DNA from: Chitinophagales bacterium
GTDB taxonomy: Bacteria > Bacteroidota > Bacteroidia > Chitinophagales > CAIOSU01
Direction of reading: 5' to 3'
NCBI GenBank assembly: GCA_026003335.1
Contig: BPHB01000001.1
Coordinates: 1,262,591-1,326,590 of the forward strand
DNA length: 64,000 nt
The translations under genes were made by a program, and so were the position numbers. Below, in pieces: positions 1 through 64,000 of the stretch (within the stretch, counting starts at the first letter, position 1; the number at the start of each line of letters is the position of its first letter). Below the pieces are notes generated by a model that worked only from the letters and a program-made list of their open reading frames with translations, did not search any database and was not told the DNA's origin.

Positions 1-186
1 GTCCAGATAATCGCGCCCCCAATGCTTAACCTGCAGATAACTTTGGTTGTGCAGCATTTCCTGAGCTATGGAGGCATACTGCGCTGCATCCACATCCATC
101 ACATCAACAAACAGGCCCCTCAAATACACGATCGCCAGTCCAACTAAAATGCTAGCCCATAAGTATTTATTGACATGTGTACGCAT
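1..186 (-). CDS. GT39-type (ArnT/PMT-like) membrane glycosyltransferase, 5' end only
   Basis: Only the first 62 codons are in the window; the gene runs off the left edge on the minus strand. The ATG at 184-186 is the first in frame after a stop at 199-201. A hydrophobic segment (residues about 9-26) is followed at once by VDVMDVDAAQYASIAQEM (27-44). A pair of acidic residues just after the first membrane helix, followed by Y-A-x-x-A-x-E-M, is the usual first periplasmic loop of GT-C fold glycosyltransferases of the ArnT/PMT group. These transfer sugars from polyprenyl-phosphate donors at the outer face of the inner membrane. The acceptor cannot be told from this fragment. The family call is inferred from one motif. 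Confidence 0.7.
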   Translation of the reverse strand, partial: MRTHVNKYLWASILVGLAIVYLRGLFVDVMDVDAAQYASIAQEMLHNQSYLQVKHWGRDYLD

Positions 187-343
187 AGTAGAATTGTCTT
201 ACTACCCGGCAATTCCTGGAGTGGTAAAAGTACAATTCCCTCCATAAAGATTTGATCTGTAAATATCCCTGTAGGAGCGTACACCAGGCCGTCTGAGAAA
301 ATTGGAAGACATCTTCACGATAAGAAAATTATCCGCTCTTTGT

Positions 344-351
344 TAATTTTG
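344..351 (+). promoter_or_regulatory. -7 promoter element for tRNA-Gln
   Basis: TAATTTTG matches the Bacteroidota -7 consensus TAnnTTTG and ends 10 bases before the tRNA, so transcription would start within a few bases of the mature 5' end. No TTG is seen at the usual -33 spacing. The rest of 187-343 holds no gene or structure that I recognise. Confidence 0.5.
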
Positions 352-361
352 CTGCAACAAC

Positions 362-437
362 TGGCCGATGGTGTAACTGGCAACACGTCAGATTCTGGCT
401 CTGAAGACTCTAGGTTCGACCCCTAGTCGGCCAGCCA
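362..437 (+). tRNA. tRNA-Gln (anticodon CTG)
   Basis: A full cloverleaf can be folded by eye. The acceptor arm is TGGCCGA/TCGGCCA, the D stem GTGT/ACAC, the anticodon stem TCAGA/TCTGA with loop TTCTGGC (anticodon CTG, reading CAG), and the T arm CTAGG-TTCGACC-CCTAG. The discriminator is G and the 3' CCA is encoded (435-437). The U1-A72 pair is typical of glutamine tRNAs. Confidence 0.95.
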
Positions 438-530
438 GGAAAAGTTCCGCAAGTTTTACCGTGATTAGAGTTTCTTCCGGAAAAGCGTTACACGTCTTCT
501 TGCAAAATCAACTGCCGTTTCTTTTCTCCT

Positions 531-1253
531 TCAGGCAAACCGGATAATCCTCAGCCAGCTCATCACGACCAGCGCGTAATAGGTCGGGTCAAATTCAAAC
601 CAACGTTTAGCAAATCGGGGGCTTTGTGGAAACTTATGGTGATTATTCTGGAAGAGCTCGCCCAGCATGACGATGCCCCAGGGTGTGGTGTTTTTAGAGC
701 GATCACCGTTATCAAAATTTGCATACCCGTATTTGTGACCTAACCAGTTAACCATTGCCCCCTGAATCGGCCCCATCATATAATGCACCGGCAACAGCAA
801 AAACATCCACCACTGCGTGGCAAAGAAAATGTAAAAAAGCGTATAAGCAGCCCCCATTCCGATGCGCCAAATCCAGGAATCACCGATGCGGTCAATTGCA
901 TCCCACTCCGGATAGTTTCCTTCAAAACGATGCTCCGGCCTCACCCGCTTGTAAACATAATCCGCGTATATCTTTTTGGTATTCCACATCATCTGAAACA
1001 CATCGCGGAAGAAATGCGGGGAATGAGGATCTTTCGCGGTATCACTATAGGCATGGTGCGAGCGATGCAGAACAGCATAAGCACGGGGTACCAGATAGGA
1101 TGACCCCAGAGTTATCAAAGTGAGCAGATAATGCACCCTCTCCCAAAACTTATTCATCACAAACATGCGATGCGAAGCGTATCTGTGTAGAAAAACAGTG
1201 TGAAAAAACAGTGATAAAAACCAGTGGGCAAGAAAGAAAATTAAAATAACCAT
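531..1253 (-). CDS. membrane fatty-acid (acyl-CoA type) desaturase
   Basis: This 240-residue protein belongs to the integral-membrane di-iron desaturases, which insert a cis double bond in a fatty acyl chain using O2. All histidine boxes are visible: HRYASH (23-28), HRSHH (63-67), N-W-L-G-H (169-173) and Q-N-N-H-H (202-206). Hydrophobic stretches at about 1-20, 42-60 and 130-165 fit the membrane hairpins. It is shorter than animal stearoyl-CoA desaturases, as is common in bacterial members. It is the last gene of a minus-strand group with the DUF3943 and DUF1801 genes (57 and 13 base gaps), so co-transcription is possible. The substrate and double-bond position cannot be read from sequence. 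Confidence 0.88.
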   Translation of the reverse strand: MVILIFFLAHWFLSLFFHTVFLHRYASHRMFVMNKFWERVHYLLTLITLGSSYLVPRAYAVLHRSHHAYSDTAKDPHSPHFFRDVFQMMWNTKKIYADYVYKRVRPEHRFEGNYPEWDAIDRIGDSWIWRIGMGAAYTLFYIFFATQWWMFLLLPVHYMMGPIQGAMVNWLGHKYGYANFDNGDRSKNTTPWGIVMLGELFQNNHHKFPQSPRFAKRWFEFDPTYYALVVMSWLRIIRFA

Positions 1254-1309
1254 ACCCTTGTTTTACAATACCAGTGAATTTTGATGATTCGCCTTAAAGT
1301 TGAGAAAGT

Positions 1310-1972
1310 TTAGTGATAGTTTTTCCACCAGATGTGTTTTTCTGATGTTTTTTTATAACCATTGTTGATGACGTAAGCAGGATTAATCAGCGTGACCAAA
1401 ATTTTTTCAAACACTGTAAACCTGTTACGCTTCAGGGCTATTGTACTTACGTGCATGCATTCACCCACCACTGAACCAATAGTAGATGTAAACAGCAGAT
1501 CCTGTATGCTTGGACGCTCCTGAGATGCTTCCCAAAGATATTCCCAGATGACAGACTGAGCCGTAGAATACAGAAATGCGTAAAAGGCGGGCACATCCTG
1601 ACTGCGTAAAATATTGTAATGTATGGAGCCGGTAATCGGATGGCCCAGGTAGTTATATTGCCATACATCATTGTCCCAAACGGGAGGGCGGGTAAATGCA
1701 CGTTTATAATTCTCTCGCACCGGACGGACGTGCCAGTGTGTACTCTCGGGCGGCATCAAAGCAAGCGCCAGATAACCGCCTGCCTGCAGTGTAAATGAAA
1801 TAATTTCAGCCCGAAGTAGTTTTTTCCCCCAGTGCGCTTGCTGGTTGCAGTAGGGCCAGCTCCTTTTGCGAACAATTATAGAGTCAGCTTGGGCATAACC
1901 AGTCTCATATAAACTACCCAATGAATACCCAATAAAAACAAAAATCACAAATTTCTGAACTGGAAAAGGCAC
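1310..1972 (-). CDS. DUF3943 domain protein
   Basis: A 220-residue protein with an N-terminal hydrophobic segment (about 7-27) that ends near a likely signal cleavage region, so it is probably exported to the envelope. The central part carries features that I recognise from DUF3943: Y-N-Y-L-G-H-P-I-T-G-S (about 105-115), F-L-Y-S-T-A-Q-S, W-E-Y-L-W-E-A-S and R-P-S-I-Q-D-L-L-F, followed by a G-S-V-V-G-E motif. The function of the family is unknown; members are widespread in Bacteroidota. It lies between the DUF1801 gene and the desaturase on the same strand. Confidence 0.75.
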   Translation of the reverse strand: MPFPVQKFVIFVFIGYSLGSLYETGYAQADSIIVRKRSWPYCNQQAHWGKKLLRAEIISFTLQAGGYLALALMPPESTHWHVRPVRENYKRAFTRPPVWDNDVWQYNYLGHPITGSIHYNILRSQDVPAFYAFLYSTAQSVIWEYLWEASQERPSIQDLLFTSTIGSVVGECMHVSTIALKRNRFTVFEKILVTLINPAYVINNGYKKTSEKHIWWKNYH

Positions 1973-1985
1973 CCCTTGTCAATAC

Positions 1986-2453
1986 TTAGTTTCGTTTAGT
2001 CTTTCTTAAACTACCTTCGTACAAAGCAATCCACTCATCCACGGTGATCTTCCGCATCAACTCACCAATTAGGTCATAAGGAATACAATCAGGTTTTTTA
2101 AAGCGCACACAGCTTTTACCCATATCCGGTTTGGATGACAATTGCTTGCGATAAGCATCAGTAAACCATTGCAGCAGATTAGCATCGGCATATAATGCCA
2201 TATGATATAGGGCCACAAAATTTTTTTGGGAAGCAATGGAAGCAAAAGGCAGCGGGAGCTTCGGATCACAATGATAACCGGCAGGGTAAAGTCTATGGGG
2301 CACCACATAGCCAATCATGCCATAGCTAATCGTTTCTTCAAATCCCGGGGGTAAATTTTTTCTGATAACCTGCCGCAACCTATTGAGGACCTTTCTCCGG
2401 TCATCCGGAAGGGCATCCAGGTATTCTTTAACTGATGCAAGGGCCGTTTGCAT
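1986..2453 (-). CDS. DUF1801 (YdhG-like) small protein
   Basis: A 155-residue cytosolic protein. The opening V-K-E-Y-L-D-A-L-P-x-x-R-R (8-20), E-E-T-I-S-Y-G-M (39-46), the F-V-A-L-Y-H segment and K-S-C-V-R-F-K-K (113-120) are the landmarks of DUF1801/YdhG proteins. Some of these are described as iron-chaperone-like (frataxin-like fold), but the role is not settled. It is the first gene of a minus-strand group with DUF3943 (13 base gap). No TAnnTTTG promoter is clear in the 77 bases upstream. Confidence 0.8.
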   Translation of the reverse strand: MQTALASVKEYLDALPDDRRKVLNRLRQVIRKNLPPGFEETISYGMIGYVVPHRLYPAGYHCDPKLPLPFASIASQKNFVALYHMALYADANLLQWFTDAYRKQLSSKPDMGKSCVRFKKPDCIPYDLIGELMRKITVDEWIALYEGSLRKTKRN

Positions 2454-2530
2454 TCTACTGTTTTTGTACCTAAAAATAAACGAAATATCCCGAACACAGC
2501 TATACCTCGGCAGCGGGGTTGAATAAGCCG

Positions 2531-2538
2531 TATCTTTG
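2531..2538 (+). promoter_or_regulatory. -7 promoter element for the helicase gene
   Basis: TATCTTTG fits TAnnTTTG exactly. It overlaps a possible upstream TTG start (2536), so that start would lie inside the promoter. This decides for the ATG at 2560 as the true start. No clear -33 TTG was found. Confidence 0.55.
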
Positions 2539-2559
2539 CAGTTTGCTAAACCGGTTTAT

Positions 2560-4098
2560 ATGTCTGCGCGTCCTGATATTATTGAAAAGAAAGAAGGGAA
2601 AAAGCTTTACGACTTTCAGCATCGTGCTATAGAAGAAATCTTTGAACGGCTCAGAAAATACCCCGAGCGCTACAGTTTGCTATATCAGCTTCCTACAGGG
2701 GGCGGAAAAACCGTCATCTTCTCCAAAATAGCCAAACACTATATCCATGAAACCAAAAGAAAGGTACTCATCCTGACCCACCGCATTGAGCTCTGCCGCC
2801 AAACATCGGCCATGCTCGATGAGTTTGGTGTTCCTAACAAGATTATTAACAGCAAGGTAAAAGAAGTATGTGCTTCTGACAATCACATGTGCTATGTAGC
2901 CATGGTAGAAACACTGAACAATCGCCTGCACGATGAAGCGGTGGAGATAGAAAACCTTGGGCTCGTAATTGTTGATGAAGCGCACAACAACTCATTCCGC
3001 AAGCTGTTTAAGTTTTTCAGAGATAAAATCCTGTTGGGAGTTACTGCCACTCCCCTGAGTTCCAATATTAATCTGCCGCTGCGCGAAGTCTATAAAGAGC
3101 TGATTGTGGGCGATTCTATCGCTTCGCTGATAAAAAAAGGTTTTCTGGCAAAAGCCACAACCTACAGTTATGATGTCATTCTCAGTTCGCTTAAAATAGG
3201 CATTAACGGAGATTATACCGTCAGATCTTCAGAGCTGCTTTATAACAACTATGCCATGCAGGACAAACTGCTGCATGCCTATGAGCAAAAAGCTAAAGGC
3301 AAAAAAACCCTCATTTTCAACAATGGGATCAATACATCACGCCATGTATATAAGCTATTTACGGATGCGGGCTATGCTATCCGCCATCTTGACCATACAC
3401 AAAGCGAAGAAGAGCGGAAAGAAATTCTTACCTGGCTGAAAGAAACACCGGATGCCATTGTTACCTCCGTGAGTATCCTCACTACCGGTTTTGATGAACC
3501 CACGGTAGAAGCCATCATCCTCAACCGGGCTACCCGTTCTCTTACTTTGTATCATCAGATGATAGGGCGTGGCTCCAGAGTCCTTCCAAACAAAAAAGAA
3601 TTTATTGTCATTGACCTGGGCAATAATGCTCTCCGCTTCGGGCTATGGGATGCTCCTATTGACTGGCAGGAAATTTTCGCTCATCCTGAGCAGTATTATG
3701 AACAACTTGTGAGCGATGAAACCATTGAACGCAATTTCAAATACACCATGCCGCTTGAAGTAAAACAACGGTTTGCCAACTCAGACGACATCACCTTTAA
3801 CGTCAAAGAGGAATATGAAAAAATTAAGCATTCCGGGCACCGGCCTATGACCATCATTGAACAGTCTATACGTCAGCATGCGCGTATGTGCATTGAAAAC
3901 GCCCAAACTCTCCGGGAAGCCCGTGAGCTGGCGGAGCTGTTGGATGAGGAAATTCAGTTTCGCATAAAAGATTATTCTTACTGCATTTGCAAAAGCACGC
4001 CTAATTACCTCACCTGGTTGCATGAAGAATACAAGCGCAGACTTACACTGCTGATAGCTACCGAATTCAGAAACCGCATCACTCATTCAGCTGCCTGA
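2560..4098 (+). CDS. SF2 DEAD/DEAH-box helicase (SSL2/RadD-like)
   Basis: A 512-residue superfamily 2 ATPase. In order: a Q-motif-like D-F-Q-H-R-A-I (18-24), Walker A PTGGGKT (45-51), motif Ia L-T-H-R-I-E-L (72-78), Walker B DEAH (139-142), motif III V-T-A-T-P (161-165), motif V T-T-G-F-D-E-P (308-314) and motif VI Q-M-I-G-R-G-S-R (333-340). All residues for ATP hydrolysis are present. The C-terminal 140 residues are helical and charged and match nothing I know. The closest named relatives are RadD/YejH- and SSL2-type helicases acting on DNA or RNA repair intermediates; the substrate here is unknown. The ATG at 2560 is chosen because the longer TTG start overlaps the promoter. The vWA and AAA+ genes follow on the same strand. 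Confidence 0.88.
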   Translation: MSARPDIIEKKEGKKLYDFQHRAIEEIFERLRKYPERYSLLYQLPTGGGKTVIFSKIAKHYIHETKRKVLILTHRIELCRQTSAMLDEFGVPNKIINSKVKEVCASDNHMCYVAMVETLNNRLHDEAVEIENLGLVIVDEAHNNSFRKLFKFFRDKILLGVTATPLSSNINLPLREVYKELIVGDSIASLIKKGFLAKATTYSYDVILSSLKIGINGDYTVRSSELLYNNYAMQDKLLHAYEQKAKGKKTLIFNNGINTSRHVYKLFTDAGYAIRHLDHTQSEEERKEILTWLKETPDAIVTSVSILTTGFDEPTVEAIILNRATRSLTLYHQMIGRGSRVLPNKKEFIVIDLGNNALRFGLWDAPIDWQEIFAHPEQYYEQLVSDETIERNFKYTMPLEVKQRFANSDDITFNVKEEYEKIKHSGHRPMTIIEQSIRQHARMCIENAQTLREARELAELLDEEIQFRIKDYSYCICKSTPNYLTWLHEEYKRRLTLLIATEFRNRITHSAA

Positions 4099-4130
4099 GG
4101 CTATAAAGAAGACTCGGTTATTATGCCCCT

Positions 4131-4138
4131 TACTTTTG
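4131..4138 (+). promoter_or_regulatory. -7 promoter element for the vWA gene
   Basis: TACTTTTG matches TAnnTTTG, 61 bases before the vWA start codon. No TTG stands at the usual -33 distance. It suggests that the vWA-AAA+ pair can be transcribed separately from the helicase. Confidence 0.4.
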
Positions 4139-4199
4139 TGAAAGGGAAAATTATTTTTTAACAGTTCGTCTGTGCCTGTTTGCCTAAATTGAATAACCT

Positions 4200-5288
4200 A
4201 TGATTGGATATCGCTTTACCCGCTTTGTTCCTGAACAACAACAGAACCCTTTTGACAAGCTTTTTAATATTTTCAAAGAATTGCTCATTTACACCTCCGG
4301 TGACGTTCAGGAAGCATTAAGCTGGCTCACCGAACTGGATCGTGAATACGGCCTCACCGACTCGTCCTATGGCATGGGCGACTTTATTGAAGATTTAAAG
4401 AAAAAAGGCTACATACGGGAAAATGAAAATGGCAGCTTTCTGATCACTGCCAAAACTGAACAAACTATTCGCCAAAGCGCATTGGAGGAAATATTCGGTA
4501 AACTCCGCAAAACACGCACTGGCTACCATAATACTGTTTATACAGGGCAAGGCGATGAGCCTAGCAGCGACCGCAGGCCCTTTCAGTTTGGTGATGCGCT
4601 GGAACAAATTTCCATGACCGACTCTATCCGCAATGCCCAGATCAACCATGGTATTGCATCTTTTACACTTACCGAAGAAGACCTTGAAATCATTGAAAAG
4701 GAAAACAAATCTCAGGTCAGTACGGTCATGATGATTGATGTATCCCATTCCATGATTCTGTATGGCGAGGACCGCATTACCCCGGCTAAAAAAGTCGCCA
4801 TGGCTCTGGCCGAGCTTATTCTCACCCGCTATCAGAAGGATACCCTGGATATTATTGCTTTTGGAGATGATGCCTGGCCCATAGAAATCAAAGATCTCCC
4901 TTATCTGCAGGCCGGGCCTTATCATACCAACACCATAGCAGCTCTGGAACTGGCTATGGACATTCTTCGCAGAAGAAAAAATCCCAACAAGCAAATCTTC
5001 ATGGTTACCGATGGCAAACCCACCTGCATGCTGGAGAATGGTCGTTATTATAAAAACAGTTTTGGTCTTGACCGCAGAATAATGAATAAAACCTTAAATC
5101 TTGCCAAATCCTGCAGGCGATTAAAAATACCTATTACAACATTCATGTTGGCTCGTGACCCTTATCTTCAGCGTTTTGTGCGTGCGTTTACGGAGGTAAA
5201 CCGTGGACGGGCCTTTTACACCAGCCTGGATGGGTTGGGTGAGTATATCTTTGAAGATTATCAACGCAACAAACGAAAATGGCTGTAA
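4200..5288 (+). CDS. vWA (MIDAS) protein, partner of the following AAA+ ATPase
   Basis: A 362-residue cytosolic protein with no signal peptide. An N-terminal helical part (1-165) precedes a von Willebrand A domain from about residue 173. The metal-ion-dependent adhesion site is intact: D-V-S-H-S (180-184), the H-T-N-T segment (242-245) and T-D-G (270-272). vWA proteins of this layout occur beside MoxR/ChlI-like AAA+ ATPases, and together they form chelatase-like or chaperone-like remodelling machines. The AAA+ gene follows 60 bases downstream on the same strand. The substrate is unknown; cobalt or magnesium chelation is unlikely because no tetrapyrrole genes are nearby. Confidence 0.83.
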   Translation: MIGYRFTRFVPEQQQNPFDKLFNIFKELLIYTSGDVQEALSWLTELDREYGLTDSSYGMGDFIEDLKKKGYIRENENGSFLITAKTEQTIRQSALEEIFGKLRKTRTGYHNTVYTGQGDEPSSDRRPFQFGDALEQISMTDSIRNAQINHGIASFTLTEEDLEIIEKENKSQVSTVMMIDVSHSMILYGEDRITPAKKVAMALAELILTRYQKDTLDIIAFGDDAWPIEIKDLPYLQAGPYHTNTIAALELAMDILRRRKNPNKQIFMVTDGKPTCMLENGRYYKNSFGLDRRIMNKTLNLAKSCRRLKIPITTFMLARDPYLQRFVRAFTEVNRGRAFYTSLDGLGEYIFEDYQRNKRKWL

Positions 5289-5348
5289 CGAATTGCAGCC
5301 TATGACGCCACTGATTTTTTCACATTATTCAAACCGTTGCTTCTTTAT

Positions 5349-6881
5349 ATGAAACATCAGAAACAAAATCCTCCCACACATATTAAAACATTGGGTGAGC
5401 TGAAAGCCTCCGGCTATCAGACCCAATCGGTAAAAGAGGAACTGCGCAATAATTTGATTAAAAAACTCAAAAGTGGCCAGCCCCTGTTTCAGGGCATCTG
5501 GGGTTATGAAACCACCGTGGTGCCTGAACTGCAGCGCGCTATACTGTCACGGCATAATATCATTCTGCTGGGGCTGCGCGGCCAGGCAAAAACCCGCATT
5601 GCCCGACTGATGACTGAGCTGCTGGATGAATATATTCCCATAGTGGAAGGCTCCGAATTAAATGACGACCCCTTACACCCCATTTCCCGCTATGCCCGTG
5701 ACCTCATTCATGAAAAAGGGGAGCACACCCCTATTGCATGGCTGCACCGCAGTGAACGCTATGCCGAAAAGCTGGCTACCCCGGATGTATCCGTAGCCGA
5801 TCTGATAGGTGATGTGGATCCCATCCGTGCCGCTAATCTGAAGCTGGCTTATTCTGACGAACGTATTCTCCATTTCGGTCTGGTACCACGCTCCCATCGC
5901 TGCATTTTTGTAATCAATGAATTGCCTGACCTGCAACCTCGTCTTCAGGTTGCTCTTTTCAACATCCTGCAGGAAGGAGATATCCAGATCCGAGGCTTTA
6001 AGCTGCGCCTGCCGCTGGATATTCAGTTTGTATTTACGGCCAACCCGGAAGACTACACCAGCCGGGGCTCCATCGTCACCCCACTCAAAGACCGCATTGA
6101 GAGCCAGATTCTGACTCATTATCCTAAAGACCTGGAAACTTCCAAGCGCATCACCCTGCAGGAAGCACGCCTTACTGCCGCACAACAGGCTACTGTACGT
6201 TACTCTGATTTGATACTGAATATTAATGAGCAGATAGCCTTTGAAGCGCGCAAAAGCGAATACGTAGATGCCAAAAGTGGCGTATCAGCACGATTGACTA
6301 TTGCCGCATTTGAAAACCTGATCAGCACGGCTGAAAGACGCGCCCTGCTGAATAATGAACCCCAAACCTTTGTGCGTATGGGTGACTTCTGGGGCGTTAT
6401 TCCTGCCATTACCGGTAAAATAGAACTTGTATATGAGGGAGAACAGGAAGGCCCGCTGCTGGTTGCCCAAAATCTCATCAGTAAAGCTATTCGCACCCAG
6501 TTTGCTCATGTTTTTCCCGAACCCAGTCAACTTAAGCGTCAGAAGCAACCCTCCGTATATCGCAAAATCATTGACTGGTTTGGAGAAGGCAATGCCGTTA
6601 ACCTTCTTTCAGACTTATCCTATCCACAGTATAAAGCCGAATTGCTGAAAGTCCCTGGCCTATATGAATTGGTTACACACTTTTTTCCGAAAGCACAGGA
6701 GGATGAGAAACTTTTTCTGATGGAATTTGTGTTGCACGGATTAGCTGAGTATTCGTTGCTCAGCAAACATCGCCTTGAAGCCGGCATTGAGTTCAGGGAT
6801 GTGCTGAATGCTGTTTTTAGCAATAAGATTGACAAGGAAGAAGAGGAAATCAATCCTGACGAAGATGATTTTGATACGTAA
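5349..6881 (+). CDS. ChlI/MoxR-like AAA+ ATPase
   Basis: A 510-residue AAA+ ATPase of the magnesium-chelatase-I type. It shows Walker A G-L-R-G-Q-A-K-T-R (75-83), a Walker B stretch I-F-V-I-N-E-L-P-D-L (186-195), sensor 1 F-T-A-N-P-E-D-Y (229-236) and an arginine region T-P-L-K-D-R-I-E-S-Q (244-253). Walker B has Asn where most AAA+ proteins have Asp; from memory this I-N-E-L-P form is usual in this subfamily, so it is not evidence of inactivity. The ATG at 5349 is preferred over a TTG four codons earlier. The acidic tail overlaps the start of the thioredoxin gene by 17 bases. It is inferred to work with the upstream vWA protein. Confidence 0.83.
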   Translation: MKHQKQNPPTHIKTLGELKASGYQTQSVKEELRNNLIKKLKSGQPLFQGIWGYETTVVPELQRAILSRHNIILLGLRGQAKTRIARLMTELLDEYIPIVEGSELNDDPLHPISRYARDLIHEKGEHTPIAWLHRSERYAEKLATPDVSVADLIGDVDPIRAANLKLAYSDERILHFGLVPRSHRCIFVINELPDLQPRLQVALFNILQEGDIQIRGFKLRLPLDIQFVFTANPEDYTSRGSIVTPLKDRIESQILTHYPKDLETSKRITLQEARLTAAQQATVRYSDLILNINEQIAFEARKSEYVDAKSGVSARLTIAAFENLISTAERRALLNNEPQTFVRMGDFWGVIPAITGKIELVYEGEQEGPLLVAQNLISKAIRTQFAHVFPEPSQLKRQKQPSVYRKIIDWFGEGNAVNLLSDLSYPQYKAELLKVPGLYELVTHFFPKAQEDEKLFLMEFVLHGLAEYSLLSKHRLEAGIEFRDVLNAVFSNKIDKEEEEINPDEDDFDT

Positions 6882-7377
6882 CAAAAAATACATCATCCTT
6901 TTAACGACTGTAATTTTGGGCTTATTTCCTATTATGCAAGCCACCCCCCAAACCGTTCCCATCATTGAAGTTCATGAATTGCAGGACTATCTGCATCCGA
7001 AAGATGATTCTATACATGTCATCAACTTCTGGGCAACATGGTGTAAGCCCTGCGTGGAAGAATTGCCGCACTTTGAGAAACTGAATAGTCAATATAAAAA
7101 ACAGGGAGTAAATGTCATGCTGGTAAGCCTGGACTTTAAAAGCCAGTATGCAACAAAAGTGCTCCCCTTTGTTGAAAACCATCACCTCCGCTCAAAAGTA
7201 GTATTGCTGGATACGAAAGGAAAAAATGATTTCATTGACCAGATAAATCCGCAATGGAGCGGCACCATACCGGCTACGTTGATAACTCAAAAAGGCAAAC
7301 CGGCCATTTTTCTGGAAAAACAACTAACCTATCAGGACCTGGAAAGTATTATTAAACCACTTATTATAAACCCCTGA
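6865..7377 (+). CDS. TlpA-like thioredoxin-fold protein, exported
   Basis: A 170-residue protein. Residues 1-25 form a signal peptide or anchor (basic I-R-N-K-K, then a hydrophobic run), and the thioredoxin active site is W-A-T-W-C-K-P-C (56-63). A cis-proline region near T-I-P-A-T-L completes the fold. TlpA/ResA proteins act in the periplasm as thiol-disulfide reductases. The start at 6865 puts a proper signal peptide at the N terminus; a longer frame from 6808 would bury it. It overlaps the AAA+ gene by 17 bases and ends 3 bases before the next thioredoxin-like gene, so the two redox genes form an operon. Confidence 0.82.
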   Translation: MILIRNKKYIILLTTVILGLFPIMQATPQTVPIIEVHELQDYLHPKDDSIHVINFWATWCKPCVEELPHFEKLNSQYKKQGVNVMLVSLDFKSQYATKVLPFVENHHLRSKVVLLDTKGKNDFIDQINPQWSGTIPATLITQKGKPAIFLEKQLTYQDLESIIKPLIINP

Positions 7378-7380
7378 CTT

Positions 7381-7989
7381 ATGAAGTCTATTTTTACAGC
7401 ATTATTAATTTTAACTGCCATGAGCACTGAAACATTTGCAAATCCCGGCTACCAGATCGGTGATGTAGCCACCGACTTTAAATTGAAAAATATTGATGGT
7501 CGCATGGTGTCCTTGTCTGACTATCCGGATGCCAAAGGCTTTGTAATCGTTTTCACGTGCAACCATTGCCCTTATGCCAAGCTCTATGAAGAGCGCCTTG
7601 TAGCACTGGATAAAGTGGCTAAAGCAAAAGGTTATCCGGTTATCGCCATCAATCCTAATGATGCGACAAAATATCCGGAAGATTCCTATGAAAACATGAT
7701 CAAACGCGCCAAAGAGAAGGGATTTACTTTCCCCTATCTCGTAGATGAAACCCAGGAAATAGCCAGAACCTACGGTGCTCTCAGAACCCCGCACGTTTTT
7801 CTTCTGAAGAAAGATTCTGACAACAAGCTGAGAGTAGCCTACATAGGCGCCATTGATGATGATACCGAAGGCACCCGCCCCGATAGGGTGAAATATGTAG
7901 AAAACGCAATTGACGCTGTGGAAAACGGACAGAAACCTGACCCCGAAATAACCAAAGCCATTGGCTGCACTATTAAATGGAAAACCTGA
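7381..7989 (+). CDS. exported AhpC/TSA-Redoxin family thioredoxin-like protein
   Basis: A 202-residue protein with a signal peptide (1-20, ending T-F-A). The mature part begins like a peroxiredoxin or Redoxin domain (G-D-V-A-T-D-F-K-L) and has C-N-H-C-P-Y-A (60-66), a CxxC motif usual in a widespread thioredoxin-like family of this length. C-terminal residues R-T-P-H-V-F hold the cis-proline. It probably acts on thiols or peroxides in the periplasm. The 3 base gap after the TlpA-like gene supports joint expression. Confidence 0.82.
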   Translation: MKSIFTALLILTAMSTETFANPGYQIGDVATDFKLKNIDGRMVSLSDYPDAKGFVIVFTCNHCPYAKLYEERLVALDKVAKAKGYPVIAINPNDATKYPEDSYENMIKRAKEKGFTFPYLVDETQEIARTYGALRTPHVFLLKKDSDNKLRVAYIGAIDDDTEGTRPDRVKYVENAIDAVENGQKPDPEITKAIGCTIKWKT

Positions 7990-8092
7990 TAAGGCCTTAT
8001 TCCCCGTAAAAGCCTTACCTTTCTGAAGCAAAGAGCTTGAAATCGTTTTCCGGCTACTTTGATGCACAATCCCGCAGAGTTTTAGCGAAAAG

Positions 8093-9118
8093 ATGACTGC
8101 CGTTTCCCGAAAAAAAGTGCATTTCACGGTCACCAGGCTCCTGCGCCATTATCTGGCCGAATATGACCGGGAGTCACGGTTGCCTGTAACCTACAATGAT
8201 TTGCTGCGCTACAGCGAAACAATTCCCCACCGCGATAAAAACGGAAATGAAACATTGTGGGAAACAGTGATGTATGACCACGGAATGGCAGCCGAGCTAA
8301 ATGCCGGCCTTGCTATGATCTACTCCATACTCAAAAACGATGGCGACACCTCAGTGCTGGAACACCTCTACGTCTCCCGCATAGATTACTGCACCTTCGG
8401 CAACTCCAATCCGTTTCGCGTACGCATAGTCAACATGTTCAATGATAACTACGACTACTTTTACGTCAAAAAGGCCGATGCCTCCCGGATTTACGGACTG
8501 GAGCTGGAGCATATTCTTTCACCCAACCGCATAAACTATCTGGTGGATAAGGATACGCTGATTGAAGAACACATACCCGGCATTCCCGGAAATGACTTCA
8601 TCCGCCACTACATACATAAAACCGAAGCCAATAAAGTCAGAATTGCCAAAGAGTTTGTCAAATTCAACGAGCGTTGTTTTGTACGCCTGCTGGGCGACAT
8701 GCGATCTTATAACTATGTGGTTGACGTAACTCCGGATTTTGAAGATGAGCAATATCGCATCCGGCCCATTGACTTTGATCAGCAATCATACGAAGGGAAA
8801 AAGACTATGTACCTCCCCCAGTTTTTTAAAGAAAACAACCCTATCGTCAAAATGTGCATGGAGTTGATGACCCCAGAAACTTACCGGCAGTATCAGAATG
8901 AAGAGCGTACCCTGGTTAGCCACCGCATGAAAGCCGAGCGCACACGAATACGAGACCTGCTCAACTGCATGAAAAAGGACACTCTTTCGCGGCCAGAGAA
9001 AATCGCCCAACTTCGCAGTGAACTGGCCAGACACCACAAGGAACCTTCTTTTGAAAAATGCCAGACCATGGGCGAAATTGTGGAGCATCAGCTTAAGGTC
9101 ATGCTTGCCAACCGCTAA
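8093..9118 (+). CDS. uncharacterised protein with kinase-like motifs
   Basis: This 341-residue cytosolic protein has no membrane segment. I do not recognise a named family. The middle reads like a divergent kinase or aminoglycoside-phosphotransferase fold: Y-F-Y-V-K-K-A-D (122-129) as a possible ATP-binding lysine strand, a conserved-looking G-L-E-L-E-H (135-140), then L-L-G-D-M-R-S-Y-N-Y-V-V-D (199-211), which resembles the catalytic loop GDxxxxN, and I-R-P-I-D-F-D-Q (223-230), which resembles the metal-binding IDFD of APH kinases. Order and spacing agree with that fold. The C-terminal 100 residues are helical and basic. The kinase call is inference only. The gene stands alone between the redox pair and the ilv leader. 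Confidence 0.6.
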   Translation: MTAVSRKKVHFTVTRLLRHYLAEYDRESRLPVTYNDLLRYSETIPHRDKNGNETLWETVMYDHGMAAELNAGLAMIYSILKNDGDTSVLEHLYVSRIDYCTFGNSNPFRVRIVNMFNDNYDYFYVKKADASRIYGLELEHILSPNRINYLVDKDTLIEEHIPGIPGNDFIRHYIHKTEANKVRIAKEFVKFNERCFVRLLGDMRSYNYVVDVTPDFEDEQYRIRPIDFDQQSYEGKKTMYLPQFFKENNPIVKMCMELMTPETYRQYQNEERTLVSHRMKAERTRIRDLLNCMKKDTLSRPEKIAQLRSELARHHKEPSFEKCQTMGEIVEHQLKVMLANR

Positions 9119-9165
9119 CTTAAGCCTCTTTTAACTCCTTTAACCGGAATTTCTGCAACGTAAAC

Positions 9166-9197
9166 TTGACATTATAGTATTTCTTCCCTTATTTTAC
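9166..9197 (+). promoter_or_regulatory. candidate promoter of the ilv leader
   Basis: TTG at 9166-9168 and TATTTTAC at 9190-9197 are separated by 21 bases, near the Bacteroidota spacing. The -7 box keeps TAnnTT but lacks the final TG. Transcription would begin near 9203, about 17 bases before the leader peptide start. Confidence 0.4.
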
Positions 9198-9219
9198 ACC
9201 CGTTTCAATCAGTACCAGC

Positions 9220-9276
9220 ATGCTTTGTGTGGTTTCCATCATTATTATCGTCATTAGCGGCACACGCTGGCGGTGA
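9220..9276 (+). CDS. ilvL: ilv operon leader peptide (attenuator)
   Basis: An 18-codon open frame, MLCVVSIIIIVISGTRWR. Eight of the nine codons from 4 to 12 are Val or Ile (V V S I I I I V I), and one Leu codon stands at position 2. It ends 25 bases before a strong terminator hairpin and lies upstream of seven genes, six of them for isoleucine/valine synthesis. This is the layout of a classical leader peptide: when Ile-tRNA or Val-tRNA is short of charge the ribosome stalls on codons 4-12. No ATA codon is used. The stop codon (9274-9276) lies inside the antiterminator strand. I call it ilvL by analogy with enteric bacteria; there is no sequence homology. Confidence 0.85.
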   Translation: MLCVVSIIIIVISGTRWR

Positions 9277-9316
9277 GGATGGAATGCCATGAAAATAAAA
9301 GGAGCCGTTCTCACCG
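9247..9316 (+). promoter_or_regulatory. alternative RNA helices of the ilv attenuator
   Basis: Segment 2 (9271-9282, CGGTGAGGATGG) can pair with segment 3 (9305-9316, CCGTTCTCACCG) in 12 consecutive pairs, two of them G-U. This antiterminator would break the terminator stem. Segment 2 can also fold back on leader codons: AGCG 9256-9259 with CGCT 9265-9268, TCA 9251-9253 with TGA 9274-9276, and ATC 9247-9249 with GAT 9278-9280. A stalled ribosome would cover segment 1 and free segment 2 for antitermination. The pairings are seen; the mechanism is inferred from the enteric model. Confidence 0.75.
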
Positions 9317-9330
9317 AGAACGGCTCTTTT
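9302..9330 (+). terminator. rho-independent terminator of the ilv attenuator
   Basis: GAGCCGTTCTC (9302-9312) and GAGAACGGCTC (9316-9326) form a perfect 11-bp stem with a 3-base loop, followed by TTTT and preceded by AAAA. It ends 45 bases before ilvE, so it must be read through for operon expression. Confidence 0.88.
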
Positions 9331-9375
9331 CATTTATGCTGTGGCTGGTATCGTTCAGATAAATAAAAACAGACT

Positions 9376-10266
9376 ATGTATTTTTCCAACAAGAGCTATG
9401 TTTTCCTTAACGGAGAATTTATCAAAGCTTCCGATGCCAGAATAACCCTGTTTAATCAAACCCTCCACTACGGCAACGGGGTGTTTGAAGGCATCAGAGC
9501 CTATGGCAGCCCTTCAGGCACCACTATTTTTAAGGCCCGTGAACACTATAAACGCCTGAAAGAATCCGCACGCAAAATGCACCTGAAATTTGACTATTCC
9601 ATCAGCGAGCTTATTGACGCCACCTATCAGTTGCTGAAAAAAAATCATCTTGCCGATGCATATATCCGGCCCTTGCTGTTTTCCGGTGTCAACATGCGAC
9701 TGCTACCCAGTGAAGAGTCCAACCTGTTTATTGGCGCATGGAAATGGGAACGCTACCTGGGAGATAAACTTGTCAGCGTTACTATTTCCTCCTATGAACG
9801 CCCTAATCCACACTCCTGCATTGTAGACGCTAAGGTAACAGGCCATTACACCACATCCATTCTGGCTACCTATGAAGCACGTAAGAAAGGCTTTGATGAG
9901 GCTCTGCTCCTGGATATGCATGGCCACGTGGCTGAGGCCCCTGGCTCCAACTTCTTTTATGAGAAAAACGGAGTTTTGTATACTCCACCTCCGGGTCATA
10001 TACTCCCTGGCATCACCCGGGCTACCGTCATGGAAATTGCCAAAGAACTCGGCATTCCGGTCAAGGAAGAACTATTTACCCCGGAACAATTGCATGACGC
10101 AGACTCTGCTTTTTTCACCGGCACAGCAGCAGAAGTGGCAGGAATAAAAAGCATTGACAACCGCAGGTTTCGCAAAAAATGGGAGGATACAGCCGGATAT
10201 ATTTTGTCTCAAAAGTATAAAGAGTATATCCGCACCGGAGATTATTCACACAGCGGCATTATCTGA
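9376..10266 (+). CDS. ilvE: branched-chain amino-acid aminotransferase
   Basis: A 296-residue fold-type IV PLP enzyme that exchanges amino groups between glutamate and the 2-oxo acids of Ile, Val and Leu. Visible motifs: H-Y-G-N-G-V-F-E-G-I-R (31-41), the PLP lysine K153 in D-A-K-V-T-G-H-Y, E-A-P-G-S-N-F-F (187-194) and L-P-G-I-T-R (210-215). Length is normal. D-amino-acid aminotransferase and aminodeoxychorismate lyase share the fold, but the operon setting decides for ilvE. It is the first structural gene after the attenuator and ends exactly where ilvD begins (stop and start adjacent). Confidence 0.93.
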   Translation: MYFSNKSYVFLNGEFIKASDARITLFNQTLHYGNGVFEGIRAYGSPSGTTIFKAREHYKRLKESARKMHLKFDYSISELIDATYQLLKKNHLADAYIRPLLFSGVNMRLLPSEESNLFIGAWKWERYLGDKLVSVTISSYERPNPHSCIVDAKVTGHYTTSILATYEARKKGFDEALLLDMHGHVAEAPGSNFFYEKNGVLYTPPPGHILPGITRATVMEIAKELGIPVKEELFTPEQLHDADSAFFTGTAAEVAGIKSIDNRRFRKKWEDTAGYILSQKYKEYIRTGDYSHSGII

Positions 10267-12009
10267 ATGAAACGTATTAACCGATATAGCCAAACCGTCA
10301 CGCAGGATGAAACACAGCCTGCCGCCCAGGCCATGCTCTATGCTACAGGCTTATCCGAAAAGGATATGCAGAAAGCTCAGGTAGGCATCGTCAGCAATTG
10401 GTTTGAAGGCAACCCCTGCAATATGCATCTGAATGACCTTTCGGATATTGTAAAAAAAGCAGTAACCGAAGCCGGCATGGTAGGCTTGAGATTTAATACC
10501 ATTGGCGTAAGCGATGGCATCTCTATGGGCACTGCCGGAATGCGTTATTCCCTCCCTTCCCGTGAGTTGATAGCCGACTCCATTGAAACCGTTGTCAATG
10601 CACAATGGTATGATGGATTAATAACCATTGCGGGATGTGACAAAAACATGCCGGGAGCCCTCATCGCCATGGCCCGCCTCAACCGGCCTTCCCTGATGGT
10701 TTACGGAGGTACCATAGCATCCGGCCGCTATAATGGCAGAAAACTGGATGTCGTATCGGCCTTTGAAGCTCTGGGAGAAAAATTTGCCGGCAAAATTTCA
10801 GATGCTGACTACAAAAACATTATCAAAAATGCCTGCCCCGGAGCAGGTGCCTGCGGAGGTATGTACACAGCCAATACCATGGCTTCGGCTATAGAGGCTC
10901 TGGGGATGAGCCTGCCCTTCAGTTCATCCAATCCGGCCCGAAGTAAGGAAAAACAGCTTGAATGTGTGGCCGCAGGAAAAGCTATCCGTTTGCTTCTGCA
11001 AAAAAACATACGCCCGTCTGACATCATGACCCGCAAGGCTTTTGAGAATGCAATTACTCTGGTCATGGTATTGGGAGGCTCAACTAATGCAGTCATCCAC
11101 CTTATTGCCATGGCCAAAGCAATAGGAGTTCGGCTCACACTGGACGATTTCCAGAAAATCAGCAATAAAACGCCTTATCTGGCTGACCTCAAGCCCAGCG
11201 GTCAGTACCTGATGGAAGACCTACATGCTGCAGGCGGTGTGCCAGCTGTGATGAAGATGTTGCTGAAAGAAAAAATGCTCCATGGCGATTGCCTCACCGT
11301 TACCGGAAAAACTCTAGCCGAGAACCTCTCCCGCGTAAAACCCCTCGCTGCGGGCCAAAAGATTATACAGCCCCTTAAAAATCCTATCAAAAAGACAGGC
11401 CATATACAAATACTCTACGGCAACCTTGCCCCGCAAGGCGCTGTGGCAAAAATTACCGGCAAGGAGGGGGAAAAATTTGAAGGCCCCGCACGGGTCTATA
11501 ACGATGAATTTTCAGCTATCCGCGGCATTCGCAATGGAAAAGTTAAAAAAGGAGATGTAGTAGTTATCCGTTATGAAGGGCCCCGCGGTGCTCCGGGCAT
11601 GCCCGAAATGCTGAAACCTACTTCTGCCATTATGGGAGCCGGCCTCGGTAAAGAGGTAGCCCTGATAACGGATGGCCGCTTCTCTGGCGGCACACATGGC
11701 TTTGTAGTAGGACATATCACCCCTGAAGCTTATGAGGGCGGCCTTATCGCCTTTATTAAAAATGGCGACCGCATCACCATTGACGCCACCAGAAACAAAA
11801 TTCAGGTGCACCTTTCGGCTGAGGAAATCAAAAAACGCAGGGCCCAGTGGAGCCCCCCGAAAGCAAAAGTTAAAAAGGGGTATCTGCTCAAATACATGCG
11901 TCTGGTGTCCTCCGCATCCCAGGGATGTGTAACAGATGATAACAGCTTTTCACACAATAGCTCAAAAAACCAAAAAACCGTTAAAAAGCAAAACACAAAA
12001 ATCACATGA
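10267..12009 (+). CDS. ilvD: dihydroxy-acid dehydratase
   Basis: A 580-residue IlvD/Edd-family iron-sulfur enzyme that dehydrates dihydroxy acids to the 2-oxo acid precursors of Ile and Val. The cluster cysteines are seen at C51 (G-N-P-C-N-M-H), C124 (A-G-C-D-K-N-M-P-G) and C196 ([10 protein letters not shown]). The C terminus carries a Ser/Asn/Lys-rich tail of about 30 residues that is not part of the fold. The stop codon overlaps the ilvB start (ATGA), so the two are probably translationally coupled. Confidence 0.95.
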
Positions 12010-13748
12010 CTGAAACTTCTACAAAGAAACGTCTGGCTGAGGCATCAGACCCCGTCCGCAATCGCATTATTACGGGCTCAGAAGCCGTCATTCTCTCCTT
12101 GCTGGAGGAGGGAGTGGATACCATCTTTGGCTATCCAGGCGGAGCTATTATGCCTATTTATGATGCCTTATATCACTACAGGCATAAAATCAATCACATT
12201 CTTGTGCGACACGAACAAGGGGCTGCCCATGCTGCCCAAGGCTACGCACGTGTAACCGGCAAACCAGGCGTGTGTTTTGCCACATCCGGGCCGGGAGCAA
12301 CCAACCTCATCACGGGCATTGCCGATGCTCAGATTGATTCTACCCCGATGGTATGCATCACCGGCCAGGTTCCTGTGCATCTGCTCGGAACAGATGCCTT
12401 TCAGGAAACAGATGTTATCGGCATATCTATGCCTGTAACCAAATGGAACTATCGCGTTACCCGACCCGAAGAAATACCCTGGGCTATAGCGCAGGCATTT
12501 TATATCGCCCGCACCGGCCGCCCCGGCCCTGTATTGATTGACATCGCAAAAAATGCCCAGTTCGGCACACTGGAATACTCCTATAAAAAATGCACGGGTA
12601 TCCGCAGCTATCGTCCCTTTCCACAACCCCGTGAAGAAGATATCAAAGCAGCCGCTGACTTAATCAATCGTGCAAAAAGGCCTTACCTCCTTTTCGGTCA
12701 CGGAGTGTTGATAGCAAAAGCAGAAAAAGAATTACAACAACTGATAGAAAAAGCCGGCATTCCTGCCGCTTCTACCTTGCTGGGCTTATCTGCCCTGCCC
12801 TGCGACCATCCGCTGTACGTGGGTTTTCTGGGCATGCACGGCAACTACGGACCCAACATCCTCACCAACAAATGTGACGTGCTGATTGCCGTAGGAATGC
12901 GCTTTGATGACCGCGTAACAGGTGACCTGAAAACCTATGCCAAACAAGCCAAGGTCATACATATTGAAATTGACCCCGCTGAAATTGACAAAAACGTAAA
13001 GACCACCGTTGGCATCCATGCTGACGCCAAAGACGCACTCCATGCCCTGCTGCCGCTGGTGAAAAAAAACCAGCATCCGGAATGGCTCCGGGCATTCAGG
13101 GAATGCGATAAAACAGAATACGAAAAAGTGATCCGGCATGCATGCTTTCCCGAAAAAGGGAAAATACGCATGGCAGAAGTAATACATCAGTTATCCGAAA
13201 AAACCCGTGGTGAGGCTATCATTGTGACTGATGTGGGCCAACACCAGATGATCGCTACGCGGTATTACAAATTCAAAAAACCGCACAGTAATATTTCTTC
13301 AGGCGGTTTAGGCACCATGGGCTTCGCATTGCCCGCAGCTTTGGGAGCCAAAATAGGCCAGCCCCAAAGAGAGGTTATTGCAATCATTGGCGATGGAGGC
13401 TTTCAAATGACCATGCAGGAAATGGCCACTATCTTTCAAACGCAGGCCGCAGTGAAAATCATTATTCTCAACAATGAATTTTTGGGTATGGTACGTCAGT
13501 GGCAGCAATTGTTCTTTGAAAACCGGTATTCCTTTACCGAAATGATAAATCCGGATTTTATTCAGCTTTCAAAAGCATTTGGTATTGAGGCACATTCTAT
13601 CTCCGACAGAAAAGATATCGCCTGGTCACTGGATAAGCTCCTTGACCACAAGGGCCCTTACCTGCTTGAGGTAAAGGTGGAAAAAGAAGAAAATGTGTTT
13701 CCGATGGTGCCCTCGGGTGCCAGTGTTTCCGATGTACGGCTGGAATAA
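12006..13748 (+). CDS. ilvB: acetolactate synthase, large (catalytic) subunit
   Basis: A 580-residue ThDP enzyme that joins pyruvate to pyruvate or 2-oxobutyrate, the first common step of Val and Ile synthesis. The N-terminal domain has F-G-Y-P-G-G-A (41-47) and the catalytic glutamate E70 in V-R-H-E-Q-G-A-A-H. The ThDP motif G-D-G-G-F-Q ... N-N stands near residues 463-495, and Q-W-Q-Q near 500 is usual in anabolic AHAS. An N-terminal extension of about 20 polar residues precedes the fold. The ATGA overlap with ilvD and the small subunit gene 46 bases downstream complete the context. Confidence 0.95.
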
Positions 13749-13794
13749 GTTATCCTCAGTCTAAACGTATGTTAAAACTGAAACCCATCATAAA

Positions 13795-14388
13795 ATGAGC
13801 AACCCAAGTTCCATTTACCACGATCCAACCGATTTTTCCCGTGAGCGGGAGTTTACTATATCCGTATTTACGGAAAACAATATCGGACTGCTCAATCACA
13901 TTACTGTGGTCTTCACGCGAAGAAACCTGAATATCAATAGCCTGACTACCTCCGAATCTGAAATCAAAGGCATTTATCGGTTTACCATCACCATTAAAAC
14001 CACGCGCGACACAGTGGAAAAACTGGTAAAACAGCTGGAAAAAATAGTGGATGTGATAAAAGCCTTTGTTTATGAAGAAAAAGAGGTAATCGCCCAGGAG
14101 ATTGCCTTATATAAGATACCTATTAAAGCGGCACAGAACGGGCTGCATGTTGAACAGATCGTACGAGACAGCAATGCCCGCATCCTTGCCATTGAAGCCG
14201 GTTATATCGTAATTGAAAAAACGGGAACACAAAAGGAAACACAACGGCTTTTTGAAAAGCTTGAACCTCATGGCGTGCTGGAATTTGTCCGCTCAGGCCG
14301 GGTTGCCGTTACCCGCTCCATGCATAATCTGGACGCCTTCCTCAAAGAAATAGAAAAAAACTCTGTCAATCATCAAAAAACAAACTGA
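13795..14388 (+). CDS. ilvN: acetolactate synthase, small (regulatory) subunit
   Basis: A 197-residue subunit with an N-terminal ACT domain: F-T-I-S-V-F-T-E-N-N-I-G-L-L-N-H-I (about 20-36) with the Asn and Gly that bind feedback valine, then the C-terminal domain typical of the longer IlvH-type small subunits. It binds the large subunit, raises activity and gives valine inhibition. The start ATG overlaps the stop of a 9-codon open frame (13769-13798). It ends 6 bases before ilvC. Confidence 0.93.
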   Translation: MSNPSSIYHDPTDFSREREFTISVFTENNIGLLNHITVVFTRRNLNINSLTTSESEIKGIYRFTITIKTTRDTVEKLVKQLEKIVDVIKAFVYEEKEVIAQEIALYKIPIKAAQNGLHVEQIVRDSNARILAIEAGYIVIEKTGTQKETQRLFEKLEPHGVLEFVRSGRVAVTRSMHNLDAFLKEIEKNSVNHQKTN

Positions 14389-14394
14389 ATAATT

Positions 14395-15432
14395 ATGGCA
14401 CAAATTGATTTTGGCGGTGTGATAGAAAACGTGATTACCCGCGATGAATTCCCCATGCAAAAAGCACTGGACATACTGAAAGAGGAAACCCTGGCCGTGT
14501 TAGGCTATGGCGTGCAAGGCCCCGGACAGGCGCTCAACCTGCGAGACAACGGCTTTAACGTAATCGTAGGTCAGCGCAAGGGCACCAAAAGCTGGGACCG
14601 CGCATTGCAAGACGGCTTTACCGAAGGAAAAGACCTCTTTGAACTGGAGGAAGCTGCTCAGCATGGCACCGTATTATTATTTCTGCTTTCTGATGCCGGC
14701 CAGATTGCGTTCTGGCCTACGCTGAAAAAGCATCTCACCAAAGGAAAAACATTGTACTTCTCCCACGGCTTTGGCATTACCTATAACGACCAGACCGGCA
14801 TTGTGCCTCCGGAAGATGTGGACGTGGTGCTCGTAGCCCCAAAAGGCTCCGGCACAAGCCTGCGCAGAAAGTTTCTGCAAGGGAAAGGACTGAACGCCAG
14901 CTATGCAGTTTACCAGGATGCAAGCGGCAAAGCAAAAAATAAAGCACTGGCCCTCGGCATTGGTATCGGCTCAGCATTTCTGTTTGAGACCACTTTCAAA
15001 AAAGAGGTATACAGCGACCTTACCGGTGAACGTGGAACCCTTATGGGTGCCCTGGCCGGTATCTTTGAGGCACAATATAACCTGCTGCGTAAAAAGGGAC
15101 ACCTGCCCAGCGAAGCCTTTAACGAAACAGTGGAGGAGCTTACCGAAAGCCTTATTCTGCTTGTTTCAGAAAATGGCATGGACTGGATGTTTGCTAACTG
15201 CTCCACTACTGCACAACGTGGCGCCCTGGACTGGCGCCACAGGTTCAGAAAAGCCGTAGAACCCGTATTTGAAGAACTCTATGAAAGTGTTGCCTCCGGT
15301 GAACAGGCCCGCATCGTTATTCAGGCCAACAGCGATCCAGACTACCGAAAAAAACTGCAACAGGAATTAAAAGAAATGCGCGATTCGGAAATGTGGAAGG
15401 CGGGTGCACAGGTGCGAAAACTCAGACCCTGA
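14395..15432 (+). CDS. ilvC: ketol-acid reductoisomerase
   Basis: A 345-residue enzyme that isomerises and reduces acetolactate or acetohydroxybutyrate. The Rossmann motif L-G-Y-G-V-Q-G-P-G-Q-A (36-46) is followed by the cofactor loop G-Q-R-K-G-T-K-S-W-D-R-A (59-70); Arg, Lys and Ser there point to NADPH. Metal ligands D208 and E212 stand in D-L-T-G-E-R-G. Length agrees with class I enzymes. The gene has a short spacing to ilvN, and a 70 base gap follows before the small orf. Confidence 0.94.
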   Translation: MAQIDFGGVIENVITRDEFPMQKALDILKEETLAVLGYGVQGPGQALNLRDNGFNVIVGQRKGTKSWDRALQDGFTEGKDLFELEEAAQHGTVLLFLLSDAGQIAFWPTLKKHLTKGKTLYFSHGFGITYNDQTGIVPPEDVDVVLVAPKGSGTSLRRKFLQGKGLNASYAVYQDASGKAKNKALALGIGIGSAFLFETTFKKEVYSDLTGERGTLMGALAGIFEAQYNLLRKKGHLPSEAFNETVEELTESLILLVSENGMDWMFANCSTTAQRGALDWRHRFRKAVEPVFEELYESVASGEQARIVIQANSDPDYRKKLQQELKEMRDSEMWKAGAQVRKLRP

Positions 15433-15502
15433 TCCACAGAAATGAGGCTGAAACGGGAAAAAACGATGCAAGAATAATTATCCGTATTTAATCTTAAAAC
15501 TC

Positions 15503-15802
15503 ATGAGTAAAATAATCAATCTCCAAGAAGATTTCAGCAGGAGTCCTCACTACCGGGAAGCTCTAAAAAAAGCTATAGAATCACTGCAAGATATTCGCGA
15601 AGACTTATTCCATTCAGCTGTAAACTTATCTGTCACCGGAAAGTGGAAGGCATGGTCTGAACAGCAACCAGAAGGAACGGTATTTGCATTCAATACTGAA
15701 TCACTTAAAAGCTCCGGTGATAAAAATGTTATCCTTATCTGCAACCTGATAGAGGAAGTAGATAATGTAAAAACAGACTTGGAAAGCAAAAAAGGATTAT
15801 AG
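15503..15802 (+). CDS. hypothetical 99-residue protein inside the ilv operon
   Basis: I do not recognise this protein. It is small, charged and soluble, without signal peptide or membrane segment. The N-terminal half is helical (R-E-A-L-K-K-A-I-E-S-L-Q-D-I-R-E, about 18-33), and the second half has strand-like stretches such as K-N-V-I-L-I-C-N-L-I. Support for coding is its position: same strand, 70 bases after ilvC and 7 bases before ilvA, with a plausible ATG. It could be a conserved local partner or a neutral insertion. Confidence 0.6.
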   Translation: MSKIINLQEDFSRSPHYREALKKAIESLQDIREDLFHSAVNLSVTGKWKAWSEQQPEGTVFAFNTESLKSSGDKNVILICNLIEEVDNVKTDLESKKGL

Positions 15803-15809
15803 TTGAGTC

Positions 15810-17075
15810 ATGACCACTACAACAAAATCAAAACTCATCCCCGTTGAACACATTCGCAAAGCACAGCAGAAGCTTAAAGGTGTAGTAACGCGCACTCCGC
15901 TGACCCACAGCCCCAATCTCTCGCGCGAATTCGGGTGCAATATTTATCTGAAACGCGAAGATCTGCAGGTGGTGCGCTCGTACAAACTGCGCGGAGCCTA
16001 TAACAAAATTTCTTCCATTCTTAAAGACAAAGCCGAAAAAGGTATCGTAGCCGCCAGCGCGGGCAACCACGCACAGGGGGTTGCTTACTCATGTCACGCC
16101 TTAGGTATTCATGGTAAAATTTATATGCCCAATCCCACCACCCGCCAAAAAATTGACAAGGTGAAAATGTTCGGACGTGAATACGTGGAAATCGTTCTTA
16201 CAGGCGATACTTACGATGATGCGTACCGTGTGGCCATGGAAGAATGCAGGAAGCACGACAAGGTGTTTATTCATCCTTTTGAAGACGAAAAGGTGATTGA
16301 GGGACAAGGTACAGTGGGCCTGGAAATACTGGAAGACATGGACGAACCCATAGACTTCCTTTTTCTGCCCATAGGCGGAGGCGGTCTCGCTTCCGGTGTG
16401 GGCAGCGTGTTCAAACAGCTCAGCCCTGCAACAAAAGTTATTGGTGTGGAACCTGAAGGAGCCCCCGCCATGAAAGAGTCGCTGCGCCAGGGCAAAGTGG
16501 TTACCCTTGATGAGATTGACAATTTCGTGGATGGCGCAGCCGTAAAACAGGTAGGTGAGCTTACTTTTTCCGTATGCCGTGAAGCACTGGATGATATGAC
16601 ACTTGTGCCTGAAGGAAAGATTTGCACGATAATCCTTCGCCTTTACAACGAAGAGGGCATGGTCGTTGAGCCTGCGGGAGCATTGACCATCAGCGCTCTG
16701 GATTTCCATCGTAACCAGATAGAAGGGAAAAATGTCGTATGTCTGGTAAGTGGCGGTAACAATGACATCATGCGTACGGCTGAAATCAAAGAACGCTCGC
16801 TGCTCTATGAAGGACTAAAACACTATTTTATCATTCGCTTTCCGCAACGCGCTGGCGCCCTGCGCGAGTTTTTGAATGATGTGCTCGGCCCCACCGATGA
16901 CATCTGCCACTTTGAGTACACCAAGAAAAACAGCCGCGAAAGCGGACCAGCACTTATCGGAATTGAATTAGTAAAAAAAGAAGACTACCACGGGTTGATT
17001 CAAAGAATGAAAAAATTTCACATCAACTACGAGGAAGTTAATAACAACCCGAACCTGTTTAATTATTTCATATAG
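15810..17075 (+). CDS. ilvA: threonine dehydratase (threonine ammonia-lyase)
   Basis: A 421-residue PLP enzyme that converts threonine to 2-oxobutyrate, the committed step to isoleucine. The PLP lysine is K59 in R-S-Y-K-L-R-G-A. A-S-A-G-N-H-A-Q-G-V-A (about 86-96) and the glycine loop G-G-G-G-L-A-S-G bind the cofactor phosphate. The C-terminal part (about 335-421) is a single ACT-like regulatory domain, as in enzymes of this length, so feedback control by isoleucine is expected. Last gene of the ilv operon. Confidence 0.94.
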   Translation: MTTTTKSKLIPVEHIRKAQQKLKGVVTRTPLTHSPNLSREFGCNIYLKREDLQVVRSYKLRGAYNKISSILKDKAEKGIVAASAGNHAQGVAYSCHALGIHGKIYMPNPTTRQKIDKVKMFGREYVEIVLTGDTYDDAYRVAMEECRKHDKVFIHPFEDEKVIEGQGTVGLEILEDMDEPIDFLFLPIGGGGLASGVGSVFKQLSPATKVIGVEPEGAPAMKESLRQGKVVTLDEIDNFVDGAAVKQVGELTFSVCREALDDMTLVPEGKICTIILRLYNEEGMVVEPAGALTISALDFHRNQIEGKNVVCLVSGGNNDIMRTAEIKERSLLYEGLKHYFIIRFPQRAGALREFLNDVLGPTDDICHFEYTKKNSRESGPALIGIELVKKEDYHGLIQRMKKFHINYEEVNNNPNLFNYFI

Positions 17076-17086
17076 TGAGATAAAAA

Positions 17087-17117
17087 TTGACTCATCCGCA
17101 TAAAATAATTAAACTTG
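17087..17117 (+). promoter_or_regulatory. promoter of the tetR/efflux operon
   Basis: TTG (17087-17089), 20 bases, then TAAACTTG (17110-17117), one mismatch from TAnnTTTG. The expected start site (near 17123) falls inside the inverted repeat that follows. Confidence 0.65.
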
Positions 17118-17120
17118 CAC

Positions 17121-17150
17121 TTTAACCATGTGGTTAAATTATTTGGTTAA
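17121..17150. promoter_or_regulatory. candidate TetR operator (inverted repeat)
   Basis: TTTAACCA-TG-TGGTTAAA (17121-17138) is a perfect inverted repeat with 8-base arms and a 2-base spacer. A further TGGTTAA copy stands at 17144-17150. The repeat covers the predicted start site and lies directly upstream of the TetR gene, so autorepression is inferred. Confidence 0.7.
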
Positions 17151-17159
17151 TTTTTCCGG

Positions 17160-17771
17160 ATGAGGAAAAAAGACCGACCTACCGAGGAGAGAATACTGCA
17201 GGCAGCCAAAAAGATTTTCCAGCAAAAGGGAATGATGGGTGCCCGCATGCAAGAGATAGCCGATGAGGCGGGAATCAACAAAGCGTTGCTTCATTACTAC
17301 TTCCGGAACAAGGAAAAACTGCATGAAAGAGTACTCTATGAAGCAATCAGTCAGGTATTGCCTGTGCTGGGCAGGATTCTGAGCGAAGATATCCCTCTTT
17401 TTGAAAAGATAGAACGGTATGTGGAAGAGTACATTAGCCTCATTGCACAACGGGAATATCTGCCGGCATTTGTGATTCATGAGCTGAACATGCACCCCGG
17501 AAAGCTTATCGCTTTTATCCGCAAACTGGAAAACCGCCCTGACCCCTCTATTTTCTTCAGACAGGTTCAGAGGGAAGTGCAGGCCGGCAACATCCGCCCT
17601 ATCCGGCCTGAGCATCTTCTGGTAAATATGCTCTCGCTATGCGTATTCCCCTTTTTGATTCAGCCGATGCTCGTGAAAGGACTCGGCTACGACAAAAAGC
17701 ATTTTGACAAGCTCATGGCGGAAAGGAAAAAGGAAGTAGCCCGGTTCATCATTCAAGCTATTCAGAAATAA
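17160..17771 (+). CDS. TetR/AcrR-family repressor of the efflux operon
   Basis: A 203-residue regulator. The N-terminal helix-turn-helix spans about 10-55: I-L-Q-A-A-K-K-I-F-Q-Q-K-G then I-A-D-E-A-G-I-N-K-A-L-L-H-Y-Y-F. The rest is a helical ligand-binding domain. It heads an operon of TolC, HlyD, two ATPases and two permeases. In E. coli the related ybhGFSR genes are controlled by the TetR protein CecR (YbiH), which supports the same job here. The inverted repeat at 17121-17138 is its probable site. The ligand is unknown. Confidence 0.88.
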   Translation: MRKKDRPTEERILQAAKKIFQQKGMMGARMQEIADEAGINKALLHYYFRNKEKLHERVLYEAISQVLPVLGRILSEDIPLFEKIERYVEEYISLIAQREYLPAFVIHELNMHPGKLIAFIRKLENRPDPSIFFRQVQREVQAGNIRPIRPEHLLVNMLSLCVFPFLIQPMLVKGLGYDKKHFDKLMAERKKEVARFIIQAIQK

Positions 17772-17871
17772 ATCCATGGATATGAGAAACCGCAAATGGT
17801 GCACATTGAGCGTAATGACAATAAACGATCTGATGGGAAAACTACATTGCATATAAAACCAATTTTTTCAG

Positions 17872-19143
17872 ATGAAAACGATTTTCGTCTCCCTCTCTGC
17901 TGCATGTGCGCTTCTCCACACACTAACAGCGCAATCCATTGACACTATTACACTTGACCAATGCTATCACTACGCTATGCAACATTATCCTCTCGCCCGA
18001 CAAAAAGAAATGTTACAGCAGTCATACAACCTTGAACTCAAAAAACTCAACACACAGTACCTGCCCCACCTGGCAGTGAATGCACAGGCAACCTATCAGT
18101 CAGAAGTTCCGCACGTAGCGGTTGACATTCCCCTTTTTGACATTCCCCTTGCGCCCAAAGACCAATATAAGGCGAACGTGGAAGTGACGCAGGTAATTTT
18201 TGACGGTAATGCCACCCGTTATCAAAAGAAAATTCAGGCTGCCTCCCTGCAAGCTCAAAGCCAGCAAATTGATGTCCAGTTGTATCAGCTCAAAGCACAA
18301 ATTTCTTCTCTATACTTCAGCATACTACTGGCTGATGCCCAGCTCGAGCTCAACGAGTTGCTGCATCAAAATATTGAAAACCAGCTGAACAAAGTGGTGG
18401 CAGCCGTGGAAAACGGATTACTGCTTCCATCCAATGCTGACGTGCTGAAGGCCGAGCTCATAAAGGTCAGGCAGCAGCAGCTAAACCTTCGTCAAAGCAA
18501 AGCGGCTGCCACAGAGATACTGGCCGAACTAACCAGTCTTAATATTACTTCAGCCACGGTGCTGCAACATCCGCATTCAGATTTTATCGCTGACGTGGAT
18601 ATATCCGCAAGGCCGGAGCTACAATTATTTCACCTGCAGCACCATTTACTTGAATCACAGCATAAATCAATCCTTGCCCGTCAGCTTCCGAAACTGGGCG
18701 GTTTTTTTCAGGGCGGTGTTGGCCGGCCCGGCCTGAACCTGCTGGATAACGCTGTTGAACCATATTACATAGCCGGAGTAAAATTTACCTGGGAGCCCTG
18801 GCGTTGGAATGCAGAAAAATACAGTCGCCAGATCATTCATATCAATAAAAAAATCATACATACGCAGCAGGAGGTATTTGAGCTGAATACCAGAGCAGCT
18901 CTTATAAAACAACAAGCTGTCATCGCCAGCCTGCAGCAGCAACTCACAACCGATACGGAATTGATTGCATTGCGGGAAAAAATTACTGCTACTGCCGCTG
19001 TGCAGCTGGGGAACGGTGTAATCACCGCAACCGATTATCTCACAGAGCTGAATGCCGAGCAATTGGCACGGCTCAACCAGAAAACTCATGAGATACAACT
19101 GGAGCAGGCAAAAGCCGAATATGAACTAATAAAAGGCAAATAA
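17872..19143 (+). CDS. TolC-family outer-membrane efflux protein
   Basis: A 423-residue protein with a signal peptide (1-20, ending L-T-A-Q). It has the two-fold OEP layout: long amphipathic helices rich in Gln, Leu and Ala at about 120-220 and 320-420, separated by beta segments near 60-110 and 265-310. TolC proteins form trimeric tunnels through the outer membrane. Its place between the TetR gene and the HlyD-like gene (9 bases apart) makes it the exit duct of the downstream ABC exporter. Confidence 0.87.
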   Translation: MKTIFVSLSAACALLHTLTAQSIDTITLDQCYHYAMQHYPLARQKEMLQQSYNLELKKLNTQYLPHLAVNAQATYQSEVPHVAVDIPLFDIPLAPKDQYKANVEVTQVIFDGNATRYQKKIQAASLQAQSQQIDVQLYQLKAQISSLYFSILLADAQLELNELLHQNIENQLNKVVAAVENGLLLPSNADVLKAELIKVRQQQLNLRQSKAAATEILAELTSLNITSATVLQHPHSDFIADVDISARPELQLFHLQHHLLESQHKSILARQLPKLGGFFQGGVGRPGLNLLDNAVEPYYIAGVKFTWEPWRWNAEKYSRQIIHINKKIIHTQQEVFELNTRAALIKQQAVIASLQQQLTTDTELIALREKITATAAVQLGNGVITATDYLTELNAEQLARLNQKTHEIQLEQAKAEYELIKGK

Positions 19144-19152
19144 CCCTACACG

Positions 19153-20106
19153 ATGCATACACACCATAACCAACCACACAAGATTACCCCCCTAAGCAAG
19201 GCTAACAGAGACCAAATGTTTTTGATGCTCTTTTTTTTATCTGCCTTTGCTCCATCCTGCAATACAAATAATCACCTTTCTGACGCTTATGGCAACTTTG
19301 AAGCTAAAGAAATGGTGGTTTCTGCTGGCAGCACCGGCCAAATCATGGAGTTTAACGTGGATGAAGGACAGCGGCTGGAAGCAGGACAGATTGTCGGATA
19401 TATTGACACCACTCAACTTTATCTTAAAAAGCTACAGCTGCTGGCAGCCCGAAAGAGCATTGCTGCCAAAACCGGAAATATCGTTGCCCAAATAGATGTG
19501 TTGAAAAAACAAAAAGAGGCCGCCCTAAAAGAAAAGGAGCGCTTTGAAAAATTGGTAGCCCGGCAGGCCGCTACCCAGAAGCAACTGGATGATATCCTTG
19601 CCCAGCTGGATGTAATAGATGCGCAAATAAAGGCCATAGAAACACAAAATGCTCCGGTAGTCAGCGAAATAGAGTCCCTTGACAGCCAACTTATGCAGCT
19701 TGACGATCAGATCCGTAAAAGTATCATCGTTAATTTCCTGCGCGGAACTGTATTGGCAAAATATGCAGAACGATATGAGTTAACTGCCACAGGCAAACCA
19801 CTCTATAAAATTGCCAATCTGGATACGATGACCTTGCGCGTATTCGTGAGCGGAGCACAATTGCCGCAAATTTCAATCGATCAGCATGTGTACGTGCTGT
19901 TTGATAACGGGAAAAACGGCCTGGATACGCTGACGGGGCAAATCTATTGGATTGCCGATCAGGCTGAATTCACTCCGAAGACGATACAGACAAGAGAAGA
20001 ACGCGTGAGTCTGGTGTATGCAGTGAAAATAAAAGTAAAAAATGACGGACGGCTGAAGATTGGTATGCCGGGAGAAATGATGCTGATCACAAACAAAAAT
20101 CCGTAA
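19153..20106 (+). CDS. HlyD-type membrane fusion protein (YbhG-like)
   Basis: A 317-residue periplasmic adaptor. A polar leader of 21 residues precedes a hydrophobic segment M-F-L-M-L-F-F-L-S-A-F-A-P-S-C; the Cys could be lipidated, though the lipobox is not classical. The biotinyl-lipoyl-like part shows G-Q-I-M-E-F-N-V-D-E-G-Q (about 57-68), and a coiled-coil hairpin rich in Lys, Gln and Ala spans about 95-185. An internal ATG at 19216 would give a tighter signal sequence, so the start is uncertain. It links the inner-membrane ABC complex to the TolC protein. Confidence 0.83.
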   Translation: MHTHHNQPHKITPLSKANRDQMFLMLFFLSAFAPSCNTNNHLSDAYGNFEAKEMVVSAGSTGQIMEFNVDEGQRLEAGQIVGYIDTTQLYLKKLQLLAARKSIAAKTGNIVAQIDVLKKQKEAALKEKERFEKLVARQAATQKQLDDILAQLDVIDAQIKAIETQNAPVVSEIESLDSQLMQLDDQIRKSIIVNFLRGTVLAKYAERYELTATGKPLYKIANLDTMTLRVFVSGAQLPQISIDQHVYVLFDNGKNGLDTLTGQIYWIADQAEFTPKTIQTREERVSLVYAVKIKVKNDGRLKIGMPGEMMLITNKNP

Positions 20107-20114
20107 TCTGTAAG

Positions 20115-21062
20115 GTGGCAAGTGTAATCGTTAAGCAGCTCAGCAAGGGCTATGGAAAGGTAGAAGCATTGAAAAATGTTTCCTTCTCCGTAGAAACCGG
20201 TGAGCTGTTCGGTTTCATTGGCCCGGATGGCGCAGGAAAGACAACCCTGCTTCGCATCCTGACAACCGTTCTATCCCCGGATTCCGGCCAGGCAAGTGTG
20301 GAGGGTTTTGAGGTAAGCGAGTATAAAAAAATACGGCAGATCGTAGGTTACATGCCCGGCCGTTTTTCGCTCTATCAGGATCTGACTGTAGAGGAAAACC
20401 TCCGTTTCTTCGCAACCGTATTCGGCACCACCGTTGAGCAGAATTATGAACTGATAAAAAGCATCTACCGCCATATTGAGCCATTTAAAAAACGCCTTGC
20501 CGGACAGCTATCCGGAGGTATGAAGCAAAAGCTTGCATTGTGCTGTGCGCTGATTCATCGCCCAAGGGTGTTGTTTCTGGATGAGCCAACAACAGGAGTA
20601 GATGCCGTTTCGCGGAGGGAATTTTGGGAAATGCTTACAGAGCTTAAGAAAAAAAATATTACCATCCTTGTTTCTACGCCCTACATGGATGAAGCCGCCT
20701 TATGCGATAGGGTTGCCCTAATGCAGGAAGGCCTTATCCTGAGCATTGACACTCCTCAGGCCATCGTCAATGCCTACTCAAAGACCCTGTTTGCCATAAG
20801 CGGGGGAAAAGAATATCGCGTAATCAAGCTGTTGCAACAGTATCCGTACACCGAAAGCGTATATCCTTTTGGTGACAGTGTGCATTATATTGATAAAAGA
20901 CCGGACGTCCACGCACAAGAAATTGGAAACTACCTTCATCAGCAGGGTTTATCCGAAGCACAAGTGTTGAAGGCCATTCCTGATATTGAAGACTGCTTTA
21001 TTGATCTGATGAAAAAAGTGAATAAACCGGGCCAGCCCAATTCCTATGCAAACGGCAATTAA
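20115..21062 (+). CDS. ABC transporter ATPase (YbhF N-half-like)
   Basis: A 315-residue ATPase starting with GTG at 20115. Walker A G-P-D-G-A-G-K-T-T (36-44), signature L-S-G-G-M-K-Q (132-138), Walker B V-L-F-L-D-E-P (152-158) and a switch H-loop replaced by S-T-P-Y-M-D-E are visible. The match is to the first half of the double ATPase YbhF of drug-exporting ABC-2 systems. The 3' end overlaps the second ATPase by 17 bases. The H-loop has S-T-P where T-T-H is usual, so this site may be weak in hydrolysis. Confidence 0.88.
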   Translation: MASVIVKQLSKGYGKVEALKNVSFSVETGELFGFIGPDGAGKTTLLRILTTVLSPDSGQASVEGFEVSEYKKIRQIVGYMPGRFSLYQDLTVEENLRFFATVFGTTVEQNYELIKSIYRHIEPFKKRLAGQLSGGMKQKLALCCALIHRPRVLFLDEPTTGVDAVSRREFWEMLTELKKKNITILVSTPYMDEAALCDRVALMQEGLILSIDTPQAIVNAYSKTLFAISGGKEYRVIKLLQQYPYTESVYPFGDSVHYIDKRPDVHAQEIGNYLHQQGLSEAQVLKAIPDIEDCFIDLMKKVNKPGQPNSYANGN

Positions 21063-21798
21063 AGCAGATAAGCTCACCAGAAAATTTGGCGATTTCACAG
21101 CTGTTGATTCTATCACCTTTGAGGTCAGCGCGGGTGAGATTTTCGGCTTCCTGGGCGCCAACGGAGCAGGAAAGACAACCGCCATGAAAATGCTTTCCGG
21201 ATTGCTCAACCCTACCAGCGGAACAGCTACCGTGGCCGGTTTTGACGTGTATACCGAATCGGAAAAAATAAAACAAAACATCGGCTACATGAGTCAACGA
21301 TTTTCGCTCTATGAAGACCTGACCGTTGCTGAGAATATCCGATTTTATAGTGGTATTTACGGTCTGAAACGTTCTGTTTTAAAAGAAAAAATGAAAAGGC
21401 TCCTTTCTGATCTGCAACTATGGCATGTAAAAGACACTTTGCTTAAATCCCTGCCGCTGGGCTGGAAACAAAAGCTTGCTTTTTCGGTTGCCATTATCCA
21501 TGAACCGCAAATCGTATTTCTGGATGAACCTACCGCTGGTGTTGATCCTATCACACGCAGGCAGTTCTGGGAAATGATTTATCAAGCCTCTGACCGTGGC
21601 GTAACAATCTTCGTTACCACACACTACATGGATGAAGCAGAATATTGCGACCGCGTTTCCATAATGGTGGATGGAAAAATTGAAGCGCTAAATACCCCTG
21701 AAAACTTAAAGCGCCAGTTCCATGCCAAAAATATGAATGAGGTCTTCCTCCTGTTGGCACGAAAACAAACTGCTAATCGCGAACATCCGAACACATGA
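21046..21798 (+). CDS. ABC transporter ATPase (YbhF C-half-like) with altered signature
   Basis: A 250-residue ATPase. Walker A G-A-N-G-A-G-K-T-T (37-45), Walker B I-V-F-L-D-E-P (156-162) and the H-loop V-T-T-H-Y-M-D-E are intact. The signature reads L-P-L-G-W-K-Q (136-142) instead of LSGGxxQ. This altered form is known from the second half of YbhF/RbbA-like ATPases. The first ATPase has a good signature but a changed H-loop, so the two sites of a heterodimer would be complementary, with one full catalytic site. It overlaps both neighbours (17 and 4 bases). Confidence 0.88.
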   Translation: MQTAIKADKLTRKFGDFTAVDSITFEVSAGEIFGFLGANGAGKTTAMKMLSGLLNPTSGTATVAGFDVYTESEKIKQNIGYMSQRFSLYEDLTVAENIRFYSGIYGLKRSVLKEKMKRLLSDLQLWHVKDTLLKSLPLGWKQKLAFSVAIIHEPQIVFLDEPTAGVDPITRRQFWEMIYQASDRGVTIFVTTHYMDEAEYCDRVSIMVDGKIEALNTPENLKRQFHAKNMNEVFLLLARKQTANREHPNT

Positions 21799-22901
21799 AT
21801 CGCTTCACTGGATTTCTGAAAAAGGAATTTTATCACATCGCCAGAGATAAGCGCACATTGCTGATTCTGTTCGGTATGCCGGTGGCACAGGTTATGCTTT
21901 TTGGCTTTGCAATTACTAATGAAATAAAAAATGCGCCTATCAGCATTCTTGATCACTCGCGCGACCATGTCACCACCGCTATTACCAATCAGCTGCTTTC
22001 TTCGGGTTATTTTGTTCTCTATGATAATTTGTTCAGTGAAAGAGATATTCTAACGTCATTTCAGAAAGGCAGGGTCAAAGAGGTAATCGTTTTTGGTGAA
22101 AATTTTGCCCAACAGCTTGGCAGAGAGGGAACAGCTAATATTCAAATCCTTGCTGATGCAACCGATCCCAATACCGCAAATACGCTGGTCAACTACACAA
22201 AGGCTATCATTCACTCCTATCAGCTAACTCTGAATAGGAGCAAGACTATGCCAATACAGATTATTCCGGAAGTGAAAATGTTGTACAATCCGGAAATAAA
22301 AGGCGTGTTTATGTTTGTACCGGGGGTGATTGTAGTGATACTCATGCTTGTTTCTGCACTGATGACATCCATCTCCATTACACGTGAAAAAGAGTTGGGC
22401 ACGATGGAGGTGCTGATGGTTTCACCGCTGAGTCCTATTCAGGTTATCATTGGTAAGGTAAGTCCTTACCTGCTGTTGGCATTTATCAACACAATAGTGG
22501 TTTTGGCCTTGGGGAAATTTGTTTTCGGTGTACCCATCCGGGGAAGTATGGCATTGTTGCTGGCTGAAGGTTTGCTCTTTATTATCACTGCCCTATCACT
22601 TGGCATCCTCATTTCAACGATAGCATCCAGCCAGCAAACCGCCATGATGATGTCGCTAATGGGACTGATGTTGCCAACCATTCTGCTTTCAGGATTCATC
22701 TTCCCTGTATCCAGCATGCCCTGGCCTCTGCAGTGGCTCTCTAACATTGTTCCGGCAAAATGGTTTCTGCGCATCATCAAAAACATCATGCTCAAGGGTG
22801 CAACGTTTCATTCCATCTGGCTGGAGACAACAATACTAGCAGGTATGGCCGCACTTTTTTTAACGGTAAGCGCCAAACGATTTAAACTGAAAATGGAATA
22901 G
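21795..22901 (+). CDS. ABC-2 type permease (YbhS-like)
   Basis: A 368-residue membrane protein: one N-terminal helix (about 22-42), a periplasmic domain of about 130 residues, then five helices from about 175 to 365. R-E-K-E-L-G-T-M-E-V-L-M-V-S-P (about 197-211) is the amphipathic motif of ABC2_membrane_3 permeases. It pairs with the next gene to form the membrane part of the exporter. The ATGA overlap with the ATPase gene supports coupled translation. Confidence 0.88.
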   Translation: MNRFTGFLKKEFYHIARDKRTLLILFGMPVAQVMLFGFAITNEIKNAPISILDHSRDHVTTAITNQLLSSGYFVLYDNLFSERDILTSFQKGRVKEVIVFGENFAQQLGREGTANIQILADATDPNTANTLVNYTKAIIHSYQLTLNRSKTMPIQIIPEVKMLYNPEIKGVFMFVPGVIVVILMLVSALMTSISITREKELGTMEVLMVSPLSPIQVIIGKVSPYLLLAFINTIVVLALGKFVFGVPIRGSMALLLAEGLLFIITALSLGILISTIASSQQTAMMMSLMGLMLPTILLSGFIFPVSSMPWPLQWLSNIVPAKWFLRIIKNIMLKGATFHSIWLETTILAGMAALFLTVSAKRFKLKME

Positions 22902-22906
22902 CAGGC

Positions 22907-24028
22907 ATGCGAAGTATCTTCATCATATTAAGAAAAGAATTTCGCCAGATTTTCAGGAACAAAATCAACATCCCGATCATCTTCGTCATGCCGTTTCTGC
23001 AACTGCTTATCCTTGTAAACGCTGCCAGCTTTGAAATACGGCATCTGAAGCTGCATGTAATGGATTTTGATCAAACGCCAGCTTCACGCAGACTCATTTC
23101 CAGATTTTCAGGGTCGCCTTATTTTGATATTGTGAACTATTCGCATGCTGACAACATAGCCAATGAGGACTTTATTCATGATAACGCAGGGATGGTTTTG
23201 CGCATTCCGCAGCATTTTGAGAAAGATATGATGACTCAGGGTGTCGGGAAATTGCAAGTGGTCATTAATGCCATTGATGGCAGTGCAGCGGCCGTCAGCT
23301 ACGCGTATGCGCAATCCATTATTGCTGATTTTAACAAACAGATTGTCGTAGATTGGATCGGCAAAAAGCAATTTGAGCCTCCGGTCACCATTATCTCAAC
23401 GGTTTCCTTCTGGTTCAATCCTGATATGAACTATTATACTTTCATGGTACCGGGAATACTGGTTATGCTGGTTACGATGATTGGGATGTTCCTTGCAGCC
23501 ATGAACATTGTCCGTGAAAAAGAGATTGGCACTATAGAACAACTAAACGTGACGCCAATCCGGAAGCATCAGTTTATCATCGGCAAGCTGCTCCCCTTCT
23601 GGATCATCGGATTGTTTGAACTGGCCTTCGGCCTTTTTCTTGGCAAGCTCATTTTCGACATTCCCATTGTAGGCAGCATCTGGCTTATTTTTTTCTTTGC
23701 TTCCATTTATCTGCTGCTGATTCTGGGTATCGGTTTGCTTTTTTCCACCTTGGCAAGCACACAGCAACAGGCAATGTTCCTGTCTTATTTTTTTATGGTA
23801 ATCTTTATTCTCATGAGCGGGCTGTTCACACCTATTGAAAGCATGCCTGAGTGGGCGCAGTTGCTGACAAAGTTCAACCCGATTGCATATTTCGTTTCGG
23901 TGATGCGTCTGGTAATGCTGAAGGGAGCGGGAATTATGGATATACACATGCAAATTCTGGCTGTATTCACCGGAGCCATTGCCATTTTGGGATTAGCCAC
24001 ATGGAGATACCGCAAGGTGGCGGCTTGA
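22907..24028 (+). CDS. ABC-2 type permease (YbhR-like)
   Basis: A 373-residue membrane protein with the same plan as its upstream neighbour: R-K-E-F-R-Q-I-F-R-N-K at the N terminus, one helix, a periplasmic domain, then R-E-K-E-I-G-T-I-E-Q-L-N-V-T-P (about 203-217) and a bundle of helices. It begins 5 bases after the first permease and is the last gene of the operon. The exported substrate is unknown; related E. coli complexes have been linked to drug and cation tolerance. Confidence 0.88.
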   Translation: MRSIFIILRKEFRQIFRNKINIPIIFVMPFLQLLILVNAASFEIRHLKLHVMDFDQTPASRRLISRFSGSPYFDIVNYSHADNIANEDFIHDNAGMVLRIPQHFEKDMMTQGVGKLQVVINAIDGSAAAVSYAYAQSIIADFNKQIVVDWIGKKQFEPPVTIISTVSFWFNPDMNYYTFMVPGILVMLVTMIGMFLAAMNIVREKEIGTIEQLNVTPIRKHQFIIGKLLPFWIIGLFELAFGLFLGKLIFDIPIVGSIWLIFFFASIYLLLILGIGLLFSTLASTQQQAMFLSYFFMVIFILMSGLFTPIESMPEWAQLLTKFNPIAYFVSVMRLVMLKGAGIMDIHMQILAVFTGAIAILGLATWRYRKVAA

Positions 24029-24160
24029 ATTTCAAAAATTATACCTCAACGACTTAAGAAAAAGATTATCGCTTACTGATGGAACGCGTGCAAGAAAAAA
24101 ACACCCATTACAAGGAATGTAAGCCCAAACCTATCGTGGCTGGTTCTCCGGTTTAAGATT

Positions 24161-24859
24161 TTAGAGACTATCCTCTTCCCGTTCACCTTTAGTTTTGCCT
24201 GTGAGCACTTCATCAATCATACCGTATTCACGGGCCTCGTCAGCACGCATCCAATAGTCGCGATCGCTGTCTTGCTCTACTTTTTCCAAAGGTTGCCCGG
24301 TATGCAGAGAAATTACCTCCAGTAATTCTTTTTTAAGAGCAAGAATTTCACGAGCGGTGATTTCAATGTCGCTTGCCTGGCCGCCTGCCCCACCCATTGG
24401 CTGATGTATCATGATACGGCTGTGCTTCAAAGCCGAGCGTTTGCCCTTCACTCCTGCACACAACAACACCGCTGCCATGGAAGCAGCAATGCCCGTACAA
24501 ATGGTAGCAACATCCGGGCTGATGTATTGCATGGTATCATACACCCCAAGTCCGGAATAAACGATTCCCCCGGGACTATTAATGTAGAGCTGAATATCTC
24601 GTTTCGGATCAGAGCTTTCCAAAAACAGCAGCTGTGCTTGCACTACACTGGCCACATAATCATCTATCGGGCTGCCCAGAAAAATAATCCGATCCATCAT
24701 CAGACGGGAAAAGACGTCTATAGCCTGAATATTCAGCGGACGCTCTTCAATGATATACGGTGTAAGACCAGTTATGGTGGTAGTTGCATATTTTTCAAGG
24801 TGCATGCTGTTTAACTTCCGGTGCTTCACCGCATAATTTAAAAACTCATTATTCCTCAT
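24161..24859 (-). CDS. clpP: ATP-dependent Clp protease proteolytic subunit
   Basis: A 232-residue serine peptidase. The catalytic serine is S127 in G-I-A-A-S-M-A, the histidine is H152 in R-I-M-I-H-Q-P-M-G-G, and the aspartate lies in D-S-D-R-D-Y-W-M (197-204). The usual G-Q-A-A-S-M-G-A motif is here G-I-A-A-S-M-A-A, a mild change. An N-terminal stretch of about 30 residues precedes the mature fold and is probably processed. It follows tig by 38 bases, the common tig-clpP pairing. No clpX is in the window. Confidence 0.93.
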   Translation of the reverse strand: MRNNEFLNYAVKHRKLNSMHLEKYATTTITGLTPYIIEERPLNIQAIDVFSRLMMDRIIFLGSPIDDYVASVVQAQLLFLESSDPKRDIQLYINSPGGIVYSGLGVYDTMQYISPDVATICTGIAASMAAVLLCAGVKGKRSALKHSRIMIHQPMGGAGGQASDIEITAREILALKKELLEVISLHTGQPLEKVEQDSDRDYWMRADEAREYGMIDEVLTGKTKGEREEDSL

Positions 24860-24897
24860 TACTTACGAATTTGACGTGAAAATGCCTGCGGGCGAAC

Positions 24898-26250
24898 TTA
24901 CGTTAATTTATTAAATTCTTCTGCAGTGATTTGCTGCTGCACTATGCTGATTTTGCTTTTAATGAACTCCATGACTTTTTGATCCACGATAGCTTCAGTT
25001 GCCCGCCTGAGGTGCTCTTCATTTTTCATCATTTCCAAGGCAAGATCTGAAATTAGCTTGTTGTTTTCTTCTGAATCAGCGGCATGATAGTAATTCCGGA
25101 TAGAACTTTCCAGGTAGGCTTTTATCTCTTCGCGGCTTACCACCAGGTTATTGTCTTTGGCAATGCGTCCCCTGATGAGGGTCCATTTCAGACTTTTCGC
25201 AAATTCGGGATATTCGCGCTCCAAGTCTGCATCGGTCAATGGGTTTTCGCTGCTGGCTCGCAACCACCGCTTCAGAAATGCATCGGGCAACTGCATGTAT
25301 GTTTTTGCCAGCAAAGTCTCTACGATTTTTTTGTTTAACAGGTGACCGGCATCCGTTGCAAAGGCTTCCTGCAATTCTTTTCGGAGCTCATCCCGAAATG
25401 CTTCCACGCTGGTAACCCGTTCTTTTCCGAATACTTTGTCGAAAAACTCCTGATTGAGCTCTGCCGGTTTAATACGAATGATCTTTTCCAGTTGCAGGCG
25501 GAAATGTTTTTCCAGCGGGCGATGTTCCTTGAGCTGCAAATAGTGATGTATGATCTCCTCCTCTTCGGCTTGCAGGGCATGCATAAGTTCAACATCCAGG
25601 TATTCGCCCGGCTTTTTGCCTATCCATTGTTCCCTTAAAGGTTCGCTGAACCGGCTAAGCGGAACAGGCCGAACGCTTTGTACCCCATTTTCCTTCACCT
25701 GCAATGCATCATTCAGCTCGGCAAACTTAATAACTAATGTATCCTCCGGCTGTACTCCATCTTCAGGGTTGGTAACCTCCCCATAGCGCTTTTGCAAGGC
25801 TGAAATTTCTTTGTCTATGAGCTTGTCATCTATTACAACTTCATATCGGGTGACTTGGGTCTCAGGGACCAAAGCGGTCAGCTCAAACATGGGATTCAGC
25901 CCTAAATCGTACGCAAACTCATACTCTTTCTTTTCATTTATATCCAGTTGAATCTTATCGCCATTGGGATGCGGCAGCGGCTGGCCGAGAATTTCCACTT
26001 TATTTTCGGCAAGATAACGGCTGATCTCCCGGTTAATGAGGTTATTCAGCTCCTCGGCAAGCACTTCATTGCCGTAGAGCTTTCTGACATGCCCCACAGG
26101 CACAAAGCCCCTGCGGAATCCTTTCAGTTCAATCTTTTTACTCAGTTTACGCAGGGCCTCATTAAGCAAAGGTTCGTAGTCCTGGGGAGTGACCTTAATC
26201 TTCAGCACTGCATTCTGGGAGTCAATGGTCTCTTGGGTTATGGTTGCCAT
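24898..26250 (-). CDS. tig: trigger factor, ribosome-bound chaperone
   Basis: A 450-residue protein. The N-terminal ribosome-binding domain has the signature G-F-R-R-G-F-V-P (43-50), where most trigger factors have GFRxGxxP. The middle part is a divergent FKBP-like domain and the C-terminal part is helical and charged, forming the chaperone arms. The diverged middle domain is usual in Bacteroidota. It binds nascent chains at the ribosome exit. First gene of the tig-clpP pair. Confidence 0.9.
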   Translation of the reverse strand: MATITQETIDSQNAVLKIKVTPQDYEPLLNEALRKLSKKIELKGFRRGFVPVGHVRKLYGNEVLAEELNNLINREISRYLAENKVEILGQPLPHPNGDKIQLDINEKKEYEFAYDLGLNPMFELTALVPETQVTRYEVVIDDKLIDKEISALQKRYGEVTNPEDGVQPEDTLVIKFAELNDALQVKENGVQSVRPVPLSRFSEPLREQWIGKKPGEYLDVELMHALQAEEEEIIHHYLQLKEHRPLEKHFRLQLEKIIRIKPAELNQEFFDKVFGKERVTSVEAFRDELRKELQEAFATDAGHLLNKKIVETLLAKTYMQLPDAFLKRWLRASSENPLTDADLEREYPEFAKSLKWTLIRGRIAKDNNLVVSREEIKAYLESSIRNYYHAADSEENNKLISDLALEMMKNEEHLRRATEAIVDQKVMEFIKSKISIVQQQITAEEFNKLT

Positions 26251-26328
26251 TCTGGTTATAGGTTGTTTCGTAAGTTAGCTTACAGCCTGAGAGGCGGGCT
26301 ACCGGGGCAGTCCTGGAAAGCAAGCCCT

Positions 26329-26336
26329 CAAACTTA
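26329..26336 (-). promoter_or_regulatory. -7 promoter element for tig
   Basis: On the minus strand this reads TAAGTTTG, a perfect TAnnTTTG, about 79 bases before the tig start and just past the 3' end of tRNA-Leu. No TTG is seen at -33. It suggests that tig is not dependent on transcription through the tRNA. Confidence 0.5.
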
Positions 26337-26348
26337 GCTTAAAAGCTG

Positions 26349-26433
26349 TGCGGATGAAGGGACTCGAACCCCCAACCCGTTTAACGGGACCAGATCCTAA
26401 GTCTGGCGCGTCTGCCAATTCCGCCACATCCGC
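26349..26433 (-). tRNA. tRNA-Leu (anticodon TAG)
   Basis: On the minus strand an 85-base class II tRNA folds: acceptor GCGGATG/CATCCGC, anticodon stem CCAGA/TCTGG with loop CTTAGGA (anticodon TAG, reading CUA), a long variable arm with the stem CCCGTT/AACGGG, and T arm with GGTTCGAGTCC. The discriminator is A. CCA is not encoded (the next bases are CAG), unlike tRNA-Gln in this window. Confidence 0.94.
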
Positions 26434-26446
26434 AAAAATTGCATTA

Positions 26447-26454
26447 CAAAGTTA
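26447..26454 (-). promoter_or_regulatory. -7 promoter element for tRNA-Leu
   Basis: On the minus strand TAACTTTG matches TAnnTTTG and ends 13 bases before the tRNA 5' end, the same distance class as for tRNA-Gln. No -33 TTG was found. Confidence 0.5.
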
Positions 26455-26553
26455 ATCTTTAAGGGCATATTTCGTTTCAGACCTGTGTCTGAATAGCACC
26501 ACACAAAAACAGATGCATCCATCCCTGCTGCGGGAATGGATTGGTCGTTCAAA

Positions 26554-26584
26554 TTGTTAAGTAAATGCTCAGTAATTAAATTTA
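26554..26584 (+). promoter_or_regulatory. candidate promoter of the rsh gene
   Basis: TTG (26554-26556), 20 bases, then TAAATTTA (26577-26584), one mismatch from TAnnTTTG. Transcription would start near 26590, about 10 bases before the ATG. The spacing is good; the -7 box lacks the final G. Confidence 0.45.
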
Positions 26585-26600
26585 CCGGAGAAGCAAACAG

Positions 26601-28814
26601 ATGTTACCTAATCCTGTAGTTCCGGACACCGAACAGGAGCGCAAAGAAATACTTAAGCGCTACCGGCATCTTCTGCGCGTGATAAAACCCCGTATTGTGA
26701 ATGATGAGCAGAAAAAGATGATCCGGAAGGCTTTTGAAATGGCCCTGGAAGCCCACAAAGAGATGCGCAGAAAATCGGGGGAGCCGTATATCATGCACCC
26801 GCTGGCGGTGGCTCAGATTGTGGCCGAGGAAATGGGGCTGGGTCCCACTTCCGTTACCTGTGCTCTGTTGCACGATACGGTAGAGGATACCGAAATCACA
26901 TTGGATGATATAAGAAAAGAATTTGGTGACACAGTAGCTAAAATCGTAGATGGGTTAACCAAAATTTCTGGCGTTTTTGACCTACGAAGCTCCCAGCAAG
27001 CCGAAAACTTCCGCAAACTGATCTTATCCCTCACGGACGATATGCGGGTTATCCTCATCAAACTAGCAGACCGCCTGCATAATATGCGCACCCTTGATCA
27101 CATGCCCCGTAACAAACAGCTCAAGGTGGCGTCTGAAACTTCCTTCCTGTATGCCCCCCTTGCCCACCGCCTGGGATTTTATGAGATAAAATCCGAGCTG
27201 GAAGACCTGGCCATGAAGTATACGGATACGGATACCTACCGCTTCATTGCCAAAAAACTCAATGAAACGAAAAGAGAACGCAACCGCTTTATCAATGAAT
27301 TTATAAAACCCATAGAAGAAAAACTCAAACAGGAAGGACTAAAATTTAAAATCTACGGCAGGCCCAAATCCATCTACTCCATCTGGAATAAAATGAAAAC
27401 CAAAGGAGTAGAGTTTGAGCAGGTGTATGATCTGTTTGCCATCAGAGTTATTCTGGACTCACCTCCTGAACGGGAAAAAGCCGATTGCTGGAAAGTTTAT
27501 TCCATCATTACCGACTTTTACCGCCCTAACCCGAGCCGATTGCGTGACTGGATCAGCAACCCCAAAACCAACGGTTATGAAGCTTTGCACACAACCGTCT
27601 TAAAGGATGGCAGATGGGTGGAAGTGCAGATACGAACGGAACGCATGCATGAAATCGCTGAAAAAGGATACGCAGCCCATTGGAAATATAAAGAAGGCAC
27701 CAACTCTGAAAGTGCCCTGGACGAATGGCTCACCAAAATGCGGGAAATCATCAACAACCCCGACTCCAACGCACTGGACTTTATTGATGACTTCCGGTTG
27801 AATCTCTTTTCTCATGAAATTTATGTCTTCACTCCAAAGGGGCAACTGAAGCGTTTGGCAAGTGGTGCAACAGCCCTTGATTTTGCCTTTGATATACATA
27901 CCGACATCGGTATGACCTGCATCGGTGCCAAAGTAAACCATAAGCTGGTGCCACTTAGCCACAAGCTGAAAAACGGTGATACGGTTGAAATCATTACCTC
28001 CAGAAAGCAAAAACCCAAAGAAGACTGGCTCAATTACGTTGTAACGGGTAAAGCCAAGGCAAAGATTAAAGCAGCCCTGAAAGAAGAAAAGAAGCAGGCT
28101 GCCCAGGAAGGACGCTCCATGCTGGAACGCAGATTGCGCGCCCTCAAAGTGCCCTTATCTCCCAATCTGGTAAATGATCTCGCGCAGTATTTCAAAGCAG
28201 ATTCGGTTCAGGACCTTTACGTAAACATAGCCCGAAAAAAAATTGACCTTAAAACCCTCTCAAAAGAGCATTTTGATGGTGACCGGTTAATCCTTCCTAA
28301 GGAAACTCCCAGAATCGACAAGAAAGATGTTTTTGAAGACACCGTCAGAAATACCCTCCAGAAAAATGCCGAGCTACTCATCTTCGGTGATAATATGGGG
28401 CGCATTGACTATAAGTTTGCTAACTGCTGCAACCCCATACCCGGAGATGATGTATTCGGGTTCATCACCATTAATGAAGGCATCAAAATACACAAGACCA
28501 ATTGCCCCAATGCAACCCAACTCATGAGCAACTATGGCTACCGCATCATTAAAACCAGGTGGAACAACCAGCATGAAATCGCTTTTCTCACGGAACTGAA
28601 GGTTAGCGGCATAGATGATATCGGAGTGATGAACAAAATCACCAACATCATTTCCGGTGAGATGAAAATCAATATGCGTTCTATTTCTTTTGAAAGTCAG
28701 GACGGCATATTTGAAGGGATAATCACCCTGTTTGTGCATGATACGACACAGCTTGAAGAGCTGATAGAAAAATTGAAAAAACTGGAAGGCATTCTGAGTG
28801 TCACCCGTCAGTAG
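26601..28814 (+). CDS. rsh: bifunctional (p)ppGpp synthetase/hydrolase
   Basis: A 737-residue RelA/SpoT homologue for the stringent response. The HD hydrolase domain is intact: H66, then H-D at 91-92 and E-D at 95-96. The synthetase domain shows R-P-K-S-I-Y-S-I-W-N-K-M (about 253-264) and E-V-Q-I-R-T (about 336-341). A TGS domain (about 410-470), a helical part, and a C-terminal ACT domain (about 665-737) follow. Both activities are therefore expected, as in species with a single long Rsh. It is convergent with upp, 11 bases apart. Confidence 0.93.
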   Translation: MLPNPVVPDTEQERKEILKRYRHLLRVIKPRIVNDEQKKMIRKAFEMALEAHKEMRRKSGEPYIMHPLAVAQIVAEEMGLGPTSVTCALLHDTVEDTEITLDDIRKEFGDTVAKIVDGLTKISGVFDLRSSQQAENFRKLILSLTDDMRVILIKLADRLHNMRTLDHMPRNKQLKVASETSFLYAPLAHRLGFYEIKSELEDLAMKYTDTDTYRFIAKKLNETKRERNRFINEFIKPIEEKLKQEGLKFKIYGRPKSIYSIWNKMKTKGVEFEQVYDLFAIRVILDSPPEREKADCWKVYSIITDFYRPNPSRLRDWISNPKTNGYEALHTTVLKDGRWVEVQIRTERMHEIAEKGYAAHWKYKEGTNSESALDEWLTKMREIINNPDSNALDFIDDFRLNLFSHEIYVFTPKGQLKRLASGATALDFAFDIHTDIGMTCIGAKVNHKLVPLSHKLKNGDTVEIITSRKQKPKEDWLNYVVTGKAKAKIKAALKEEKKQAAQEGRSMLERRLRALKVPLSPNLVNDLAQYFKADSVQDLYVNIARKKIDLKTLSKEHFDGDRLILPKETPRIDKKDVFEDTVRNTLQKNAELLIFGDNMGRIDYKFANCCNPIPGDDVFGFITINEGIKIHKTNCPNATQLMSNYGYRIIKTRWNNQHEIAFLTELKVSGIDDIGVMNKITNIISGEMKINMRSISFESQDGIFEGIITLFVHDTTQLEELIEKLKKLEGILSVTRQ

Positions 28815-28825
28815 AATGCGTCAAG

Positions 28826-29476
28826 TTATTCCTGAATTTTATCACCATAGGCAAGGTCTCCTGCATCGCCCAGGCCGGGAACAATGTATGCTTTAGCAGT
28901 AAGTTCTTCATCCACCGCCCCGGCCCATATAGTCACATCGGGCAGATGCCTCATCAGATAATCAATGCCTACGGTGCAGGCTATAGCAGTAACAACATGA
29001 ATCTGTCTGGGAGCGCCCAGATGGATAATTTTTTGCAGGGTAAGGGTGAGCGATGAGCCTGTAGCCAGCATCGGATCTGCAATTATCAAAATACGGTCTT
29101 TAAGCTCCGGGGAAGTGATGTATTCTAAATTGATATGAAAACTGCCATCTTTATCGTGTTTGCGATAGGCGGCAATAAAGGCATTATCGGCACGGTCAAA
29201 ATAGTTTAGCAATCCCTGATGCATTGCCAAACCGGCTCTTAATATAGAGGCCACTACAGGCTGCTCGGCTAAAATGTGGCTTCTGGCTGTTCCCAGCGGA
29301 GTGGGTATCTCGGCTTCATGCCAGTTCAGATGTTTGCTGATTTCATAGGCAAATATTTCTCCTAAGCGTTCCAGATTTCTGCGAAAGCGCAGCCGGTCGT
29401 TTTGAATATTGACATTGCGGAGCTCAGCAACAAACTGACTCACCAGTGAGTTTTGCATTCCCAAGTTGTGCACCAT
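28826..29476 (-). CDS. upp: uracil phosphoribosyltransferase
   Basis: A 216-residue salvage enzyme that makes UMP from uracil and PRPP. The PRPP loop reads I-A-D-P-M-L-A-T-G-S-S (about 132-142), and the C-terminal uracil-binding part has Y-I-V-P-G-L-G-D-A-G-D (about 197-207). The start M-V-H-N-L-G fits the usual Upp N terminus. It follows the FemAB-like gene by 12 bases on the minus strand, although the two have no known functional link. Confidence 0.93.
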   Translation of the reverse strand: MVHNLGMQNSLVSQFVAELRNVNIQNDRLRFRRNLERLGEIFAYEISKHLNWHEAEIPTPLGTARSHILAEQPVVASILRAGLAMHQGLLNYFDRADNAFIAAYRKHDKDGSFHINLEYITSPELKDRILIIADPMLATGSSLTLTLQKIIHLGAPRQIHVVTAIACTVGIDYLMRHLPDVTIWAGAVDEELTAKAYIVPGLGDAGDLAYGDKIQE

Positions 29477-29488
29477 AATTATTCAGGT

Positions 29489-30403
29489 TTATCTTTTTAT
29501 CCATTTCATCCAACGAGGCAGTCTGTTCAGACGTACGCGCCAGTAGGGTTGCTCATAGGCTCCAAAGCTATTATAAAATCTTGCAATCTGCGGATGCATG
29601 GAACCTTCAAAATCCAGAATTTTCCCACTGGCTGCATATTTGCGAATAAGGCTATCTATCAAAAAAAAACCTGCTCCCAGCTCTTTAGCCCCCTCTTCCA
29701 CCGAGGGAAGGAGGTTAATTACACGGTCGGGTGTTTCAAGAAAAAATCCTGCGCTAAGCAGATTTTCCCGGTTATCAAATACACCATAGGTTTGACCCAT
29801 ATTTCGCACGGTCGCCTCGCGTATGATTTTTTCCAGGTGTTCATAGTGAAATTCTCCCAGCTCAGGAATTTTTACACCGGTGTTTGCCTTAAAGAACTCT
29901 ATGATAATTTCGGCACTCAAGCCGCTTTTAAGCTGCAGGTTGTTTTTCTCTGCTTTTTTAACATTGCGTCTGGTATTTTCATGATAGGCCTGTGCTATCT
30001 CCACATAAGGCCGGTTCAGATTCAGACACAGGTTGGTTCGTTTTTCCACCGTATAACCATCTTCTTCCACAGGATTCCTGTAGTTGAGATGTATTTCCAT
30101 AAACCGAAAGTGAGCGGGGATGGCCTGCAAAAAAGCCCGCACGGTTTCAGCATCCGGACTATCCGCGGAAAAAACTCCCAGCTGCTGCGTAAAGTAGGGT
30201 TGATATAAGTATGAAATAAAAAATCTTTTCCTCCACACCAGCGGGAATACTTTTTCATAATTGCCCCAGACAAGGGCATCCCAGTTGCCCGCTGCGCTGT
30301 CCAGATACCAGCTATATGCATACGGCAATGAATTTATCGCATTGCGGATGCAGCTATCCCATAGCTCATCGTGAATCTCGTGTCGTTGTATATAGCGTAT
30401 CAT
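29489..30403 (-). CDS. FemAB/GNAT-like acyltransferase
   Basis: A 304-residue soluble protein. The second half resembles the GNAT fold used by FemAB and CelD-like proteins: R-R-N-V-K-K-A-E-K-N (about 146-155), then A-G-F-F-L-E-T and G-A-G-F-F-L-I-D-S-L-I-R-K-Y-A-A-S-G (about 243-260), ending in F-Y-N-S-F-G-A near 275-283. Such proteins often transfer acyl or aminoacyl groups to cell-wall or surface polysaccharide precursors. It overlaps the deacetylase gene by ATGA, which fits a shared role in polysaccharide modification. The substrate is unknown. Confidence 0.68.
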   Translation of the reverse strand: MIRYIQRHEIHDELWDSCIRNAINSLPYAYSWYLDSAAGNWDALVWGNYEKVFPLVWRKRFFISYLYQPYFTQQLGVFSADSPDAETVRAFLQAIPAHFRFMEIHLNYRNPVEEDGYTVEKRTNLCLNLNRPYVEIAQAYHENTRRNVKKAEKNNLQLKSGLSAEIIIEFFKANTGVKIPELGEFHYEHLEKIIREATVRNMGQTYGVFDNRENLLSAGFFLETPDRVINLLPSVEEGAKELGAGFFLIDSLIRKYAASGKILDFEGSMHPQIARFYNSFGAYEQPYWRVRLNRLPRWMKWIKR

Positions 30404-31719
30404 TCTTTTCCCAGAGTGTAACGTATCATGTCTTCATATACCCGTCTCCATCCGGACCACTCGTTTTCCTCCGAAAGAGAGTTATTATGCCATATAGATA
30501 TGAATGTGCCTCCTGCCTTTTTTATCTCGTCAATAATAGGATAAACGATATCCGGGAACTGACGTGGCGCCAGATTATGATAGTAGTTTAACGTAGCATC
30601 CATCACTGCAAAGGGATGTATACGCAGATGCGTTTTATTTTCAATATGCAGATTGTAAAAGTAAAATGACGAACATATCCCTGCACGAAACCCGGGCTGG
30701 GTGGCAAAACCCATGGTGTAATCATCAGTAATATCCAGATCGCAAAGATGTTGATAGGTTTTCGGCATTTCCAGTTTAAGGAAATGCTGGCGGCTTTTTG
30801 TAATATCTCGCTTAAGCACCTGTGCAAGGCTCAATACTTCCTTCTTTAGTTTATTGAAATCGGTGTTTGATGCATAAGACGGATGAATGCCCACATCCGC
30901 ATGATCGGCTATTGAAGAAATCAATTCCCGATATTCTGACATAGTAATGGAAATATTTTTATCGTATTCATCATAGTCGCCTACCAGGAAAAAATAAATA
31001 GGTCTGAGATTATACTTTTCATGAAGCTGGTGTAGCCACCCATAGGTGTCAAAGGGGTCTTTTTTTTGCCTGGTTAAAACCAGAATCCGGTTCACACAGG
31101 ATGCCCAGTCGGCAGAGATCGCTGAACGCACCAATCCGCCTATATTTCTAATCCATCCTTTGTTCAGATAAGCATAGGCACTGTCAATATCATAGGTTGG
31201 AATAAATTCAAATTGCTTTGCCGGAAAATGCACTTCGGGATAACGCTCGGTTATTTTTCGTTTAATCATTTCTGCATAGCGGTTTACAACCGGAATATGC
31301 AGGAAGTCGTTTCTAAAGGCAAGGCTTTCTCTGGCCGGGAACCGCTGAAACTGATCTTTTACATGCGGTAAATATTCTTCATATCTGGACACCATAAAAA
31401 ATCCGGCAGCGAAAGGGTCAAATTCCAGTGCCCCGGATACCGGAATAGTATCAAGCTGAAAAAAAATTTTCTCACCTCCGGATGTTTCAACCCTTATATT
31501 CTGAGGCTTTATGCCTTTTTCAAACAAGAGGGATACTGCGCCAAAAAACAACTCATCCCCTACAGGGATGGTTCCGTAACTGAATTTGGGATGCGGAGCT
31601 GCCTGAAACTGTATTCTGTCGGATGTCAGTGTAATGCTCACCCCCATCAGCTCACGAAAGAAAAGATCAAAAATATACCGTATCCGATTGGTGATTTGCG
31701 GTGTGTAAATGGTTATCAC
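30400..31719 (-). CDS. polysaccharide deacetylase-like protein
   Basis: A 439-residue protein without a clear signal peptide. The C-terminal half reads as a NodB-like (CE4) fold: F-I-P-T-Y-D-I-D-S-A (about 170-179) supplies the first Asp, D-V-G-I-H-P-S-Y (about 273-280) the HxxS-type metal site, and F-I-S-I-W-H-N-N-S-L (about 408-417) the last motif. The N-terminal 160 residues are specific to a group common in Bacteroidota. Removal of acetyl groups from a surface polysaccharide is inferred. It overlaps the FemAB-like gene by 4 bases. Confidence 0.73.
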   Translation of the reverse strand: MITIYTPQITNRIRYIFDLFFRELMGVSITLTSDRIQFQAAPHPKFSYGTIPVGDELFFGAVSLLFEKGIKPQNIRVETSGGEKIFFQLDTIPVSGALEFDPFAAGFFMVSRYEEYLPHVKDQFQRFPARESLAFRNDFLHIPVVNRYAEMIKRKITERYPEVHFPAKQFEFIPTYDIDSAYAYLNKGWIRNIGGLVRSAISADWASCVNRILVLTRQKKDPFDTYGWLHQLHEKYNLRPIYFFLVGDYDEYDKNISITMSEYRELISSIADHADVGIHPSYASNTDFNKLKKEVLSLAQVLKRDITKSRQHFLKLEMPKTYQHLCDLDITDDYTMGFATQPGFRAGICSSFYFYNLHIENKTHLRIHPFAVMDATLNYYHNLAPRQFPDIVYPIIDEIKKAGGTFISIWHNNSLSEENEWSGWRRVYEDMIRYTLGKE

Positions 31720-31871
31720 GCGGTGAGGCAGCTATGCTGCAAAGCTAATAAAGTTGCATTTCGGAAAGCACACCTCTGCTGGCAATAAACAGATTCATCT
31801 CCCAGATGATTTAACGAGACATTATTCTTAGGCAAGTAACCATCTTGTATATAGGAAGACAGCACTCCGTT

Positions 31872-34394
31872 TTACTGACCGCGCAACTCATACTGCAGTT
31901 TAAGCATTTGATCATCTTCCGAAGCAGTAATTTCATCAATGGCCTCTTTGAGCAAACGCTGCACTTGCTCATTGTGCTTTTCTGCCAGCAAATCAAAAAG
32001 TGCCGAAGCCGCAGCCAATCGCTCCCACCATGGATTCGCATGCAGGGCAATATCCTTCAGGGAAGCAATCCCTTTTATTACCACACTGTCTGGCTTATTT
32101 CTTAAAAAGGTACCATAGTTTTCAATAAGTGCATGACGGGCATAGCCATAGGTTTCGTGCAGTTTATCTTCAAAATAATATTGTTTGTCTGTGGCAAGGC
32201 TATTATTAGCAACTGCATAAAGCTCGCTTACGGCAGATACAATCAGATAGGAAGCAAACCGCTCCAGAGGCTCCGCCAGCTCCAGAGCTGCACTTTGATC
32301 CAGAGCAGCAAGACCCTGCAGGGCAGCCGCCACTACAGCAAACGAACTGTCATCCATAGCCTTCCGGAACAAAGGAATAAGTTGCTCATCTTCGGTTTCT
32401 GCCAAACGTTTTAGCGCAGCAGCCCGCACCAGTGATTTCTTATCGTGCAGGGCCATCTCTTTCAACACAGGAAGCACCTCTGGAGTGAGTTCCGCATATT
32501 GAACGGCCAGTCTCCTGATATCATAAAAACTGTCGTGCAGGGCAACCTGCATGATGGCGGAAGCAGTATCTCCTTCAACACCGTTGAGCCTGTCTAATGC
32601 TTCGCGCTTATCTATGTAATTACCGACATGGCGAAACTGAAAGGCAAGGGCATCAATGGTCTTGTTATCTTTTATTTCGCATAAGAGAACGCGGCCAGGA
32701 TTTACATGAATCAACTGAGGCCGGGCGGGTGTCTTAAAGCGAAAGGAGTCTGTTTTTTTGTTAAGCCACACCGTATGCTTTACTTTCGCTCCGCCCGCGT
32801 ATATCTCTATTTGCAGAGGGAGGCGAAATACTTCAGGCACCTTCTGTGAGTTTTGCATTTGCCGGATGTGCACTACAGCTTCAGATGTTGTTGAGTCATA
32901 GAAATAATCCACTTCCAATACCGGATGACCGGGCGACAAAAACCACTGATTAAAAAACCAGTTCAAATCTTCTCCGCTTGCCTCTTCCATGGCCAGTCTG
33001 AGATGATGTACTTCCACAGCCTTGAAGGCATTCTGTTTAAGGTATAGATGCAAGCCTTTGTAAAAAATATCATTTCCCAGGTAATCACGCAGCATAAAAA
33101 GAACAAGTCCACCTTTATTGTAAGAATGCACATCAAAAAGGTCTTCCTTGTCGTCATAATAAAATCGGATGAGGGACAGAGGATCCATCTCAGCTTCGCC
33201 CAGGTAGGGAAGCAACATATCGTATCGCTGCTTTTCAGCTTCATCTTTACCGTATTTATATTCTGCCCACAAATATTCTGCGAGGGTGGCAAAGCCTTCA
33301 TTCAGCGTCAGGTTAGCCCATGACTCGCAGGTAACCAGATTGCCAAACCAATGGTGAAACAGCTCGTGGGCGATAATGTCATCATGGTTTTGGTCAATAA
33401 GCTCGCGATCGGTCATCTGCACATATTCATAAAATACCGAAGCCGTTGTGTTTTCCATGGCTCCGGAAACAAAATCGCGAACGACTACCTGTGCATATTT
33501 CTGCCAGGGATAATCGTATTGCAGTATTTCTGAAAAAAAATCCAGCATCTCGGGTGTATGTCCGAATATACGGTGCGCATACGGGGCATATTGTTTCTCC
33601 ACATAATAACTCACTTCCATATCTCTCCAGTGGTCTTTCACAATGGCGAAATCACCGATAGCCATCATTACCAGATAGGGGGCATGCGATAAATCCATTT
33701 TCCAGTGGTCTGTCCGGCTCCCATCTGCATGGTGCGTGGAGCCGGCCAGAAGTCCATTGGAAAGAGTTACCAAAGTGTCTGCCACGGTTATGAGCAGATC
33801 ATGCGTCATGCGTTCATTAGGCTTGTCAATAGTAGGAAACCAGCAGGAAGAAGATTCCGTTTCGCCCTGGGTCCATATCTGAAAAGGCTTGCTTTTATCA
33901 GTGCCTGAAGGATTTATAAAATACAAGCCCTTATCCCCGGTGATAGCTATGCTTCCTCCCCGCGGCAATTCATCCGGTTTGGCAGTATATATGATTCTGA
34001 TGGTGTACGTATCCCCCGGGGCATACAGATTCTGAAGGTCTATAGTCAGCTTCAGCGAATCATATTCAAAAGGCAGATCCGGCACTTGCTCCGGAATAAG
34101 TTTCTCCACTTTGTGAATATCAAATCCTTTGGCATCCAATTCAAGAAAACGAACCTGGCGTGCATAGGGAGTAGCGGTCAGCTCAGCAACACCATTGAGC
34201 CTTCGGTTTTGTACATCAAAGCTTACTTCAAGTCTGGTATGCAGCAAATCATGTATGCGGGGAGCAGATGCCTGATATGCAGACTCGGATTTTACTTCTA
34301 CCGGATTAAGCTCTTGCATCTTCTGAATGCGAGATGATGTACATCCCATTGCCAGAAACAAGACCAGCAGGAGCAGCAGGGTTATTCTGTACAT
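31872..34394 (-). CDS. M1-family aminopeptidase, lipoprotein
   Basis: An 840-residue zinc metallopeptidase. A lipobox L-A-M-G-C places lipidation at C18. The catalytic domain shows the substrate motif G-A-M-E-N (311-315), zinc site H-E-L-F-H (343-347) and the third ligand E366 in N-E-G-F-A. The C-terminal 240 residues are HEAT-like helical repeats, with several K-E-M-A-L-H-D or similar turns. M1 enzymes remove N-terminal residues from peptides. The membrane-anchored form suggests peptide use at the periplasm or cell surface. A second M1 gene lies at 51565-53997. Confidence 0.92.
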   Translation of the reverse strand: MYRITLLLLLVLFLAMGCTSSRIQKMQELNPVEVKSESAYQASAPRIHDLLHTRLEVSFDVQNRRLNGVAELTATPYARQVRFLELDAKGFDIHKVEKLIPEQVPDLPFEYDSLKLTIDLQNLYAPGDTYTIRIIYTAKPDELPRGGSIAITGDKGLYFINPSGTDKSKPFQIWTQGETESSSCWFPTIDKPNERMTHDLLITVADTLVTLSNGLLAGSTHHADGSRTDHWKMDLSHAPYLVMMAIGDFAIVKDHWRDMEVSYYVEKQYAPYAHRIFGHTPEMLDFFSEILQYDYPWQKYAQVVVRDFVSGAMENTTASVFYEYVQMTDRELIDQNHDDIIAHELFHHWFGNLVTCESWANLTLNEGFATLAEYLWAEYKYGKDEAEKQRYDMLLPYLGEAEMDPLSLIRFYYDDKEDLFDVHSYNKGGLVLFMLRDYLGNDIFYKGLHLYLKQNAFKAVEVHHLRLAMEEASGEDLNWFFNQWFLSPGHPVLEVDYFYDSTTSEAVVHIRQMQNSQKVPEVFRLPLQIEIYAGGAKVKHTVWLNKKTDSFRFKTPARPQLIHVNPGRVLLCEIKDNKTIDALAFQFRHVGNYIDKREALDRLNGVEGDTASAIMQVALHDSFYDIRRLAVQYAELTPEVLPVLKEMALHDKKSLVRAAALKRLAETEDEQLIPLFRKAMDDSSFAVVAAALQGLAALDQSAALELAEPLERFASYLIVSAVSELYAVANNSLATDKQYYFEDKLHETYGYARHALIENYGTFLRNKPDSVVIKGIASLKDIALHANPWWERLAAASALFDLLAEKHNEQVQRLLKEAIDEITASEDDQMLKLQYELRGQ

Positions 34395-34445
34395 AATTCT
34401 TTTTTCACAGCACTAAAATAGCCATATTCACACTCACCGGATGGC

Positions 34446-34453
34446 TATCTTTA
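34446..34453 (+). promoter_or_regulatory. possible -7 element for the biotin carrier gene
   Basis: TATCTTTA differs from TAnnTTTG only in the last base. It lies inside the reading frame if the gene starts at 34441, which is one reason to prefer the ATG at 34471. No -33 TTG is seen. Confidence 0.3.
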
Positions 34454-34470
34454 TTCCTGAAATTCATGCT

Positions 34471-34974
34471 ATGGAAAGCTACACGGTGCAGATTCAAGAC
34501 CAAACTTACCAGGTTGTCCAAAAAGGGGACGATTATTTGATTAACGACACCTTCTGCAGGGTTGACTGGATTAAAACAGGTGAAAACACTTATCATCTGC
34601 TGCTGAATAACAAATCGTTCACGGTAGAGGTTGCTGGCGAAATGAGCGAGGAAAAGAAACTTATTCTGAAGGTAAATGGAAACGAATACACGGTAATCGT
34701 AAAAGATCGGCTTGACCTGCTGCTGGAAAAACTGGGCATGTCGCGTCCTTCAAACTATGCTTCAGGAAGCCTGCAGGCGCCTATGCCCGGCAAAGTGCTG
34801 AAAATATTGGTCACAGAAGGCCAGCAGGTGAAGCAGGGAGATACGCTGCTCATTCTGGAAGCTATGAAAATGGAAAATTCAATCAAGGCTCCAGGCAACG
34901 GGCGAATAAAAAAAGTGGCGGTTAAAGAAGGGGAAGCTATTGAAAAGGGCGCAGTGATGATAGCCTTTGATTAA
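34471..34974 (+). CDS. biotin/lipoyl-attachment carrier protein
   Basis: A 167-residue protein. The C-terminal 70 residues are a biotinyl domain with the attachment lysine K133 in E-A-M-K-M-E-N (130-136) and the preceding A-P-M-P-G-K-V (103-109). The N-terminal half is beta-rich, as in biotin carriers of acyl-CoA carboxylases of this length in Bacteroidota. No carboxyltransferase or biotin carboxylase gene is adjacent, so the partner must be elsewhere. The ATG at 34471 (M-E-S-Y-T-V-Q) is chosen over one at 34441, which would precede the conserved beginning and overlap a promoter-like box. Confidence 0.87.
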   Translation: MESYTVQIQDQTYQVVQKGDDYLINDTFCRVDWIKTGENTYHLLLNNKSFTVEVAGEMSEEKKLILKVNGNEYTVIVKDRLDLLLEKLGMSRPSNYASGSLQAPMPGKVLKILVTEGQQVKQGDTLLILEAMKMENSIKAPGNGRIKKVAVKEGEAIEKGAVMIAFD

Positions 34975-35013
34975 AAACCGAAGAAAGTTATTTTACATTA
35001 TTTCCTTTATCTT

Positions 35014-36357
35014 TCAGAAATGATATTTCATCATGACGGTTTCTACATTCATATAGGGCCGCTGTGGTAAAATGAAGCTAAGCACATCGGATGTGCCGAA
35101 GCTCATTTCAAATACCCTTCTTTTCCCACCGTAAAAACTCAGATAAACCGGCAATGTGATCAGACGAGGCGCTGCCAGCACAAGTCCTGTTTTCAGGGTT
35201 ATGATATCTTTTAATGACAGCCACGTCCCCACACCTAAAGTCGGATAAGTCAATCCTCTTGGCGATGCATAAAGCGGAGAAATAAAGTCCAGATAAAAAT
35301 GCACATACCGATGCACGGCATAGCTTGCCCCCACTATGACACGGGCAGGCTGCAACTCCGTACCATCTTCTTTTCTCTGAAAATCCTGCATCACTTTTTC
35401 TACAGCATCCTCTACGGTATGTTCTGTTACAGCTGCCACTACAGCATCTGTAGCCTTGAGATAAAAACGATGCGCAGGCCAGCGGATAAAGCCCAGATCC
35501 ACCACCGATAAACCTACATGCAGTTTGTTATCCCATTTCAGGGCAAAACCTACACTGGCTCCAAACCCGTGACCATATTTTTTATCATTGTGAATATATG
35601 ATGCATAATTGCTGTCTATCCATTCCTTTGGCAGCATAGATGACAGGGAATAATAGCCGGCCAGTTCCTGTCCGTTAAATTGAAGACCCATATCCGCTAA
35701 CCCCATAAGATATTTCACTCCCGAACCAAAGTAGAGTTTAGTCTTAGGGGTATTCACGATACGGATGCTATGCCCGAAATTAATTTCGGCCACCGAGCTG
35801 AAGCGCAGATAACTGGGCTCCTGGTGATTTCCCTGGCTGTTGTCTTCCTGAGATGCCAACAGAATATCCGGAAGTTGGTCAATGGTAGTGTTATCCAGAT
35901 TCAGATTTTCCAGCATTCCATTAAATTCTGCTTCACCATACACCTGCGAGCGGGCACTGATAGCAAAGGCACCAGCGTTTTTGATATGAAAATGCATTCC
36001 GAAAATGGTGTTTTCCAGATTAAAGGCATTGCGCGCGGGAAGAATATCGTTTACCCAGTGCGAAAGACTAGCCAAATTGGATACTTTACCGTCATGCAGC
36101 AAGTCATTTTTTACTCCGGCCGAATAAAGAGTGAAGTTGCTGGACAGCAGTCCAAATGATAACTTTCTGCCTGGCTGCCATTGTGCGGCTATATTAGCCG
36201 GATTCACCTGCAATGCATCGTAATCCCAGTAGCGTGTGGTATAAGTCTGGTTTCTTGAAATCTGTATTGGACTGACCTGCCCTGCAGCGATTGTAGCAGT
36301 ACCCGTTGCGGAAATGACAAGCAGCAACGCCTTTCCCTTCGTAATCTTTCCCCACAT
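35014..36357 (-). CDS. DUF5723 outer-membrane beta-barrel protein
   Basis: A 447-residue exported protein with a signal peptide (about 1-26, ending A-A-G-Q). Alternating strand patterns, a Y-D-A-L-Q-V-N-P-A-N-I-A segment near 45-56 and repeated glycine turns suggest a beta-barrel of the PorV/FadL-like group, and the sequence agrees with my memory of DUF5723. The role is unknown. It stands alone between the biotin carrier gene (convergent) and the GT4 gene. Confidence 0.7.
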   Translation of the reverse strand: MWGKITKGKALLLVISATGTATIAAGQVSPIQISRNQTYTTRYWDYDALQVNPANIAAQWQPGRKLSFGLLSSNFTLYSAGVKNDLLHDGKVSNLASLSHWVNDILPARNAFNLENTIFGMHFHIKNAGAFAISARSQVYGEAEFNGMLENLNLDNTTIDQLPDILLASQEDNSQGNHQEPSYLRFSSVAEINFGHSIRIVNTPKTKLYFGSGVKYLMGLADMGLQFNGQELAGYYSLSSMLPKEWIDSNYASYIHNDKKYGHGFGASVGFALKWDNKLHVGLSVVDLGFIRWPAHRFYLKATDAVVAAVTEHTVEDAVEKVMQDFQRKEDGTELQPARVIVGASYAVHRYVHFYLDFISPLYASPRGLTYPTLGVGTWLSLKDIITLKTGLVLAAPRLITLPVYLSFYGGKRRVFEMSFGTSDVLSFILPQRPYMNVETVMMKYHF

Positions 36358-36454
36358 GATCTCAGACGTTTAGTTAGGAAAAATATCAGCTTGTGCCGAC
36401 AATTCAGGTTCCTATACGTATAGAAAATTGTTTTGTTCAAAATCAAGTAGCCCT

Positions 36455-37591
36455 CTATTTCAGACCGACAACCTTCATAGCTGATTCCCAGAGTAAATCT
36501 GCAGTTTTCTGCCAGCTGAAGGCCTGCTTCCGGATGTTTCCTTTTTCAATCAAAAGGTTTCGGAGTGCCGGCTGACGATATATCTTCCCCATGGCATCGC
36601 TTATGGCAACAATAGAAGCGGGGTCAACCAGCAGGGCGGCATCTGCAGCCACCTCCGGCATGGAGCTCACATTGGAGGTAATAACAGCCGTGCCACAATG
36701 CATCGCCTCAACGATAGGAAGTCCAAATCCTTCAAACAGGGATACATATACCAGTGCAAGAGATCCGCTCAGCAGTGCGCTCAGATCAGATGACGAAAGA
36801 TGACCTGTAAACACAACATCATTGCGGAATTGCATTGCATTATAAACCTCCAGAGCTTCCCGAAACTTCCATGCTTTTCGGCCGGCAATAACCAGCTTCA
36901 CCTCTCCTTCATTGCGCTGCCTGAAGCGGTCAAACGCCCTGAATACATTGGCCAGATTTTTTCTGGGTTGTATAGCGCCCGCATAAATGAAATAGTCGCC
37001 CTGAATGCCATATTTGTTTTTTACAGACTCAACCTCTGCCGGTGTTGCGGGCCGAAAAACATCCCTTGAACCGTTATACACCACATCAATTTTCTGCGGA
37101 TCTACTCCATAAGTTTTGCTGATGTCTTTCTTTGAAAACTGAGAAACGGTGGCAATCCTATCTGCATACCTGGCAAAGCGCGGTGAATAATAACGCAGAT
37201 ATTGTCTGGTTAAAAAACCTACATGCCCGTCAAAATGCTCAAAAGCTATATCGTGTATTACAAGCAGAGTCTTCACCTGCGCATTTAGTGAGAGGTATCC
37301 GTCAGGGGATATAAACAAATCAGGCCTGATTTGTTTCATCACAGCAGGAATTGACCGTTCAAACCACCAGTACCAAAGCACCGGATGTCTTGCCTGTGGA
37401 GGAAGAAGGATAGGGGTAATGTTATCAGAGAAAATGAATGATTGCGGGAAAGGGCGGTCAAAGAAAAAAAAGAACTGATGTGCGGGATGCTGCAGAGTAA
37501 TGCGCTTCATGGTTTCATGGGTAAACCACCCTATCCCTTCCAGCTTTCCTTCAATTAAAAAGCGCGTATTAACGGCAATTCTCAAAGGCAA
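36455..37591 (-). CDS. GT4-family glycosyltransferase
   Basis: A 378-residue GT-B fold enzyme. The N terminus L-R-I-A-V-N-T-R-F with G-I-G-W-F-T is the usual acceptor-side start, and the donor site shows S-L-F-E-G-F-G-L-P-I-V-E-A-M-H-C-G (about 276-292) with the two glutamates of retaining GT4 enzymes. There is no ATG in frame near the start: TTG at 37591 or, more likely by comparison with the family, TTG at 37585 is used. It probably adds mannose- or glucose-type sugars to a surface glycan. A good divergent promoter stands upstream. Confidence 0.87.
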   Translation of the reverse strand: MPLRIAVNTRFLIEGKLEGIGWFTHETMKRITLQHPAHQFFFFFDRPFPQSFIFSDNITPILLPPQARHPVLWYWWFERSIPAVMKQIRPDLFISPDGYLSLNAQVKTLLVIHDIAFEHFDGHVGFLTRQYLRYYSPRFARYADRIATVSQFSKKDISKTYGVDPQKIDVVYNGSRDVFRPATPAEVESVKNKYGIQGDYFIYAGAIQPRKNLANVFRAFDRFRQRNEGEVKLVIAGRKAWKFREALEVYNAMQFRNDVVFTGHLSSSDLSALLSGSLALVYVSLFEGFGLPIVEAMHCGTAVITSNVSSMPEVAADAALLVDPASIVAISDAMGKIYRQPALRNLLIEKGNIRKQAFSWQKTADLLWESAMKVVGLK

Positions 37592-37611
37592 TAAGTTTTA
37601 TTCCGGCTTTG

Positions 37612-37642
37612 CAAAGATTGCTGATTCCTAGCCTCCTGGCAA
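37612..37642 (-). promoter_or_regulatory. promoter of the GT4 gene
   Basis: On the minus strand TTG (37640-37642), 20 bases, then AATCTTTG (37612-37619), one mismatch from TAnnTTTG. It gives a short leader before the TTG start codon and is divergent from the met operon promoter. Confidence 0.6.
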
Positions 37643-37727
37643 CGTTGGTTGCGGCCGTATCTCTCCATATATAAATCCGGTTGTCAGCGAAGGTTGAAAA
37701 AAATGATTAAAGCTTTTACTGCTTCGC

Positions 37728-37759
37728 TTGGAAATATAAATACTTTACCTGTATATTTG
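37728..37759 (+). promoter_or_regulatory. promoter of the SAM riboswitch/met operon
   Basis: TTG (37728-37730), 21 bases, then TATATTTG (37752-37759), a perfect TAnnTTTG. Transcription would start near 37766, about 20 bases before the riboswitch P1 stem. This is the best promoter match in the window. Confidence 0.75.
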
Positions 37760-37784
37760 CGCCCGGTTCTTTACAAACATGCTG

Positions 37785-37894
37785 CTTATCCAGAAAGGTG
37801 GAGGGAAAGGCCCTTCGAAACCTTAGCAACCGGTTTCGGTTAGTTCCGAAGCTATGGTGCTAATTCCTGTCCGACATATTCGGATAAAGATAAG
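37785..37894 (+). ncRNA. SAM-I (S-box) riboswitch
   Basis: P1 is formed by CTTATC (37785-37790) and GATAAG (37889-37894). Between them are the class landmarks: AAAGGTGGAGGGAAAGGCCC with the kink-turn GGTGG/GAGGGA, the core G-A-A-A-C-C-T-T-A-G-C-A-A-C-C, a P3 hairpin (GGTTTCGG/CCGAAGC), then A-T-G-G-T-G-C-T-A-A-T-T-C-C-T-G, and a P4 hairpin TCCGA/TTCGGA. It binds S-adenosylmethionine. It lies 162 bases before a cystathionine gamma-synthase-like gene, a standard target. Confidence 0.94.
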
Positions 37895-37930
37895 TTAGTG
37901 AGAATGTCAGTGAAGCCTCGGGCTGCAATG

Positions 37931-37964
37931 CAATCTCTTCTGACTTATCGGGGGAGATTTTTTT
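37931..37964 (+). terminator. riboswitch-controlled rho-independent terminator
   Basis: AATCTCTTC (37932-37940) pairs with GGGGAGATT (37951-37959), 9 pairs with two G-U, around a 10-base loop; seven T follow (37958-37964). The segment CTGACTTATC (37940-37949) can instead pair with GATAAGTTAG (37889-37898), which holds the 3' strand of P1. SAM binding would keep P1 closed and let the terminator form. Confidence 0.82.
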
Positions 37965-38056
37965 GTTTAAAGACCTTCCGGTGTGCTGCCGGCTTGGGGC
38001 TTAAAGCAAACCGTTCCCGATACCTTCCTTCATAAGCAGTACATAACCTAAAAACC

Positions 38057-39235
38057 ATGAAGGAAGAAACACAGATTTTGCAGTCCATAGCAGTTGATCC
38101 ACACACCGGAGCAGTATCAACGCCTATTTATCAGACCGCCACCTTTGTACATGAACAGCCCGGAGTGACGAAAGGCTTTGACTACTCCCGCACCAATAAT
38201 CCCACACGCCAGGTTCTTGAAAAATTACTTGCCACACTAGAAGGGGGCTATGCAGGATTTGCCTTTTCCAGCGGTGTAGCTGCCATTGATGCAGTTGTGA
38301 AACTGCTGAAGGCGGGCGATGAAATTGTAGCTGTGGATGATATCTATGGCGGCACTTTCCGCCTTTTTGAGAAAATATACAGCCGCTTCGGCATTCAGGT
38401 GCGTTATACCGATACCACCTGCCTGGAGAACGTACAGGATGCATTCACCGACAAAACCAGGATGGTGTGGCTGGAAACCCCCACCAATCCCAACCTGCGT
38501 ATCTCCGACATTCAGGCTATCGCACGCCTGGCCCATCAACGGCAAGCTTTACTGACAGTAGATAATACTTTTGCCTCCCCCGTGGTGCAAAAGCCGCTGC
38601 ATTGGGGCGCAGATATCGTAGTGCACAGCGCAACAAAATATCTTGCAGGCCACTGTGACGTCATTGCCGGAGCTGTAATAGTGAAAAGCCCGGAGCTGGC
38701 CGATGAAATAAAATTTATCCAGAATGCCAGTGGAGCTATCCTGGGCCCCTTTGACTCCTGGCTAACTATACGGGGTATTGAGACCCTCGCCCTGCGTCTG
38801 GAACGCAGCAGCACCAACGCACTCCGGATCGCACATTTTCTGGAAAATCATCCCGCTGTAGAACAGGTCAACTATCCCGGCCTGCCATCTCATCCGCAGC
38901 ATGAGCTGGCAGCACGACAACAACGCCTGTTCGGGGGAGTTATCTCATTCACACTGAAAAGCCAAAAGAAGGATGAAGCAACTCGTTTTGTTTCTTCCAC
39001 TACCCTGTTTAATCTGACCGATAGCATAGGAGGGGTAAAAAGCTCAATCAGTCATCCGGTTTCCATGTCACACAAAGCGATGGATCCTGAGGCCCGGAAA
39101 AAAGCCGGCATCACCGATACCCTTATCCGTATCTCTGTAGGCATTGAATATGCAGATGATCTCATTGAGGACCTGGAACGCTCCCTCAACAAACTCCGCC
39201 ATATATCAAAAACACAGCAACTTATTACTCCATGA
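38057..39235 (+). CDS. cystathionine gamma-synthase-like PLP enzyme
   Basis: A 392-residue Cys/Met-metabolism PLP enzyme. The PLP lysine is K194 in H-S-A-T-K-Y-L-A-G-H, and S-S-G-V-A-A-I-D-A (71-79) and E-T-P-T-N-P (140-145) are family motifs. Gamma-synthase, beta-lyase and O-acetylhomoserine sulfhydrylase cannot be separated by eye; the length and Y-S-R-T-N-N-P-T-R (43-51) favour gamma-synthase or lyase (metB/metC). The SAM-I riboswitch and hom downstream (ATGA overlap) put it in methionine synthesis. Confidence 0.85.
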   Translation: MKEETQILQSIAVDPHTGAVSTPIYQTATFVHEQPGVTKGFDYSRTNNPTRQVLEKLLATLEGGYAGFAFSSGVAAIDAVVKLLKAGDEIVAVDDIYGGTFRLFEKIYSRFGIQVRYTDTTCLENVQDAFTDKTRMVWLETPTNPNLRISDIQAIARLAHQRQALLTVDNTFASPVVQKPLHWGADIVVHSATKYLAGHCDVIAGAVIVKSPELADEIKFIQNASGAILGPFDSWLTIRGIETLALRLERSSTNALRIAHFLENHPAVEQVNYPGLPSHPQHELAARQQRLFGGVISFTLKSQKKDEATRFVSSTTLFNLTDSIGGVKSSISHPVSMSHKAMDPEARKKAGITDTLIRISVGIEYADDLIEDLERSLNKLRHISKTQQLITP

Positions 39236-40413
39236 AACGCAACCATATTCAATTAGGCATTTTCGGCTTTGGAGTAGTAGGCCAGGGGCTTTATCGTGTA
39301 CTCAACCAAACCCGAGGCATCCGGGCCACCATCAAAAAGATAGGTATTAAGCATCCGGAAAAAGAAAGACCTATTGATTCCGGTTTTTTCACTACACGGA
39401 AAGATGAAATACTTGACGACCCCGATATCCACGTCATCGTTGAGCTGATTAACGATGCGGATGCCGCATATGAAATAGTCACCGAAGCCATGAAACGCGG
39501 CAAAGGAGTAGTTTCTGCCAGCAAAAAAATGATTGCCCGGCATCTGCCCGAACTGTTTGAACTGCAGAACTTTTATCGGGTACCTTTCCTTTACGAAGCA
39601 GCAGTATGCGCAAGCATTCCCATCATCCGCAATTTGGAAGAATACTATGATAATGATCTGCTCAAATCTGTGGAAGGCATTATTAACGGCTCAACCAACT
39701 ACATTCTGACCCGCCTGCATGAAGGCAATAAAAGCTATCAGGACGCACTGCGGGAAGCCCAGGAAAATGGATTTGCAGAGTCTGACCCTTCCTCGGATGT
39801 AGAAGGCTACGATGCAAAGTATAAATTGTGTATCATCCTGCTGCATGCCTTTGGCCTCTTCGTCCGTGAGGAGGATATTTTTAATTATGGCATCACCCAT
39901 ATCAATGATTTTGACATTCGGTTTGCAAAACAAAGGGGGTGGAAAATAAAACTCATTGCAGCTTGCCGGCAGGAAGGGGAAAAAGTTTCTGCCTTTATTC
40001 TGCCTAAATTCATTACTCCCGGAAGTCGTCTTACAGATATTGATGAAGAATACAATGGACTGATCGTGGAAAGCGCTTTTTCCGAAAACCAGGTCTTCAT
40101 AGGTAAAGGTGCAGGGGGAAATCCCACTGGATCAGCCGTATTATCCGATATTTCAGCTTTGACCTACGATTATCGGTATGAATACAAAAAATTTCATCAG
40201 CTCAACGGCCTCTCACTGACCGATGAAGTGCCCCTTGAAATATACGTAAGGTACAACGATCCGGATATCATAAACGGATTCCGGTTTTCAGCTATCCGGG
40301 AGCGTTATGAGTCAGAGACATTCAGATATTTTATCGGTACCACCACACTGCGGGACTTAAGACGTGCCCCCTGGCTTCATGAAAAGGATGTCAGCATAAT
40401 TTTAATGCATTGA
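39232..40413 (+). CDS. hom: homoserine dehydrogenase
   Basis: A 393-residue NAD(P)-dependent enzyme that makes homoserine, the branch point to methionine and threonine. The Rossmann motif is G-I-F-G-F-G-V-V-G-Q-G (9-19), and the catalytic region shows Y-E-A-A-V-C-A-S-I-P (about 121-130), I-N-G-S-T-N-Y-I-L-T (about 150-159) and a D-P-S-S-D-V-E-G-Y-D-A-K segment. There is no long C-terminal ACT domain. It overlaps the upstream gene by ATGA, so it is under the same riboswitch. No threonine genes are near, so the supply is for methionine. Confidence 0.92.
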   Translation: MKRNHIQLGIFGFGVVGQGLYRVLNQTRGIRATIKKIGIKHPEKERPIDSGFFTTRKDEILDDPDIHVIVELINDADAAYEIVTEAMKRGKGVVSASKKMIARHLPELFELQNFYRVPFLYEAAVCASIPIIRNLEEYYDNDLLKSVEGIINGSTNYILTRLHEGNKSYQDALREAQENGFAESDPSSDVEGYDAKYKLCIILLHAFGLFVREEDIFNYGITHINDFDIRFAKQRGWKIKLIAACRQEGEKVSAFILPKFITPGSRLTDIDEEYNGLIVESAFSENQVFIGKGAGGNPTGSAVLSDISALTYDYRYEYKKFHQLNGLSLTDEVPLEIYVRYNDPDIINGFRFSAIRERYESETFRYFIGTTTLRDLRRAPWLHEKDVSIILMH

Positions 40414-40540
40414 CCATTCCGTTTCTGGCAAACAGTAACTTCCTTTTTGCAAAAGGGGTAAACTTTACTTTGAAAATAGCAGACAAAGTCCCCTGAATAG
40501 CTAAAAAAAATTTTAACACAACAAAGTACTCCAAATCGTA

Positions 40541-41983
40541 CTATTGCACGACCAGTTTACGGTTGATAACCTTTGAGCCGTCCTTCCAGATTGCCCTGGC
40601 AATATATATTCCCGGTACAATACCCTGCAGATCCACATGCAGAGTTGTTTGCTCCATAAGATACCGGCCTATAATTCTTCCTGACAAGTCAGACAGCGAG
40701 AGTATAGCTCCCGGCTTATCTGTATAAACAAAAAGACTTCCGGAAGACGGATTAGGATAGATCTTTATTTGTAAACTTTCTTCATTCCGGGCAACACCCG
40801 TGCAGGCATCTTTGAAAGAAAGCAGATAGTTGGTAGCACCAATCAAGGCAAAAGAAATGCAGCCCACGTGTGTATAGTTACCCAGATCAAGTTTTTCTAC
40901 CTGGGTAGCGCCCCGAGTCGTCCACGCATCATAAGCTCTTTCGGCATTCAGATAAGTGACCTGCTCATCACCGCGGCAATAAAACAATTTCACGGGCGCC
41001 TGAGGTGTCCAATCCAGCAGATGACTTTCAGCCAGCACCACCCGCAGAGGGTGCATCGTGTCATTTTTGAATGCATCCACTAAGCTATCCAACAGCATCC
41101 GCTTGGGTACAGAGTCACACAAATTATTTATGTTTCCGATTTCAATGTTTTTGTTGTAAAAAAGCGGGGGCAGCAAAGTATCATAAGGCGATTTAAATAC
41201 TTTGGTAATATCCGGGAAGCTCTGCTGTATCAAAGGGTAAGCTGCATGATAACCCAACAAAAGATAAGGCAGATAAGCAGGCGCTGCATAGGAAGAATCC
41301 GACAACATCACATCTACCATTGTTTTCTTGAAGTCATAAGCCCCTGACATGGGAGCTGATGCCGTTACCACGAACTCAGAAGAATAACTTTCTTCAATAA
41401 GCTTATGTGTGGCCACTGTAACAAAACCTCCCTGTGAATAACCGGTCAGGAACAATTGGCCGTTGAGTAGAATCCCAAGAGTGTCAGCCAGCTGCCGGGC
41501 TGCCCGGAGAAGGTTAACTGCAGAGTGCCCCTGATGGAAAGCACTAATATAGGGATGAATGATAACCGAAGAATCTGAATCGCCCAAGCCCAGATAATCG
41601 GGTAAAGCTGCCACTAAACCCTGTGAGGCCATTAGGATTCCAATGTTGGCTTCCCTACTGTTATAGGAAGGCACATTAGTCCGGTTGGTTGTCGTGCCAT
41701 GAAAGTAGCTGCCCATAGGTGCAGGACAAGTGATATTCTTCGGAACCATCACTGCACCTGAAGCCCTCACCAGAGAATCCGGGTGACGATAGGGAGTCAT
41801 ATAAATCACCTTATAGAAATCAATCGGGTATTCTGGTGCAATCAACACCCCTATTCCCAGAGCAGTCAGCAAGCTATCCAGTTGCTGAACGGTATAGCTT
41901 TGCATAAGGGAATAAGAAACCAATTGCCCTTTGGCAGAAGTAAAGGAACACAGAATAAGCAATAAATAACCACACTTTTTCAT
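40541..41983 (-). CDS. secreted alpha/beta-hydrolase (lipase-like) with T9SS type A sorting domain
   Basis: A 480-residue exported protein (signal peptide about 1-20). The hydrolase part has the nucleophile elbow G-Y-S-Q-G-G (181-186, S183), D-Y-L-G-L-G-D-S (129-136), an acidic F-Y-C-R-G-D-E-Q and a His in N-Y-T-H-V-G. It resembles secretory lipases acting on esters. The C-terminal 80 residues, from I-Y-P-N-P-S-S-G-S-L, are a type A Por secretion domain, which sends the protein across the outer membrane by T9SS. The ATG at 41983 is chosen over a TTG three codons earlier. Confidence 0.85.
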   Translation of the reverse strand: MKKCGYLLLILCSFTSAKGQLVSYSLMQSYTVQQLDSLLTALGIGVLIAPEYPIDFYKVIYMTPYRHPDSLVRASGAVMVPKNITCPAPMGSYFHGTTTNRTNVPSYNSREANIGILMASQGLVAALPDYLGLGDSDSSVIIHPYISAFHQGHSAVNLLRAARQLADTLGILLNGQLFLTGYSQGGFVTVATHKLIEESYSSEFVVTASAPMSGAYDFKKTMVDVMLSDSSYAAPAYLPYLLLGYHAAYPLIQQSFPDITKVFKSPYDTLLPPLFYNKNIEIGNINNLCDSVPKRMLLDSLVDAFKNDTMHPLRVVLAESHLLDWTPQAPVKLFYCRGDEQVTYLNAERAYDAWTTRGATQVEKLDLGNYTHVGCISFALIGATNYLLSFKDACTGVARNEESLQIKIYPNPSSGSLFVYTDKPGAILSLSDLSGRIIGRYLMEQTTLHVDLQGIVPGIYIARAIWKDGSKVINRKLVVQ

Positions 41984-42025
41984 AGGCAGCAAATTGACGA
42001 ATTATTAAAACAAAATCATGTGCCC

Positions 42026-44635
42026 TCATTGCTCTAACACGGAGAAACGCCTGTTGAGCACCAAACCTCCGGATATAATTTCAGCCACGTAAATACCATA
42101 TCCTGTAGTCGGCAGGTTTATGAGGTGGCGAGTAAAGCCATCAAAGCTACCGGAAAAAATCAATCGCCCCAAAACGGTGTAAACATTTATCCGGATTTTT
42201 CCGGCTATTCCAGCCTCCAGAAGCAACATCCGCCTGAGCGGATCAATATGTAGGCGTATGGCTTCATCATCATTATTTAATTTATTCAAAGCTACATAGA
42301 CCTTTAACTCAATCGTATCAACGCATGCTCCATTACTCACCACCACCTTAACCACACCCGGCCCATCACTTCCCCAACGCACATAAATCAAACCTGAGCC
42401 TTGGCCCTGCAAAATCTCTCCGTTTTCAATTATCCAGTGATAAGAATAGCCCGGCAAATAATAAATAGAATAAGCTCTTTCCGAGCTGTCTCCAGCTTGC
42501 GATGTGCCAGCAATTTCGCCAACCAGTGCACTTAAATCACAAGACTGAGGCCCCTCCACACGCAGGGAAGTATCAGCGGTGCAGCCCTGTCCATCGGTAA
42601 CTGTTACCGAATAAATACCCGTAAAAATTCCTGTAATATCTTGAGAAGTCGCACCTGTTGACCATGTAAACGCATAAGGAGGTGAGCCTCCATGTATGGT
42701 AAGAGTTATGCTTCCGTCACTGGCTCCCGGTGCACTTACATTTACAATTGCAGCCTGGATAATGAGCTCATCGGGTTGTGTAATGGTTTCTGATGCGGCA
42801 ACCGTGCACCCGTTCAAGTCACTCACTGTGACTGTGTAGTGTCCTGCGGGCAAGCCGGATGCCCAATCAGTTTCTTGTCCCGATGACCAGGAAAACTGAT
42901 AACCCGGAACTCCTCCTCCTGCTATTGCGTGTAAGGCGCCATCTGACAATCCATGGCAACTCACCGGTATTAAGCTGTCAATAATTACGGTTAGCAAAGC
43001 GGGCTGGGCTATCTGCACCTGAGTGCTGATTATACAACCGTTGTCATCTGTAACGGTTACGGTGTACGTTCCTGCGCTTAATCCGCTGGCCTCAGCGGCT
43101 GTATCCCCGTTTGTCCATTGGTAATGATAAGGTGGAGTTCCTCCCATGGTCAGAAGCCGGGCAAATCCATTGCTCTCCCCAAAGCATCTTACAGCGGTAA
43201 TGGAATCCACAGTTGCAAGCAGTTGCTGAGGTTGGGTGATTTGCACTGATGCTGTACTGGTGCATTGTAAATTATCTGTAACCGTTACAGAATGTATCCC
43301 GGGTGCAAGACTGTCGGCCACAGCATCGCTATCGCCATTTGACCAGCTATAAGAATACGGTGGAGCACCTCCGTTGACTATAACAGTGGCACTGCCATCA
43401 TTTAAACCAAAACAAGATATCTGGGAAAGGAACCCAAAACTGATTGTGCCCGGCAAGGGTGAGCCAATCACAACGCTCAGTTGTGCTGTACACCCTGAGG
43501 CATCCTGCACCGTGACGGTATATGAACCCGAGACAAGTCCCGTATTCGTTGAGTCAGTAACTCCATTTGACCATACATAGGAATAAGGAGGTGTGCCACC
43601 GGAAGCGGTAACTGCCGCACTGCCATCGCTGGCTACGCATGAAGAAATATCAGATTTGGTAATCAGCAAAAGTGATATCGGTGATGTCTGATTAATTGTC
43701 GCTGTAATAGAATCGCGGCATCCGTTCATATCCATGACGGTTATCTGATAGATGCCTGCGCTCAGGTTTGCTGCCGTTGTGCCTGTATCCCCGGAAGACC
43801 ATTGAAAGAAATAGTTTCCCGTTCCACCGGTGGCAGCTACTTCCGCACTGCCGTCATTACCCAGACAGGAAGAGACATCGGAAATGCTCACGAGGGTGAT
43901 ATCCAGCTCAGAGGGCTCCTGCACAACCACGCTGGCAGTGTCGGTACATCCCGCTGAATCTGTCACGATGACTGAATACATTCCGGCAGTAAGATCATTT
44001 ATCACAGCACCACTGTCACCATGTGACCAAATAAATGTGTAGGGAGGGGTGCCATCGGAAACTGACACCGATATGCTTCCATCTGATGCAGCATGACAGG
44101 TTACATCGCTAACCGAAAAGGACACCACAATGTCGGGGCAGGGAGGACAAACATGCAGGATATTACCGGATAACCCGCCTCCCAGCAGGGTGAGCAGCGC
44201 ACCAAGTTCACCAGACACAGGGAAGGGCGCCAGGCTTGTGAAGAGGGTAACGTAAATCAGTACCGGATAGGGGCCTACACTATCGGTGGTATTGCCGTAT
44301 ATGACGATGCTACCCTGTTCCCCACCAAAAAGTTGACTGGGGGGATTGCCCGCGGGCACCTGGGCACTCCAGTTTATTCCATTGGGAAGCCCCACGATGC
44401 TATCTACACGTACCCAGATGATGGTAATGCCGCTGATGGTATCCGGTATTTTTACATAAACTGTTTCGGCATAAAATGAACCATCATTAACAATACACGG
44501 GATAGAGTCAAGACTTGGATAAATACCATATTGACCAGGCGGAAAAGGCTGGGCATTGGCAGAAGAGTACCGTAGCAAAAGCAAAACAAGCACGATAGCG
44601 CTGAATTGGGTCTTAAATGTCACGTGAAATTTCAT
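42026..44635 (-). CDS. SprB-repeat surface protein with T9SS sorting domain
   Basis: An 869-residue exported protein (signal peptide 1-28, ending A-N-A-Q). Residues 30-165 are a non-repeat head. Residues 170-694 hold seven SprB-type repeats of about 75 residues with the pattern D-G-S ... G-G-x-P-P-Y-x-Y-x-W-S-x-G ... L-x-A-G-x-Y-x-V-T-V-x-D-x-x-G-C. After a further beta domain, the last 70 residues (I-D-P-L-R-R-M-L-L-L ... L-N-R-R-F-S-V) form a type A-like sorting domain. SprB repeats are known from adhesins of gliding bacteria; here attachment or scaffold function is inferred. Confidence 0.88.
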   Translation of the reverse strand: MKFHVTFKTQFSAIVLVLLLLRYSSANAQPFPPGQYGIYPSLDSIPCIVNDGSFYAETVYVKIPDTISGITIIWVRVDSIVGLPNGINWSAQVPAGNPPSQLFGGEQGSIVIYGNTTDSVGPYPVLIYVTLFTSLAPFPVSGELGALLTLLGGGLSGNILHVCPPCPDIVVSFSVSDVTCHAASDGSISVSVSDGTPPYTFIWSHGDSGAVINDLTAGMYSVIVTDSAGCTDTASVVVQEPSELDITLVSISDVSSCLGNDGSAEVAATGGTGNYFFQWSSGDTGTTAANLSAGIYQITVMDMNGCRDSITATINQTSPISLLLITKSDISSCVASDGSAAVTASGGTPPYSYVWSNGVTDSTNTGLVSGSYTVTVQDASGCTAQLSVVIGSPLPGTISFGFLSQISCFGLNDGSATVIVNGGAPPYSYSWSNGDSDAVADSLAPGIHSVTVTDNLQCTSTASVQITQPQQLLATVDSITAVRCFGESNGFARLLTMGGTPPYHYQWTNGDTAAEASGLSAGTYTVTVTDDNGCIISTQVQIAQPALLTVIIDSLIPVSCHGLSDGALHAIAGGGVPGYQFSWSSGQETDWASGLPAGHYTVTVSDLNGCTVAASETITQPDELIIQAAIVNVSAPGASDGSITLTIHGGSPPYAFTWSTGATSQDITGIFTGIYSVTVTDGQGCTADTSLRVEGPQSCDLSALVGEIAGTSQAGDSSERAYSIYYLPGYSYHWIIENGEILQGQGSGLIYVRWGSDGPGVVKVVVSNGACVDTIELKVYVALNKLNNDDEAIRLHIDPLRRMLLLEAGIAGKIRINVYTVLGRLIFSGSFDGFTRHLINLPTTGYGIYVAEIISGGLVLNRRFSVLEQ
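42554..44128 (-). repeat. seven tandem SprB repeats (protein level)
   Basis: Seven units of about 75 codons, best seen by their centres G-T-P-P-Y-T-F-I-W-S, G-T-G-N-Y-F-F-Q-W-S, G-T-P-P-Y-S-Y-V-W-S, G-A-P-P-Y-S-Y-S-W-S, G-T-P-P-Y-H-Y-Q-W-T, G-V-P-G-Y-Q-F-S-W-S and G-S-P-P-Y-A-F-T-W-S. Units differ enough that recent DNA-level expansion is unlikely. Confidence 0.85.
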
Positions 44636-44709
44636 TTTTTAGAAAAGAGCTCCTCTACCTTATACAGCCATGCGTCTGCGGAACTTTCACCTCTGTAAGT
44701 CTCACCAAG

Positions 44710-44743
44710 GCAAGATAATAAATTCTGCTCACCTTAATATCAA
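44710..44743 (-). promoter_or_regulatory. weak candidate promoter of the SprB-repeat gene
   Basis: On the minus strand TTG (44741-44743), 23 bases, then TATCTTGC (44710-44717), which lacks one T of TAnnTTTG. It would give a leader of about 70 bases. Confidence 0.3.
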
Positions 44744-44780
44744 TCAGGGAATGCATCCTCTGGTAAAGAGCAAGGAGCCA

Positions 44781-44811
44781 TGATAAAAGGACAGCGGAAA
44801 ATAAGCTGTCC
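44781..44811 (-). terminator. rho-independent terminator after the PorP/SprF gene
   Basis: On the minus strand GGACAGC (44805-44811) and GCTGTCC (44789-44795) form a perfect 7-bp stem with a 9-base loop, followed by TTTTATCA. It starts 6 bases after the stop codon and separates this gene from the SprB-repeat gene. Confidence 0.8.
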
Positions 44812-44816
44812 GCCTG

Positions 44817-46400
44817 TTATCGCAGACTCTTACTCATAATGTGTATCCACGCATCATGAAATTCGGGATTTTCTTCACGCAATTTGTAGAGGTCCTTCAG
44901 TCCTTCTTTGATAGACTTGGGCTGAGCAATATAGACATAATACCACTTGCGTTTTTTATCATACACCACTCCGGCATCATATCCTCGTTTTTTCAGGTCT
45001 TCCTGGAAGTTATAGGAATTTTCTTCAATGCGGAATGAGCCGACAACAAGGAAATAATCACCCAGTTCCGGACCCCGTTTTACTTCCAGGTCTTCTTCCT
45101 GTACAATACGGGTGCGCTCTTCGGTCATTTCATTTTCTATATCCTTCACTTTTGATTTAGCCTGCTCTATAGATTTTTGCATTTCTTCTTTTTGCTTCTT
45201 CAGCTCTTCCAGTTCCTTACGCATTTTTTCCACCTCTTTGCCTATTGGGCTACTGGGAGCAGAAAGTGCACCGGACTGAAGCAGTTCGGCCAGAGTGCTG
45301 TCATCCACACTAATCTCCATGGTATTGATGGTGTATTCCAGTGAATCCATCCGGTATTGCATGTCTGTAATCCGGTTGGTGAGTGAATCAATTGTATTCT
45401 GCAGGCTGTCCTGTTGATTTTGGGCTGCACTGAAGAGTGAATCCTGCTGCATGAGCCGTTGCCTGAGTTCTTCCAGTTCTTTTCTGGTAGCTGCATCCTT
45501 GCGTGTGCCGAAAATTATACCTACCAGTATCTCATGGGTTCCCTGAGTATAGTTATGAATATCATTCAGAGGCAGATCATAGGCATAGCCAATTTTCACT
45601 GCATCGTGCACTTTAAATCCGCCTCCTATGGTGACACCATAGTCATAGCGGTAAAGACCGCTAACCCATATCCAGTCTTTAAATCCAATGAGCAGGCCTG
45701 GTTCAATTTGCCAGTTCAGAGCTTCGGTCATGCGGGCAAGTACCATGGGTTCCAGAATAAATTTCTCACCGGCAAATTTGAAACGGTTGGATAGTATGCC
45801 CATATACTGGCGATTGGGCTCAAACAGAGTGGTAGGTTCTGACTTATTCAGATATTGCAAGTCAGTGGCATATACGGACAGAGCTGAAAGACCTAAAGAA
45901 AGATTCAGGTAGGGTCCTTTCGCGGCAAAATAGTGTAAGCCGGCCGAGCCATCAAACACCAAGCCCTTATCACCCTGCAATTCCGGATCATCCGGGTCTT
46001 TGATAAAATGTTTACTCCAGTCAAAGCGATATTGCTGAATTCCGGCAGCCAATCCGATGGATATTTTATGCACGTTGTTTTTTGTGGTGATATGGTAAGC
46101 ATAGCTTATATTCCCCCCCCATGTATTGATTCCGCTGAGCACATCATTAAAAACATATACGCCTACACCGCCTTTTTTGAAACCTACATCAAAACTGATG
46201 GCGCGGGTTTCCGGTGCACTGGGAAAATCTACCCATTGCTTGCGGTACATAAGATACAATTCCGGATTGCCGTTAAAACCCGTTCGTGCTGGATTGTGTA
46301 CATACCGGTTGTCAAAATTCAGGGAATAAAGCGGCACATGCTGGGCAAAACCCAAAACAACTTCACCAATCAAGGCGCAAATAAAAACTGCTTTTTTCAT
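44817..46400 (-). CDS. PorP/SprF-family T9SS membrane protein with coiled coil and SPOR-like domain
   Basis: A 527-residue protein in three parts. Signal peptide (1-19) and a PorP/SprF beta-barrel (about 20-305), with the opening L-Y-S-L-N-F-D-N-R-Y-V-H-N-P-A-R-T-G (24-41) typical of the family. A Gln/Leu/Asp-rich coiled coil follows (about 308-450). The last 75 residues (Y-F-L-V-V-G-S-F-R ... Y-V-Y-I-A-Q) read as a SPOR-like domain, a fold that binds denuded peptidoglycan glycans. PorP/SprF proteins hold type B T9SS cargo at the surface. It lies directly after the type B adhesin gene. Normal family members are about 300 residues, so the tail is an addition. Confidence 0.85.
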   Translation of the reverse strand: MKKAVFICALIGEVVLGFAQHVPLYSLNFDNRYVHNPARTGFNGNPELYLMYRKQWVDFPSAPETRAISFDVGFKKGGVGVYVFNDVLSGINTWGGNISYAYHITTKNNVHKISIGLAAGIQQYRFDWSKHFIKDPDDPELQGDKGLVFDGSAGLHYFAAKGPYLNLSLGLSALSVYATDLQYLNKSEPTTLFEPNRQYMGILSNRFKFAGEKFILEPMVLARMTEALNWQIEPGLLIGFKDWIWVSGLYRYDYGVTIGGGFKVHDAVKIGYAYDLPLNDIHNYTQGTHEILVGIIFGTRKDAATRKELEELRQRLMQQDSLFSAAQNQQDSLQNTIDSLTNRITDMQYRMDSLEYTINTMEISVDDSTLAELLQSGALSAPSSPIGKEVEKMRKELEELKKQKEEMQKSIEQAKSKVKDIENEMTEERTRIVQEEDLEVKRGPELGDYFLVVGSFRIEENSYNFQEDLKKRGYDAGVVYDKKRKWYYVYIAQPKSIKEGLKDLYKLREENPEFHDAWIHIMSKSLR

Positions 46401-46526
46401 GTGTTTTTTATTTTATGTTTATCAAGCCGGCACTTGCAGCAGGCCGGTTTATAAGCCTGCCCGACCATAATGACTTCTTCCAGTTTATGGTATGCTCTTT
46501 TGTTCATACCTGATGTATCAACCTTC

Positions 46527-49500
46527 TCATCTGAGAACCGACACCGCACCTTTATAAATTTTTGAAGATGCTTCAAATTTTATTACATAGAAATAGGTTC
46601 CCTGTGGCAGTTCCTTCCCGTCATGGGTGCCATCCCAGGAATTATCATACCCTTTTCTCTGATAGACCAGTGTTCCCCAGCGATCAAAAATCAACACCTC
46701 TGCATCCGGATAAGTGAGAATGTTTTCCACGAACCAGTAATCATTCTTGCCGTCACCGTTGGGAGTAATAACCGTAGTGGCACGCAACAGATAATCTTCT
46801 TCAACATTTACAACCACCGTGGCTGTATTCTGACAACCATTTGAATCTGTTACCAGCACAGTGTAGGTAGTAGTAACCAGGGGAGTTACCAGTGGATTCT
46901 GTTCGGTGATATTGAGGGTAGGATCCGGAGGATCTGCCGTCCATTGATAGGATATGCCACCCGTTGCAAAAAGCTGTACCGGATAACCCTTGCTTACTGT
47001 GGTGTCGGGACCAGCCGTGACAACAGGCAACGGCCATACGATTACTTCCTGACAGGTATCATCCACACATCCAAACTGGTCAGTAGCAGTAACGCAATAA
47101 ATCCCGCTGGTTGAAACAGTGATGGATTGGGTTACTTCATTTGTATTCCATTGATAGGTATAAGTTCGAGTGACCGGGAAAGGCTGAGCAACCAGGTCAA
47201 CACTTCCACCCTCACAGAATGTCACTATGCTTTGCGGTATTATTACTACCTCCGGCAACTGATGCACAATCACGGCCTGTACCAGCGAATCACGGCAATT
47301 CTTATCTGTTTGAATTACCAATGATACTGCATATGTGCCAGGCGCATCATAAACGTGATAAGTATTTTTATCAAAAGAGGCTCCGCCATCGCCAAAGTTC
47401 CAGATATTATACAGAATAGAGCCGTCATTGATTTGTGTAGTGTTGGTAAAAAATACTGTATCTCCGTCACAGACATTGGAAGCAGTAAAAGTAATATCTG
47501 GCATGTCATGCACAATTACATTTCTGGTTTTTGTATCTGTACATCCCGAATCGCTTATTGCGGTAAGGGTTACTGAAAACACTCCACCAGTACCATATAC
47601 ATGACTGGGCTCTTCATCTATGGAGTTAAAGCTGTCACCGAAATCCCACACGTAACTTAGCGCTCCGGAAGCTATGGACGACAGATTGGTGAATCGTGTA
47701 GTATCATTTTCACAAACTTCGGTTGCAATGAAGTTGGCTGTTGGAGTCGGGTAAACGGTTAAATCTTTGGTGATTATATCTACGCATCCAGCATCCGAAG
47801 TGGCTGTCAGTTCTACTTGATATATTCCGATAGAAGAATATACGTGTATAGGATTGGTGGCAGTATCCGTTCCGTTATCGCCAAAATGCCAGTTATAGGT
47901 AACTGTGCCAAAGGCAATAGTTGTCAGATTGGAGAACAGCACATCTTTATTGAAGCAGGCAATGGCTGTACTGAAGTCTGCATCAGGAAGCGGATATACA
48001 ATCAATGTATTGCTAAAGGTATCAGCGCAACCTTCACTTGAGTTGGCTATAAGGGTTACCGTAAATATGCCGGAGCTGTCATAAACATGGGTGGGATTAA
48101 TATCTGTTGAAGAAGAACCATCGCCAAAATCCCATTGATAGGCCAGCGCACCAAGCAGATTACTGTCAACCGACCAGGTTGCATTGGTAAAAAGTACCGG
48201 CTCACCAAAACATACGTCCGGGGCATTATAGTCGGCTACAGGAAAGGCATTTACCCTTAATGTCTTCACGATTGAATCGGTGCATCCGTTCTGATTTGTT
48301 ATCCGAATGCGTGTGGCAATATCACCCACAGCCGCTACATTTACCGAAGCATTACCGGGCGAAAAAGGACCTGCATCGTAGGAGCCGTTATTGTAAAAAT
48401 CCAATTGATAGTAGGCGGCCGAATCATATCCGGTTGAATTATCAATGACGACATTGTTGAATCCGAAACATGCAGGCAAGATATCAAAATCAGCTATGGG
48501 CTGCAACAGCACCGAAACAGGCTTCACAACCGTATCGCGGCATCCGTTATCGGAAGTAACAATCAGGGTGACACTGTATGTGCCTGTGTCAGCGTACTGA
48601 TGCAGCGGGTTGTCCAGAACGCTAACATTGCCATCGCCAAAGTTCCAGCTAAAGTTCATTTGTCCGCCCGTCAGTGAGGAGGTATTAACAAACTGAGTAG
48701 AGCGCCCTTCGCATACGTTGGGTGCCGTGAAGTTAGCCGCAGGCATGGGATATACCACCACATCTTGCTGCGCGGAGGCCACACAGCCATCAGAGGTGGT
48801 AACAGTGAGGGCAACAGTATAAGTGCCGGCCGAAAAGTACAAATGTTTAGGATTCACAGAAGAAGAAAAGTTGCCATCACCAAAATTCCATTGATAGGTC
48901 AACCCCGGACCGGAAGAACTGTCTTGAAAAGAAACGCTGTCACCAAAGCAAACATTGGCAGCGGAAAAGGCAGCCATTGCCCCCGGATATACCACAGCAG
49001 TTTTGCTGATCACATCGTTGCATCCCTTATCAGAAGTAACTGTCAACGTTACGGTGTATGCACCATCAGCCTGGTAATTATGCATCGGATGGGTAAGGTT
49101 GGAAGTGGAAGAACCATCGCCAAAATCCCAGTTGTAAATCATAAAGCCGGCAGACAACGTGCTGGTGTTTATAAATTGAGATGAGGTGCCCAGACAGGCC
49201 GGAGACACATTAAAGTCAGCCACCGGAATTGCATAGGCAGTGACGGCCTTGATTATGGAGTCCACGCAACCCTGAGCCGATGTTGCGGTCAACTTTACAT
49301 TATATACCCCCGCAGAGGCGTAGGCATGCGTTGGATGCTGGGCAGAAGAACCTGCAGCATCGCCAAAATCCCACTGGTAAGACAGAGTGCCCGAAGAAAT
49401 AGAAGAGGTATTGGTAAACACCACATTATCTCCGGTACACGCATTAGTAAAATCAAAATCCGGTACAGGAGAAGGATAAACAGTAACAGGAGCGCTGCTG

Positions 49501-51413
49501 GAGCTCACACATCCATTTGTTGTAGACACAAAAAGCATAACCGTATAGGTACCCGCTGCTACGTATGTATGGGTGGTGCTCACCCCGCTGCCACTGCCAC
49601 CATCCCCGAAATCCCACGTATAAACTGCCCCGCCAGCTACTCCGTTGAAAGAGGCTGCAGCACCCTGACATATGGCACTAGCAGTGAAACTGGCATCCGG
49701 CAGAGCATCTACAGTAACTGTTTTGGAAACGGATGCGCGGCATCCAAGCGGAGAAATGACTTCAAGGGTAACAGTATAAGAGCCGGCAGCAAGGTAGGTG
49801 TGTTGTGGATCCTTCGTGGATGAAGTATTTCCATCACCAAAACTCCATGAATAGGTTGCTACATTGCCTGTTGTTGAATCTCTGAATTGGGTAGGTAATC
49901 CAACACAAGCTGCTGAAAACGTAAAGTCAGGTACCGGAACAGTACCGCTTACAAACACCGTGTAAGATGTGGTATCTGAACATCCCAGAAACACATTGGT
50001 GGTGATGAGGGTAACCATTTGACTGCCGGCTGCGCTCCACGTTACCTCAATCTGATTGGTAGATTGCCCTTGATTTATTGTGCCCCCCGAAACTGTCCAG
50101 TGATAGGTAACACCGGCAATTACGGAAGAAAAATAGGTTGCTGTTGTACTGACACACACAGTATCGGGCCCGTATATATCCGGTGACTGACGATAGATCA
50201 TCGGACTCATGGTCACAGCATATAACTCAGAGGTTTTCTCTGTGTGTATTGATCCCGAGGCGCCATTCTGCGAGGCGGTCGTACCACAGCATCCACCTGT
50301 TCCGCCATTTACCGAAAAGGTTCCGCTCAGGGATGCGCTGTTGGAATAGAAGGCTTTTATACGGCCGCCACCGCCACCGCCCCCACCTCCAAAACCCGGA
50401 GTCAGCGTGGGATCACTGCCTCCATTTCCTCCGTTGGCAATAGCCTGTCCGCTCACACTCAACTCCCGTGCCTGTATGAGTATACCTCCTCCGGAGCCTC
50501 CTCCTGTACCCTGTTGGTTAGCAGTATCTATTTTACCGGATAACCCGCTTACATTCAGCACTCCGGAAATTTCCACGTCAAATCCCGTTAATGTAAGCAT
50601 ACCGCCTCCGTTACCGCCCGTAGAATCTATTCCGCCTCCGCCACCTGACCCCATCTGAATACCGACACTGGTTGCACTGCCATAAGTTGATCCTGCCGGG
50701 GATGCCGGAGAGGTGTTGTATCCACCGAGTCCTCCATTGCCACCATATCCGCCACCGGATGCGCCATCTCCTGCATTAGCAGAACCCGTTCCTCCGCCAC
50801 TGCCTGAGCCGGCATTTCCTCCGGCAAGCCCGCCAGCGGCTCCTTTCCCTACCCCATTAATGAATCCATCTATTTTTATTTTGTTTGAGTTGATTGTAAG
50901 GCCTACTCCATCTATCAGGTTTACTGTAGCTCCGGGCTGAACTTCAAACCAGTCATAATCAAGTGAAGCAAATAAGGTGGTCACCGTAGGAGCTGTAATG
51001 ATCAGGGTAGAAGGGAATGTGCCACTAAAGTCCGTAGCCGGAGATGCAGCCGGATTTCCTGAAAAGAAGTAAATCTTCGTTACCGAATAGGGCAGTACTT
51101 CCGGAACCAGCACCCATATTCGGGTATCGGTAGTATTCATGCCCGACTCAATGTAATATTTCAGCAGATTCACACCTTCACAATCTGTGGAAAAGCGTAT
51201 ATCTGCTCCTGAAGGCTGCATCAAACCATTTGATACAAGATCGGCCGTGTTGATGTGAAAAAGAAACTGCTCGTTGGTATAGGTAATCCCCTGGTGTTCG
51301 GAAATCTCCAGAACAGACGCGTATTGCCAGGCTGTAAGCTGTCCTTTTACTTCGGGTATCCAAAACAGAGCTAAACAGCAAAACAATAACAAAAATTTTA
51401 ATACACTTTTCAT
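46527..51413 (-). CDS. giant PKD-repeat adhesin with T9SS type B (CHU_C) sorting domain
   Basis: A 1628-residue surface protein. In order: signal peptide (1-24); a DUF2341-like beta domain (about 25-140); a glycine-rich stretch (189-390) with runs up to nine glycines; an Ig-like unit; ten clear PKD repeats plus one degenerate unit (about 493-1388), with the core W-x-F-G-D-G ... H-x-Y ... G-x-Y-x-V-x-L; two Ig-like units; and the gliding-motility C-terminal domain (1545-1628) with T-P-N-G-D-G-K-N-D and F-D-R-W-G. The last is the type B T9SS signal. The PorP/SprF gene follows 126 bases downstream. Adhesion is inferred; no binding specificity can be read. Confidence 0.92.
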   Translation of the reverse strand: MKSVLKFLLLFCCLALFWIPEVKGQLTAWQYASVLEISEHQGITYTNEQFLFHINTADLVSNGLMQPSGADIRFSTDCEGVNLLKYYIESGMNTTDTRIWVLVPEVLPYSVTKIYFFSGNPAASPATDFSGTFPSTLIITAPTVTTLFASLDYDWFEVQPGATVNLIDGVGLTINSNKIKIDGFINGVGKGAAGGLAGGNAGSGSGGGTGSANAGDGASGGGYGGNGGLGGYNTSPASPAGSTYGSATSVGIQMGSGGGGGIDSTGGNGGGMLTLTGFDVEISGVLNVSGLSGKIDTANQQGTGGGSGGGILIQARELSVSGQAIANGGNGGSDPTLTPGFGGGGGGGGGRIKAFYSNSASLSGTFSVNGGTGGCCGTTASQNGASGSIHTEKTSELYAVTMSPMIYRQSPDIYGPDTVCVSTTATYFSSVIAGVTYHWTVSGGTINQGQSTNQIEVTWSAAGSQMVTLITTNVFLGCSDTTSYTVFVSGTVPVPDFTFSAACVGLPTQFRDSTTGNVATYSWSFGDGNTSSTKDPQHTYLAAGSYTVTLEVISPLGCRASVSKTVTVDALPDASFTASAICQGAAASFNGVAGGAVYTWDFGDGGSGSGVSTTHTYVAAGTYTVMLFVSTTNGCVSSSSAPVTVYPSPVPDFDFTNACTGDNVVFTNTSSISSGTLSYQWDFGDAAGSSAQHPTHAYASAGVYNVKLTATSAQGCVDSIIKAVTAYAIPVADFNVSPACLGTSSQFINTSTLSAGFMIYNWDFGDGSSTSNLTHPMHNYQADGAYTVTLTVTSDKGCNDVISKTAVVYPGAMAAFSAANVCFGDSVSFQDSSSGPGLTYQWNFGDGNFSSSVNPKHLYFSAGTYTVALTVTTSDGCVASAQQDVVVYPMPAANFTAPNVCEGRSTQFVNTSSLTGGQMNFSWNFGDGNVSVLDNPLHQYADTGTYSVTLIVTSDNGCRDTVVKPVSVLLQPIADFDILPACFGFNNVVIDNSTGYDSAAYYQLDFYNNGSYDAGPFSPGNASVNVAAVGDIATRIRITNQNGCTDSIVKTLRVNAFPVADYNAPDVCFGEPVLFTNATWSVDSNLLGALAYQWDFGDGSSSTDINPTHVYDSSGIFTVTLIANSSEGCADTFSNTLIVYPLPDADFSTAIACFNKDVLFSNLTTIAFGTVTYNWHFGDNGTDTATNPIHVYSSIGIYQVELTATSDAGCVDIITKDLTVYPTPTANFIATEVCENDTTRFTNLSSIASGALSYVWDFGDSFNSIDEEPSHVYGTGGVFSVTLTAISDSGCTDTKTRNVIVHDMPDITFTASNVCDGDTVFFTNTTQINDGSILYNIWNFGDGGASFDKNTYHVYDAPGTYAVSLVIQTDKNCRDSLVQAVIVHQLPEVVIIPQSIVTFCEGGSVDLVAQPFPVTRTYTYQWNTNEVTQSITVSTSGIYCVTATDQFGCVDDTCQEVIVWPLPVVTAGPDTTVSKGYPVQLFATGGISYQWTADPPDPTLNITEQNPLVTPLVTTTYTVLVTDSNGCQNTATVVVNVEEDYLLRATTVITPNGDGKNDYWFVENILTYPDAEVLIFDRWGTLVYQRKGYDNSWDGTHDGKELPQGTYFYVIKFEASSKIYKGAVSVLR
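47250..49937 (-). repeat. array of 11 PKD repeats (protein level)
   Basis: Units of about 80 codons. Ten keep W-x-F-G-D; the eighth is degenerate, reading Y-Q-L-D-F-Y-N-N-G in place of the W-x-F-G-D core. Each unit opens with F-x-x-x-x-x-C-x-G or a close variant and ends with an x-G-C segment, so paired cysteines may close each unit. Confidence 0.85.
50244..50849 (-). repeat. glycine-rich low-complexity region of the adhesin
   Basis: Codes for residues 189-390, dominated by Gly with Ser, Ala and Asn, including G-F-G-G-G-G-G-G-G-G-G (340-350). On the plus strand it appears as CCG/CCT/CCA runs, which create spurious proline-rich frames. The high GC distinguishes it from flanking DNA. Confidence 0.8.
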
Positions 51414-51452
51414 AAAACGCTTTTTTGCGAGTTAGAACATATCAATTGCGGT

Positions 51453-51460
51453 CAAATCTA
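51453..51460 (-). promoter_or_regulatory. -7 promoter element for the PKD adhesin gene
   Basis: On the minus strand TAGATTTG matches TAnnTTTG, 40 bases before the adhesin start codon. No TTG at the usual -33 position. Confidence 0.5.
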
Positions 51461-51516
51461 TAACTTGCCGGACGAATTGCTCCGTATTTTGCCAACAGTC
51501 CGGCATTTTGCTATAT

Positions 51517-51534
51517 TCAAATGTGGACATTTGA
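51517..51534. promoter_or_regulatory. inverted repeat between divergent adhesin and M1 genes
   Basis: TCAAATGT-GG-ACATTTGA is a perfect inverted repeat with 8-base arms and a 2-base spacer, the size of a dimeric regulator site. It lies in the 151 bases between the two divergent start codons. The regulator is unknown. Confidence 0.5.
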
Positions 51535-51564
51535 CCTTTTAAAATTTTGACGAAAAATACAGAA

Positions 51565-53997
51565 ATGTTTTTTACTCAAAGAATTTATTACAATAAATCG
51601 TGGCTTCTTTGGATACTCCTGTTCACGGCCACCTTCACCTACAGCCAGCCCAGAAACGGATGTTATGCAGATGATCCGAAAGCTGGTGCACGTGAGAACA
51701 ATTACGATACCCGCCACATTGCTTTGGAGCTTTCTTTTGAACCGGAAAAGGGTAAAGTCATCGGCAAAGTAACGCATACCCTCTATATGGTGCGACAGTA
51801 CACCGACTCTTTGTTTCTGGATGCTCCCGGAATAAAGATTCATCGTGTGCTGCTGAACAACAGCCCTGTACAGTATAGTCAGAATGCAGAGGGTGTCATT
51901 ATCAAAACGGAAATGCCACTGCATCTTCACACTGCATACCAACTTACAATTGAATATGAAGCTCAGCCTCGCAAAGGCATCTACTTTATCGGATGGAATG
52001 ACACTACAGGTTTAGCCCGCAAACAAATCTGGACGCAGGGTCAGGGTACTGACAATCGCTATTGGATACCTTGTTTTGACGACATGAACGACAAGGCAAC
52101 CACAGAAGTTAAAATCCTTTTTAATAAGGAATATCGTGTACTATCCAATGGCTTACTTACGGCTGAGAAAATTCTGAAAGACGGGAACAAGCTCTGGCAT
52201 TACAAGATGCTTCACCCGCACTCTCCGTATCTGATCATGCTTGCCATAGGCAACTACGCAACAGAAAAACGCAGATCAAAAAGTGGTGTGCCGATTGAAT
52301 TATGGTATTATCCCGAAAATCCTGAACGTGTGGAGCCTACTTACCGCTACACAGTGGAAATGATGAACTGGATGGAAAAAGAGTTTGGCGTAGCCTATCC
52401 GTGGGAGAAATACGCTCAGGTGCCTGTACAGGATTTTATATACGGTGCAATGGAAAATACCACAGCTACCGTATTCGGTGATTTTTATTTTATAGATGAC
52501 CGTGCGTTTCTTGACCGCAACTATATCGGCACCAATGCTCATGAGCTTGCCCACCAATGGTTTGGCAATTATGTTACTGCACGGGCACCTGAGCATATCT
52601 GGCTGCAGGAGAGCTTTGCCACGCACTATCAGAAGCATTTTGAACGCAGCATCTTTGGCGAAGATCATTTTCAGTGGAATCGCAGACTTGAACTGCAGGG
52701 GGTTTTATCTGCTGCCAAACGAAACAATAATCCTATAGTGCATACAGGAGCGGGCACCGAGCGCATTTATCAAAAAGGCTCCCTGGTGCTGGATATGCTG
52801 AGATATCTATTGAAAGATGATGAATATAACCGTGCCCTGTATCATTATCTGAAACAACATGCTTACAAAAATGTAGATACGCATGATTTTTATATTGCAT
52901 TTCTTGAAACGCTTGGCGTTAATTTAGACTGGTTCTTTAATCAGTGGCTCTATCGCGGAGGGGAACCGGCCTACGCAGTAAATTTTGAAGAACTCTCCAG
53001 CCCTTCCGGACCCTTCTCCCGCTTTACGGTGCAACAGGTGCATGAAACCTCTGACCTGATAGGCCTGTTTAAAATGCCTATCTGGTTTGAAGTGCACTAT
53101 GCAGATGACTCTTACGATCGCAGACAAGTGTGGATAAGCGAGCAAACTCATGTGGTAGATATCCCTAACCCTGAAGGTAAAAAGGTAGCTTTTGCCCTCT
53201 TTGACCCCAATGCGCAAATCATTAAAACCGTTGATTTCCCAAAAGACCTGCAGATGCTTAAAACACAGGCTTCAAAAGCCCCCAATATGATTGACCGCTA
53301 TGATGCCCTCACGGCCCTGGCTGGTTTTTCCTTTGACGATAAAAAAAGCTATCTCTCTGAGCTTTTTGCAAGAGAGCCTTTCTACGCCAATCGTATAGAG
53401 ATTGTCCGACAGGTGGTCAGTCAGATAACTGAAACAGATTACCCGTTAATTCAAAAAATGCTGCATGACCCGCATGCAAAAGTGCGGCTGGCAGTAATAC
53501 AAAATGCTTCATTCATACCGGCTGAGCTGCTGAGCGACTTTGAAAAATTACTTTCTGATTCCTCTTATTGGATAGTGGAAAAGGCTCTGGAAAGGCTTTG
53601 TGAAGTCTTTCCGGAAAACAAAGAAAAATATCTGGCTCTTACCGAAGAGGTTACTGGCATGCATCAGAGCATACGTATAAAATGGCTGGAAATAGCTTGC
53701 ACGCTCAGTCGGGAAAAATATCTTCCTGCCCTGATTGCGTTCACCGGTCCTGCTTACGAATTCCGCACCCGCATCAACGCCATGGAAGCACTCAAACGCT
53801 TGAATTATCTTGATGAATCCCTGGTTGCCCATCTGTTTGACGCAGTATTAAGTGCCAATAACAGACTTGCCGGGCCCGCAAAATCCCTGGTGAAGCATTT
53901 TGCCACGCAAATAGAATATAAAAACATCATAAAAGACTACTATAACAAAATGCAGTGGGAAAGCTGGCAGGACGAAATTTTACGCGACCTGTTCTGA
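51565..53997 (+). CDS. M1-family aminopeptidase, secreted
   Basis: An 810-residue zinc metallopeptidase. The N terminus has a signal peptide (about 1-28, ending T-Y-S-Q). The active site is complete: G-A-M-E-N (294-298), H-E-L-A-H (326-330) and the third ligand E349 in Q-E-S-F-A. The C-terminal part from about 560 is made of HEAT-like helices. There is no lipobox and no T9SS domain, so a periplasmic location is inferred, in contrast to the lipoprotein M1 at 31872-34394. The ATG at 51565 is used; a TTG six codons upstream is less likely. It is divergent from the PKD adhesin. Confidence 0.9.
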   Translation: MFFTQRIYYNKSWLLWILLFTATFTYSQPRNGCYADDPKAGARENNYDTRHIALELSFEPEKGKVIGKVTHTLYMVRQYTDSLFLDAPGIKIHRVLLNNSPVQYSQNAEGVIIKTEMPLHLHTAYQLTIEYEAQPRKGIYFIGWNDTTGLARKQIWTQGQGTDNRYWIPCFDDMNDKATTEVKILFNKEYRVLSNGLLTAEKILKDGNKLWHYKMLHPHSPYLIMLAIGNYATEKRRSKSGVPIELWYYPENPERVEPTYRYTVEMMNWMEKEFGVAYPWEKYAQVPVQDFIYGAMENTTATVFGDFYFIDDRAFLDRNYIGTNAHELAHQWFGNYVTARAPEHIWLQESFATHYQKHFERSIFGEDHFQWNRRLELQGVLSAAKRNNNPIVHTGAGTERIYQKGSLVLDMLRYLLKDDEYNRALYHYLKQHAYKNVDTHDFYIAFLETLGVNLDWFFNQWLYRGGEPAYAVNFEELSSPSGPFSRFTVQQVHETSDLIGLFKMPIWFEVHYADDSYDRRQVWISEQTHVVDIPNPEGKKVAFALFDPNAQIIKTVDFPKDLQMLKTQASKAPNMIDRYDALTALAGFSFDDKKSYLSELFAREPFYANRIEIVRQVVSQITETDYPLIQKMLHDPHAKVRLAVIQNASFIPAELLSDFEKLLSDSSYWIVEKALERLCEVFPENKEKYLALTEEVTGMHQSIRIKWLEIACTLSREKYLPALIAFTGPAYEFRTRINAMEALKRLNYLDESLVAHLFDAVLSANNRLAGPAKSLVKHFATQIEYKNIIKDYYNKMQWESWQDEILRDLF

Positions 53998-54150
53998 ATA
54001 CATTATCACTGACCTTCCACTGGGGTAACGTCATTACACAAATGCAACGGAATACAAGAATAACCCTTGCAAAAACCGGTTTCTTTTATAAAGTCAACGG
54101 AGGGGAAAATTTTTGAAACACTACACAGTTCTTGCCTTTCGGCTATACAT

Positions 54151-54534
54151 TCAGTGCTCCACGCCTGCCGCCCGCAATTCTTCATCTGTTACAACAGGGG
54201 GTAATTGGCCTGCACGTAATTTTTTTAGGGCTATCTGAGCAACTTTTTCCGCGTCTTCACGGGTTTTAAATCCTTTTATATTTGAGTCAATTGCATTAGA
54301 CGGGAAGCTGTATACCGGATTACCATCAAAAAAAAAGGAGTAACCGAAGAAGCCTCCTTCCAGCTCAGTCACCGTATAAGTTATTTCCACCGGTATACCC
54401 GAGGAGTGTGAAGCCACCGGAGGCGGAACGTTGCCGTCCGCGGCATCGCTCCTGTCGGGCTTTTCATTTTTGCTCCAGTTGCAGGCAGAAATGCCCACAA
54501 CAATAAGGATAAACAAAATGATTTCTTTTTTCAT
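54151..54534 (-). CDS. DUF4907 small lipoprotein
   Basis: A 127-residue protein. The signal peptide ends in V-G-I-S-A-C, so Cys18 is probably lipidated. The body shows G-F-F-G-Y-S-F-F-F-D-G (about 65-75), G-F-K-T-R-E-D-A-E-K-V-A (about 94-105) and P-P-V-V-T-D-E-E-L (about 115-123), which agree with DUF4907, a family of unknown role in Bacteroidota. The ATG at 54534 is chosen because it starts the signal peptide; an upstream ATG would add ten hydrophobic but unlikely residues. Confidence 0.75.
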   Translation of the reverse strand: MKKEIILFILIVVGISACNWSKNEKPDRSDAADGNVPPPVASHSSGIPVEITYTVTELEGGFFGYSFFFDGNPVYSFPSNAIDSNIKGFKTREDAEKVAQIALKKLRAGQLPPVVTDEELRAAGVEH

Positions 54535-54570
54535 ACAATTGTTCGGTAAAAGAAGGAGAAGCAAAGCGGT

Positions 54571-54578
54571 TAGATTTG
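54571..54578 (+). promoter_or_regulatory. -7 promoter element for the GT2 gene
   Basis: TAGATTTG matches TAnnTTTG, 45 bases before the GT2 start. The nearest upstream TTG is 29 bases away, too far for a standard -33 box. Confidence 0.45.
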
Positions 54579-54622
54579 TTTCTAAAATTAACAGTTTAGC
54601 AACTTCACTCCGTCACTAAGTC

Positions 54623-55525
54623 ATGACGATAAGCGGTTTTACTTTTGTTCGTAACGGTATCCGGCTGCATTACCCGTTTGTGGAGTCTATTCAGTCTATG
54701 CTGCCGCTGTGTGATGAAGTGGTGGTGGCAGTAGGGCAAAGCGATGACGGCACCTTGGAAGCCATTCGGGCTTTGGGTTCTCCGAAAATACGCATCATTG
54801 AAACGCACTGGGACGAACATCTGCGCAAGGGTGGTCAGGTGCTTGCCCAACAAACCAACATAGCCCTTGATGCCATTCAGGGCGACTGGGGGCTATATCT
54901 GCAAAGCGATGAAGTGTTACACGAACAAGACTATGATGTCATACTTACTGCAGCACATAACTATCTGCATGATCTTCGGGTTGACGGGCTGCTGTTCTCC
55001 TGGTATAACTTTTACGGTAATTATTTCCACATTGTAAAACCCGGTACCCGTGGAGCCTATCACTACGAAGTAAGAATCATTCGCAATGATAAATCTATCC
55101 GCTCTTACCGTGATGCCCAGGGCTTCAGAAAGTTCAGCAGCCCTGCAGATTATCATGCCGGAAAAAGAGGAAGAAAGCTGCGGGTAAAAAAAATACCCGC
55201 ACATATTTATCACTACAGTAAAGTGAGAGGCCCGGAAAAGGAAATGCAGCGAATCAGGGAGTTTAAAAAACTGTGGCATGATGATGACTGGATTGAAAAA
55301 AATCTTCAGGGACAAACTGCCTTTGAATATCAAGGCAGACGCCTGCTGGTGCCCTTTCAAGGCACTCATCCGGCAGTGATGCAAGAACGCATTAGCCAGC
55401 TAAATCGTCCTTTCGTTTATGATGCATCCAGAGTTAAATTGTCCTTGAAAGACCGCCTGCTCAACTGGATCGAACAAACCACCGGATGGAGGCCTTTTTC
55501 TTTTAAAAACTATATCATTTGCTAA
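54623..55525 (+). CDS. GT2-family glycosyltransferase
   Basis: A 300-residue soluble protein with a GT-A fold start: T-F-V-R-N-G-I-R (7-14), D-E-V-V-V-A-V-G-Q-S-D-D-G-T (31-44) and the DXD-like Q-S-D-E (94-97). The body agrees with a group of GT2 proteins in Bacteroidota that often lie alone. The sugar and acceptor are unknown; surface glycan or protein glycosylation are both possible. It precedes the multi-domain T9SS cargo by 52 bases on the same strand. Confidence 0.8.
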   Translation: MTISGFTFVRNGIRLHYPFVESIQSMLPLCDEVVVAVGQSDDGTLEAIRALGSPKIRIIETHWDEHLRKGGQVLAQQTNIALDAIQGDWGLYLQSDEVLHEQDYDVILTAAHNYLHDLRVDGLLFSWYNFYGNYFHIVKPGTRGAYHYEVRIIRNDKSIRSYRDAQGFRKFSSPADYHAGKRGRKLRVKKIPAHIYHYSKVRGPEKEMQRIREFKKLWHDDDWIEKNLQGQTAFEYQGRRLLVPFQGTHPAVMQERISQLNRPFVYDASRVKLSLKDRLLNWIEQTTGWRPFSFKNYIIC

Positions 55526-55577
55526 TTCTTTCCCGGCATACGAAAGGCTGAAGGGATTTTGTAATTTTAGTTTCTGT

Positions 55578-58500
55578 ATGGATATTGCATCCTCTTTCAG
55601 AATAAAAATCACTATAGACATGAGAGAAGCATCCATGCACTGGAGTAGGAGGTTTTACCTGTTTACTGTTTTCATCATTACCTTCTATCCTGCCGGTGCA
55701 CAATACTTACTTAAGGAAAATTTTAATCACGGCATCCCCTCCGGCTGGCTCCTGCTTGACCGGGATGGTCTTACTCCTGATTCAACACAGACTGATTTTG
55801 TCACCGATGCCTGGGTGCCCCGCGATGACCCTTTTAATCCCGGAGACACTATAGTTGTGAGTACTTCAAAATATCTCCCTCCCGGACATGCCGATGACTG
55901 GCTGATTACACCTCCCATTACTCTGAAAGGTAATAGCATCATGTACTGGTATGCTTTGGCTTTCTCTTCCGTTGCTGATGGCTATGAAGTGAGAATATCT
56001 ACTTCAACACCCACGGATACGGCATTTTTGGCTCATGCTCCTTTATTTTCCTTAGCTGCTGAAAATACCACTTGGACCAGGCGTTCAGTTGACTTGTCCG
56101 CTTATGCCAACCGCACAGTTTATCTCGCTTTCCGGAACAACTCCACAGACAAATTTCTGCTGGGAATTGATGACATCACCGTTTTTGATTGTAGTGATAT
56201 CCCGGCCGATGCCGGCATCATTGACACATCTACTACCGTAGCCTGTAGTGGTTTTCCGGATTTGAATCTGGGTTTGTCCCCCTCGTTTCTTTCCGGCTCG
56301 CCAACCACCAATATCTCCGGCAACACAAACGATATACCCAACTGGAATCCCCTGCCCGGCAGGCCTTTTGAAGATGACGGTTCCTGCTGCTGGGGCACAA
56401 GCGTAAACCCGCCTTATCAGATTATTGCTTTTCAGGTAACTGCAACAGGCGCTTATAACATTCTGCAAACACAGTCTGGCTATGACGGAGTCATGTATAT
56501 ATACACCGACCCGTTGAATCTGACCGTTAATCCTCCGGTAACTTTTGTTGCCGGCAATGATGATGATGACATACTGGGAACAGGATGGTCTGGCATATAC
56601 AATTTGACATTGAACAAAAATCAAAATTATTATCTGATATCCACCGGCTACAGCAGCACCGACCTGGGCAACTATTCCACCGATTTTACCGGACCGGGAA
56701 ACATTGTGCTCTCGCAGGTCACTACGACAGACCGACCTTATGATTATCACTTTGTAATAACTAACTCATCCGGTATGATTGTAGCACTTGGCGATAATCT
56801 GTCTGATGCAAGTCAGTTTCCCGGAAGCGCTACGGGTGATACTTTCTATGTTTGTGGCATAGCTTATACCTCAGCATCGGTTAACCTGACGTCATTTATC
56901 GGCCAGCCTTACAGTAGCCTGCAAACGCTTGCTGCAAGCAGCAATTGTGTAGCCCTTACCAGCACGTGTCATACGGTGGTTATTCTGTCAGGCGGCACTG
57001 TCAATACCGGCCCGGGAGACACGGTTTGTGCCGGAACACCGGTTACCTTGACTGCTTCAGGAGGCATCAGCTATGTGTGGAGCACTGGTGATACAGGCTC
57101 CGTAATTCTGGTTTCTGCACCCTATACTACTACCTACTCTGTAACAGCAACGGATGGAATCGGCTGTACGGCTTCCGCTCAGGTAACCGTGTATATATAC
57201 TCTGCCGATGGCGGTAAATTTAATACCACGCCTACCAGAGCCTGTGTGGGTGACTCCTCCCTGCGCCTCTCCCTGGAGCCTGAATTCTTCTTCAATTTCT
57301 TTCCTTCGGCCAGCAACCGCATTATCGGAAATACCGCCCGTTTTTTTACCTGGGCCCCCCTCCCAGGAAGGCCTTTCACCGATGGAACCTGTTGTACCGG
57401 CTTCAATCCTATTTATGACATAAAAACTTTTCAGGTAGATCAGCCAGGATACTACTTCATATCTCAAACCCAGATTAACTATGATGGAGTAATTTATCTA
57501 TACACTGATCCCTTTGACCTTACAGCCAATCCGCCCATAACATTTATTGCCGGTAATGATGATAGCTCCACTGTTTCAAACGTTTCCAGAATTGACTCGG
57601 TCTTTCTGGAACCCACCAAAGTCTATTACCTCATTTCTACAGGTTTTGATGCCGGTGAATATGGTGACTACATCACAACTATCACCGGAGCGGGTAACAT
57701 CCTGCTGCCCGGCCAACCTGATACCGCTTTGTATGGCTATGAATTTCTGGCTGTCAATAATGCCGGAATCATAATTGACTTTACCGAGGATCTTACGGAT
57801 AGCTCTCTTTTCCCCGGCTCCCCTACCGGAGCATCTTATCAGGTATGTGCTGTTTCTTACCTGAAAGATTCTGTAAATATATCTCTGTATGCCGGTCAAC
57901 CTGTTGCTTCCTTACACGGCATCAGCTGCCTTGACTTGTCGGACAACTGCCATCAGGTTACCATTTTTACTCCTCCTGTTGCTGATGCCGGTACCGATAT
58001 CAGCCTATGCTATAATGATACTGCCTTTCTTGCAGCCAATGCCCCTGTTGCAGGTTCAGGCAGATGGAGAATAATCAGTGGAAGCGGTTCATTCGGAAAC
58101 CCGTTCCTGCCGAATACTTACGTTACCGGTCTTGCTGCCGGCACCAATGTGCTCACATGGACTTTGGACAATGGCGGATGCAGTCATACCGATACACTGC
58201 GAATTTTTGTAGAGCTGCCGGTAATAGATGCTGGCGCCAACGATACAATATGCCGTGGCGATACAGCCATGTTGATGGCATCAGGAGGCATAGCTTATCT
58301 GTGGAGCACAGGAGACACTACTCCATCTGTTACGGTAGCTCCGGCAATCACAACCAAATATTTCGTTACCGTTACTGCTGCTTCAGGCTGCTCTCTTAAA
58401 GATTCGGCAATCGTAAAGGTAAACCCGCTACCGTCTGCAAACCTTTACGATGCGACCATTTGTCCAGGCAGTTGCACCATACTGAATGCCGGCAATCCAG

Positions 58501-60401
58501 GTGCCGGTTTCATCTGGTCAACGGGGGCCTCCACGCCTGCTATAACTGTTTGCACCTCCGGGACATTTCATGTCACGGTGACTGATAGCAACGGATGTGT
58601 GAACACGGATTCTGCCGTTGTAAGTATAGGAAGCGGCCTGACTGTCATGCTAAACGACATAGCAATTTGCGAGGGTGATAGTGTGATGCTGGATGCCGGA
58701 AATCCCGGAACTTCCTATCTATGGTCAACCGGTGACACTACGCAAACCATTATAGTTAAAGACAGTGGAACGTATTCGGTTTTTGTGACAGACACCAACA
58801 ACTGCACCGGCACCGATACGGCCGTGATTAGCTTGCTTCCTCTGCCTGTCCTGTCCGTCAGCAATGACCAAACCATTTGTGCAGGTGATAACATCATACT
58901 TACAGCTTCAGGCTCAGGTAGCTTTAACTGGAACACAGGCGATACTACCGCAACGGTCCTTGTAGCTCCGAATAGTACAACTGCATACGTTGTCTCCCTC
59001 ACAGGAAACAATGGATGCCAGTCTTTTGATACAGTAATGATAAACGTAATACCTAATCCGCTGGTAGATTTAGGGCCGGATACAGCAATTTGTCAAGGGG
59101 ATAATATCACTCTTTTTGCTTCAGGTGCAGATACCTATTTATGGAACACCGGAGGCACGGACTCATTCATAACGGTCAGTCCGGCTACCAATACAATCTA
59201 TATCGTTGCCGCCACCACGGCAGGTCTTTGCACGACCACAGATAGCATTGCAGTAACAGTGAAACCTGCTCCTGTTGCAAATGCCGGATCCGATAAAAGC
59301 ATTTGCACGGGTAGTTCGGTCAGCCTTACTGCATCCGGTGGTGGGACTTATTTGTGGAGCAACGGAAATGCCAACAGTACGATTACGCTAAGTCCCTCAA
59401 CCAGCAGGTACTATGCAGTAACGGTAACCGCTCCCAATGGTTGTACAGATACAGACAGTGTTTTTGTTGAAGTGCATCCTCTGCCCGAACCCGGCTTGCC
59501 AGATTCTATGCTGTTGTGTCTGGGAGATCTGCTGACAATCAGCGCTCAGGGAGGAGGCACTTACCTGTGGAGCACGGGAGCTACTTCGGAATATATTGAT
59601 GTGAGTCCTCTCAACAATCAAATCTATAGCGTAACTGTTACTTCCACCGCAGGTTGCAGTGCCACGGACATGGTAGCCGTTATTGTAAGACCTTCCGTGA
59701 CAGCCCAAGCCGGGCCCAATGCCACCATCTGCGAAGGAGAACAGGTAATACTTACGGCAAGCGGAGGCACTGCTTATCAATGGAGCAATGGCGCAGGGTC
59801 GGCTTCCATTACAGTGAGCCCGTCATCTACAAGAGACTATTTTGTCACCGTATCCAACGCATTTGGATGTGAAGACTTTGCCACCGTTACAATTACTGTT
59901 AAAGATGCTCCAATTATTGATGCCATCTTTGCTCCAGATACGGTGTGTGTAAGCCAGAGCCATTTAATCCTGGGAGCAACTCCGGTGGGAGGCATTTTTA
60001 CCGGCGCAGGCATAAGCAATGACACTCTGTATCCTTCCTTGGCAGGACCGGGCATGCATATGATTTACTACGCCCTTACAGGTCCCAACGGGTGTACTGG
60101 CACCGACAGCTTAGCCATTTATATAGACCTATGCAGCGGCTTATCTGCCATTGCAGGAAATGCTCCGGCAGTGACCGTTTATCCCAACCCCTTCACCGGT
60201 TATTTCATTATTAAGATGAACAACTCCGAGTCCACGGATGCCCGGCTGCTACTTTTTGACGCGGCAGGCAAAATGCTGAAGGAAGGATCTGTAAAAGGAA
60301 ATATTCAGGTTGTGGATATGCATCCCTTCGCTTCCGGGGCATACATGCTTAAGATTATCTCCCGGGAGGGAACTATCATGAAACAAATCATAAAAAAATA
60401 A
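55578..60401 (+). CDS. multi-domain surface protein with T9SS type A sorting domain
   Basis: 1607 residues from this start. The real start is unclear: the signal peptide begins at Met20 (55635, M-H-W-S-R-R-F-Y-L-F), so 55620 or 55635 may be used. Order: a choice-of-anchor J/MAM-like domain (about 45-210, opening E-N-F-N-H-G-I-P-S-G-W); two homologous modules of about 245 residues; one distinct beta domain; eight consecutive Ig-like units with W-S-T-G or W-N-T-G cores, each opening I-C-x-G-D or similar; a last beta domain; and a type A sorting domain from V-Y-P-N-P-F-T-G-Y-F to the end. It is probably displayed or released by T9SS. Confidence 0.87.
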   Translation: MDIASSFRIKITIDMREASMHWSRRFYLFTVFIITFYPAGAQYLLKENFNHGIPSGWLLLDRDGLTPDSTQTDFVTDAWVPRDDPFNPGDTIVVSTSKYLPPGHADDWLITPPITLKGNSIMYWYALAFSSVADGYEVRISTSTPTDTAFLAHAPLFSLAAENTTWTRRSVDLSAYANRTVYLAFRNNSTDKFLLGIDDITVFDCSDIPADAGIIDTSTTVACSGFPDLNLGLSPSFLSGSPTTNISGNTNDIPNWNPLPGRPFEDDGSCCWGTSVNPPYQIIAFQVTATGAYNILQTQSGYDGVMYIYTDPLNLTVNPPVTFVAGNDDDDILGTGWSGIYNLTLNKNQNYYLISTGYSSTDLGNYSTDFTGPGNIVLSQVTTTDRPYDYHFVITNSSGMIVALGDNLSDASQFPGSATGDTFYVCGIAYTSASVNLTSFIGQPYSSLQTLAASSNCVALTSTCHTVVILSGGTVNTGPGDTVCAGTPVTLTASGGISYVWSTGDTGSVILVSAPYTTTYSVTATDGIGCTASAQVTVYIYSADGGKFNTTPTRACVGDSSLRLSLEPEFFFNFFPSASNRIIGNTARFFTWAPLPGRPFTDGTCCTGFNPIYDIKTFQVDQPGYYFISQTQINYDGVIYLYTDPFDLTANPPITFIAGNDDSSTVSNVSRIDSVFLEPTKVYYLISTGFDAGEYGDYITTITGAGNILLPGQPDTALYGYEFLAVNNAGIIIDFTEDLTDSSLFPGSPTGASYQVCAVSYLKDSVNISLYAGQPVASLHGISCLDLSDNCHQVTIFTPPVADAGTDISLCYNDTAFLAANAPVAGSGRWRIISGSGSFGNPFLPNTYVTGLAAGTNVLTWTLDNGGCSHTDTLRIFVELPVIDAGANDTICRGDTAMLMASGGIAYLWSTGDTTPSVTVAPAITTKYFVTVTAASGCSLKDSAIVKVNPLPSANLYDATICPGSCTILNAGNPGAGFIWSTGASTPAITVCTSGTFHVTVTDSNGCVNTDSAVVSIGSGLTVMLNDIAICEGDSVMLDAGNPGTSYLWSTGDTTQTIIVKDSGTYSVFVTDTNNCTGTDTAVISLLPLPVLSVSNDQTICAGDNIILTASGSGSFNWNTGDTTATVLVAPNSTTAYVVSLTGNNGCQSFDTVMINVIPNPLVDLGPDTAICQGDNITLFASGADTYLWNTGGTDSFITVSPATNTIYIVAATTAGLCTTTDSIAVTVKPAPVANAGSDKSICTGSSVSLTASGGGTYLWSNGNANSTITLSPSTSRYYAVTVTAPNGCTDTDSVFVEVHPLPEPGLPDSMLLCLGDLLTISAQGGGTYLWSTGATSEYIDVSPLNNQIYSVTVTSTAGCSATDMVAVIVRPSVTAQAGPNATICEGEQVILTASGGTAYQWSNGAGSASITVSPSSTRDYFVTVSNAFGCEDFATVTITVKDAPIIDAIFAPDTVCVSQSHLILGATPVGGIFTGAGISNDTLYPSLAGPGMHMIYYALTGPNGCTGTDSLAIYIDLCSGLSAIAGNAPAVTVYPNPFTGYFIIKMNNSESTDARLLLFDAAGKMLKEGSVKGNIQVVDMHPFASGAYMLKIISREGTIMKQIIKK
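56251..57965 (+). repeat. two tandem homologous modules of about 245 codons
   Basis: Module 1 (about 56251-57000) and module 2 (about 57250-57965) share P-L-P-G-R-P-F, a C-C pair, Y-D-G-V-M-Y-I-Y-T-D-P/Y-D-G-V-I-Y-L-Y-T-D-P, F-V/I-A-G-N-D-D, Y-Y-L-I-S-T-G and S-x-F-P-G-S-x-T-G. One Ig-like unit separates them. The fold is not known to me. Confidence 0.8.
58221..59910 (+). repeat. eight Ig-like repeats (protein level)
   Basis: Eight consecutive units of about 70 codons with the pattern x-I-C-x-G-D-x-x-x-L-x-A-S-G-G-x-x-Y-x-W-S-T-G-x-T ... Y-x-V-T-V-T-x-x-x-G-C. A further unit lies between the two large modules upstream. They form the stalk of the protein. Confidence 0.82.
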
Positions 60402-60420
60402 ACCTATAACGTCCTTGCTT

Positions 60421-62457
60421 ATGGAAAGAAATTCCTTCATATTGAAACAGGCACTGTGCGGAATATCAGCTCTGCTTTATTCATGGATAAGTCTGGCCAA
60501 TGTCATTCTGGTTACCACTACGAATGACTCCGGGCCGGGCTCCCTTCGTGAAGCCATCACGAATCTAGCCGGGCCTGGCGACACCATCCGTTTTGCGTCC
60601 AGCCTCTCTGGAGATACAGTCCGGCTTACTTCGGGTGAAATAATTTTCCCTGTTAATCTATCTGTATCTGTTGAAGGGCTGGGTGAGCATTTTACTTTCA
60701 TCAGTGGCACATTGAACTCCAGAATATTTACTATTCATGCCGGAGATACTGTCACTATAAAAAATATCACACTTACCGAAGGGATGGCCGCAGACAGCGG
60801 AGGAGCAATAAAGAATGATGGTCACCTCACGATAAGTTATTGCACCATATCCGGTAATCGCGCACATGCTGGAGGTGGTATATACAACAAAGCCAGCCTG
60901 ACTATGTATCACTGTACCCTCTCAAACAATCAGGCCTCCTCAGGACAGGGCGGAGGCATTTACTCCGCATCGGGAATGCTTACAGCATTAAACTGTTCTA
61001 TCACCAATAACAATGCGACAGGGAATGGTGGAGGCGCCAGCTGCCTAGCTCCCTGTACATTTGACAGCACAAGCGTAATTGCAAACGAAGCAAACCAATC
61101 AGGTGGAGGCCTGTATATTCAAAATGCCCCTCTGGTCATGAACAATAGTACGCTGCAGGATAATACAGCACAAGGCGGAAATGGCGGAGCTATATGGAAC
61201 AGTGGAAACAGCAAAATCAGCGACTGTATGATTACAGATAATCAAGTAGCCGGATCAAGCGCGTCCGGGGGTGGCGTGTACAATGTTTCTACCCTCCTCC
61301 TAGTGCGTGTTTCCGTTATGCGTAACACCAGCCAGACCAGCGGTGCGGGAATCAGTAATTCGGGTAATCTGACCATGAATTTTTCTACCGTAGCATATAA
61401 CGAAGCTGTTGGTAATGGCGGGGGCTTTTTCAACAGCGGTAAGGCCCTGCTGAATCATTGTACCATAAGCAACAACAGCGGCTTAAATGGGGGTGGCGTG
61501 TATAACACAGGCAAATCTACCCTCACATTTTGCACGTTGGCGGAAAACACAGCTCTCACCACCGGAGGAGGTATAGCAACGGGTGACAGCCTCCTTTTTT
61601 CAAACACCCTGATTGGTTACAATGTTACAAGTGGGTCCGGAAATAATCTATTCAAAAACGGAGGCGTAATCATTTCGTCAGGCCATAATCTGGTTCAGAA
61701 TATTTTTCCATTAACTTCGGCAGACTTCTCGCCTGCAACGGGAGATAAGCTGGGCACCAATGCCAACCCGATTGATCCACTTCTGGGTCCACTTCAAAAT
61801 AATGGAGGGACCACGGAAACGCACTTGCCCCGATGCGGTAGTCCGGCCATTGATGCTGCAGATGCTACGGTAGCGCCTGCGTTTGATCAGCGCGGCTTCC
61901 CCAGAGTACATGGCACAGCACCCGACATCGGAGCTACGGAAAACCAGGAAGACCCTATTACGGTGAATGCAATCATTACTGCAATTTCTGAACCGGGCAA
62001 ATCGGACGGCTCTATTCAGCTTCAGGTTTCCGGTGGCACTCCCCCCTATTTTTATCATTGGAATGACGGAGACAGTATCTCCATAAAAACCGGACTCGGA
62101 GCTGGTAATTACGGTGTAACGGTGGAGGATTTTAATGGTTGTAGCGCAGCCGGTGTATTCACTATTTCAGATGTTATTAACTCAGTATGGACTCCGGATA
62201 AGGGCACCATTCAGGTTTACAACATCCTGGCAGACAAGCAGCTTATTGTGGAGAGTAAACAAGACATAATCAAAAGCATCAGGATATATGATCTGAGCGG
62301 CAGGTTGCTTATTCAAACTCCGGAAAGCCTATCACCCTCCGGTAGGATTGCTGTAGCCATACATAAACTGAGTGCGGGCAGTTATATTGTTTCAGCCGAA
62401 ATGCTGCATGCAGATCATACATGGTTTATATCGGAGCGATTTGCATTGCTGCGATAA
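60421..62457 (+). CDS. right-handed beta-helix surface protein with SprB repeat and T9SS sorting domain
   Basis: A 678-residue exported protein (signal peptide about 1-28). Residues about 30-450 form a parallel beta-helix with repeated G-G-G-I-Y-N, G-G-G-V-Y-N and C-T-I-S-x-N turns. It closes with a choice-of-anchor Q element (P-L-Q-N-N-G-G-T-T-E-T-H, then S-P-A-I-D-A-A-D and R-G-F-P-R-V). One SprB repeat (G-G-T-P-P-Y-F-Y-H-W-N) and a type A-like sorting domain (I-R-I-Y-D-L-S-G-R ... L-S-A-G-S-Y-I-V) follow. The ATG at 60421 is preferred over a TTG two codons earlier. It lies 19 bases after the 1607-residue cargo gene, so both are probably one operon. Confidence 0.87.
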   Translation: MERNSFILKQALCGISALLYSWISLANVILVTTTNDSGPGSLREAITNLAGPGDTIRFASSLSGDTVRLTSGEIIFPVNLSVSVEGLGEHFTFISGTLNSRIFTIHAGDTVTIKNITLTEGMAADSGGAIKNDGHLTISYCTISGNRAHAGGGIYNKASLTMYHCTLSNNQASSGQGGGIYSASGMLTALNCSITNNNATGNGGGASCLAPCTFDSTSVIANEANQSGGGLYIQNAPLVMNNSTLQDNTAQGGNGGAIWNSGNSKISDCMITDNQVAGSSASGGGVYNVSTLLLVRVSVMRNTSQTSGAGISNSGNLTMNFSTVAYNEAVGNGGGFFNSGKALLNHCTISNNSGLNGGGVYNTGKSTLTFCTLAENTALTTGGGIATGDSLLFSNTLIGYNVTSGSGNNLFKNGGVIISSGHNLVQNIFPLTSADFSPATGDKLGTNANPIDPLLGPLQNNGGTTETHLPRCGSPAIDAADATVAPAFDQRGFPRVHGTAPDIGATENQEDPITVNAIITAISEPGKSDGSIQLQVSGGTPPYFYHWNDGDSISIKTGLGAGNYGVTVEDFNGCSAAGVFTISDVINSVWTPDKGTIQVYNILADKQLIVESKQDIIKSIRIYDLSGRLLIQTPESLSPSGRIAVAIHKLSAGSYIVSAEMLHADHTWFISERFALLR

Positions 62458-62469
62458 ACTGTTAAGCTC

Positions 62470-64000
62470 TTATTTGAAATTTGCTTTCACCCGCAGACCT
62501 TCCGAAGGCAACATCAGCTGGATAGAGTGTTGATTTTTGTACCCTGATAATGACCATCCGGTAAACTTTCTGCCGCTTTCCGGAACAGCCCTGAGCTCTA
62601 CTGGAACACCTTGAAAGTAGATACCCTGCCAGGGATAGTTATCAGGACGTATCGTATTCACCTGTATCTTCCCGGGTCCTTCCACTTCAAGGGTGAGCAC
62701 CGCAAGACCTGGTAATACAAACCGTTGGATGATATCCTGCCGGATAACGTCCGGACGTTTCTCCGCAAATTCTTTGAGCATTTTAATCTGTGAGCCCGGT
62801 TCCACGAAATTCACCAGTAAGCGCCAGCGCTGGTAATCTCTCTCTTTCTCCTGGGCGATAACCTGCTGAATACTATCAATAAGATTTTGCACATGATCCG
62901 GAAATAAAACCGAATTCAATAAGTCAGCAAACCGATTAATGAAATAATGGCGGAACCCGAGGTTTTCCAGCATTTCATTCCAGAAAAACAGGGTTTCGGG
63001 GGCTAATTCGGTAGTAAGGCTTGAAAAAGTAGGCTCATCATATCTGCCCCAGGAGTCTTCATCGTAGGCCAGCATTCTCCATTTGCCATCCGGTGTACGG
63101 GGACGCCAGAAGCGGATATTAACCTTATAGTCATGCGTTGCGGAATAGATTTCAAATATCCAGTAGTCTACCAGGCTCTCTTTGTCTACCATGGTAAATA
63201 TCCGCTGCACGGTGGAGTCCTGGTACACATCGTTGCGTCTGACATACTCCAGCAATTGCTGGTAATGATCTGTGCTGCCGGCAACCACCTCCAGTTCATA
63301 GCCATCCAACATATCTATGTTTTTTATGCCGTAATTATTTTTAATAAAGTCGGAACCCTTCTTTTCCATGAGATTGTATAGTCCCCAATAGGTTCCGTTG
63401 AGATAAACCACTACGGGTTGGTAAGCTTGCACATCCACTTTTGATCCCGCATTTTTGATGAGATGATACATCAATTCATTTTTAATCCGCTCACCTGCTA
63501 TTTCCCTGTCGAAGCCTCCGCGGCCGGAAGTAACATCTGCACGCAAAATCAGTCCGTTGATGTTGTTTATATGTGGCTTATCCGGAAAGAAGGCATACTC
63601 AATGCGGGAAGGGCCAAATCTTTTATCTGCATCTAAGGTAAAGGAAAGCTTTGAAGAGCTGCGGCTGGTAAATCCAAAAGGTTTCATGCCCAGCATCAGA
63701 TTGAGTTGCTGTTGCCCCTGGCGGTCATAATATTCAAAGTTTACGGGCTTTTTAAAGTCGCGAAAAGGATTAGCATACAAACCACTTCGGGGATTATACA
63801 AGTCTGAAGGGCTTATGGCTATAGCTACTACGGGCAAGGCGGGCGTTTCATCAAAAAAGAAAGTTTCGGTAACCACAGGTCCTGGAAGATAATTTTCCCT
63901 AAAACAGGCAGCCCGCAATACGGTGGTTTTTTCCAGCGCAATCGGTTCCTTATACACCTGTGCCTGTCCAGGCTGAGGGCTGCTGCCGTCCATTGTGAAA
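62470..64000 (-). CDS. CotH-kinase family protein, 5' end outside the window
   Basis: At least 509 codons; the reading frame stays open to the right edge (the codons before the ATG at 63993 read F-T), so the true start lies outside. The first residues F-T-M-D-G-S-S-P-Q-P-G with Y-K-E-P-I-A-L match the chitobiase/beta-hexosaminidase C-terminal-like domain. The CotH domain follows: L-I-L-R-A-D, E-L-M-Y-H-L-I-K, Y-L-N-G-T-Y-W-G-L-Y-N-L-M-E, and W-R-M-L-A-Y-D-E-D-S-W (about 307-317) as the metal-binding region. CotH proteins are atypical protein kinases. The C-terminal 90 residues form a beta domain. Convergent with the beta-helix gene, 12 bases apart. Confidence 0.85.
   Translation of the reverse strand, partial: FTMDGSSPQPGQAQVYKEPIALEKTTVLRAACFRENYLPGPVVTETFFFDETPALPVVAIAISPSDLYNPRSGLYANPFRDFKKPVNFEYYDRQGQQQLNLMLGMKPFGFTSRSSSKLSFTLDADKRFGPSRIEYAFFPDKPHINNINGLILRADVTSGRGGFDREIAGERIKNELMYHLIKNAGSKVDVQAYQPVVVYLNGTYWGLYNLMEKKGSDFIKNNYGIKNIDMLDGYELEVVAGSTDHYQQLLEYVRRNDVYQDSTVQRIFTMVDKESLVDYWIFEIYSATHDYKVNIRFWRPRTPDGKWRMLAYDEDSWGRYDEPTFSSLTTELAPETLFFWNEMLENLGFRHYFINRFADLLNSVLFPDHVQNLIDSIQQVIAQEKERDYQRWRLLVNFVEPGSQIKMLKEFAEKRPDVIRQDIIQRFVLPGLAVLTLEVEGPGKIQVNTIRPDNYPWQGIYFQGVPVELRAVPESGRKFTGWSLSGYKNQHSIQLMLPSEGLRVKANFK

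Follow-up and report, generated by a model that had tools for sequence, protein, structure and literature searches.

The ilv operon of the 64-kb stretch of DNA analyzed here (referred to as the window) is very probably controlled by a ribosome-mediated transcription attenuator upstream of ilvE, as predicted from the sequence, RNA folds, and comparison with relatives. A preliminary description of this DNA had proposed such an attenuator with an Ile/Val leader peptide, and this proposal was supported by a predicted antiterminator together with the modules, pairing, and codon content found in relatives. Several features by which attenuators are recognized were detected or predicted: a cluster of cognate codons, a terminator before the first gene, a mutually exclusive antiterminator within reach of the ribosome, and codons matched to the pathway. 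The leader, control codons, terminator, antiterminator, maintained pairing, and match between codons and pathway are supported by sequence, prediction, and comparison. This kind of attenuator is already known and has been suggested in the phylum (Bacteroidota); the window adds a well-defined predicted antiterminator arm over the stop codon, and most of the interest lies in the wider pattern, namely the codon code, tandem modules, and spread across the phylum.

Leader, terminator, and predicted antiterminator upstream of ilvE

The operon, on the + strand, consists of ilvE (branched-chain transaminase; 9376-10266), ilvD (dihydroxy-acid dehydratase; 10267-12009), ilvB (acetolactate synthase large subunit; 12006-13748), ilvN (acetolactate synthase small subunit; 13795-14388), ilvC (ketol-acid reductoisomerase; 14395-15432), and ilvA (threonine deaminase; 15810-17075). 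IlvE, IlvD, IlvB, IlvC, and IlvA scored over the cut-offs of TIGR01122, TIGR00110, TIGR00118, TIGR00465, and TIGR02079, respectively, and IlvN (NF008864; 113.7 bits) just under its cut-off of 119. Co-transcription of ilvA with ilvE-D-B-N-C is less sure because a 377-base gap precedes ilvA. The preceding ORF ends at 9118 and ilvE starts at 9376, confirming the gap of 257 bases described previously. This gap contains a leader ORF of 18 codons (MLCVVSIIIIVISGTRWR; 9220-9276, + strand), with ATG at 9220 and the stop codon TGA at 9274-9276, and leaders of the same type were found upstream of ilvE or ilvD in relatives. Direct reading of the sequence bore out the eight Ile/Val residues reported for codons 4-12 (region 1; 9229-9255, + strand), which encode Val-Val-Ser-Ile-Ile-Ile-Ile-Val-Ile: eight of nine residues are Ile or Val and one is Ser. 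The sole Leu of the leader is at codon 2, and none occurs within the control run.

On the other hand, 9166, the start position given previously, was rejected as the start of the ORF: a promoter-like hexamer, TTGACA, is located there. With TATTTT after 18 nt, this hexamer formed a weak promoter-like site in a consensus scan (9166-9195, + strand), and the leader transcript possibly starts near 9200; the 2-kb region contained two such sites, and 2.5 would be expected by chance. A strict Bacteroidota-type promoter pattern was enriched before leaders (6 of 70, versus 21 of 1,400 shuffles), absent from most of them, and not found before the window's own leader.

The leader stop codon and ilvE are 99 nt apart, and between them sequence and fold indicated an intrinsic terminator hairpin (regions 3 and 4; 9302-9326, + strand) followed by the tail TTTTCATTT. 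The stem consists of 11 perfect pairs (9302-9312 with 9316-9326) closing a 3-nt loop; the perfect 11-bp hairpin originally described was thus recovered, with a short tail and a modest T tract. An antiterminator switch is an addition to that description, which contained the leader and terminator only. When the RNA was folded through 9318 (without region 4), a 12-pair helix was predicted between region 2 (5' arm, CGGTGAGGATGG; 9271-9282, + strand), which holds the leader stop codon, and region 3 (3' arm, CCGTTCTCACCG; 9305-9316, + strand), which overlaps the 5' arm and loop of the terminator. When region 4 was included, the predicted fold was the terminator, at the expense of the antiterminator; the two helices use common bases and are predicted to be mutually exclusive. 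In a shuffle test, none of 200 shuffles matched the strength of the 2:3 pairing at this locus. A possible partner of the control codons (9278-9290, + strand), forming a 1:2 protector helix with 9229-9240, was also seen in the fold of 9220-9300 (z -1.7, P 0.065).

When the 257-base gap was shuffled 5,000 times with dinucleotides preserved, 37 shuffles had an ORF with at least 8/10 I/L/V and 344 had one with at least 7/10, accompanied by a terminator in eight. Because these eight shuffles reproduced the module, the single locus is unusual (P about 0.002) yet not extreme, and what settles the case for the predicted attenuator is the comparative evidence from relatives.

Modules and pairing in relatives

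Three overlapping samples (60, 149, and 198 genomes), 13 loci found through ilvE, and further stretches supplied the upstream regions of ilvE- or ilvD-led operons. Loci were retained when the IlvD match started within its first 30 residues and at least 150 nt preceded the first gene; those failing (e.g., ilvE alone) were dropped before counting, and the 166 that passed gave 131 distinct regions, including the window's own. The module, defined as an ORF of 8-60 codons with at least 7/10 I/L/V followed by a terminator, was detected in 70 of the 131 regions, versus 1 of 131 reverse strands and 1 of 655 shuffles; the search of relatives for an Ile/Val-rich frame before a terminator, as proposed in the preliminary description, was therefore positive. 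A stricter threshold (8/10) gave 57 regions, one reverse strand, and no shuffles, and a looser one (6/10) gave 77 regions, two reverse strands, and six shuffles. In the whole window, the detector gave two hits, one at the leader and the other near 2741 on the minus strand, where a 47-codon frame containing LLLIILL is accompanied by a -12.4 kcal/mol hairpin; the latter hit is probably due to chance.

Counted per genome, the module was present in 65 of 122 across 15 of 24 families (the ilvD genomes G012, G033, and G111 are outside this count), and named carriers include Fulvivirga imtechensis and Cyclobacteriaceae MAGs. No module was found in 57 of the 122 ilvD genomes assessed, and the families without one were f19 (0/11), f32 (0/5), f31 (0/4), f37 (0/3), f49 (0/2), and f38, f40, f45, and f56 (0/1 each). 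Neither leader nor hairpin was found at the loci of Hymenobacter rigui, H. piscis, and Solitalea longa, and Hymenobacter sp. 15J16-1T3B had the hairpin only. Some absences may be undercounts, since three loci (L086, L127, and L136) have a terminator and no passing frame. Genomes without ilvD above the cut-offs (93 of 149 and 118 of 198 in two samples) are uninformative on the module. Since neither ilvD above the cut-off nor a close ilvE was found in the six sampled family relatives (G001-G006), the nearest relatives of the window genome (G000), which has the whole operon, are outside the comparison. In the IlvD tree, G000 was placed beside G209, a genome from another class (support 91, long branch); this grouping hints at transfer and is no proof of it, and possible explanations are a transfer of the ilv operon with its switch or a loss in the family relatives.

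Differences between 19 pairs of related leaders numbered 100, 80, and 128 at codon positions 1, 2, and 3, respectively (P 0.003), with 56 synonymous versus 139 non-synonymous codon changes, a modest result in a test of coding constraint. In the window genome, the 450 nt preceding hisG, two aspartokinase genes, trpE, and a second PF04715 gene showed no run of cognate codons; this is a weak negative, since these genes are perhaps not the first of their operons. The frame MPVWICTPLRAGIIHTTIG before hisG, with a single His and apparently inside the preceding gene, was rejected.

The antiterminator pairing was assessed in the 78 modules of the 131 regions by comparing the stretch from the last control codon to the hairpin against the 5' arm and loop of the hairpin, using 200 shuffles of that stretch. 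The mean z of the 2:3 pairing was -3.1, with P≤0.05 in 64 of 78 modules, and that of the control pairing (2:4; the same stretch against the 3' arm) was -0.2, with 8 of 78. Since the arms have many different sequences, the pairing has been kept while the letters changed. When region 2 was swapped among loci, the own pairing ranked in the best 5% for only 35 of 78, perhaps because relatives share sequences. Overlap between the arm and the leader stop codon was scored, by the rule of the script, in 41 of 78 modules; the arms of the remaining 37 either end 0-10 nt short of the stop codon or start no more than about 7 nt from its first base. The 1:2 pairing (the stretch against the control codons) gave a mean z of -1.2 and reached P≤0.05 in only 24 of 78, and a general 1:2 protector helix was rejected as a family feature on this basis. 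From these predictions, we conclude that 2:3 versus 3:4 pairing would be the conserved core, with the ribosome rather than a 1:2 helix as the usual protector.

In 8 of 122 genomes from four families (f8, f12, f25, and f35; loci L046, L049, L070, L090, L095, L099, L110, and L133), the operon is preceded by two complete leader-antiterminator-terminator modules in series; the window locus has a single module. The 2:3 pairing reached P≤0.05 in 15 of the 16 tandem halves (P 0.065 in the remaining one). In all eight tandems, the two halves aligned better than 200 of 200 shuffles, most strongly in L046 (71% over 149 positions), which suggests that at least some arose by duplication; shared composition and function could contribute. 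Tandems occurred in 6 of 11 leuA-less genomes versus 2 of 54 others (Fisher P 1e-4), four of the six being from one family. The region before ilvE in L133, which has tandem leaders, showed a sub-threshold Phe_leader match (472-580, + strand; 41.9 versus 55 bits), probably a similarity in shape only.

Leader codons and the leucine pathway

The Leu share (Leu among I+V+L in the control run) was estimated for 49 module loci with at least 8 kb downstream, with query identities checked. In seven loci with leuA, leuC, or leuD downstream, it was 0.44-0.70 (mean 0.55), and in the 42 loci without downstream leu genes, the mean was 0.14 (P 5e-5, kinship ignored). Exceptions were L166, L178, L190, and L194, with shares of at least 0.44 and no downstream leu genes (leuA is elsewhere in their genomes). 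In L168, L169, L172, and L187, leuA or leuD lies before the leader on the same strand, and Leu shares were low. Among the module-bearing genomes, 11 of 65 had no leuA match at 1e-100, and their mean Leu share was 0.025, versus 0.20 in the 54 others (P 0.002, kinship ignored); five of the 11 (G027, G091, G115, G121, and G141) are less than 90% complete. These rows are not independent, since three families account for the seven leu operons and five for the 11 leuA-less genomes. These comparisons indicate that leader codon content follows the regulated pathway.

The window genome, rated 100% complete, had no leuA match even at 0.001, and its sole leuC match, which fell below the cut-off, lies in a frame of 763 codons, the length of an aconitase. 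The Leu share of its leader was 0.11, from the Leu of codon 2, and codons 4-12 give none. The earlier view that leucine is not the main signal fits with this genome and with the way in which Leu share tracks leu genes. Leader composition that follows the operon product could aid annotation and point to auxotrophy, as in the window genome without leuA.

Leu-rich leaders before leu-containing operons were observed in L118 (e.g., MLNLLLLNILPGKK), L124, L158-L161, and L197; four of the seven Leu-rich leaders (L158, L118, L124, and L083, which is the same as L197) missed P≤0.05 in the pairing test. In four loci (L118, L124, L132, and L133), the ilvC-like frame is 493 codons long (522 in L133) and only 28-30% identical to the 345-aa IlvC of the window; two reductoisomerase types seem to alternate at one operon position.

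Proposed mechanism, alternatives, and known systems

We infer that a promoter, ribosome stalling, termination, and coupling between the ribosome and RNA polymerase operate at the window locus. RNA polymerase would start upstream of 9220, followed by a ribosome translating the leader. The last Ile control codon is 15 nt from the region 2 arm, and the stop codon is within the arm; a ribosome at the stop codon should therefore cover the arm and a stalled one leave it free, as expected from ribosome footprints in general. When Ile-tRNA and Val-tRNA are charged, the ribosome would reach the stop codon and cover region 2, so that the terminator could form and transcription would stop near 9330. When Ile or Val is short, the ribosome would stall in codons 4-12, leaving 15 nt or more before region 2, which would then pair with region 3; this pairing would pre-empt the terminator, and ilvE-D-B-N-C (and possibly ilvA) would be transcribed.

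We rather favor the reading that, across Bacteroidota, this is a three-element attenuator with the ribosome as protector, an arm at the stop codon, and a leader written in a branched-chain code, doubled in some lineages. Within this joint reading, the doubling, mostly in leuA-less genomes, would sharpen the response. If true, the three-element reading implies working ribosome-polymerase coupling in Bacteroidota, and a conserved example makes it testable whether the ribosome trails RNA polymerase closely enough to control termination. To our knowledge, Bacteroidota are generally said not to use Shine-Dalgarno initiation. Tandem forms also offer a natural comparison between one attenuator and two in series.

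Attenuation by leader peptides is textbook knowledge in enterics, where it is best known (ilvGMEDA, ilvBN, leu, and thr leaders). The window locus is like these enterobacterial systems in having a short ORF with runs of cognate codons, a terminator, an exclusive antiterminator, and a biosynthetic operon. Unlike enteric leaders, its control run contains only Ile/Val and one Ser, region 2 holds the stop codon, the family as a whole shows a weak 1:2 protector helix, and no Rfam match was found (enteric sequences were compared through Rfam only). Vitreschak et al. reportedly predicted some attenuators in Bacteroidetes in 2004. In the open-licence PMC literature, neither ilv leader attenuation in Bacteroidota nor tandem amino-acid leader attenuators were found among the matches listed, and the phylum-wide spread and the stop-codon-embedded antiterminator arm were not found in the literature searched.

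The ilvBNC attenuator of Corynebacterium is described as combining RNA structures with a leader ORF, or upstream ORF, ahead of the ilv genes (PMC11857589, PMC10272879); it belongs to a different phylum with a three-hairpin model, and the likeness, judged from descriptions, is in layout. In the same phylum as the window, strong clues for the same kind of regulation, leader-peptide attenuation upstream of amino-acid biosynthesis operons, came from the transcriptome and structures of Flavobacterium psychrophilum (PMC9723704), the main text of which does not contain the word ilv; the supplementary list may well include ilv. Short ORFs in 5' UTRs of B. thetaiotaomicron were described as reminiscent of leader peptides (PMC7366714). 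For leader-peptide attenuation in Bacteroidota, the accessible portions of the open-licence PMC literature searched contained suggestions, and no experimental test was found there. Tandem attenuators with two short ORFs in one leader are described for Salmonella mgtCBR (PMC3641672), a Mg2+/virulence operon; the tandems of the relatives (not of the window) carry Ile/Val codons in both leaders and precede a biosynthetic operon.

Several other explanations were weighed against the attenuator. The Ile/Val frame could be an ORF that arose by chance in AT-rich DNA, and the hairpin an ordinary terminator or insulator, consistent with the ORF of at least 8/10 I/L/V arising alone in 37 of 5,000 gap shuffles and with the 57 of 122 genomes lacking the module; set against 70 of 131 regions versus 1 of 655 shuffles, a maintained 2:3 pairing, and codon content that follows the pathway, this is highly improbable. 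Since leader peptides can also act on translation, the leader might instead function post-transcriptionally, through translational attenuation, reinitiation, or effects on mRNA stability at ilvE; this is very unlikely, considering that in 70 regions the leader is followed by a hairpin with a T-rich tail and that, in the window, the hairpin intervenes in the 99 nt between the leader stop codon and ilvE.

Control by a tRNA- or metabolite-binding RNA (T-box or other riboswitch), with an incidental ORF, is scarcely credible. RNAs of this type are known regulators of amino-acid genes in other phyla; at the window leader, however, no Rfam family reached the gathering score, the leader region spans only some 150 nt, and the codons differ according to the pathway. 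Membership in the T-box family was rejected because its Rfam model had no match at gathering in the window, and membership in the Rfam amino-acid leaders (Leu, Thr, Phe, and others) was rejected on the same ground. When eight loci were compared with Rfam at E≤1, seven matches, each below gathering, were obtained (e.g., the Phe_leader in L133). The window's only match to a regulatory RNA was a SAM riboswitch (RF00162, 82.7 bits; 37783-37896, + strand), followed by a frame with ATG at 38057 that, by eye, resembles an enzyme of the methionine/cysteine pathway.
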